A stretch of 41,507 nucleotides of DNA, from contig JADWMG010000008.1 of assembly GCA_015767405.1 (NCBI GenBank), forward strand, positions 1 through 41,507, given 5' to 3'. A model generated the notes under the pieces. That model had not been told where the DNA came from, ran no database searches, and saw nothing but the letters and a program-made list of their open reading frames with translations. The DNA comes from Actinomycetota bacterium. Lineage in GTDB: Bacteria > Actinomycetota > Acidimicrobiia > Acidimicrobiales > Ilumatobacteraceae. The position numbers were made by a program, and so were the translations under genes. Shown here piece by piece: positions 1 through 41,507 of the stretch. The number at the start of each line of letters is the position of its first letter. Position 1 is the first letter of the stretch.

Positions 1-2
1 AG

Positions 3-653
3 GTGGGCGTCCTCGCCCTGGTGGCCTGCGGTGGATCCGACGACTCATCCGGCGGATCCGACGACTCGAGCAACGAGTCCGTGGCCGACTCAGCCGACTC
101 GAGCGGCGGGTCCGTGGCCGACTCAGCCGACGACTCATCCGATGATGATGGTGATGGATCGAACGACGAGGCCCAGGAGAGTCTCGAAGAGGCGGGTGTC
201 GATCTCGACCTGGACGAACTCGAGGAAACCGTCACAGGCTTCAGTACGGGCGACGGTGGCGGTGTCGTGACGATCGATGGGGTCGCCTATGAGTACGTCG
301 CCGAGATCTGCATCGTGCAAGGAACGGACTTTGTCGCTTCAGGCCCGGGTCAGGGTTCGGATGGAACTCCTGCCTGGGTCGAAGTCGAGTCGTCCGTTGG
401 GTTCGACTTCGACGGTGATGGCACGGACGATCCAAGCGCGAGTGTCAGCGTCAGCGTCGGTCAGACGGAACTATTCGGAAGTGGGCCGGAGGATCAGCCC
501 CGCTACTACGCCGAATCAAATGTGTACGACCAGAGCTTGACCTACACGCTCGATGGCGGGCGGATGATGGGATCAGGTGAGATGACGGACCGTAACGATT
601 ACGAGAACTATGACAAGTCGTATCCCGTCACGTTCGAGGCGAGTTGCAGCTGA
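3..653 (+). CDS. Ser/Asp-rich secreted lipoprotein (5' end probably truncated by window edge)
   Basis: ORF with lipobox-like LVACGG at the N-terminus followed by a low-complexity DDSSGGSDDSS linker; true start likely lies upstream of the window. Confidence 0.6.
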   Translation: MGVLALVACGGSDDSSGGSDDSSNESVADSADSSGGSVADSADDSSDDDGDGSNDEAQESLEEAGVDLDLDELEETVTGFSTGDGGGVVTIDGVAYEYVAEICIVQGTDFVASGPGQGSDGTPAWVEVESSVGFDFDGDGTDDPSASVSVSVGQTELFGSGPEDQPRYYAESNVYDQSLTYTLDGGRMMGSGEMTDRNDYENYDKSYPVTFEASCS

Positions 654-761
654 GGCGAGTTGCAGCTGCGGAATAGTTCACCGCGCACGTGAGTTGTGAA
701 ACAGGTGTGAATACACGCACCCTGCCAGACACCAAGTCGTAGCGAACGGTAGAACTGATAC

Positions 762-1898
762 ATGACTACGCTGCCTCCTCCAGCACACGGGGTCACTCCC
801 ACTCCGCCATCTCCACCTGTTCATCGCCCCAGAAGCCGGGCGGTGCTCCTCGTTGCCGTAGTCGGGATTGTCGCGTGGGTGGCTGGTCTCGCCGGAGCCC
901 TGCTCGGGGGCGAAGTGTCCGACTGGCTCGACAAGCCCCCGACTCGTGGCTCTGATGCTCCGATCAATGTCGCCGCTCCGCGTGACGAGATCGAGCGTCG
1001 TGTCGATGTCGGCGATGTTGTCGACTACATCACTCCATCAGTCGTCACGATCAGCGCGGATGTCGACGGTGGCCAATCACTCGGAACCGGCGTCATCATC
1101 TCTTCAGACGGTGAGATCCTGACTAACGCCCACGTAGTGCAGAACGCCACTGCTGTTCGTGTCCGTCTCGCCGGCGAGAGCGAGCCGCGTGAGGTGACCG
1201 TATTGGCCGCCGATGAAAGCAATGATCTGGCGCTTCTCCGCATGAGTGGTGATGGGTTCGAAGCCGCAACGTTTGCCGACCCGAACAGTATTCGTCTGGG
1301 CGATGAGGTCGTTGCAATCGGATTCGCTCTCGGGCTCGACGGTGAGCCGTCAGTGACCCTCGGGATCGTCTCGGCGCTCAACCGCACGATTGGCACCGAG
1401 GGAGCATTCCTCGATGGACTCATCCAGACCGATGCCGCGATCTCATCGGGCAACTCGGGCGGGCCACTGGTCAACGCTGCCGGCGAGGTTGTAGGGATCA
1501 ACACCGCAGTTGCCCGTGACACAGCCGTCACCGCCGCAACCAATGTGAGCTTTGCTATCGGTGCCGCCGAAGCTCTGCCCGTAATCGAAGCACTGCGTAG
1601 TCAGGCTGATGGTGATCCTCGGGATCAGGCATACCTCGGTGTCGAACTCGACGATCGGCGAGATGGCGGCCAAGGCGCAGTGGTCGTCAGCGTGCAGGAA
1701 GGCACTCCGGCTGCAGAATTCGGCCTTGAAGCCGGCGACTTGATCCTTGCCGTCGACGGGGCTGCAACGGATGGGTCTACAGGCCTCATCGCAGCTATTC
1801 GTGACCTCGCTCCCGGCGATCTGACAACGCTCACAATCGTCAGAGATGGTGACGAAGTGGCTATCGACGTCGAACTCACGGTCCGCCCCGACTCCTGA
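762..1898 (+). CDS. HtrA/DegP-like membrane-anchored trypsin-like serine protease with PDZ domain
   Basis: N-terminal TM helix, catalytic motifs TNAHVV, SNDLALL, SGNSGGPLVN, C-terminal PDZ-like AYLGVELDD...GLEAGDLILAVDG. Confidence 0.9.
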   Translation: MTTLPPPAHGVTPTPPSPPVHRPRSRAVLLVAVVGIVAWVAGLAGALLGGEVSDWLDKPPTRGSDAPINVAAPRDEIERRVDVGDVVDYITPSVVTISADVDGGQSLGTGVIISSDGEILTNAHVVQNATAVRVRLAGESEPREVTVLAADESNDLALLRMSGDGFEAATFADPNSIRLGDEVVAIGFALGLDGEPSVTLGIVSALNRTIGTEGAFLDGLIQTDAAISSGNSGGPLVNAAGEVVGINTAVARDTAVTAATNVSFAIGAAEALPVIEALRSQADGDPRDQAYLGVELDDRRDGGQGAVVVSVQEGTPAAEFGLEAGDLILAVDGAATDGSTGLIAAIRDLAPGDLTTLTIVRDGDEVAIDVELTVRPDS

Positions 1899-1914
1899 CC
1901 GAAAGCCCAAACCA

Positions 1915-1965
1915 CGTTTGTAGGTAATTCTTGGGCTCTATGTGCCAGAAAATTACCTACAAACG
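1915..1965. repeat. Palindromic element family A, copy 1 (CGTTTGTAGGTAATT...AATTACCTACAAACG)
   Basis: Perfect 15-bp inverted repeat 1915-1929/1951-1965, 16 nt after the htrA stop; related to 13701-13751. Confidence 0.85.
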
Positions 1966-1973
1966 CAGAATGG

Positions 1974-2002
1974 TTGGAACGGGCAACTGGTGCCCGTAGC
2001 AT
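1974..2002 (+). promoter_or_regulatory. Candidate promoter for the rplC operon (TTGGAA-N17-TAGCAT)
   Basis: -35 TTGGAA 1974-1979, 17-bp spacer, -10 TAGCAT 1997-2002; spacer is itself an inverted repeat CGGGCA-ACTGG-TGCCCG. Confidence 0.45.
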
Positions 2003-2114
2003 TGCATGGCCGTGATCGGAAGGCATTTCGATCATCAACCCAATTTGCAATCTACGTCTGTGTAGGCCACCCGCGTCGTCGGGACCGGAACCGCTCAGCA
2101 ACAATTTAATTCGT

Positions 2115-2145
2115 GCTCCGCACGCCCCTGGGCGGCGGAGCTTTT
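2115..2145 (+). terminator. Terminator-like hairpin in the rplC leader (possible attenuator)
   Basis: GCTCCGC(2115-2121) A CGCCC-CT-GGGCG GCGGAGC(2135-2141) followed by TTTT; about 56 nt before the rplC ATG. Confidence 0.6.
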
Positions 2146-2201
2146 GCGTGGATAGCCCAGCCACTCGGACTGGGCTCGATCAACACAGAGGAACTGCCGC
2201 C

Positions 2202-2861
2202 ATGGCACAACAAACGATCGTCGGCGAGAAGGTCGGCATGACACAGACGTGGGTAGACGACAAGGTCGTCCCCGTCACGGTGCTGCGTGTCGATCCGATG
2301 CGCATCGTCCGGATAAAGACAAATGAACGCGACGGCTACACCGCTCTCCAGGTCACTTACGGCCATCGAGACGCGAACAAGCTGAACAAACCAGACCTCG
2401 GGCAGTACGAGACATCTGGTGTCGCGCCCGGCAGGCGCCTAGTCGAGCTTCGGCTCGACTCTGTCGATGGCTTCGAGGTGGGTCAAGAACTCACCGTCGA
2501 CGAAATCCCGGCCGGGATGATCGTCGATGTCACCGGCACGAGCCGAGGCAAGGGCTTCGCCGGCGTCATGAAGCGCCACAACTTCAAGGGCCAGCCGGCA
2601 TCGCACGGTAACCACAAGAGTCACCGCAAGCCCGGTGCCATTGGTTCGTGTGCCTTTCCGGCCCGTGTCTTCAAGGGACACCGCATGGCTGGCCACATGG
2701 GCCACGAGCAGGTAACGACCCAGAACCTCGAGGTCGTCAAGTCTGACTCAGAGCGCAACCTGTTGTTGATCAGGGGTTCTGTCCCGGGTCCGGCCGGTGG
2801 CGTGATCCTCGTACGCAACGCCGTGAAGATGGCCGATCAGTCATCGCTGAAGGGAAGCTGA
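2202..2861 (+). CDS. rplC: 50S ribosomal protein L3
   Basis: MAQQTIVGEKVGMTQ... GTSRGKGFAGVMKRHNFKGQPASHGNHKSHRKPGAIG; start at ATG 2202 inside ORF 2148-2861. Confidence 0.97.
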   Translation: MAQQTIVGEKVGMTQTWVDDKVVPVTVLRVDPMRIVRIKTNERDGYTALQVTYGHRDANKLNKPDLGQYETSGVAPGRRLVELRLDSVDGFEVGQELTVDEIPAGMIVDVTGTSRGKGFAGVMKRHNFKGQPASHGNHKSHRKPGAIGSCAFPARVFKGHRMAGHMGHEQVTTQNLEVVKSDSERNLLLIRGSVPGPAGGVILVRNAVKMADQSSLKGS

Positions 2862-2863
2862 AC

Positions 2864-3505
2864 ATGGCATCGCTCACACTCAAGAACATCTCCGGCAGCG
2901 ACGCTGGAACAGTTGAACTCGACGACGAATTGTTCGGTATCGAGCCCAATGTTCCGGTCATGCACCAGGTCGTTACGGCACAGCTCGCAGCCCGCCGCTC
3001 AGGCACGCAGAGCACCAAGACACGCTCTGACGTCCAAGGTGGTGGCCGTAAGCCATGGGCCCAGAAGGGCACAGGCAATGCACGCCAGGGTTCAATTCGC
3101 TCACCGCAGTTTGTCGGTGGTGGTGTGGCGCTGGGCCCGAAGCCACGCAAATACAACCAGAAGACGCCCAAGAAGATGATCAAGCTGGCACTCCGATCGG
3201 CACTGTCCGATCGTGCGAACGAGGGCAAGGTGATCGTGATCGACAGCTGGGGCATTGACGCCCCGAAGACAAAAGACGCCAAGGCCGCCCTCGGAGCGCT
3301 CGGTATCGACGGAACAGCTTTGGTCGTCATCGGTCGAGATGACGCCGCAGCAGCACTGAGCTTCCGCAATCTCCAGAACGTGCAGCTCATCGCCCCCGGC
3401 GAGTTGAACGCCTACGACGTGCTCTGCAACGACTGGCTCATCTTCACCAAAGAAGTAGTCCCAAGAGGCACTCCAGTTTCAGCTAACGAGGAGGTTGCGT
3501 CGTGA
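2864..3505 (+). CDS. rplD: 50S ribosomal protein L4
   Basis: [29 protein letters not shown] motif. Confidence 0.97.
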
Positions 3506-3789
3506 AAGATCCTCGTGACGTCATCATTGCTCCGATCGTCTCGGAGAAGAGCTACTCCCTGATCGAACAGGGCGTCTACACCTTCCAAGTCGACACCAAG
3601 GCTTCCAAGCCCGAGATTCGCGACGCCGTCGAGGCCATCTGGGGCGTCGAGGTGCTGAAGGTGAACACACTCAACCGCAACGGGAAGCGTAAGCGCACCC
3701 GTGGTACCAACCGCATCGGCCAACGGCCAAACACGAAGCGGGCCATCGTCACACTTGCAGCGGGCGAAATCCCGCTGTTCGAGAACTGA
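3502..3789 (+). CDS. rplW: 50S ribosomal protein L23
   Basis: [16 protein letters not shown]...[19 protein letters not shown]; 4-bp overlap with rplD. Confidence 0.97.
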
Positions 3790-3796
3790 GCGCATC

Positions 3797-4633
3797 ATGG
3801 CTATTCGTTCACGCAAGCCCACCAGCCCCGGTCGTCGCTTCCAGACGAGCTCCGACTTCCGCGACATCACCAAGACCCAGCCGGAAAAGACGCTGCTCGT
3901 CAAGAAGTCAAAAACTGGCGGACGCAACAGCTACGGCCGCAAGACATCGCGCCACCGCGGTGGCGGCCACAAGCAGCAGTACCGCGTCATCGACTTCCGC
4001 CGTGTCAAAGACGGCATGTCAGCCAAGGTCGCAGCCATCGAATACGACCCGAACCGCACCTGTCGGATAGCGCTTCTGCACTACGTCGACGGCGAGAAGG
4101 CCTACATCTTGGCCCCGCGTGGCCTGAACGTTGGCGACCAGGTCCAGAGTGGTCAGGGATCTGACATCCAGCCCGGCAATGCCCTGGCCCTTCGCTTCAT
4201 CCCAGTCGGTACCACCGTGCACAATGTCGAGTTGCGCCCGGGCCAGGGCGGCAAGATCGGCCGTTCGGCCGGGATCGCCGTTCAGCTCGTGGCCAAAGAT
4301 GGCGACTACGCCACGCTGCGTATGCCATCCACCGAGATGCGCCGAGTGCTGATCGACTGTCGGGCAACCGTCGGCGAGGTCGGCAACTCCGAGCACGAAT
4401 TGATCAAGATAGGTAAAGCCGGCCGTAACCGATGGAAGGGCAAGCGCCCTCAGACTCGTGGCGTGGCTATGAACCCGGTCGACCACCCACTCGGTGGTGG
4501 CGAAGGCCGCACCTCCGGTGGGCGTCCAGCGGTGTCCCCGTGGGGCAAGCCAGAAGGCCGTACCCGCAACAAGAAGAAGCCCAGCCAGCAGCTGCTTGTC
4601 CGCCGCCGCCGTACAAGTAGAGGTCGCCGCTAG
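3797..4633 (+). CDS. rplB: 50S ribosomal protein L2
   Basis: [14 protein letters not shown]...[26 protein letters not shown]...[23 protein letters not shown] at 3797. Confidence 0.97.
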
Positions 4634-4670
4634 TAGCGGCCGATCAATCGCAGAAAGAGTACTGACAACA

Positions 4671-4955
4671 ATGTCTCGCAGTCTCAAAAAGGGCCCGTTT
4701 GTCGACGAGCACCTGCTCAAGAAGATCGACGAACAGAACGCCGCTGGACAGCGCAAGGTCATCAAGACCTGGTCGCGTCGCTCCACGATCATTCCCGACA
4801 TGGTCGGCCACACCATTGCGGTCCACGACGGACGCAAGCACGTACCGGTCTACGTGACCGAGTCGATGGTTGGTCACAAGCTCGGTGAGTTCAGCCCTAC
4901 CCGGACCTTCCGTTACCACGCTGGTATGGAGCGCAACACACGGGGTGGTCGCTGA
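4671..4955 (+). CDS. rpsS: 30S ribosomal protein S19
   Basis: [18 protein letters not shown]...[26 protein letters not shown] at 4671. Confidence 0.97.
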
Positions 4956-5653
4956 TGACCGGCCCAAAGCTCAACGAGATGTCTTTCGTCGCCGGTGAAC
5001 GTTCCGGTACGAAAGCCACAGCCAAGTACGTACGCACCTCCGCCTCCAAGGCTCGGGTTGTTCTCGATCTGATCCGCGGTCTCGACGTCAAGTCGGCCGA
5101 CGAGGTACTCCAGTTCACCGATCGTCATGTCGCGCAAAATGTCCGCAAGGTTCTTGCCAGCGCAGTCGCCAACGCCGTCAACAACGACGAGCAGGACGCA
5201 GAGGAACTCTACGTCATTGCGTGTTTCGCCGATGAGGGCCCCACGCTTCGCCGATTCCGGCCTCGTGCTCGAGGCCGCGCATCACGCATCCTCAAGCGCA
5301 GTTGTCACATCACCGTGATCGTTGCCCGCATGAGTGACGAACGGATCGAGATACTCACCGCCCGCCAAGAGCGTGCCGGTGGTGGCGGTGGCGGCCGAGG
5401 TCGTCCGCAGTCCTCCAGCGCCAGCCGTAGGGCCAGGGTCGAACGCAGCCGCGCCAAATCCGCCGATACCGAAGAGGCATCCACGGACGAAGCAGCAACC
5501 GACGAGTCAGCTGCCGAAGAGACCACCGACGAAGTCGCAACAGACGCCGAGATAATCGAAACGGATGCTGAGCAAACCAGCGATGAAGCGACAGACGCTG
5601 AGCATGCCGTCGAAGCGGACGACGAACCCGCCACCGGAGAGGACAATTCATAG
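4955..5653 (+). CDS. rplV: 50S ribosomal protein L22 with long acidic C-terminal extension
   Basis: [22 protein letters not shown]...[22 protein letters not shown] core followed by a Gly/Arg then Glu/Asp/Thr/Ala-rich tail. Confidence 0.95.
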
Positions 5654-6534
5654 TGGGCCAGAAAATCAACCCCTACGGCTTCCGTCTGGGAATCACCACC
5701 GACTGGAAGTCGCGTTGGTTCAGCGAGCGTGAGTACAAGGACTATCTCACCGAAGACTGGACCATCCGCCAGGAAATCATGGAGCGCCTGGAGTCGGCGG
5801 CGATCAGCCGTATCGAAGTCGAACGCACCCGTGACAAGCTGCGTGTCGATGTACACACGGCTCGCCCCGGCATCGTCATCGGTCGCCGTGGTGCTCAAGC
5901 TGACGAGCTCCGCCAAATGATCACGAAGATCACCGGCAACGGCAAGATCCAGCTGAACATCGTCGAGATCAAGAACCCCGAACTCGACGCCGCGCTCATT
6001 GCGCAGGGCGTCGCAGATCAGCTCGTCAATCGCATCGCCTTCCGGCGGGCCATGAAGCGTGCCGTGCAGAATGCACAGCGCGCCGGCGCCCTCGGTATCC
6101 GGGTTCAGTGCTCGGGTCGCCTCGGCGGCGCCGAGATGAGCCGGACCGAGTGGTATCGCGAGGGTCGTGTGCCGCTGCACACACTCCGCGCCGACATCGA
6201 CTACGGCATGCGTGAGGCCAAGACCACCAGTGGACGTGTCGGCGTCAAGGTGTGGATCTACAAGGGCGACATCCTGCCCTACAAGATCGTGAACGAAGAC
6301 AAGATTGCTCGCGAGGCGGCCATGGCCGTAGGCGAAACATCTGGTCAGGGTGGTCCCCGCAAGGTTGTCTCCTCTGGCGGTCCCCGCGAGGGTGCTCCCG
6401 CGCAGGAGACGCAGCCGCTCGTCAAAGAAGCTGATCCAGAGCTCGAGAAGTTGCTCGACGAAGAAGAAGCCATCGCCAAGCGCACTGCTGCGGCCGAAGG
6501 CTCCGAGACGCCACACTTTCGTGGCGAGGACTGA
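5653..6534 (+). CDS. rpsC: 30S ribosomal protein S3
   Basis: GTG start; [23 protein letters not shown]...KH-like [12 protein letters not shown]-terminal charged extension. Confidence 0.97.
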
Positions 6535-6548
6535 AAGGGGAGCGAACA

Positions 6549-6965
6549 ATGCTGATGCCCCGCAAGGTTGCTCATCGCAAACAACAACGCGGCCGTACCA
6601 AAGGCCTCACTAAGGGTGGCTCCGGCCTGCACTTCGGTGAATACGGAATTCAAGCGCTCGAGCCCGGTTGGCTGAGCGCCCGCCAGATCGAGGCAGCCCG
6701 TATCGCCATGACCCGCTCGATCAAGCGTGGCGGCAAGGTCTGGATCAATATCTTCCCAGACAAGCCGGTCACCAAGAAGCCGGCTGAGACTCGTATGGGC
6801 TCCGGCAAGGGCAACCCTGAATTCTGGGTAGCGGTCGTCAGGCCTGGGCGCACACTCTTCGAGTTGTCGTACCCGGATGAGGATCTCGCGAAGGAAGCGC
6901 TCAACAAGGCCATTCAGAAACTCCCCATCAAGGCACGGATCATCACCCGTGAGGAGGAGATCTGA
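6549..6965 (+). CDS. rplP: 50S ribosomal protein L16
   Basis: [19 protein letters not shown]...[18 protein letters not shown]. Confidence 0.97.
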
Positions 6966-6966
6966 C

Positions 6967-7179
6967 GTGGCAAAGAAGAGCAATCTGGCCGACCTCAGCC
7001 TCGGTGAACTCATCGACGAACTGAAGGCCACAAAACAGGAAGCGCTCAATCTACGTTTCCGTAACGCAACGGGTCAGCTCGAAAACACCGCCGAACTCGG
7101 CAAGGTGCGCAAGCAGATCGCCCGTATCAACACCCTCATCCGTCAACGAGAAATCGTTGCCGCCGAGGCCGGACAGTAA
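6967..7179 (+). CDS. rpmC: 50S ribosomal protein L29
   Basis: GTG start at 6967; [46 protein letters not shown]. Confidence 0.95.
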
Positions 7180-7181
7180 CG

Positions 7182-7466
7182 GTGACTGACATGGCAGAAG
7201 AAACTGCAACCGAAGAGCGTGCGGTCCGCAAGACCCGCGAGGGCACCGTGGTGTCCAACTCGATGGACAAGACGGCCGTTGTGGCTGTTGTCGATCGCGT
7301 TCGCCACGCGAAGTACAACAAGTTCGTGCTCCGCACGAAGAAGTTGTATGTGCACGACGAGACGAATGACGTAAACGTTGGCGACAAGGTACGCGTCATG
7401 GAGACTCGTCCGCTGAGCAAGAGCAAGCGTTGGCGGATCACCGAAGTGTTGGAGCGTGCCAAGTGA
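7182..7466 (+). CDS. rpsQ: 30S ribosomal protein S17
   Basis: [18 protein letters not shown]...[31 protein letters not shown]. Confidence 0.96.
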
Positions 7467-7831
7467 TTCAGCAAGAGTCGCGCCTGCGCGTCGCTGACAA
7501 CTCCGGTGCTAAAGAGGTGCTGTGCATCAAGGTACTTGGCGGCACGCGCCGGCGGTATGCCTCGATCGGCGATGTCTTCGTGGCAACTGTCAAAGACGCA
7601 ATGCCTGGCGCCGCCGTCAAAAAGGGTGAAGTCGTCAAGTGCGTCGTCGTGCGCACAAAGAAAGAGAAGCGTCGTCCAGACGGCAGCTACATCCGCTTCG
7701 ACGAGAACGCGGCTGTGCTGATCAAAGACGACATGACACCGCGCGGCACACGTATCTTCGGCCCTGTCGGCCGTGAGCTGCGTGACCGTAAGTTCATGCG
7801 AATCGTTTCGCTCGCACCGGAGGTGCTCTGA
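7463..7831 (+). CDS. rplN: 50S ribosomal protein L14
   Basis: GTG start at 7463 overlapping the rpsQ stop; [26 protein letters not shown]. Confidence 0.96.
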
Positions 7832-7832
7832 G

Positions 7833-8138
7833 ATGAAGCTCAGGAAGGGTGACACCGTCGAGGTGATCACCGGCAAAGACAAGGGCAGGCAGGGCGAGAT
7901 TGCTTTCGTCTTCCCGAAGACCAACAGGATCATCGTCAACGGCATCAACGTCGCGTCGAAGAGTCAGCGTGCGCAACGCGCTAACGACGTGGGCGGGATC
8001 ATCGAGAAGGACCTGGCCTTCCACGCGAGCAACGTCATGTTCGTCTACAAAGGCCAGAAGGTCCGCATTGGCTACAAGATTCAAGACGACGGCACCAAGG
8101 TGCGCATCGCACGTCCTAGTGGAGAGGTGATCGGATGA
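7833..8138 (+). CDS. rplX: 50S ribosomal protein L24
   Basis: [26 protein letters not shown] at 7833. Confidence 0.96.
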
Positions 8139-8758
8139 GCGACACGTTAACGATTCCGCGCCTGAAGGCAAGGTACGGCGACCCGATCAAGGCACAGCTG
8201 CAGAGCGATCTGGAGATCCAGAACGTCATGCAGGTCCCGGGTCTCGAAAAGATCGTGATCAACATGGGTGTCGGCCGTGCTGCTGGCCAGCCATCGCTGA
8301 TCGAGGGCGCGGTGGCAGATCTCACTGTGATTTCAGGTCAGAAGCCTGTAGTTACCAAAGCCAAGACTTCGATCGCCAACTTCAAGCTTCGCGAGGGTCA
8401 GTCCATCGGTGTCAAAGTGACGCTGCGCGGTGACCGCATGTGGGAGTTCCTCGATCGGCTCATATCGGTCGCCATTCCCCGTATCCGTGACTTCCGAGGG
8501 CTTCCGGCCCATTCATGGGACGGACGTGGCAACTACACATTTGGGCTCAACGAGCAGACAATGTTTGCTGAGATCGACCCCGACACTGCTGACCATCCCA
8601 GGGGGATGGACATCACAATCGTGACAACCGCCAGCGACAACGCAGCTGGCAAGGCGTTGCTAGACGCATTCGGCTTCCCCTTCAAGAAGGGTGCCGATGC
8701 CGAGAACGAACCACGCAAGAAGAAGCGCCGTGGACCGCACTACGGCGGAGGGAACTGA
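8135..8758 (+). CDS. rplE: 50S ribosomal protein L5
   Basis: [14 protein letters not shown]...[33 protein letters not shown]. Confidence 0.97.
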
Positions 8759-8762
8759 AGAC

Positions 8763-8948
8763 ATGGCCAAGAAGGCACTCATCAACAAAGCAAATGCGAA
8801 GCCGAAGTTCAAGGTTCGCGCCTACACACGTTGCCGCCGCTGCGGCCGCGCCCGTTCGGTTTACCGCAAGTTCGGCCTCTGCCGCATCTGCCTGCGTGAG
8901 CTTGCTCACGCAGGTGAGATTCCCGGCCTCACGAAGTCGAGCTGGTGA
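8763..8948 (+). CDS. rpsN: 30S ribosomal protein S14 type Z (zinc-binding)
   Basis: 61-aa short form [61 protein letters not shown] with CxxC...CxxC. Confidence 0.96.
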
Positions 8949-8960
8949 GGAGACACTCTT

Positions 8961-9362
8961 ATGATGACTGATCCCATAGCAGACATGCTGACCCGGGTTC
9001 GTAATGCGAACACGGCCAAGCACGACGAGGTTCGTATGCCCTCGTCCAAACAGAAGGTTGCGCTCGCCGAAGTCCTCCAAAAGGAGGGTTACATCGGTGA
9101 GTTCGAGACTGCACCCTCACCGCGCGGTGTTGGCGATGTCCTGACCATCCAGATGAAGTACTCCGATGATCGTGATCGCACGATCATGGGTTTGCGTCGC
9201 ATCTCGACTCCCGGCCTGCGCGTGTACAGCGGGGCTACTTCCGTGCCGCGCGTGCTCGGTGGTCTCGGTGTTGCTGTCCTGTCCACCTCTCATGGCCTCA
9301 TGACCGACCGCGAGGCGCGCAAGCGCAACGTGGGCGGCGAAGTCATGTGTTACGTCTGGTGA
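8961..9362 (+). CDS. rpsH: 30S ribosomal protein S8
   Basis: [16 protein letters not shown]...[26 protein letters not shown]. Confidence 0.97.
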
Positions 9363-9386
9363 TCAGGCGAGGAAGAGAGCGCATTC

Positions 9387-9929
9387 ATGTCTCGTATCGG
9401 TAGCGCACCTATCACAATTCCAGCCGGGGTCGACATCGATGTCGCCGGCCGCACAATCTCGGTGAAGGGCCCGAAGGGCACGCTCGAACGCGTCATTCCC
9501 GGCACTATCACCATCAGCCAAGAGGGCGACACGCTCCAGTGTGAACGCCCGAATGACGAGAACAAGACCAAGGCCATGCATGGGCTCACTCGCAGCCTCG
9601 TGAACAACATGGTGATCGGTGTCACCGAGGGTTTCAAGAAAGAACTCGAGATCGTCGGAGTCGGCTATCGAGCGGAGGCCCAGGGCCCGAACGGTCTGCG
9701 TCTCAATCTCGGATTCAGCCACTCGGTCGATGTCAAGGCGCCCGAAGGCATTGCCTTCGAGGTGCCACAGCAGACACAGGTCATCGTCAGTGGAATCGAC
9801 AAGGAAGTCGTCGGCCAGGTGGCCGCCAACATCCGCAGTATTCGCAAGCCCGAGCCCTACAAGGGTAAGGGAGTCCGGTACGCCGGCGAGCGAGTGCAGC
9901 GCAAGGCCGGTAAGGCCGGAAAGAAGTAA
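9387..9929 (+). CDS. rplF: 50S ribosomal protein L6
   Basis: [19 protein letters not shown]...[25 protein letters not shown]. Confidence 0.97.
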
Positions 9930-9940
9930 CGGAGCGTCTG

Positions 9941-10309
9941 ATGAGCAAGATCGCCCAAGCACGTCGCACTGGCCGCATACGCCGCCATCGCCGCGTTCGC
10001 AAGAAGATTCACGGAACCGCCGCCCGACCTCGTCTGGCAGTGTTCCGTTCCAATCGTCATCTTTCGGTGCAAGTCATCGACGACGATGCCGGCACCACGC
10101 TGGTAGCCGCGTCGACCCTCGAAGCCGACCAGCGCTCCGCCGGCACCGGCGGCAGCGTCGATGCAGCCACACGTGTTGGCCAACTGATTGCGGAGCGCAC
10201 GAAGGCCGCTGGCATCGAGCAAGTCGTATTTGATAGAGGCGGTTTCGCCTACCACGGCCGTATCGCCGCCGTGGCGTCCGCAGCGCGTGAAGCAGGTCTG
10301 GAGTTCTGA
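9941..10309 (+). CDS. rplR: 50S ribosomal protein L18
   Basis: [38 protein letters not shown]...[27 protein letters not shown]. Confidence 0.97.
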
Positions 10310-10935
10310 TGGCATTCCCAAGTAACAATCCTCGTGACGGCCGCGGCCGTGACAGCCGTGACGGCGACGATGGTGGGCTGCGCGAATCGCGCGTCATCAC
10401 CATCAACCGCGTCGCCAAGGTCGTCAAGGGTGGTCGCCGGTTCTCGTTCACCGCACTCGTTGTGATCGGTGACGGCAACGGCAAGGTTGGCCTCGGCTAT
10501 GGCAAGGCCAAGGAAGTTCCACTCGCTATCCAGAAGGGAACAGAGGAAGCCAAGCGCAACCTCTTCGAAGTCCCGATGGCAGGCAGCACGATCATTCATC
10601 CAGTCCTCGGAACCACTGGTGGTGGCCGGGTCATGATGAAGCCGGCTGCCCCAGGTACCGGAGTCATCGCTGGTGGCGCAGCCCGCGTCATCCTCGAAGA
10701 GGCTGGAGTGCACGACGTGCTCTGCAAGTCGCTGGGATCAGCCAATCACATCAACGTTGCCCGAGCCACAGTCGCCGGACTCAAGTCGCTGCAGCGTCCC
10801 GACGAGGTCGCGGCCCGCCGCGGCATCCCCGCTGACGAGTTTGTGCCCAAGGGTCTGCTCAACGCCTACAACGAACGTCAGAAGGCTCGCTCCGGCGCGG
10901 CCGACACACCTGTCAGCACCGGTGGTGGCTCATGA
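10309..10935 (+). CDS. rpsE: 30S ribosomal protein S5
   Basis: [46 protein letters not shown]. Confidence 0.97.
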
Positions 10936-11123
10936 GTGAAGCAACCATTACGGTGACGCAGGTCAAGTCGTCGATCGGTACGAAACCAAAGCACCGTGGC
11001 ACACTGCGCGCTTTGGGGCTCGGCAAGATTGGCTCGTCCAACACGCTGCCGGACCGCCCAGAAATCCGTGGCATGATCGCCCGGGTTCCTCACCTGATCA
11101 CGGTTTCCGAGAAAGAGAGCTGA
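10932..11123 (+). CDS. rpmD: 50S ribosomal protein L30
   Basis: [51 protein letters not shown]. Confidence 0.96.
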
Positions 11124-11125
11124 TC

Positions 11126-11638
11126 ATGAAGGTCCATGAGCTCGCGCCGGCCTCCGGTGCCAAAAAGAGTGCCAAGCGTGTCGGTCGTGGAACCGGCGGC
11201 AAGGGCGGTAAAACCGCAGGTCGCGGCACGAAGGGCCAACGCGCCCGTAATACCGTCGCCCGTGGTTTCGAGGGCGGCCAGATGCCGCTCAAGCAACGAG
11301 TGCCGAAGCTGAGAGGGTTCAACAACCCGTTCCGCGTCGAATATCAGGCAGTGAACCTGCACACGCTTGCCGAGCTGGTCGAGACGACGGGCGAAACAAC
11401 TGTGACGCCCGAAGTACTGGTGGCACAAGGCGTTGTACGCAAGAAGTCTTTCGTGAAGGTGCTTGCCCGGGGTGAGATTTCGACAAAGGTCGATGTGCAC
11501 GTGCACGCAATCTCGAAGTCGGCTGAATCCGCTATCACCGCCGCTGGCGGTACGGTCACGCTGATCCAGCTTCCGTTCAAGGAAGAAGGCAAGGCTGGTC
11601 GTCCCGCAGTGAAGGGCAACCAGTTCGCCAACCGCTGA
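11126..11638 (+). CDS. rplO: 50S ribosomal protein L15
   Basis: MKVHELAPASGAKKSAKRVGRGTGGKGGKTAGRGTKGQRAR. Confidence 0.96.
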   Translation: MKVHELAPASGAKKSAKRVGRGTGGKGGKTAGRGTKGQRARNTVARGFEGGQMPLKQRVPKLRGFNNPFRVEYQAVNLHTLAELVETTGETTVTPEVLVAQGVVRKKSFVKVLARGEISTKVDVHVHAISKSAESAITAAGGTVTLIQLPFKEEGKAGRPAVKGNQFANR

Positions 11639-11698
11639 TTCGCCAGTGATTTCCATCCGCCCGACCGCACAACGCGCAGTGACAAAGGAGCCATCAGC

Positions 11699-13021
11699 GT
11701 GATCTCGAATCTGCTGAACATCTTCAAGGTCCACGACCTTCGAAACAAGATTCTGTTCGTTGTTGCAATGGTCGTGGTGTATCGCCTTGGCGTCGCTATT
11801 CGTGTGCCCGGAGTCGACCCGATCGCCATCGAGCAACTTCGCGAGTCAGCGGGGGAACAGGGCGCGCTCGGCTTCTTGAATTTGTTCTCGGGTGGGGCCT
11901 TCGAGAGCTTCTCGATCTTCGCGCTCGGCATCATGCCCTACATCACGGCGAGCATCATCATGCAGGTGCTGGGTGTCGTGATTCCCAAGCTCGAAGAGCT
12001 TCAGCAAGAGGGTGCTGTTGGCCAACGCAAGATCACGCAGTACACCCGTTACGTAACCATTGGCCTGGCAACTCTGCAGGCCACGGGGTTGGTATTCATC
12101 TTCGGAACTGGCCGTGGTACGGCGTTCTTCTCCGCGGCAAGCGCGGCGCCAACAGTGCCTTTGCTGCCTGATGGCGTCTGGCCGCGTGGTTACCTGATCA
12201 TTCCGACTCTCGTTTGCGGTACGGCTGTTCTGATGTGGATTGCCGAGCTGATATCTCAGCGAGGAATCGGCAATGGCATGTCGATGATCATCTTCGCTTC
12301 TGTTGTGGCGTCGTTGCCAGGCGGTTTCTGGGGCATTCTCCAGCTCAACAAGGTGTTCTGGTTCGTGGCGATGGTGCTGCTCACCTTTGGTATCATCGTT
12401 TCGGTTGTCTACGTCGACCTTGGGCAACGGCGCATTCCGGTGCAGTTTGCCAAACGTGTGGTCGGCCGCAAGATGATGGGTGGACAGAACACCTATATTC
12501 CGCTGAAGGTCAACCAGTCCGGCGTTATCCCGATCATCTTCGCCAGTTCGATACTGCTGCTTCCGGTCATTCTGTCGCAGTTCCTCGGTTCCGGTGAAGG
12601 GTGGCGAGGCGAGGTTGCGAGCTTTGTCGATCAGTACATCGTCAACCCGCAGAACTGGGTATACATCACGCTCTTTGCCCTGATGATCATCGCGTTCGCC
12701 TATTTCTACAACTCGATCGCCTTTGACCCAGTGCGCCAAGCCGACCAGCTGCGCCGCCAGGGCGGCTTCATTCCGGGCGTGCGCCCCGGGCCGCAGACCG
12801 AGCGCTATCTCGCCAAAGCCGTGAACCGGATCACGCTGCCCGGTGCCGTGTTCATCGCGATCATCGCGATTTTGCCATACATCTTGTTGATCATGGCCGG
12901 CATCAACTCGTTCGGGTTCGCCGGCACGAGTGTGCTGATCTCGGTCGGCGTTTCGCTCGAGCTGATGCGCCAGATCGACAGCCAGCTGACACTGCGCAAC
13001 TACGAGGGATTCCTCAAGTAG
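11699..13021 (+). CDS. secY: Preprotein translocase subunit SecY
   Basis: Multi-TM protein, GTG start; YRLGVAIRVPGVDP...GIMPYITASIIMQVL...QRGIGNGMSMIIFASVV...GGFIPGVRPGPQTERYL. Confidence 0.97.
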   Translation: MISNLLNIFKVHDLRNKILFVVAMVVVYRLGVAIRVPGVDPIAIEQLRESAGEQGALGFLNLFSGGAFESFSIFALGIMPYITASIIMQVLGVVIPKLEELQQEGAVGQRKITQYTRYVTIGLATLQATGLVFIFGTGRGTAFFSAASAAPTVPLLPDGVWPRGYLIIPTLVCGTAVLMWIAELISQRGIGNGMSMIIFASVVASLPGGFWGILQLNKVFWFVAMVLLTFGIIVSVVYVDLGQRRIPVQFAKRVVGRKMMGGQNTYIPLKVNQSGVIPIIFASSILLLPVILSQFLGSGEGWRGEVASFVDQYIVNPQNWVYITLFALMIIAFAYFYNSIAFDPVRQADQLRRQGGFIPGVRPGPQTERYLAKAVNRITLPGAVFIAIIAILPYILLIMAGINSFGFAGTSVLISVGVSLELMRQIDSQLTLRNYEGFLK

Positions 13022-13028
13022 GTCTGCA

Positions 13029-13688
13029 GTGATCCCCGGCGCCCGCCTCATAATCCTCGGGCGACAGGGTGCTGGCAAAGGCACGCAATGTGTGCGGTTG
13101 TCCCGGCACTTCGTCGTACCCCACATCTCCACTGGAGATATGCTGCGCGCCGCCAGTCGAGAGGGCACAGCGCTCGGTCTGAAAGCAAAGAAGATCATGG
13201 ACGACGGTGGCCTCGTAGGGGACGCTGTGATGATCGGGCTTGTCGATGAGCGTTTGGCAGCTGCCGACGCTCTGACGCGTGGCTACATCCTCGACGGGTT
13301 TCCCCGGACGATTGAACAGGCAGATGCGCTCGACAGGATTGCCGGAGAACGTCCCATTGACGTGGTGCTCGACCTCAACGTGCCGCGTGAAATCGTGTTG
13401 CAGCGGATCTCCGCTCGCCGCGTCTGTCGTGACTGCGGTACCAACTACACGGCGACCGGCAACGATCCGGACCCGTGGATCTGTGACGTTTGCGGTGGCG
13501 ATGTGATGCAACGCGAAGACGACACGCCCGAATCGGTCAACCGGCGTCTCGATCTCTACGAAGAGCAGACGTTTCCGTTGATAAAGCACTACGGCGATCA
13601 GAACCGCCTGGTGGTGATCAACGGCATCGGTCACCCCGACGACGTCTTCGATCGTCTGGTCAAAGCCGTCGACGCAAATCGCAACTGA
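13029..13688 (+). CDS. adk: Adenylate kinase (four-Cys lid)
   Basis: GRQGAGKGTQ P-loop, HISTGDMLRAA, DGFPRTIEQA, lid CRDCGTNY...CDVCGG. Confidence 0.96.
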   Translation: MIPGARLIILGRQGAGKGTQCVRLSRHFVVPHISTGDMLRAASREGTALGLKAKKIMDDGGLVGDAVMIGLVDERLAAADALTRGYILDGFPRTIEQADALDRIAGERPIDVVLDLNVPREIVLQRISARRVCRDCGTNYTATGNDPDPWICDVCGGDVMQREDDTPESVNRRLDLYEEQTFPLIKHYGDQNRLVVINGIGHPDDVFDRLVKAVDANRN

Positions 13689-13700
13689 TAGCCAAAACCA

Positions 13701-13751
13701 CGTTTGTATGTGGTTTTTCGGTCAGGACGACCAAAAAATTACATACAAACG
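13701..13751. repeat. Palindromic element family A, copy 2 (23-position stem hairpin); may act as bidirectional terminator
   Basis: CGTTTGTATGTGGTTTTTCGGTC-AGGAC-GACCAAAAAATTACATACAAACG; lies between convergent adk and the minus-strand lipoprotein gene. Confidence 0.85.
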
Positions 13752-13769
13752 AAGAATTGATGGCGAAGA

Positions 13770-15206
13770 CTAGAAGCCGATGATGGTCAATGACTTGATC
13801 GAGGATGTGAACGCGTCGCTCGCTGGGTCGAACTGATCCAAGAAGTTGACTCCGAGCGAGGACTGAAGCTCGCCCGGTTCACTCGTGATGGTCGATCGGG
13901 ACACGTCGAGCCAGATCGAATCCGGATCAGACGAGATGAGATTGGCGGTTGTGAAGTCGACGCCGTCACCCTTCTCGATATCGATGGATGTCAGCGTGGC
14001 GGTAGTTGGGTCGAGGACACGAAGTGGCGCATCCTCTCGCCAGTCCATGATCCAGAGTCGATCGTCCAAGAACCGCAAGTCGGCCTGGGTGAGCGACGAG
14101 ACGGAGGTGATGTCATCATCCCCGTCGCCCGAGTCATACGCGACTGTGTCGCCGCCGAGCGGCCACACATTGACGATCGAGTTGGTCGCGAGGTCGAATT
14201 CCACGATTCCTCCCAGTGCCGCCGACGGGGACTCGCTGTCCCAATGAACGCCGAATGCACTGAAAATCCACCAGAGGCTGCCATCGCCCTCGACGTAGGT
14301 GCCGTTCGAGACCTTCGGTTCGACGAGTCTGAGAACGTCTGGGGCTCGGTCGAGTGGAATGGGTTCTCCGGTTTCGGTCACCGCGTACTCGTTGATTTCC
14401 TCAGGTGCCAGCAGGTCACTGAGGTTGATCTCGGCATCGGAACCGCACCACTCCACCAACGGCTCGATTTCACCTGTAATGGCATCGAGTGTGGCTGGCC
14501 ACCCGTTACTGAGACCGGCGAGCGTGCCGTCGCTGAGGACGAGCTCGTCTCTGATGTCGCCCGTGCAAGTGGTTCCATCGTCGGTAGTGACTTCGTACGG
14601 AAGGCTTTTGAATTCGTTCCCAGCGGCGCCGGTTGAGGAATCGAAGCTGAGGTACGTGACATCGTCAGGGTCAGCGAAGCTCTCGCGTGTCACCCAAACT
14701 GTCGTATCAGCGCCACCGATTAGTTCGAAGGCGATCACATCAGTGTCGTCGTCTGTTTCGCGATCGGTGCCGAGCTGAAGAATCTCGACGCCTTCACCCG
14801 AGGCGAGCTCGACCTTTCCGATACCGACCTCATGCGACCAAGACTGGCCGTCGATCGTCGTGGCGGTCAGTACGTAGGCGCTGTCACCAATCAGGATCGG
14901 TTGGTTTTGGCGGTCTGTGAACTCAACACCGTCCATCGCTAGATCTCGGACCTCGTCGGTCGCACGGTCGATCGCGTACAGCCCGAGTTCGGGCGAGAGG
15001 AGCGAAACAACAGGGCCGTTGATTGGTTCACCGTCGGCCGTGCTGTCGTTCGTGTTAGCGGCTTCTAGTGATCCGTTGCTCTGCGTTTCGCTACTTGACG
15101 TATCGACCGGGTTATCGGAGCCGCCAGAACCGCTGGATTCTCCGCCACCGCACGACGCCGTGGCAATCATCGCGACGGCACACGGAAGGGCGAGTCGAAT
15201 ACGCAT
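13770..15206 (-). CDS. Secreted lipoprotein, function unknown (possible beta-propeller-like repeats)
   Basis: Start taken at MRIRLALPC...; signal peptide with lipobox ATASCGGG; Ser/Gly linker; repeated DSxWLDVSR/DRLWIMDW/GSLWWIF-type blades. Confidence 0.75.
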   Translation of the reverse strand: MRIRLALPCAVAMIATASCGGGESSGSGGSDNPVDTSSSETQSNGSLEAANTNDSTADGEPINGPVVSLLSPELGLYAIDRATDEVRDLAMDGVEFTDRQNQPILIGDSAYVLTATTIDGQSWSHEVGIGKVELASGEGVEILQLGTDRETDDDTDVIAFELIGGADTTVWVTRESFADPDDVTYLSFDSSTGAAGNEFKSLPYEVTTDDGTTCTGDIRDELVLSDGTLAGLSNGWPATLDAITGEIEPLVEWCGSDAEINLSDLLAPEEINEYAVTETGEPIPLDRAPDVLRLVEPKVSNGTYVEGDGSLWWIFSAFGVHWDSESPSAALGGIVEFDLATNSIVNVWPLGGDTVAYDSGDGDDDITSVSSLTQADLRFLDDRLWIMDWREDAPLRVLDPTTATLTSIDIEKGDGVDFTTANLISSDPDSIWLDVSRSTITSEPGELQSSLGVNFLDQFDPASDAFTSSIKSLTIIGF

Positions 15207-15322
15207 GGAAACGACCATAGATCGATGGCGATTGGGGATGCTGCGAATAGTGCTGAACGTCATGTGCGTCTCGAGGACGCTCCACTGGCGCGTAAGTGTC
15301 GTCGCTTGGTCATAATCGTGTG

Positions 15323-16060
15323 ATGGTCGATACCGAACCGGTGACGACGAAGCGGCGGGGGCGCCCTCCCGCTTCTGACTCGACTGAAACGCGTCGGGCG
15401 ATATTCGACAACTCTCGCAGGTTGTTTGCCGAACGCGGCTATGGCGAAGTGACGAACAAGGAAGTGGCCTCGGCCGCTGGTATCACGACTGGGGCGCTCT
15501 ACCACTACGTCGATTCGAAGCTTGACCTCTACGTCGAGGTGTACCGAGACCTGCAGGACCGCGTATATGGCCGATTCAACGAGGCTGTCGATGCCTCCGA
15601 CACGTTTCTGGGAAAGCTCGAGGGGATTCTCGAGGCGGCGAATGCGATGAACGAAGAGGACTACACGCTGGCTTTGTTAGTCGGCACGGTACGCGCCGAC
15701 ATGCGGCGATTCCCGGAGATCAGGCGTCGACTGGCGCAGAGCGTTCGGCGACGCGATCGCTTCTTCGCTGACATCGTCGACGTGGGCGTGGCAACTGGCG
15801 AAATTGCACCCGAGTACCGAGACTCGTTCGCCGAGCTGATTCGGATCCTGCTGATCGGTCTGACAGAGGGCGGGACCGAATCGGTCGTGGTCAGAATCAG
15901 GGATTTGTGTGAGCAGACACTGGAGCGCCGCCGGTTTTTGCTGACACAAACCTTCGGCTCGAGCAGAATCGGCCCATTTCCAGCTTGTTTGACAGCCCTA
16001 GCATACGTATGGCGAAATCCAGGGGATCTCACCCGTGGTTCTCCGAAAATGCACCGCTAG
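15323..16060 (+). CDS. TetR/AcrR-family transcriptional regulator
   Basis: N-terminal HTH: RRAIFDNSRRLFAERGYGEVTNKEVASAAGITTGALYHYVDSKLDLY; ATG at 15323 assumed. Confidence 0.9.
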   Translation: MVDTEPVTTKRRGRPPASDSTETRRAIFDNSRRLFAERGYGEVTNKEVASAAGITTGALYHYVDSKLDLYVEVYRDLQDRVYGRFNEAVDASDTFLGKLEGILEAANAMNEEDYTLALLVGTVRADMRRFPEIRRRLAQSVRRRDRFFADIVDVGVATGEIAPEYRDSFAELIRILLIGLTEGGTESVVVRIRDLCEQTLERRRFLLTQTFGSSRIGPFPACLTALAYVWRNPGDLTRGSPKMHR

Positions 16061-16144
16061 CATGACTCGTCGGCTTGTTCGCAGGCCGCGGCGCTGTGCG
16101 TCGCAAGCAATTCGTCATGTCCGTAGCGTCAGCACCTCGCTGTC

Positions 16145-16396
16145 GTGCCCCATCCCGGTGAGGAGAAGCCCCTGCCAAAGCCCAAGGAAGATGCGATCGT
16201 GCTGGAAGGCAAGATCCTCGAATCGCTGCCGAACGCCATGTTCAAGGTCGAACTTGAAAACGGCCATGCAGTCTTGGCACATATCTCCGGAAAGATGCGG
16301 ATGCACTACATCCGTATTCTCCCCGGCGACAAGGTGCAGGTGGAACTCACCCCATACGACCTCACCCGAGGTCGCATTACGTACAGATACAAATAG
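16145..16396 (+). CDS. infA: Translation initiation factor IF-1
   Basis: [69 protein letters not shown]. Confidence 0.96.
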
Positions 16397-16416
16397 TAAG
16401 CAAGTAGAGAGCAACC

Positions 16417-16530
16417 ATGAAAGTACGACCCAGCGTCAAACCGATGTGCGATAACTGCAAGGTGATTCGTCGCCACCGTCGCGTCATGGTCATCTGCACA
16501 AACCCCCGCCACAAACAGCGGCAGGGCTGA
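16417..16530 (+). CDS. rpmJ: 50S ribosomal protein L36 (Cys-containing form), absent from the supplied ORF track
   Basis: Direct translation [37 protein letters not shown], zinc ribbon C-x2-C-x12-C-x4-H. Confidence 0.96.
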
Positions 16531-16542
16531 GGAGCTACATCA

Positions 16543-16923
16543 ATGGCACGTATTGCCGGAGTCGACATCCCCCGCGAAAAGCACGTGGATATCTCGCTCA
16601 CCTACATCTATGGAATCGGTCTGTCGACCTCGCAGAAGATCTGCACGGTCCTCGAACTGGACCAAGACACCAAGGTGTCTGATCTGACTGAGGGCGAGGT
16701 CAACCAGATCCGCACATACATCGATCAGAATCTCGTAGTCGAGGGCGACCTGCGTCGTGAGGTCCAGGGCGACATCAAGCGCAAGGTCGAAATCGGCTGC
16801 CTGCAGGGTGTCCGTCACCGCAAGGGCCTGCCCGTTCGCGGTCAGCGCACCCACACCAACGCTCGTACCCGCAAGGGCCCGAAGCGCACGGTTGCCAACA
16901 AGAAGAAGGCAGTGAGGAAGTAA
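16543..16923 (+). CDS. rpsM: 30S ribosomal protein S13
   Basis: [26 protein letters not shown]...[27 protein letters not shown]. Confidence 0.97.
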
Positions 16924-17318
16924 TGGCCAAGCCAACAGCGACTCGGCGTCCACGTAAGCGCGATCGCAAGAATGTCAGTACAGGCATCATCCACATCAAG
17001 AGTTCGTTCAACAACACGATTGTCTCCATCACCGACACCGAGGGCAACGTCATTGCCTGGGCATCGTCGGGAGCGGTTGGTTACAAAGGCAGCCGCAAGA
17101 GCACGCCGTTTGCCGCTCAGCAAGCCGCCGAGAAGGCCGGCAAGGCAGCCATCGAGCACGGCATGCGTCGCGCTGAAGTACAGGTGAAGGGCCCGGGCTC
17201 CGGCCGCGACACCGCAGTTCGTTCAATCCAGCAAACCGGCATCGAGGTCACGTCGATCAAAGATGTCACCCCGGTTCCATTCAATGGTTGCCGGCAACCG
17301 AAGCGTCGGAGGGGCTGA
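16923..17318 (+). CDS. rpsK: 30S ribosomal protein S11
   Basis: [46 protein letters not shown]. Confidence 0.97.
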
Positions 17319-17321
17319 GTC

Positions 17322-17939
17322 ATGGCTCGTTACACCGGACCCAAGGTGCGTATCTCGCGTCGCCTCGGCACAAACATCTTCGAAAACGAAAAAGGTCGTA
17401 AGGCGCTCGAGCGTCGGCCGTTCCCGCCGGGCCAGCACGGCCGTACACGGCGTCGCAACTCAGGCAGCGAGTACCTCGCCCAGATGCAAGAGAAGCAGAA
17501 GGCCAAGTACATCTACGGCCTGCTCGAGCGGCAGTTTCACAAGACCTACATGGAGGCGATTCACCTCGATGGTCCGACCGGTGAAGTTCTTCTCCGTCTG
17601 CTCGAACAGCGTCTCGACAACGTCGTGTACCGCGCTGGTTGGGCATCAAGCCGTCCGCAGGCCCGTCAGTTCGTCAACCACGGGCTGATTCAGGTTGACG
17701 GCAAACGCGTCGATATTGCCAGCTTCCGCTGCAAAGTTGGTCACGTGATCTCACTGTCGCCCAAGGCACAGAAGATGATCGTGATTCAACACAACATCGA
17801 CGTGCTCGATCGTTCCCTCGTGGGTTGGCTCGAATCAAGTGACGGCGGCAAAGCAGTCATGATCCGCACTCTGCCAGAGCGCGAGCACATCGACGCACCC
17901 GTTCGCGAGTCGCTCATCGTCGAGCTGTACTCCAAGTAA
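17322..17939 (+). CDS. rpsD: 30S ribosomal protein S4
   Basis: MARYTGPKVRISRRLG...LLERQF...QARQFVNHGLIQVDGKRVDIASF. Confidence 0.97.
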   Translation: MARYTGPKVRISRRLGTNIFENEKGRKALERRPFPPGQHGRTRRRNSGSEYLAQMQEKQKAKYIYGLLERQFHKTYMEAIHLDGPTGEVLLRLLEQRLDNVVYRAGWASSRPQARQFVNHGLIQVDGKRVDIASFRCKVGHVISLSPKAQKMIVIQHNIDVLDRSLVGWLESSDGGKAVMIRTLPEREHIDAPVRESLIVELYSK

Positions 17940-18003
17940 TCCATCCGTCTGTCAACTGGTCACCCCCCGTTCGAATACCTGTTCTTGAAAGGTCCCGGCA
18001 CAA

Positions 18004-18936
18004 ATGCTCGTCATGCAGCGCCCCACCATCGAAGCTCTCGGTGAGGAGTCAAACAATCGTCAGAGTTTTGCCGTAGGCCCGCTCGAGCCCGGCTTTGGTC
18101 ACACTCTCGGCAACTCGCTTCGGCGCACACTCCTGTCCTCGATCCCCGGAGCCGCGATCACCACGGCTCGTTTCGACGAATCGCTTCACGAGTTCGACAC
18201 GATCCCCGGTGTGGCCGAAGACCTCACAGACATCATTCTCAACCTGAAAGACGTGGTTGTCACCTCGCATTCCGAGGAGGCAGTAACGCTTCGCCTCGAT
18301 GCGCGCGGCTCAGGTGTAGTCACCGCCGGTGATATCGAGTGTCCGGCCGACATCGAGATTCTCAACAAGGATCTGCCAATCGCCACTCTCAACTCGAAGG
18401 GCCGCCTCGCGATCGACCTCACAGTCGAGCAGGGCCGTGGCTACTTGTCGAGCAACCGTGAAGACGACAACCGCACCATCGGGGTCATCCCGATCGATGC
18501 GATCTTCAGTTCTGTGCGTCGCGTCTCATTCCAGGTCGAGCCCACACGCGTCGAGCAATCGACCAACTACGACCGCCTCGTACTCGACATTGATACTGAT
18601 GGCTCCATCACGCCGAGCGAGGCTCTCGCGTCGGCTGGTGCAACGCTGCGTTCGCTCGTCGACCTCGTGGCCACCATGTCCGATGAGCCGCAGGGCCTGG
18701 AACTCGGCGAGATTGTCGACACCACGGTCAGCTCGCCTGACCTCGACCTGCCGATCGAAGACCTCGATCTTTCGGAGCGTCCGAACAACTGCCTCAAGCG
18801 CGCTCAGGTCAATACGGTTGGCGAACTCTTGACCAAGAACGAAGACGATCTGCTCAACATCACCAACTTCGGTCAGAAGAGCCTTGACGAAGTAAAGGCC
18901 AAGCTCGACGAACGTGGGCTCACGCTTCGCGGCTGA
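18004..18936 (+). CDS. rpoA: DNA-directed RNA polymerase subunit alpha
   Basis: FAVGPLEPGFGHTLGNSLRRTLLSSIPGAAIT...C-terminal NCLKRAQVNTVGELLTKNEDDLLNITNFGQKSLDEVK. Confidence 0.97.
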   Translation: MLVMQRPTIEALGEESNNRQSFAVGPLEPGFGHTLGNSLRRTLLSSIPGAAITTARFDESLHEFDTIPGVAEDLTDIILNLKDVVVTSHSEEAVTLRLDARGSGVVTAGDIECPADIEILNKDLPIATLNSKGRLAIDLTVEQGRGYLSSNREDDNRTIGVIPIDAIFSSVRRVSFQVEPTRVEQSTNYDRLVLDIDTDGSITPSEALASAGATLRSLVDLVATMSDEPQGLELGEIVDTTVSSPDLDLPIEDLDLSERPNNCLKRAQVNTVGELLTKNEDDLLNITNFGQKSLDEVKAKLDERGLTLRG

Positions 18937-18966
18937 GCCTCCACGAATACGAAAGACGATTGATCC

Positions 18967-19335
18967 ATGCCTACTCCACGCCGATCCCGCCGATTTGGTA
19001 GCTCCGCTGCCCACCAGCGCCTGATGATGGCCAACCTTGCTGCGTCACTGTTCGCGGCCGAGGGAATTACCACGTCTGAGGCCAAGGCCAAGCATCTCCG
19101 CCCGATTGCAGAGAAGTTGATCACTAAAGCGAAGAAGGCTCAGGAAGAGGGCCCCATGCAGGTCCATCGGATCCGTCAGATCCAGGCTTTCCTCGGCGAT
19201 CAGGAGATGACCTACAAACTCGTGCACGATGTTGCACCTCGCTATGCAGAGCGCAACGGTGGGTACACCCGCATTCTGAAACTGGGTACTCGCTCCGGTG
19301 ACAGCGCCGAAATGGCGCGCATCGAACTCGTCTGA
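18967..19335 (+). CDS. rplQ: 50S ribosomal protein L17
   Basis: FGSSAAHQRLMMANLAASLFAAEGITTSEAKAKHLRPIAEKLIT. Confidence 0.96.
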   Translation: MPTPRRSRRFGSSAAHQRLMMANLAASLFAAEGITTSEAKAKHLRPIAEKLITKAKKAQEEGPMQVHRIRQIQAFLGDQEMTYKLVHDVAPRYAERNGGYTRILKLGTRSGDSAEMARIELV

Positions 19336-19371
19336 TCCAAGGGCTTCCGGCCTGCGGCTGATCGGCACGAC

Positions 19372-20190
19372 GTGTCCGAAATGATGCCGCGTAACATCCG
19401 ACTACTTCTCGCGTACGACGGCACCAACTTCCGCGGGTTCGCCGATAGCGAAGGCGTGACCACCGTGATGGGGGAGTTGACGGCCGCCATCGAACGTGTC
19501 GTTCGCTGCCCTGTCGAGCTCACCGGGTCCGGGCGTACCGATGCAGGCGTGCATGCGTGGGGACAGGTGGTGTCAGGCCTGCTTCCTGCCGATACAGATC
19601 TCGGCCGTCTCGCTCACAGCGTGAATCGGATGTGCGGCCCGGCGCTCTCGATACGCGAAATCGAGTGGGCGGACGGTGAATTCTCGGCCCGGTTCTCCGC
19701 AACAGCGCGCACCTATCGCTACGACGTGTGGAACCACCAAACACCGCACCCGTTGCTTTCTCGATTCACCTGGCATGTACCAGGTTCGCTCGACGTCGAA
19801 GCGATGAACCACGCGGCAGATCGCCTTCTCGGCGAACACGACTACTCCTCATTCTGTCGTCGGCCCAAGCCGGCGCCAGGCCAACCAGAACGCAGTCTCG
19901 TTCGTCGGCTGAAGGTTGCGCACTGGGCTCGCGTCAACCCGGAAGATCCCGATCAGGAGCCGCTAGTCAGGTTTGAGATCACCGCGACCTCATTTTGCCA
20001 CCAGATGGTGCGGAGCATCGTTGGCACCCTCGTGGAGGTTGGTCAGGGTCGCCGGACGCCCGAGTCGATTGCAGAGACTCTCGACGCGCGCGATCGAGCA
20101 ACAGCAGGTGCAGTGGCGCCGCCGACGGGCCTCGTACTCTGGAGTGTCGATTTCAGCGGTTCGAGGTGGGACTCAGGAGGGGACGTCTGA
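19372..20190 (+). CDS. truA: tRNA pseudouridine(38-40) synthase
   Basis: LLLAYDGTNFRGFA...GSGRTDAGVHAWGQV...FCHQMVRSIVGTLVEVGQGRR. Confidence 0.95.
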   Translation: MSEMMPRNIRLLLAYDGTNFRGFADSEGVTTVMGELTAAIERVVRCPVELTGSGRTDAGVHAWGQVVSGLLPADTDLGRLAHSVNRMCGPALSIREIEWADGEFSARFSATARTYRYDVWNHQTPHPLLSRFTWHVPGSLDVEAMNHAADRLLGEHDYSSFCRRPKPAPGQPERSLVRRLKVAHWARVNPEDPDQEPLVRFEITATSFCHQMVRSIVGTLVEVGQGRRTPESIAETLDARDRATAGAVAPPTGLVLWSVDFSGSRWDSGGDV

Positions 20191-22302
20191 CGGCTCCCTG
20201 AGAACAATGCGGGGCATCATCGCGAGCATCTCGTCCGCTGACACGGCCGGGGCGAACAGCCAGCCCTGGAACGCCTGGCAGCCGAGTGCGGTGAGGCGCT
20301 CGAGTTGATATGGCTGCTCGACGCCCTCGGCAACGCAACCGAGACTCAAGCTCTCGCTCAGACCGAGGATTGCGGTGGTCAGGTTCGTTGCTGCGGGGTC
20401 GATATCGATTCCGGCAACGAAGCGGCGATCGATCTTCACTCCATCGACCGGAAGTTCGAGAAGGTGGGCAAGGCTCGAATAGCCAGTGCCGAAATCGTCG
20501 ATTGATACGTGCGTGCCGGCGAAGCGGAGCTTCTGCATGTTCGCCAGTGACGCGGCACCGGGGGAGAGCAGATCGGTCTCGGTGATCTCGACAACGAGTT
20601 GGGCGGGATTGGCGCCGATCTGGCGGCACCGCTCGAGGAACGATGCACCGAACGCAGGTCGGGAGATGACCTTGGGATCGATATTGATGTGAACTTCGGT
20701 CTCGGCGTATCCCGCATCGTCGAGGCGGACGGCGAACCTGAGGGCCATGTCGAGTACGGCGTCATCGACAGCCTCGGCCAGGCCCGCCATTTGTGCGAGC
20801 GGAAGAATCTCCCCGACGCCCAGTAGCCCGCGCAACGGGTGCACCCAACGCACGAGGGCTTCAACGGCCTTGATGTGGCCTTGGGCGTCGACGATCGGTT
20901 GAAAGTGTGGCTGTATCTGGCCTGCGGACAGTGCCTCGCGAAGGTGATCGAGTTGTCGGCGTCTCTCGTTGATCGCGTCAACCGAGATTCCACCGCTCTC
21001 CGGGTCGGCAAATCGCTTGGCTGACACGAGTTCGGTGCTAGCGCTGACGAGTAGAGCATCGAGAACCTCAGGGCGCGGCTCGAACGCAGTGGCTGTCCGA
21101 ATGTCGAAATTGACCTCTTGAGAATTCACGATGACAGGCCGAGCGACATCGCGGCGCACACGTTCACGAAGCATCTCAACGGTGCTCGGGCTCGCTGCTC
21201 GAACCGCCATTACAAACTCATCGCCACCGAATCGGGCAGTAAGTAGCCCTGGCCATCGGATCTCGTTGATCCGGTCGGCGACGGCTGTCAGTACAGCGTC
21301 ACCGACAGGCTCGCCGTACAACTCGTTGATCGAGCGGAATCGCACGATGTCGATGACCAAGATTCCCAGACCACCTCCGTCTTGCATCAGTGTTGCCACA
21401 CTGCGCATGAACCCGTCGCGGTTGAGTAGACCCGTCCGGCTGTCATGTTCGGCAAGAAACTCGACTCGGTTACGCGCGTCTGTCAATGCCGTGGCGATCT
21501 GCGCGCTGATGACGTAGCTGTTGACTACCGGGTCATCGAGCAGGTTGTTCACCGTGAACTCGCAGACAAGTGAGGTGCCGTCAGCTGCCGTCAGCCGCGC
21601 GTCGAGCGTGATCGAGTCTTGAGAACTCACGCCACGAACCGCATCGATGACCTGATCGCAGTCGTCTTCATGCAGGTAGTTGACGATGAGGTCGCCGCGA
21701 ACTATTTCGGGATCGTGGCCGAGCAGCCGCGTCACAGCACCGTTGATAGATCGGACGCGTCCCATCTCGTCGACGAGCACAACCATGCCGTGCATGGTGG
21801 CCATCACTGCCCGCAACAAGTCGGTATCGCCCTCGTCGAGGTCGAGACGGTTCCGGTCGGTGACGTCACGTGCGACAATCAGGATCAGTCCGTCGTCGCG
21901 GCTCGTGTTCGGGTCGGTATTGTCGGCATCGCGGTGTGTGCCCCTGAACTCGAGGTGTCTCCACGTGCCGTGGCCTGTCCTGACGCGCAGTGTGATGAGT
22001 TCACCGATGCGCTTGGTGGTGATTGTCTCCATCGCTCTTGTGGCGAGGTTCAGGTCGTCAGGGTGGACGAGGTCGAGGACGAACGTGCCGAGGAGTTCAG
22101 CGCGATCCCAACCGAGGACTTCGGCCGCCGTGTCGTTGGCGTAGCGAAGTACTCCTGTGGGGTCGACCGCGAAGACCGGATCGGCGAGGCCGTCAAATGA
22201 CAGCGCCGCCGCGGTTGGATCGATTGGGTTCGCTGAGCCTCGTGGAGGCCGAGCGTTAGGTTCCCGCTCACTCTCCAATGGATCTCGTGATTCAGACGAC
22301 AT
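20173..22302 (-). CDS. PAS-PAS-GGDEF-EAL cyclic-di-GMP signalling protein
   Basis: PAS-like VFAVDPTGVLRYANDTAAEVLGW; FGGDEFVM; VEALVRW; IDDFGTGYSSL; AEGVEQ; start at MSSESRD (22302) preferred. Confidence 0.93.
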   Translation of the reverse strand: MSSESRDPLESEREPNARPPRGSANPIDPTAAALSFDGLADPVFAVDPTGVLRYANDTAAEVLGWDRAELLGTFVLDLVHPDDLNLATRAMETITTKRIGELITLRVRTGHGTWRHLEFRGTHRDADNTDPNTSRDDGLILIVARDVTDRNRLDLDEGDTDLLRAVMATMHGMVVLVDEMGRVRSINGAVTRLLGHDPEIVRGDLIVNYLHEDDCDQVIDAVRGVSSQDSITLDARLTAADGTSLVCEFTVNNLLDDPVVNSYVISAQIATALTDARNRVEFLAEHDSRTGLLNRDGFMRSVATLMQDGGGLGILVIDIVRFRSINELYGEPVGDAVLTAVADRINEIRWPGLLTARFGGDEFVMAVRAASPSTVEMLRERVRRDVARPVIVNSQEVNFDIRTATAFEPRPEVLDALLVSASTELVSAKRFADPESGGISVDAINERRRQLDHLREALSAGQIQPHFQPIVDAQGHIKAVEALVRWVHPLRGLLGVGEILPLAQMAGLAEAVDDAVLDMALRFAVRLDDAGYAETEVHINIDPKVISRPAFGASFLERCRQIGANPAQLVVEITETDLLSPGAASLANMQKLRFAGTHVSIDDFGTGYSSLAHLLELPVDGVKIDRRFVAGIDIDPAATNLTTAILGLSESLSLGCVAEGVEQPYQLERLTALGCQAFQGWLFAPAVSADEMLAMMPRIVLREPSDVPS

Positions 22303-22361
22303 AGCGCAGAATGACCCTAGTCCCGGAATGGGATCGGGATCTGGGAGGTTGTACGTCTTCA

Positions 22362-23477
22362 ATGACTGAGCCAACCAACCGACTGCCGCTTCGGATCCTG
22401 CTTGTCTCGACTCCAGTCGGTCCCCTGGGGTCGGGAATCGGTGGTGGAGTCGAACTCACTCTTCACAGTCTCGTCTACGGGCTCGGCGCCCTCGGCCACC
22501 ACGTGGAGGTGATGGCCCCAGCCGGTTCGTTGCATGTCGGGGCCAAGGTCCATCAGATCGAGGGAACCCTGCAGGTCAGCAGCCAGATCGGGGCGCGTGA
22601 TGAGCCAGCACAGCTTCCGGCTGGATCTGTACTCGCCGCTATGTGGAATCGGGTCGCCGATATCCAGGACGATTTTGATGTCGTGATCAACCTCGCCTAC
22701 GACTGGCTGCCGCTCTTTCTGACGCGTTTCATGCGCGTTCCTGTCGTGCACTTCATCTCGATGGGTTCTCTGAATGACGCAATGGACTCGGCTATTCGAG
22801 AGGTGGCCGACCGCTATCCGGATCGCCTCGGAGCGCACTCCCGAGCTCAGGCCGCCAGCTTCTGCGGAGATGTCCCAGTTCCTTTTCGCATTCTCGCCAA
22901 CGGGATTGTGACCGACAGATACGACGTCCATCTCAGTGCTGACGACCCGCCATATCTGGGGTCGGTTGGCCGGATCTCGCCTGAAAAGGGTCTCGAAGAC
23001 GTTGCGGAGCTGTCCTCGCGTACGGGAATGACAGTGAAGGTCTGGGGGATGATGCAGGATCCTGTGTATTGGCAACAGATCCTTGATGACCACCCGGATG
23101 CTCATCTCGAGTACTGCGGATTCCTGCCAACCGATGAGCTGCAAGCCGCGATCGGGGGATGCTCGGCGTTGATCATGGCGCATAAGTGGGTTGAAGCGTT
23201 TGGCAACGTAGCCATCGAGGCAATGGCTACTGGCGTTCCGGTGATCACATATGACCGCGGCGGTCCGACCGAAATTGTCGTCGACGGTGAGACCGGCTAC
23301 ATCGTTGCGGCTGATGACGTCGATGCCCTTGTCGGTGCTGTGCAACGAATTGAGGGCATTGAGCGGATCAGATGCCGCCAGAGGGTCGAGGAGGAATACT
23401 CGACTGCGGCGCTCGCTGGGCGTGTTGAACAGTGGCTCCACGAGGTCGTTGTCGCAGTTCGATCCTCGCAGGCCTGA
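22362..23477 (+). CDS. GT4-like glycosyltransferase
   Basis: GIGGGVELTLHSLVYGLGALGHHVEVMAP...VGRISPEKGLE...EAFGNVAIEAMATGVPVITYDRGGPTEIVVDGETGYIV; ATG at 22362. Confidence 0.9.
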   Translation: MTEPTNRLPLRILLVSTPVGPLGSGIGGGVELTLHSLVYGLGALGHHVEVMAPAGSLHVGAKVHQIEGTLQVSSQIGARDEPAQLPAGSVLAAMWNRVADIQDDFDVVINLAYDWLPLFLTRFMRVPVVHFISMGSLNDAMDSAIREVADRYPDRLGAHSRAQAASFCGDVPVPFRILANGIVTDRYDVHLSADDPPYLGSVGRISPEKGLEDVAELSSRTGMTVKVWGMMQDPVYWQQILDDHPDAHLEYCGFLPTDELQAAIGGCSALIMAHKWVEAFGNVAIEAMATGVPVITYDRGGPTEIVVDGETGYIVAADDVDALVGAVQRIEGIERIRCRQRVEEEYSTAALAGRVEQWLHEVVVAVRSSQA

Positions 23478-23496
23478 CACCAGCTGAACGTCAGGG

Positions 23497-23525
23497 TTGG
23501 AGCAGTGCGCGTACGGCCGTATCAT
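23497..23525 (+). promoter_or_regulatory. Candidate promoter for rplM-rpsI-glmM (TTGGAG-N17-TATCAT)
   Basis: -35 23497-23502, 17-bp spacer, -10 23520-23525, in the intergenic region upstream of rplM. Confidence 0.45.
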
Positions 23526-23576
23526 TTCACGGTTCACAAAGCATCCGAGTAACACCGATTCAATAGAGATTGCGGC

Positions 23577-24023
23577 ATGGCTACGTACACCCCGAATGCA
23601 ACTGAGATCCAACGTGATTGGCACGTCGTCGACGCCGAAGGCCTCGTGCTCGGCCGGCTGTGCACCGAGGTCGCTCGCATCCTGCGCGGCAAACACAAGC
23701 CGATCTACACACCCAACATGGATACAGGCGACCACGTGATCATCGTCAACGCCGACAAGATCGTGATGACTGCTGGCAAGGCTGAGCGCACCATGGTCTA
23801 CCGACACAGTGGCTACCCGGGCGGCATCAAGTCCGAGACCTACGCTCACCTTCACGCTCGCAAGCCCGCCGACGCTGTACGCAAGTCTGTCAGAGGGATG
23901 CTGCCGAAGGGCGCGCTCGGTAGCCAGCAAATGAGGAAGCTGCAGGTCTATGCCGGTCCTACTCATCCCCATTCGGCCCAATTCCCCAAGACCCTCGAAG
24001 TCCCTGCGGCCAAAGCCCGCTGA
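23577..24023 (+). CDS. rplM: 50S ribosomal protein L13
   Basis: [47 protein letters not shown]. Confidence 0.97.
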
Positions 24024-24058
24024 GATTTGACGCAGTAGAAGAATCCGAGAGAGACATC

Positions 24059-24454
24059 ATGGCAACCGCACCGCTCACCCAGACCACCGGCCGTCGCAAG
24101 GAAGCTGTCGCCCGAGCCCAGGTTCGTCCTGGCACCGGCCAGTTCCTAATCAACGGCAAGACCCTCGACGACTACTTCCCGACAGCAGTGTCGCAAATGG
24201 TCGTATCTGAAGCGCTCACCATCACCGAGACCAACGAGTCCTACGACATCACCGCCACTATTCACGGCGGCGGCGTGAGCGGTCAGGCCGGAGCGTTGCG
24301 CTTGGCCATTGCTCGGTCACTGCTCGAGATCGATCCTGAGTATCGGGCGACTCTGAAGAAGGCTGGCCTTCTGACACGTGACTCGCGTAAGAAGGAAAGC
24401 AAGAAGTACGGTCTGAAGAAGGCCCGCAAGGCGCCGCAGTTCACCAAGCGCTGA
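24059..24454 (+). CDS. rpsI: 30S ribosomal protein S9
   Basis: [26 protein letters not shown]...[10 protein letters not shown]. Confidence 0.97.
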
Positions 24455-24463
24455 TACCGTTTC

Positions 24464-25780
24464 ATGAAGTTCGGCACGGATGGCGTCCGAGGGGCCGCCC
24501 ACACCGAACTGACTGCTGAATTTGCTCTCGATCTCGGGCGCGCGGCGGCCCGCGTCCTGGCAACCGCCAGCAACACTCGTCTGGCTGTGGTTGGCGGAGA
24601 CACTCGGGAATCAACTCCGGTGTTCGATGCCGCGCTGTGCACCGGATTTTCAGCAGAAGGCCTAGAAGTGGTTCGTCTCGGTGTCGTTCCGACGCCGATG
24701 GTTGCGTTCGAGGCCCAACGACTGGGTGCTCTCGGTGCCGTTGTTTCGGCATCACACAATCCCTATGGCGACAACGGGATCAAACTCTTTGCGGCAGGTG
24801 GCGTCAAACTGCAAGACGAAGTCGAGCAGCAGATTGAAGCTGAACTCGAACGACTGACGACACCGAATGGACCCGCCGGGTTGATCAGGGCATCCGTTGA
24901 TCACGAGCCATACATGAACCATGTGCTCGCGATCCTCGAAGGTCGCCGTCTAACTGGCGTGAAGGTTGTGCTCGACGCGGCGAACGGCGCAGCCTACGAA
25001 GTCGCTCCTGACGTATTGCGTGCCGCCGGCGCAGATGTCGTCGTCATTGCCGCCGAACCGGACGGCCGAAACATCAACAAGGGATGCGGCGCCACTGCAC
25101 CGGAGGCTGTGGCAGCTGCTGTCCTCGAACATGGAGCAGATATCGGTGTAGCGCTCGATGGTGATGCCGATCGACTGATCGCGGTTGATCACAACGGCGC
25201 AATCGTCGATGGTGATCACATCATTGCCATCGCAGCGGATGACTTGCGGGCGCTGGGACAGCTCCGCAACGACACCGTTGTCGTGACGGTCATGACGAAT
25301 CTCGGTTTTCGGCTGGCGATGCGCGATGCGGGTATAGATGTAGTCGAGACCGCCGTCGGAGATCGCTACGTACTCGAAGCACTCGCCGCCGGCAACCATT
25401 CGCTAGGTGGTGAACAGTCTGGCCACGTCATCTTTGCCGATCACGCCACGACCGGCGATGGTCTGCTCACTGCCGTCGTACTGCTCGATGCCATGGCGCG
25501 GACCGGCCGCTCGCTGGCTGATCTTGCGGCTGAGGCGATGACCTCATTGCCACAGGTGTTGGTCAACGTTCGAGTCGCTGAACGCGTGCCGGACGTTGCC
25601 GATCGTCTCGCCGACGAGATCGCCCTGGCTGAAACATCTCTCGGCGAGACTGGTCGAATCCTGGTCAGGGCGAGCGGCACAGAGCCGCTGATCCGGGTAA
25701 TGGTCGAGGCGCCGACTCGTGAGCAGGCGCAGCAGGTCGCCGACGACCTCGCCAGCCATGCCCGCACGCGGTTCGCCTGA
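24464..25780 (+). CDS. glmM: Phosphoglucosamine mutase
   Basis: MKFGTDGVRG, SASHNPYGDNGIKLF, DGDADR, GEQSGHVIFADHATTGDGLLTA. Confidence 0.95.
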   Translation: MKFGTDGVRGAAHTELTAEFALDLGRAAARVLATASNTRLAVVGGDTRESTPVFDAALCTGFSAEGLEVVRLGVVPTPMVAFEAQRLGALGAVVSASHNPYGDNGIKLFAAGGVKLQDEVEQQIEAELERLTTPNGPAGLIRASVDHEPYMNHVLAILEGRRLTGVKVVLDAANGAAYEVAPDVLRAAGADVVVIAAEPDGRNINKGCGATAPEAVAAAVLEHGADIGVALDGDADRLIAVDHNGAIVDGDHIIAIAADDLRALGQLRNDTVVVTVMTNLGFRLAMRDAGIDVVETAVGDRYVLEALAAGNHSLGGEQSGHVIFADHATTGDGLLTAVVLLDAMARTGRSLADLAAEAMTSLPQVLVNVRVAERVPDVADRLADEIALAETSLGETGRILVRASGTEPLIRVMVEAPTREQAQQVADDLASHARTRFA

Positions 25781-25826
25781 TTCACCTGACTCCGCGGGCG
25801 TAGCGCAGTCGCCGCCACCGCCGAAG

Positions 25827-25873
25827 TTTGTGTCAGCAGACACGGGTGCGCCACCGGTAGGTGCTGACACAAA
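25827..25873. repeat. Palindromic element family B, copy 1
   Basis: Perfect 12-bp arms TTTGTGTCAGCA (25827-25838)/TGCTGACACAAA (25862-25873). Confidence 0.85.
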
Positions 25874-25895
25874 TCCGTTTGCTCGGCGGTGCCTG

Positions 25896-25948
25896 AGTTT
25901 TGTGTCAGCGGAAATCTGTGCGTCATCGGTAAGTGCTGACACAAAACT
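25896..25948. repeat. Palindromic element family B, copy 2
   Basis: Perfect 14-bp arms AGTTTTGTGTCAGC (25896-25909)/GCTGACACAAAACT (25935-25948); loop shares GTGCG-CA-CGGTA with copy 1. Confidence 0.85.
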
Positions 25949-26005
25949 GGGCGGGTTGGGTCGGCGGCAGGTTCGATACGAGATGAGTAGATAGCCTGTT
26001 TGGCC

Positions 26006-29000
26006 ATGTGCGGCATCATCGGCATTATCAGCCGTCCTCCGACCCGGCCGACTCCGACGTCGAAGGAGATCCTGGGCGGGCTCGACAACGCACTCGATTC
26101 GCGCCCGAAGGTGACCGAGGTGACTCACCACGTATCCGGGGTCGACTCATTGCTCAGGGGTCTTCCCGGGGTCATCGCTCTCACCGACCAGGTCGATCTC
26201 GAAGCGGCGCTGGTTTTGAGGCTCGATGAACTTGACTCATTTGCTGCTGAGGTCGAAACCGAGCTCGACACCAACGCGTCAGGCCTTGTGGCCGAGGAGC
26301 TCGAGAAAGCCAACGCCGAGCTCATTGCTCTGAGAGATGCCCTCTGGGCAGCCCGCAACGACCGACTACGCACAGCTCGCGAGGTATCGGATCTTGCCGG
26401 CCCAGATTCCGGGGAATCATCGCTGGGTGGTTATCTCGCAGTACAGCAGGCGCTCTCCGCGATCGATCGACTCGAAGTCCGCGGCCGCGATTCGGCGGGT
26501 CTGCACATTTATGTGTGGGGCCACGACATCGACCCTGATGCGCTCAGCGCCTTGCTTGCCGAGCGCGACTCCGACCTGCTTTTCCAATCCGGTTCGGCAA
26601 GCTCCATTCACGACGATGGCGAGTGCCTGTCGTTCGTCTACAAGGCCGCCGCTGAGATCGGCGAACTAGGCGACAACACAGCGGCCCTCCGCGGTGCGCT
26701 GAGGGACGATGCTCTGCTCCGACGTGCGCTTCGATCACCGGGTGCGCGCGTCGCATTGCTCGGCCATACCCGCTGGGCGAGCGTTGGCATCATCAGCGAA
26801 CCGAATACGCATCCCCTCAACTCCGTTGAATCGGAACAACCTGCGGGGACTCCGGTGCCGCCATACGTGGTGGGAGCCCTTAACGGGGACGTTGACAATC
26901 ACGCTGATCTCCGAGCCGCCCACGAACTACGGATTCCGGCCCCCATCACCACTGACGCAAAAGTCATCCCGACAATGGTCTCCCGACACATGACCGGCAG
27001 CGGTGGTTCAGAAGGTGTCGGGCTGACCGAAGCTTTCCGCCGAACCGTGTGTGAATTCGAGGGCTCAGTTGCGATCGGAGTGGCCAGCGCCACCGAACCC
27101 TCGAAACTTCTTTTGGCCCTGCGCGGGAGCGGTCAGGGCCTGTACGTCGGGTTGGCCGACGACAGTTTTATTGTTGCCAGCGAACCGTACGGGGTCGTTG
27201 AAGAGACGGCCAACTACGTACGGATGGACGGAGAGCACGGTGGAGAGATTGTCGTGCTCGATGCTGCCGCTGCCGGTGAGCTCAGCGGAGTTGAGCGATT
27301 CGGATACGACGGCCGCGAGATGCCACTTGATGCCACCGACATAGCGACCGCGGAAGTGACAACCCGCGACATCAATCGTGGCGACGCGCCACATTTCCTC
27401 CTCAAAGAGATTTCCGAAGCACCGAACAGTTTTGCCAAAACCTTGCGCGGCAAGCTTGTTGAAAGTAACGGTCTTGTACACGCCGAAGTCGGCGAACGAG
27501 CGCTTCCGCGATCGATATCAGATCTGTTAGCCGCCGGTTCGATCACCCGTGTACGCGTGATCGGTCAGGGAACTGCCGCTGTAGCGGGCCAGAGCACAGC
27601 GGCGATCCTCGATGAGTTGACAGATTCGGCGTTGGACGTCGACGCGATCACCGCGACCGAACTATCCGGGTTCGGTCTGCGACTCGACATGAGCGACACC
27701 TTGGCGATCGCCGTCAGTCAGTCGGGTACTACCACAGACACGAATCGCACTGTCGATCTGCTGCGTTCGCGGGGGGCTCATGTGATCGGCATCGTCAACA
27801 GGCGTGGCAGTGATCTGCCCGACAAAGCCGATGGGGTGATGTACACGTCCGACGGTCGGGATGTCGAAATGAGCGTGGCCTCGACGAAGGCGTTCTATGC
27901 CCAGGTCGCGGCCGGTGCAGTCCTGTCATGTGCGATAGCCGAGGCGGCTGGATACGGCGACGAGGCGCGGCGATCTCAGCTGCTCACCTCGCTCCGCGAG
28001 GTGCCTGCGGCGATGCGCGAGGTCCTGGCGCGTCGTGAGCTCATCGCCGACGCCGCCAGGCGACTCGCCCCATCCAAGCGCTACTGGGCCGTCGTCGGCA
28101 ACGGGCCGAACAAGGTTGCCGCCGAAGAAGTGAGAATCAAGCTCAGCGAGCTCTGCTACAAGTCGATGGCCTGTGATTCGACCGAGGACAAGAAGCACAT
28201 CGATCTGTCGTCAGAGCCCTTGATCCTGGTGTGCGCAGCTGGGTTGGTCGGGTCAACCGCAGACGACGTCGCGAAGGAAGTGGCGATCTTCAAAGCTCAC
28301 AAGGCGACCCCGATAGTCATCGCCAATGATGGCGAGAGTAGATACGAGGCCGAGGCGACCATCGGGGTGCCGCCGGTTGATCCGGCCTTGGGTTTCATCT
28401 TGTCGGCAATGGTCGGCCACCTATTCGGCTATGAAGCGGCCCTGGCGATTGACGCCAGCGCAAACCCGTTGCGCGAAGCTCGCGAGTCCATTGAGCAGCA
28501 TGTCGGCGCTGGTCTCTCAGGCGACGAGGTTCTCGACGAACTGCGTACTGGACTCCGCCAATCATCTGAACGTTTCTACGACGGTCTTCGATCAGGGATC
28601 TACGACGGCCAACTCGAAGCTTCGACAGCGGCTCGCCTCTTCGGCCTCTTTCGAGATGTGATGTCAGATCGTCCCGTCGAACGGTTCCAGCAGGCATCAG
28701 GCAAGGTCGGTACGCCGATCGCTTTGATCGACGACCTTGTTTCGTCACTCACGCGGGCTATCGAGGAGCTGACGCGACCCGTCGACACGATCAAACACCA
28801 GGCCAAGACGGTGACGGTCGGCATCTCTCGCAGTGATGAAGGTGTCATCGACCGGCCGCTCGTCCAGGCGGTACTGGCTGCCGGCGCAGGCCGAGACGTA
28901 CTCAGCTACCGCACGCTCAAGGTCCTCGCAGATCTGGACCCAGCTGTCAAAGATGTGCGCGGCTACACGCGGTATCACATCGACGGCGACGCGATCTCGG

Positions 29001-29386
29001 TCATCGACCGCGGCGGGATCTCGCGTGATCTGCCGAGCCGCGTCGACAGGAATGGTGTTCTCCGTGGAACCAAGCACCGGGTGTCTTCTGAGCGCGAGGT
29101 GCTCGTGGCTATCGGCCGAAGCGATGCACGAACTGTTGTCTTGATTCCAGAGGTGAAGGCCGGCGAAACCACCGGGCTCACCCTTCTGCACCTCGCCTTC
29201 CATGATCATTTGCCCGCCGATGTGATGCGCACCGTGTTGCAGGGTTACGACCGCCGCTACGACCGACTCGTCGATTGGGTCACTGAAACCGAAGGAAGCT
29301 TTGACGAAACGCTGCTCGGTGAACTCCCTGTCCAAGAGCTACTGATCGGTCCGATCTCCGACACCGCTGATCATTGGCGACGATGA
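26006..29386 (+). CDS. Expanded GlmS-like glutamine--fructose-6-phosphate aminotransferase (about 1126 aa; class II glutaminase plus two SIS domains)
   Basis: MCGIIGI start at 26006 gives N-terminal Cys; RGRDSAG, GHTRWAS, NGDVDNH, HFLLKEISEAP, SQSGTTTDTNRTVDLL, DVEMSVASTKAF, IKHQAKTVTVG; adjacent to glmM. Confidence 0.85.
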   Translation: MCGIIGIISRPPTRPTPTSKEILGGLDNALDSRPKVTEVTHHVSGVDSLLRGLPGVIALTDQVDLEAALVLRLDELDSFAAEVETELDTNASGLVAEELEKANAELIALRDALWAARNDRLRTAREVSDLAGPDSGESSLGGYLAVQQALSAIDRLEVRGRDSAGLHIYVWGHDIDPDALSALLAERDSDLLFQSGSASSIHDDGECLSFVYKAAAEIGELGDNTAALRGALRDDALLRRALRSPGARVALLGHTRWASVGIISEPNTHPLNSVESEQPAGTPVPPYVVGALNGDVDNHADLRAAHELRIPAPITTDAKVIPTMVSRHMTGSGGSEGVGLTEAFRRTVCEFEGSVAIGVASATEPSKLLLALRGSGQGLYVGLADDSFIVASEPYGVVEETANYVRMDGEHGGEIVVLDAAAAGELSGVERFGYDGREMPLDATDIATAEVTTRDINRGDAPHFLLKEISEAPNSFAKTLRGKLVESNGLVHAEVGERALPRSISDLLAAGSITRVRVIGQGTAAVAGQSTAAILDELTDSALDVDAITATELSGFGLRLDMSDTLAIAVSQSGTTTDTNRTVDLLRSRGAHVIGIVNRRGSDLPDKADGVMYTSDGRDVEMSVASTKAFYAQVAAGAVLSCAIAEAAGYGDEARRSQLLTSLREVPAAMREVLARRELIADAARRLAPSKRYWAVVGNGPNKVAAEEVRIKLSELCYKSMACDSTEDKKHIDLSSEPLILVCAAGLVGSTADDVAKEVAIFKAHKATPIVIANDGESRYEAEATIGVPPVDPALGFILSAMVGHLFGYEAALAIDASANPLREARESIEQHVGAGLSGDEVLDELRTGLRQSSERFYDGLRSGIYDGQLEASTAARLFGLFRDVMSDRPVERFQQASGKVGTPIALIDDLVSSLTRAIEELTRPVDTIKHQAKTVTVGISRSDEGVIDRPLVQAVLAAGAGRDVLSYRTLKVLADLDPAVKDVRGYTRYHIDGDAISVIDRGGISRDLPSRVDRNGVLRGTKHRVSSEREVLVAIGRSDARTVVLIPEVKAGETTGLTLLHLAFHDHLPADVMRTVLQGYDRRYDRLVDWVTETEGSFDETLLGELPVQELLIGPISDTADHWRR

Positions 29387-29429
29387 GTCGCGCGAAGGTG
29401 AACCCGATGGCGCATTCGACGGTGCATGC

Positions 29430-29795
29430 ATGATCGGTGTCGGAATCGATCTTGTCGACATCGAACGATTTCGTCGGTCTCTCGAGCGGACTCCAACTAT
29501 GCGCACGCGTCTATTCACTGAGATCGAACTGGCCTACGTAGCTCCGAAGAGTGATCCGGTGCCGTCTCTAGCGGCGCGCTTCGCCGCCCGCGAGGCGGTG
29601 ATGAAGGCACTAGGTCTGGGCCTCGGCGCCTTCTCATTTCACGATGTGTGGGTCGAGCGCGCCGAGTCGGGCCAACCGTCACTGGCGTTCGCAGGCCGGG
29701 CCGCAGAACTGTCCAGCGAAGCCGGAATTTCGTGTTGGCATCTGTCGCTGACGCACAGTGACATCATGGCTGCCGCTTACGTGATCGCCGAGTAG
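29430..29795 (+). CDS. acpS: Holo-[acyl-carrier-protein] synthase
   Basis: MIGVGIDLVDIERFRR...ARFAAREAVMKALGLG...HLSLTHSDIMAAAYVIAE. Confidence 0.94.
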   Translation: MIGVGIDLVDIERFRRSLERTPTMRTRLFTEIELAYVAPKSDPVPSLAARFAAREAVMKALGLGLGAFSFHDVWVERAESGQPSLAFAGRAAELSSEAGISCWHLSLTHSDIMAAAYVIAE

Positions 29796-29808
29796 TAGCG
29801 GCAACACC

Positions 29809-29859
29809 CGAACGCGTGAACTTCTTGCGCACATAGTGCGCAACTTGTTCACGCGATCG
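29809..29859. repeat. Palindromic element family C, copy 1 (51 bp)
   Basis: CGAACGCGTGAACTTCTTGCGCACATAGTGCGCAACTTGTTCACGCGATCG; 48/51 identical to 41448-41498 by direct comparison; 13 nt after acpS stop. Confidence 0.9.
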
Positions 29860-29896
29860 CTGTGAGACTGGGGAATGGGGCACAAACGCTGCCATC

Positions 29897-31627
29897 ATGC
29901 TCGCCATGATCGATGAGTATTTGGAGGCATGGGCAGAGCTGACGGCGCCGGGCGCGCAGTTCGCAATGAAGGAAACCACGGTACGCGACGTGCCGATCCG
30001 AGTCTTCGAGTCGGCTCTGCCGTCGATGCGCACGGTCTGGGAACTTGCCAGCGGCTACGGCGATCGTGACTACGTGGTCTATGAAGACGAGCGCTACACC
30101 TTCGCCGAGTCAGATGCGATCATCCGAGCCTTGGCCGATCGACTGCGTAACGAATACGGCGTCGAGCCAGGTGACAGGGTCGCTCTCGCAATGCGCAACT
30201 ACCCCGAGTGGGTGTTTGGGTACTGGGCCATCGTGTCGATCGGTGCGGCGTGCGTCGGCATGAATGCCTGGTGGACCTCCGAGGAGATGGAGTTCGGGCT
30301 CGCCGACTCCCGTCCGAGAGTGTTGATCGCTGACAGTGAACGCGTTGAGCGAGTGCTGGGTGTGCTCGACGGATTGCGCTCGGAGAGCCCACTCCATCTG
30401 ATGACGGTTCGCTACGACGGTGAGCTGCCGGCAGACGCAGATCGCTGGGAAGACGTCATCGATCCCGCAACGGCTCCGCCTCAACTTCCCGACGTCGACA
30501 TCGGTCCCGACGATGATGCCTGCATTTTCTACACCTCTGGGACCACGGGCTATCCCAAGGGGGCTCAGCTCACCCATCGTGGTTCGGTCCACAACCTGCT
30601 GCACCTCGCATTTCTCGCGAGTGTCAGCGGGCTCGCCGCCGCCAAGGCCGGTGAGGAGGTGGAGGCGCCCGTAGACGAAGACGGACAAGCGAAGCAGAAC
30701 GTGTTCATGGCGCCTACACCGTTGTTCCACGTCACTGCCAACAACTGTATTCTGCACCCGGCAACCATTTCTGGCTCGCGGATCGTTCTGACCTACAAGT
30801 GGAACGCGGAACGTGCGCTGGAATTGATCGAACGCGAAGGAGTGACGAACTTCTCCGGAGTACCGACCATGAGCCGCGAGCTTCTCATGCATCCTGACTG
30901 GGAGCGCCGCGACACGTCGACGCTGCTCGGAATGGGTGGCGGCGGTGCGCCCCTGCAGCCGGACCTGGTCGACAAGATCGACAAGTCGTTGTCGGGCGGT
31001 GCGCCGAGTACGGGCTATGGCCTGACGGAGACCAACGGGATCGTGACGGCCAACTCCGGCAGCCTCTACGTGGCGAAGCCGGCTTCATGCGGTCGGATTC
31101 TTCCGACCGTTGATGCCAAGTTGATCGACGAGACCGGTGAGGAAGTAGCGCCTGGCGAACCTGGCGAACTATGCGTTCGCGGCTCGATAGTGATCAAGGG
31201 ATACCTGAACCGCGAGGAGGCGACCGCCGATGCCATCCGTGAAGGTTGGTTCAGGACGGGCGATGTAGCGACGATCGACGAAGACGGCTTCGTTTTCATC
31301 GTCGACCGGATCAAGGACATGGTCCTCCGCGGTGGCGAGAACGTGTACTGCTCCGAGGTCGAAGCTGCGATCTACAAGAACGAAGCGGTTGCAGAAGCCG
31401 CGGTGTTCGGGGTACCAGATGACCGTCTCGGCGAAATCGTCGGGGCGGCGATCGTCTTGGCTCCGGGCAAGACTCTGACCGAGGAACAACTCCGCTCCGA
31501 CCTAGCGGAGCACATGGCAAAGTTCAAGATCCCCGAGCGGATTTGGTTCCTCAACGACGCGTTGCCGCGCAACGCAAACGGAAAATTCGTCAAGCGCGAA
31601 CTCAAAGAGTCGCTTCTTGCTGACTGA
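29897..31627 (+). CDS. AMP-binding acyl-CoA synthetase family protein
   Basis: FYTSGTTGYPKGAQLTHRG, GYGLTETNG, GWFRTGDVATIDEDGFVFIVDRIKDMVLRGGENVY, NANGKFVKREL. Confidence 0.93.
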   Translation: MLAMIDEYLEAWAELTAPGAQFAMKETTVRDVPIRVFESALPSMRTVWELASGYGDRDYVVYEDERYTFAESDAIIRALADRLRNEYGVEPGDRVALAMRNYPEWVFGYWAIVSIGAACVGMNAWWTSEEMEFGLADSRPRVLIADSERVERVLGVLDGLRSESPLHLMTVRYDGELPADADRWEDVIDPATAPPQLPDVDIGPDDDACIFYTSGTTGYPKGAQLTHRGSVHNLLHLAFLASVSGLAAAKAGEEVEAPVDEDGQAKQNVFMAPTPLFHVTANNCILHPATISGSRIVLTYKWNAERALELIEREGVTNFSGVPTMSRELLMHPDWERRDTSTLLGMGGGGAPLQPDLVDKIDKSLSGGAPSTGYGLTETNGIVTANSGSLYVAKPASCGRILPTVDAKLIDETGEEVAPGEPGELCVRGSIVIKGYLNREEATADAIREGWFRTGDVATIDEDGFVFIVDRIKDMVLRGGENVYCSEVEAAIYKNEAVAEAAVFGVPDDRLGEIVGAAIVLAPGKTLTEEQLRSDLAEHMAKFKIPERIWFLNDALPRNANGKFVKRELKESLLAD

Positions 31628-31682
31628 CCTTCATCCAGCCTGACGCGCTTCGGTCCCGTCGGCATCATTACGCTCGGGTGCG

Positions 31683-33038
31683 ATGATTCCAATCGTGACA
31701 CCGGCCCAGATGGGCGCCATCGACAAGGCGGCTCCTGAGCCGGTCGAAGAACTGATCGACCGCGCCGGGCGCGAGGTCGCTCGGACGGCCCTGGGCATGC
31801 TTGGGGGCACGTACGGTCGCGTCGTCATCGTGCTCGCCGGCGGCGGGAACAACGGCGCGGATGGCCGAGTTGCGGCGCACTACCTGCAGCGTCGGGGCAT
31901 CAAGGTGACGGTGATCGATGCGAGTGATCGCCCGACCTCCGTGCCGCGCTGCGATCTGTTCATCGACGCCGCGTTCGGGACTGGCTTCAAGGGCGACTGG
32001 ACTGCCCCCGAAGTCGGCGACGCGATGGTACTGGCCGTCGATATCCCGAGCGGAGTGCTAGCGCTTACTGGAGAAGCAGGTCCGGGGGTACTTCCCGCTG
32101 ACCTCACCGTGACGTTCCAGGCGCTGAAGCCAGGCCTTGTGTTTGGGGCGGGACGAAATCTCGCCGGCGATGTCGAGGTCGTCGACATCGGTCTCGACGT
32201 ATCGAGTGCCGATCAACATCTGGTCGAGAAGACCGATGTGGCGTCATGGTGGCCGACTCGAGCGGGCGACGCCCACAAGTGGAAGGGCGCAGTGCGTGTC
32301 ATTGCAGGTAGCCCAGGGATGCTCGGAGCCGGCCGATTGTGTGCTGCAGCCGCGGCGCGAGCAGGTGCAGGTCTCGTCACTCTGTCGAGCCCGGGCATGG
32401 ATCCAGATGCGCGGAGTGAGATCATCCAGCGCCGAATTGCGTCGTTTGACTTCGTCGAAGAGGTCATGGCTGACATCGATCGTTTCGGGTCTCTGGTCAT
32501 CGGGCCAGGGTTGGGGCGTGAGGAATTCACGATCCCCTCCGTGCGCCAGACCATCGCCGATGTGCCCGTCCCGGTAGTCGTTGACGGAGACGGACTCTTT
32601 GCGTCCGCATGGAGCGGAGACGGGGCTGGGCCGCTGCTCTCGGTGCGAAAGTTGCCTACCGTGCTAACGCCTCACGATGGTGAGTTCGCGTTGCTCACTG
32701 GCGCCTCGCCGGGTCCTGATCGCGTCGCTGCTGCCCGGAGCCTTTCCGCAGACGTTGACTGCACAGTGCTTCTCAAGGGTCCTACAACCGTGGTTGCGGC
32801 ACCCGAAGGGGATGTGTTGGTGATCGATCACGGTGACGAACGGCTGGCGACAGCAGGTTCAGGCGATGTTCTGGCAGGAATGATCGGGATGGCCCTGGCC
32901 GGTGGAGCGCCACCGGAACGTGCTGCCGCTGCAGCGGCTTGGATCCATGCCGAAGCGGCACGGCTCGGGCCCGAAGTCGGGCTACTTGCGGGCGACTTGG
33001 TCGAACTCCTCCCGGCGGCAGTGACCGGACTGTGGTGA
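31683..33038 (+). CDS. nnr: Bifunctional NAD(P)H-hydrate epimerase / ADP-dependent NAD(P)H-hydrate dehydratase
   Basis: N-terminal VLAGGGNNGADGRVAAHYL...DIPSGV; C-terminal VIGPGLGR, LTPHDGEFALL, LLKGPTTVV, ATAGSGDVLAGMIG. Confidence 0.92.
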   Translation: MIPIVTPAQMGAIDKAAPEPVEELIDRAGREVARTALGMLGGTYGRVVIVLAGGGNNGADGRVAAHYLQRRGIKVTVIDASDRPTSVPRCDLFIDAAFGTGFKGDWTAPEVGDAMVLAVDIPSGVLALTGEAGPGVLPADLTVTFQALKPGLVFGAGRNLAGDVEVVDIGLDVSSADQHLVEKTDVASWWPTRAGDAHKWKGAVRVIAGSPGMLGAGRLCAAAAARAGAGLVTLSSPGMDPDARSEIIQRRIASFDFVEEVMADIDRFGSLVIGPGLGREEFTIPSVRQTIADVPVPVVVDGDGLFASAWSGDGAGPLLSVRKLPTVLTPHDGEFALLTGASPGPDRVAAARSLSADVDCTVLLKGPTTVVAAPEGDVLVIDHGDERLATAGSGDVLAGMIGMALAGGAPPERAAAAAAWIHAEAARLGPEVGLLAGDLVELLPAAVTGLW

Positions 33039-33072
33039 TTTCAGATGAAAGTGGCCAGATGCGGGTGATCAG

Positions 33073-34203
33073 ATGACGGTCGACATGCGTTGGGCGTGGG
33101 CCGAAGTTGACTTGGACGCGGTGCGACACAACATCGAGTACATCCGACAGGTAGTCGCTCCATCAGCCGTATGGGCAGTTGTGAAGGCTGATGGGTACGG
33201 ACACGGCGCGGTCGATGTTGCGCGGGCGGCGATTGATGCCGGGGCGGAAGGACTCTGTGTCGCTCTCGCAGGCGAGGGCATCGAGTTGCGTCGGGCGGGT
33301 GTTGACGCGCCGATTCTGTTGCTGAGTGAGCAACCGCCGGAGACTGCCCCGCACATCGTGCAGTATCGGCTCACACCCACCGTCTACACGAGGCGCTTCT
33401 TGGACGCGCTCGCGGCGGAGCGGCCGGCGGGCCTGCCGGTTCACTTCAAGATCGATACCGGTATGCAGCGCGTCGGAGCGCATCCGCACACGGCTGCGGC
33501 GTTTGTGGCCTCGATCGAAAAGCGGGCACCAGCCATTCGGCTCGCTGGGGTGTTCACACATCTTTCCAATGCCGACGATCCCGACGACGCCGCGACGCGG
33601 GCCCAGCTGGAGCTGTTCGATGCTGCCTTGAGCAACATCTCAGACGTTCCGCTCACCCACACTGCGAATTCGGCAGCAGCCCTGTCCTGCCCAGAGTCGC
33701 GACGCTCTCTGGTCCGGATTGGAATTGCCATGTATGGGCTGTCCCCGGGTGAAGGAGTCGATCACCTGTGTACCGAGCTTCGCCCAGCGATGGAGCTGCG
33801 GGCGCGAGTGTCCTATGTGAAACAGGTGCGCTCTGGTAGTCGGATCTCCTACGACCTTCGACACCAATTCGCCCGAGATACGACCGTCGCGACCATTCCG
33901 ATCGGATACGCCGATGGTGTGCCTCGGCGGCTCTCGGCGACCAGGGGAGAAGTTCTGATCGGCGGTCGGCGTCGGCCGATCGTCGGGACGATCACCATGG
34001 ATCAGCTGATGGTCGATTGCGGTGACGATGAGGTGCGCGCCGGTGATGACGTTGTTCTGATCGGAGAGCAGGACGGACCTGACGGACCGGTGCGGATTCG
34101 CGCCGAGGACTGGGCCGACCGACTTGGAACTATCGGGTACGAGATCGTTTGTGGCATCAGCGGTCGAGTGCCCCGAGTCCCGCGCCGTAGCATCGACACC
34201 TGA
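33073..34203 (+). CDS. alr: Alanine racemase
   Basis: VWAVVKADGYGHGAVDVARAA (PLP Lys), GIAMYGLSPGEG, TIPIGYADGVPRRLS, GTITMDQLMVDCG. Confidence 0.95.
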   Translation: MTVDMRWAWAEVDLDAVRHNIEYIRQVVAPSAVWAVVKADGYGHGAVDVARAAIDAGAEGLCVALAGEGIELRRAGVDAPILLLSEQPPETAPHIVQYRLTPTVYTRRFLDALAAERPAGLPVHFKIDTGMQRVGAHPHTAAAFVASIEKRAPAIRLAGVFTHLSNADDPDDAATRAQLELFDAALSNISDVPLTHTANSAAALSCPESRRSLVRIGIAMYGLSPGEGVDHLCTELRPAMELRARVSYVKQVRSGSRISYDLRHQFARDTTVATIPIGYADGVPRRLSATRGEVLIGGRRRPIVGTITMDQLMVDCGDDEVRAGDDVVLIGEQDGPDGPVRIRAEDWADRLGTIGYEIVCGISGRVPRVPRRSIDT

Positions 34204-34204
34204 A

Positions 34205-34729
34205 ATGTTGGAGCTCTGCGCATCCTCTGTGTCGGACACGCATGGCATCGCCGCGGCTTTGGCCGCGTTGGCGCGACCCGGAGACCTCATCCTGCTCTCC
34301 GGCGAGATGGGTGCCGGTAAGACCGCGTTTGCTCAAGGCTTTGGCCGCTATTTGGGCGTCATCGAGCCGATCACGTCACCCACGTACACGCTCGTACACA
34401 GCTACGAACTGGGATCCAACCGTTCACTTGGTGAAGCGAGCCGCCACGGCCACGCCCCGCTGATGTTGCATCACGCGGACCTGTACCGGCTCAATCGCAC
34501 TGCAGAAGTCGCGGACCTCGCACTCGAAGAGCTCGCGGAATCGAGGGGAATCGTGCTCGTCGAGTGGGGTGATGTCGTCGACTCGTTGTTCGGTGATCAC
34601 CTTCTGGTGCATCTCGAGTCGGATCCCGACGATGAAGATGCCCGGACGCTGGATCTGTCTGCCTCGGGATCTCTCTGGGCGGCGCGGTGGGCTCAGCTCG
34701 AGGCAGCCTGTGAGGAGTTCCGGTGCTGA
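34205..34729 (+). CDS. tsaE: tRNA t6A biosynthesis ATPase TsaE
   Basis: LLSGEMGAGKTAFAQGFGRYLGV...SPTYTLVHSY...HHADLYRL. Confidence 0.93.
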   Translation: MLELCASSVSDTHGIAAALAALARPGDLILLSGEMGAGKTAFAQGFGRYLGVIEPITSPTYTLVHSYELGSNRSLGEASRHGHAPLMLHHADLYRLNRTAEVADLALEELAESRGIVLVEWGDVVDSLFGDHLLVHLESDPDDEDARTLDLSASGSLWAARWAQLEAACEEFRC

Positions 34730-35418
34730 TTCTCGGAATCGAGACTGCAACAGATCGCGTGAGTGTTGCGATCGGTGGCCACGAGGGCGTGATCGGCCTT
34801 TTCGAGGTCACCAAGGGCCGTCGGCACGCCGAGACGTTAGTTCCGGCTATCGATTTCGTCTGTCGGCAGGCGGGCATCGATCTCGAAGAGATCAGTGTTG
34901 TTGCCGTCGATGTGGGCCCGGGTCTCTTCACAGGGATGCGCGTTGGGCTTGCCTCCGGAAAGGCAATTGCTCAGGCACTCCGTGTGCCGATGATCGGCAT
35001 TTCCTCACTCGATCTTCTGGCCTTCCCGTGTCGGCTCACAGATCGAGTGGTTGTACCCGTAATCGATGCCCGCAAGAACGAAGTCTTCTACGCGATGTAC
35101 CGGCAGGTGCCGGGTGGAGTGCAACAGGTCGCCCCGCCGACGGTCGGGCCTGTGGAAGAGCTTGTCGGCGACTTGCTGGCCAGAAGCCAAGACGTCTTGT
35201 GTGTCGGTGATGGTGCCTTGCGGTATCGCGAGGAGATTCTCGACGCGTTCCATTGCGAGATTGGTGGCGATGCCCAACCTTCGGCAGCGCCACTCGTACA
35301 GCTCGCTCATGCCCGCGCACTTCGCGAGGACTGGGTGAACCCCTGGGAGATCGAGCCGATCTACCTGAGAGCGCCTGATGCGCAGATCAACTGGTCGACG
35401 AGAGCGTCGCGGTCATGA
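34723..35418 (+). CDS. tsaB: tRNA t6A biosynthesis protein TsaB
   Basis: MLILGIETATDRVSVAIGG...VDVGPGLFTGMRVGLASGKAIAQAL. Confidence 0.93.
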   Translation: MLILGIETATDRVSVAIGGHEGVIGLFEVTKGRRHAETLVPAIDFVCRQAGIDLEEISVVAVDVGPGLFTGMRVGLASGKAIAQALRVPMIGISSLDLLAFPCRLTDRVVVPVIDARKNEVFYAMYRQVPGGVQQVAPPTVGPVEELVGDLLARSQDVLCVGDGALRYREEILDAFHCEIGGDAQPSAAPLVQLAHARALREDWVNPWEIEPIYLRAPDAQINWSTRASRS

Positions 35419-35975
35419 GCGTGATCGAGCGGTTGTTGCGTCGCGACGCACCTGAGTCGGTGGCGAGCACCGTCGGGCTCGAGATTTCGAAACTGCGACG
35501 TCGTGACCTTCGAAGCGGTGTGATGACAATCGAAGCTGCGAGCTACCCGCGCCCATGGTCGCGAGGTGTGTTCGAGAGCGAGATCGAACAGATGAAGTCA
35601 GGATCGCGGCACTATCTCGTGGGTCGTCGTAGGCGGACGATTGTCGGGTACGCAGGATTGTGGTTCACGCCCGACGAGGCTCACGTCACGAACGTTGCTG
35701 TCGACCCGGAACAACACCGGTCCGGCGTTGCCAGCCGCCTGTTGCTGGCCCAGGCTGACGAGGCGATCAGCCGAGGTTGTCCGGCGTGGACGCTCGAAGT
35801 GAGGGCGTCGAGTGTCGGAGCACAAGAGCTCTATCGTCGGTTTGGTTTCTGTCCGGCTGGGGTCAGGAAGAAGTACTACGAAAATACCGAGGATGCCATC
35901 GTGATGTGGTGTAACGATATTCAGAGCACCGACTATGCATTGCGTCTCGACGAGATTCGCGAGCGGCTCGCGTGA
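35415..35975 (+). CDS. rimI: Ribosomal protein S18-alanine N-acetyltransferase-like GNAT
   Basis: YPRPWSRGVFESEI...VTNVAVDPEQHRSGVASRLLLAQ...LEVRASSVGAQELYRRFGF; position in tsa cluster. Confidence 0.9.
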   Translation: MSVIERLLRRDAPESVASTVGLEISKLRRRDLRSGVMTIEAASYPRPWSRGVFESEIEQMKSGSRHYLVGRRRRTIVGYAGLWFTPDEAHVTNVAVDPEQHRSGVASRLLLAQADEAISRGCPAWTLEVRASSVGAQELYRRFGFCPAGVRKKYYENTEDAIVMWCNDIQSTDYALRLDEIRERLA

Positions 35976-37000
35976 GCCCCGACGTCGTGGTGGACGACTC
36001 CACTCTCGTGCTCGGTATCGAGACCAGTTGTGACGAAACCGCGGCGGCCCTCGTCATGGGGGGCTTCGATGTCCTGTCGAGCGTTGTCTCCACACAAGTG
36101 GAACTACACGCCGACTTTGGCGGCGTGGTTCCGGAGATCGCCTCGAGGGCGCATCTCGAGGCCCTCAATCCGATCGTCGCCAGAGCGATTGTGGAATCCG
36201 GCGCCGAGGCGGATCGAATTGACGCGGTTGCTTGCACGGTGGGCCCAGGATTGATCGGCGCATTGCTCGTGGGCGTGTCGGCGGCCAAATCGTTGGCTCT
36301 GGCCTGGGATGTGCCGTTCATCGGCGTCAACCACATGGAGGCGCACCTGTATGCCGCCTTCCTCGAGGACCCCTCGCTCGAATTCCCGCTTCTCGTGTTA
36401 CTCGTTTCCGGTGGGCACACGATGCTGATCGAGATGCAGGATCATGGTCAATACCGGCTTGTCGGACAGACCATCGACGATGCGGCGGGCGAGGCGTTCG
36501 ACAAGGTGGCGAGGTTCCTCGATTTGGGTTATCCGGGTGGACCGGCTGTCGACAGAGCCGCGATGCTCGGCGATCCGGAGGCAATTCGCTTTCCGAGGGC
36601 GATGCTGAATGACGGATACAACTTCTCATTCAGCGGCCTGAAGACATCGGTGATGAACTACGTCCGTAAGCATCCCGATGTTGGTTCGGCGGACGTTGCC
36701 GCCTCCTTTCAGGCGGCCGTCGTCGACGTACTGGTGAGCAAGGCTCGGCGAGCGGCTGCAGAAGTTGGTGCGACTGGAATCGTGCTCGGTGGTGGGGTGG
36801 CGGCGAACTCGTTGCTCCGCGAAGAGATGCTCGGTGCCTGTGAGCAAGATGGAATCCAGGGATTCCTACCGGGTCGCTCAATGTGCACGGACAATGCAGC
36901 AATGATCGCGGCAGCGGGATGGCATCGCCTGCGTTCTGATGGCCCAACCTCTCTCGATGTTGGTGCTACGCCGAACCTGCGTCTCCCCTTCATCGACTGA
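35972..37000 (+). CDS. tsaD: tRNA N6-adenosine threonylcarbamoyltransferase TsaD
   Basis: LGIETSCDETAAALV...VVPEIASRAHLE...GVNHMEAHLYA...VSGGHTMLIEM. Confidence 0.96.
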   Translation: MSPDVVVDDSTLVLGIETSCDETAAALVMGGFDVLSSVVSTQVELHADFGGVVPEIASRAHLEALNPIVARAIVESGAEADRIDAVACTVGPGLIGALLVGVSAAKSLALAWDVPFIGVNHMEAHLYAAFLEDPSLEFPLLVLLVSGGHTMLIEMQDHGQYRLVGQTIDDAAGEAFDKVARFLDLGYPGGPAVDRAAMLGDPEAIRFPRAMLNDGYNFSFSGLKTSVMNYVRKHPDVGSADVAASFQAAVVDVLVSKARRAAAEVGATGIVLGGGVAANSLLREEMLGACEQDGIQGFLPGRSMCTDNAAMIAAAGWHRLRSDGPTSLDVGATPNLRLPFID

Positions 37001-37024
37001 CCGCCCGATACCGTTGATTCGGTT

Positions 37025-38170
37025 ATGACATTTCAGATCGGTGAGTTTGAGCTGTCAGCTCCGGTTGTACTCGCGCCTATGGCGGGAGTTACCAACGCGC
37101 CATTCCGGGCGATGTGCCGGCGGTTTGCGCCCGGCCTCGTGTACGTCAACGAGATGGTCATGGCCACACCGGTGGTGTACGGCAACGACAAGACGAGTCG
37201 GATGATCAGCTTTGGCCCCGACGAGCACCCGCGGAGTCTTCAGCTCTACGGCAGTGACCCAGAGATCATGGGCCAGGCTGTGGCCAAGTTGTGCGATGCG
37301 GGCCGTGTCGATCACATCGACATCAACTTCGGTTGTCCTGCCGCCAAGGTCACTCGCCGCGGTGGAGGTGCAGCAGTTCCCGCACGGCCCGAACTGCTTC
37401 GCGCGATCCTGCGTGCCGCGGTTTCAAACGCGACCCCATACGGTGTCCCGGTAACGGCCAAGTTCCGGCTGGGCCTCTTCGACGACTGGCTGACGCACAT
37501 TCGCACGGGCGAGGTGTGCGCTGACGAGGGAGTCGCGGCGATTGCGCTTCATGCCCGGACCGTTCAACAGCACTATTCGGGCGAGGCCCGTTGGGAAGCC
37601 ATTGCCGAACTGAAGCAAGCTGTCGGTTCGATCCCGGTCCTCGGCAACGGGGATATCTGGCAGGCGCAGGATGCGGTTCGAATGATGGCCGAAACAGGGT
37701 GTGATGGTGTTGTCATCGGCCGCGGCTGCCTCGGTCGCCCGTGGTTGTTCGGCGACCTTGTCGACGCGCTCAGTGGCAGGGAAGTCAGGCCCAGTCGCAA
37801 CCTCGGTGAGGTGATGGCAGTTCTGATCGACCACGCGCGGTTGCTCGTCGATCACATGGGTGAGGACCACGCGATGCGTGACTTCCGTAAACACACCGGC
37901 TGGTACATCAGCGGCTACCCAGTCGGGCCCGAGATTCGTCGGCGATTCTCGATGATCAAGAGCTTGATGGAACTTGAAGACGTGATCGCTGATCTGGACC
38001 CGGCTGCGCAAATCGTCGAAGGTGGAGAACGCATCAAGCGTGGCCACACGAACGGACCGGTGAAGGTGAGTCTTCCCGAAGGTTGGCTCGACGACCACCA
38101 GCGCGAGCAGTTGATCGACGATGTCACGGTGCCAGACGACGGCAACTTGCTTACTCTCTCCGGAGGCTGA
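37025..38170 (+). CDS. tRNA-dihydrouridine synthase (Dus family, DusB-like)
   Basis: APVVLAPMAGVTNAPFRAMCRRF...IDINFGCPAAKVTRRGGGAA...VIGRGCLGRPWLFGDL. Confidence 0.93.
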   Translation: MTFQIGEFELSAPVVLAPMAGVTNAPFRAMCRRFAPGLVYVNEMVMATPVVYGNDKTSRMISFGPDEHPRSLQLYGSDPEIMGQAVAKLCDAGRVDHIDINFGCPAAKVTRRGGGAAVPARPELLRAILRAAVSNATPYGVPVTAKFRLGLFDDWLTHIRTGEVCADEGVAAIALHARTVQQHYSGEARWEAIAELKQAVGSIPVLGNGDIWQAQDAVRMMAETGCDGVVIGRGCLGRPWLFGDLVDALSGREVRPSRNLGEVMAVLIDHARLLVDHMGEDHAMRDFRKHTGWYISGYPVGPEIRRRFSMIKSLMELEDVIADLDPAAQIVEGGERIKRGHTNGPVKVSLPEGWLDDHQREQLIDDVTVPDDGNLLTLSGG

Positions 38171-38173
38171 CCT

Positions 38174-38776
38174 GTGATCCGCCTTCCTTCAGACGTCGAG
38201 CTCGTCTTGGCGTCGTCGTCAGCTCGGCGCTCCGAGCTGCTCTCACAGGTTGGGCTCACTTTCGAGATTCGGCCAGCGGACATCGACGAGTCCGTCCACG
38301 CCGGCGAGCCACCCATCGAATATGTCCGACGATTGTCAGTCGAAAAGGCAGCGGCCGTCGCTCGTCCCGGAGAGATAGTGGTGGCTGCCGATACGACAGT
38401 CGAGGTTGACGGAGAGATCCTTGCCAAGCCCGTTGACGGCGACGATGCACGCAGGATGCTGCGGCTGCTTTCTGGCAGAGTGCACCAGGTCCACACGGGT
38501 GTCACGGTGGCGATGACGGGAGCAGCTGGTCGTCCATCAACATCGCACACGCAGGTCGTGCACACGGCAGTCACGTTCGTCGAGCTCGACGACGCGACGG
38601 TCGACTGGTATGTCAGAACAGGTGAGCCGGATGGCAAGGCAGGTGGGTACGCCATTCAAGGTGCCGGTGGGGCATTGGTCGAGCGTCTCGACGGCAGTGT
38701 CACCAATGTGATCGGACTGCCACTCGCCGAGACTTTGGAGACGATTCGGTTGGCACTCTCGGGTCGCGGTTGCTAA
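38174..38776 (+). CDS. Maf-like nucleotide pyrophosphatase
   Basis: [19 protein letters not shown]...[20 protein letters not shown]...[13 protein letters not shown]. Confidence 0.93.
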
Positions 38777-38798
38777 GCGCATAATCTCCTCATAGGAT
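38770..38798 (+). promoter_or_regulatory. Candidate groESL promoter (TTGCTA-N17-TAGGAT)
   Basis: -35 38770-38775 overlaps the maf stop, 17-bp spacer, -10 38793-38798 abutting CIRCE. Confidence 0.6.
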
Positions 38799-38824
38799 TG
38801 GCACTCTGTCGGGACGAGTGCTAA
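38798..38824. promoter_or_regulatory. CIRCE element (HrcA operator)
   Basis: TTGGCACTC-N9-GAGTGCTAA; consensus TTAGCACTC-N9-GAGTGCTAA, one mismatch; upstream of groES. Confidence 0.95.
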
Positions 38825-38883
38825 CTCGTATTCCGGCTCGTCAATACATCCGTAAGTGAAAAAGCCAATTGGAGGCTTGCACC

Positions 38884-39177
38884 ATGAATTTGAAGCCGCT
38901 GGATGACCGCATCGTGGTCAGGCCCAACGAACCCGAGACGCAGACCGCATCCGGTCTCGTCATCCCGGACACCGCTAAGGAAAAGCCTCAGCAGGGCGAA
39001 GTCCTTGCAGTCGGTCCCGGAAAGCGTTCCGAGACCACGGGCGAAGTGATCCCCGTCGACCTGAGTGTCGGCGACACCGTCCTGTATTCGAAGTACGGCG
39101 GGACAGAAGTCGCCGTTGACGGCGAAGACCTGCTCGTACTCAATGGACGCGACGTCTTGGCGATCGTCCACAACTGA
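38884..39177 (+). CDS. groES: Co-chaperonin GroES
   Basis: [48 protein letters not shown]. Confidence 0.97.
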
Positions 39178-39182
39178 ACTGA

Positions 39183-40838
<1,656 letters not shown>

Positions 40839-40874
40839 AGAGGGCAACCCCCTCTGAACACCAGCTGATTATTG

Positions 40875-40902
40875 CGAGGCCCCGGGGTAACCCGGGGCCT
40901 CG
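40875..40902 (+). terminator. groEL terminator-like hairpin without U-tract
   Basis: Perfect 12-bp stem CGAGGCCCCGGG-GTAA-CCCGGGGCCTCG with GNRA-type tetraloop, 36 nt after groEL stop. Confidence 0.8.
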
Positions 40903-40943
40903 ACGCGTCTCTGGTGCAGCGCTACTCGGTAATCTCAACATTG

Positions 40944-41432
40944 ATGGTCAAAATCGAGCGAGCCCGTCGACCGTTCTGGATGCACCAAATTGTCGAGTAC
41001 ATGCTTGGCCTCATCCTGATCGCGGCGGCAGTACAGCAACCAAATCCCGCCGTTCCAGCAGTAATGGGTCTGCTGATAATTCTGAACGCGGCGATCACCA
41101 TCGGGCCTGCTGGTGCGTTCCGAATCATGAGTCGCAAGGTGCATCGGGTATTGGACCTTCTCGTGATCGCGATACTCGCCGCATCGACCTTGCAGACGTG
41201 GGTTGATGAGGACACGACTGGGCGCTTGGTGGTCGGTGCGATCACGTTTGTGCTTTTCATCGTGTGGTTTCACACCGACTTCGACGAACGCTCTGACCGC
41301 AAGGCACGCCGCGCCGCGCGGGCCAAACCGCAGAGTGAAGAACTCGGTAAGCAAGCGGGACGTGTGGTCGGCGACACCGTCAACTCACTCAAGCGTTGGA
41401 AAGACTCGATCGGCGACGATGACGACGAGTAG
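40944..41432 (+). CDS. Small multi-TM membrane protein with charged C-terminus, function unknown
   Basis: ATG 40944; about four hydrophobic segments, DDDDE terminus. Confidence 0.65.
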   Translation: MVKIERARRPFWMHQIVEYMLGLILIAAAVQQPNPAVPAVMGLLIILNAAITIGPAGAFRIMSRKVHRVLDLLVIAILAASTLQTWVDEDTTGRLVVGAITFVLFIVWFHTDFDERSDRKARRAARAKPQSEELGKQAGRVVGDTVNSLKRWKDSIGDDDDE

Positions 41433-41447
41433 GCGTTCTCCCTCATT

Positions 41448-41498
41448 CGAACGCGTGAACGTATTGCGCACATAGTGCGCAACTTGTTCACGCGTTCG
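41448..41498. repeat. Palindromic element family C, copy 2 (51 bp)
   Basis: CGAACGCGTGAACGTATTGCGCACATAGTGCGCAACTTGTTCACGCGTTCG; 15 nt after preceding stop. Confidence 0.9.
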
Positions 41499-41507
41499 GA
41501 GGTCGTA

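Follow-up and report, generated by a model that had tools for sequence, protein, structure and literature searches.

Dispersed palindromes are among the commonest repeats of bacterial genomes. In the literature consulted, the linked enzymes described for them are HUH-Y1 proteins, namely RAYT and TIRYT (PMC3733652, PMC6006769), and no enzyme is known for REPs of the CGTC superfamily (PMC3733652). Here we followed up a 51-bp palindrome, called family C, which occurs twice in the window, that is, the whole stretch of 41,507 nucleotides of Ilumatobacteraceae DNA that was analysed. Family C is a REP-like, lineage-specific dispersed element, and we consider it probable that it is a non-autonomous repeat served by a cognate two-domain enzyme, a nuclease of the AbiEi-wHTH/EDxHD type. 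The features discussed are collected in Table 1.

Table 1. Positions of family C copies, neighbouring genes, nuclease genes and the Y1 transposase gene (window coordinates unless a contig, locus or genome is named).
Feature	Location	Strand	Remarks
Copy 1 of the 51-bp family C palindrome	29809..29859	+	orientation set by ATA loop; 13 nt after acpS
Copy 2 of the 51-bp family C palindrome	41448..41498	+	15 nt after 186-aa ORF
Inner palindrome of copy 1, TTGCGCAC-ATA-GTGCGCAA	29825..29843	.	self-complementary, both strands; (nearly) invariant in 38 copies
Inner palindrome of copy 2	41464..41482	.	(nearly) invariant in 38 copies
acpS, 3′ end precedes copy 1	29430..29795	+	PF01648, E 1.7e-16
186-aa ORF, 3′ end precedes copy 2	40872..41432	+	no Pfam match
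Palindrome-nuclease-palindrome of G000	contig C220, L025: copies 5003-5053 and 6103-6153, ORF 5063-6067	ORF minus strand	outside the window
Palindrome-nuclease-palindrome of G102	ORF 4620178-4621104; copies 4620122-4620172 and 4621191-4621241		homologous nuclease
G000 nuclease	C220		palindrome is family C
G000 nuclease	C90		56% identical to that of C220; contig end, one flank seen; CTCGTGAACTATTNCCGACG..., similar outer arm, different inner arm
G000 nuclease	C144		palindrome GGTGAGC/GATGAGT...
G000 nuclease	C8		palindrome GCCTCAAA...CATGCGC
Y1_Tnp of G000, 299 aa, TIRYT type	L049 1003-1902; L156 12389-12429 (contig C4)		DnaA_C-like C-terminus; dispersed palindrome AAATGACACGAATGGGGTCAGACCCC

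The description of the two window copies in the earlier note was largely confirmed. Both are 51 bp long and agree at 48 of 51 positions, with mismatches at element positions 14, 16, and 48, and the inner palindrome is exact in both; it had 0 matches in dinucleotide shuffles of the window. The reported distances to the preceding stop codons (13 nt for acpS, 15 nt for the 186-aa ORF) were reproduced, and no T-run follows either copy, in agreement with the claim that a U-tract is missing. Both window copies are near-perfect hairpins, with a predicted RNA fold of -33.7 kcal/mol for copy 1 plus 10-nt flanks (z = -5.5) and a predicted DNA fold of -21.7 kcal/mol for the 51-mer (z = -6.9). The exception was the 3x3 internal loop, described as conserved: across the 38 copies identified in the genome the triplets vary, and in approximately 7 copies they are fully complementary (ATC/GAT, TTG/CAA, GTA/TAC, ATG/CAT), while most of those in genome G103 form pairs (TCG/CGA). 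The window has no Rfam match at gathering thresholds, and a known RNA family was ruled out within it on these grounds. A role of the palindrome at RNA 3′ ends is compatible with our data.

The genome to which the window belongs (G000) is a 3.35 Mb draft in 438 contigs, and all the other genomes used are likewise drafts, except G102, G109, and G111. G000 contains at least 38 copies of the family C core (≤2 mismatches), 27 of which are exact. When the flanks of all 38 copies were fetched and aligned, the ATA loop was found in 38/38 and the arms (GCGTGAAC, TTGCGCA) were nearly invariant in sequence. After addition of the copies from other species, variation was located mostly in the spacers and outermost pairs, with the arm sequence fixed. 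Because the arms are fixed while spacers and outer pairs vary, the constraint acts on sequence and not on pairing alone. The half motif TGAAC-N3-TTGCGCA never occurred outside full elements in 288 kb, which rules out DNA-uptake-like half-sites. We also observed a skewed composition in the 25 nt that adjoin the stem, with much C and A on the left side and much G and T on the right (L016-L048 and the window); the flanks look as if the elements sit in weaker pre-existing hairpins.

We analyzed the placement of the elements relative to genes predicted with a simple codon-usage caller (89% coding, 309 genes). None of the 38 copies was inside a predicted gene. Copies between genes were distributed as 14 convergent, 18 tandem, and 3 divergent, compared with 10, 55, and 35% of the other intergenic space (p = 5e-9), and 14 of the 18 tandem copies were closer to the upstream stop codon. 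In about six cases the predicted gene extends into the element and its stop codon is the TGA (once TAA) of GCGTGAAC. The same placement habits, including stop-codon donation, have been described for REPs (Di Nocera et al., PMC3733652). We then compared gene junctions among sister species, searching the C-termini of the genes that precede 18 elements in two genomes of the same genus (G133 and G134) and comparing the DNA that follows the orthologous stop codons. In the clean cases, in which the next gene is conserved too, the family C element is missing from the sister species. The spacer behind acpS measures 98 nt in G000 vs. approximately 24 nt at the empty syntenic site of G134 (L108), and a convergent junction measures approximately 83 nt in G000 (L031) vs. 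23 nt (L120); further clean empty junctions were those of leuS, L026, L034, and L044. These sites were judged empty at the level of the gene junction, as divergence is too high for exact junctions, and the direction of the change (gain in G000 vs. loss in the sisters) rests on absence in two relatives. The proposal of a REP/BIME-like non-autonomous element is therefore supported: rather than being confined to the two window sites or placed at random, the family comprises at least 38 non-randomly placed copies, all outside predicted genes and behind stop codons, and the corresponding sister-species junctions are empty in the clean cases.

A scan of GTDB r220 with a half-relaxed pattern returned contigs of four MAGs (Ilumatobacteraceae, Acidimicrobiaceae or Actinomycetes). 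An exact-core search of relatives had suggested that family C was nearly unique; this impression arose from the variability of the loop and was overturned by a covariance model (copies counted up to 26), which detected the element in 18 of the 222 family genomes. The complete genome G102 has 38 copies, all of 51 nt, with E-values from 6e-7 to 2e-3 and a clear score gap beneath. Family C is patchy among congeners, and master versions differ from genome to genome, with the ATA loop in G000, C/G-rich loops in G103, and the core CTGCGGAACTATTCCGCAG in G102, a pattern that fits amplification within lineages.

Family C copies are often paired approximately 1 kb apart, and the pairs in G000 (L025), G103 (L050), and G110 (L076) enclose homologous ORFs of 311-334 aa. 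The orthologues of G107, G108, G114, and G115 lie between palindrome variants whose arms are GCGTGAGG (or GCGTGAGC). The encoded protein has an N-terminal AbiEi_4 winged helix (PF13338), and PADLOC AbiEi models match its N-terminal half, comprising the winged helix and the following domain. Its C-terminal part corresponds to an MTES_1575/DUF559 region, with a weak match, and the match to PF18741 is below the curated cut-off. The best PDB profile match, also weak (E = 0.028), is 3r3p ("mobile intron protein"), which we take to be I-Bth0305I of the EDxHD family. Eight residues (E228, D260, E271, D273, H278, D287, D291, and R303) are 95-100% conserved among 45 homologues, the first five being the putative catalytic residues of the predicted EDxHD/Vsr-like domain. 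MTES_1575 was defined as a Vsr-fold nuclease (PMC3710099). An AlphaFold model built from two sequences reached a pLDDT of 43 and was not used. That the fold assignment is weak by sequence counts against the nuclease model.

In L025 there is no AbiEii toxin gene beside the nuclease, the neighbours being SDR and MFS genes, and a tblastn search for nuclease homologues on plasmids found none. Of 397 genomes sampled across the phylum, 115 had homologues. The palindrome occurs in 10/10 genomes that have this nuclease clade vs. 8/212 of the others (Fisher 7e-13). The eight genomes with the element and without a close nuclease count against the nuclease model; several of them are incomplete, but G105 and G112 are not. 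In the open-access literature, we found no publication linking AbiEi/DUF559 or MTES_1575 to palindromes, or REPs to an endonuclease in actinobacteria. As a separate observation, four more palindrome pairs of G102, spaced 0.8-1.1 kb apart (L129, L134, L138, and L139), each surround a single ordinary gene, encoding a methyltransferase, an alpha/beta hydrolase, a DinB/maleylpyruvate-isomerase-like protein, and a luciferase-like oxidoreductase. We estimate that approximately 0.4 such pairs would be expected by chance (38 copies in 4.78 Mb), and the pairs look like cassettes. One of them allows a direct comparison of content: L025 4192-6153 (G000) and L129 675-2349 (G102) share the same upstream SDR gene (82% C-terminal identity), which is followed by palindrome-nuclease-palindrome in G000 and by palindrome-methyltransferase-palindrome in G102.

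We next asked how general the flanking of nuclease genes by repeats is, aligning the 260 nt upstream of each nuclease locus with the 260 nt downstream. A shared flank repeat with a score ≥17, the 99th percentile of 148 control genes, was found at 36 of the 42 nuclease loci of the family (Mann-Whitney p = 1e-21, a value that overstates independence, as do the other p-values, the loci being related by descent) and at approximately 1% of the controls. The control that clearly exceeded the threshold (score 28) was the Y1/TIRYT gene itself, which served as a built-in positive control. Stricter controls had 99th percentiles of 20 (displaced windows of the same loci) and 21 (random windows of G134); with a cut-off of ≥22, 35 of the 42 loci pass, leaving seven without a convincing shared flank. 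Flanks matched between loci in 87-100% of the pairs whose nucleases are ≥60% identical, in 42% at 50-60% identity, and in 2-5% below 50%. This switch of palindrome between nuclease subfamilies is a stronger argument than the p-values. Among loci from elsewhere in the phylum, 11 of 22 scored ≥22, a weaker result in that the controls were unmatched for base composition.

Individual genomes illustrate the switch. In an independent nuclease subfamily, the palindrome GAGTCGGGACTCGCA...TGCGAGTCCCGACTC flanks the nucleases of L185 and L200 and has 16 copies in G203 and 13 in G202, and a GAGTGGGTACTCGCA version occurs 10 times in G194, where two copies bound the nuclease; in 12 congeners of these three genomes we found 0 palindromes of the GAGTCGGGACTCGCA type. 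In 400 kb of G134 there are seven copies of CCGAAATTCGGAGC..., one of them within nuclease locus L191, and ten copies of GATGAGT...ACTCATC, which bounds the nuclease of L192. G000 itself has four nuclease genes of the AbiEi/EDxHD type, each adjoining its own dispersed palindrome. Sequence comparison thus establishes the association of nuclease and palindrome and their cognate specificity.

Some observations on other palindromes may be added. In G134, L122 (1380-1480) holds two copies of the palindrome of the L192 nuclease, 62 bp apart, and corresponds to the site of element 23 of G000 (L038), such that unrelated palindromes converge on one gene end. The window contains another palindrome family, TTTGTGTCAGC...GCTGACACAAA (15904-15950, 25827-25873, and 25899-25945), which has more copies in L030, L037, L039, and L046 and is often paired at 61-72 bp, and a third one, CGTTTGTAGGTAATT...ACCTACAAACG (1915-1965 and 13701-13751), with more copies in L018, L029, L046, and L047.

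Considering the observed dispersal, extragenic 3′ placement, absence from sister species, nuclease flanking, and subfamily-specific palindromes, we infer that the nuclease binds, cuts, and mobilises the palindrome. The full unit would be palindrome-nuclease gene-palindrome. The N-terminal AbiEi-type winged helix would read the palindrome, the C-terminal Vsr/EDxHD homing-endonuclease-like domain would nick or cut it, and repair at the broken or nicked site (or an excision that leaves a single palindrome behind) would spread the palindrome to new places, single palindromes representing non-autonomous copies. AbiEi proteins have been reported to bind inverted repeats at their own promoters (PMC7319586). 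Behind a gene, where the palindrome would form a strong bidirectional hairpin, insertion is perhaps tolerable, or may be useful as a transcript 3′ end. The wider reading, for which we see the chances as even, is that such units form a widespread class of mobile elements in Actinomycetota, in which an AbiEi-winged-helix/EDxHD-nuclease gene lies between two palindromes and its enzyme recognises and propagates its own palindrome, doing the job of a RAYT by unrelated chemistry (break or nick plus repair).

A serious variant of the nuclease mechanism is that the palindrome-nuclease-palindrome unit is mobile and that most single palindromes are solo-LTR-like scars, left where recombination deleted the gene, rather than products of mobilisation in trans. 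This would account for the two full palindromes that bound the gene and for single copies being exactly one palindrome long. However, deletion would have to be very efficient to leave 38 scars against a single intact unit of the clade and one diverged paralogue, recombination would have to act on a short stretch of 51 bp, and the paired copies of G102 hold ordinary genes, not decayed nucleases; we therefore consider this origin of the single copies unlikely.

Alternatively, family C may be a classical REP that the Y1 transposase of G000 (RAYT/TIRYT) mobilises in trans, with the nuclease as a passenger. The element shows REP habits (PMC3733652), and co-occurrence of Y1 and element is near-perfect over 222 genomes (17 with both, 3 with Y1 only, 1 with a weak element only) and holds within three genera as well (p = 5e-5). 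Y1_Tnp thus co-occurs with the element across genomes (17/18) at least as tightly as the nuclease does, which is evidence against the nuclease model. However, the direct partnership with a RAYT/IS200 enzyme that the earlier note had envisaged is not supported, the co-occurrence being statistical and the gene unlinked to the element. The single Y1 gene of G000, whose product scores 50 bits against the REP_Tyr_transpos model (cut-off 80), has no family C element at its locus. Its flanks instead carry AAATGACACGAATGGGGTCAGACCCC, a palindrome that is dispersed in its own right (L019, L039, and L156) and has the GGGG[AT][CG]A[CG] motif of TIRYTs, and other Y1 genes of the family have similar GGGGTCAGACCCC or GGTGCCAGGCACC-type repeats; such an own dispersed palindrome (GGGGTCAGACCCC) is typical of a TIRYT (PMC6006769). 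Proteins with a DnaA_C-like C-terminus constitute Y1 subclass 2.1, for which Quentin et al. found no REPs (PMC6006769). The GT[AG]G foot is absent from the flanks and first positions of all 38 family C copies, and the TIRYT motif is absent from the element, the TIRYT repeat being a separate family. In addition, G111 has five Y1 genes and zero elements, and mobilisation by Y1 leaves the nuclease flanking and cognate specificity unexplained. Taken together, these points make this explanation quite improbable.

An immobile functional element under selection (a bidirectional terminator, mRNA 3′-end hairpin or regulator site whose operator or terminator the nuclease gene merely shares) would agree with the position behind stop codons, the convergent bias, the strong hairpin on both strands, and the binding of inverted repeats by AbiEi proteins (PMC7319586), but is very unlikely given that the element is missing from the same junctions in sister species, that its arms are kept by sequence and not by compensatory pairing, that it has no U-tract, and that its patchiness among congeners and per-genome master versions (ATA in 38/38 copies of G000, a different loop or core in G103 and in G102) fit amplification.

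Our results connect cognate palindromes with an actinobacterial protein (AbiEi plus Vsr-like nuclease) that is common but has no known function, which gives a large orphan family a predicted role. Nuclease and palindrome can be tested directly as enzyme and site, and for REP-like repeats that have no transposase the nuclease is a possible partner; if true, the new class of mobile elements could explain REP families lacking a RAYT. The many nuclease-palindrome pairs are, in addition, a natural panel of matched specificities in which the co-evolution of enzyme and site can be studied.

Several known systems resemble parts of this arrangement. AbiE type IV toxin-antitoxin systems share with the nuclease the winged helix and following domain matched by AbiEi models, although here a C-terminal nuclease replaces the antitoxin's own ending and L025 has no adjoining AbiEii toxin gene. 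EDxHD homing endonucleases (I-Bth0305I, PDB 3r3p) and Vsr-fold MTES_1575 nucleases are similar in the weak profile match over the catalytic part and in the conserved acidic and histidine residues (E/D/ExD/H); unlike the homing endonucleases, the palindrome nuclease lies outside any intron or intein and carries an AbiEi winged helix, and whereas homing targets an allelic site, its palindromes are dispersed at unrelated sites. CGTC-tagged REPs are likewise dispersed palindromes to which no Y1 enzyme is linked (PMC3733652), but family C lacks the tag, an unpaired CGTC at one end, and a candidate enzyme partner has been identified for it. In TIRtrons (TIRYT, Y1 subclass 2.1), one of which is co-resident in G000, the enzyme gene is also bounded by inverted repeats that are dispersed as well, although in the TIRYT of G000 the repeat (GGGGTCAGACCCC) is a different one and the enzyme is unrelated. 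A further resemblance is to REP/REPIN sequences and their RAYT (TnpA_REP), the "REPtrons", which are also short dispersed extragenic palindromes behind genes, between convergent or tandem genes, with occasional stop-codon donation, species-specific versions, and a single cognate enzyme gene that has its repeat at its flanks (PMC3733652, PMC6006769). Family C differs from them in its 51-bp stem, compared with the usual 20-40 bp, in occurring as single units and not as inverted doublets, in lacking the GT[AG]G foot, and in its linked enzyme, an AbiEi/EDxHD-type nuclease rather than an HUH-Y1 transposase. Family C and its nuclease work like REP and RAYT while failing two defining features, the GT[AG]G foot and a linked RAYT.
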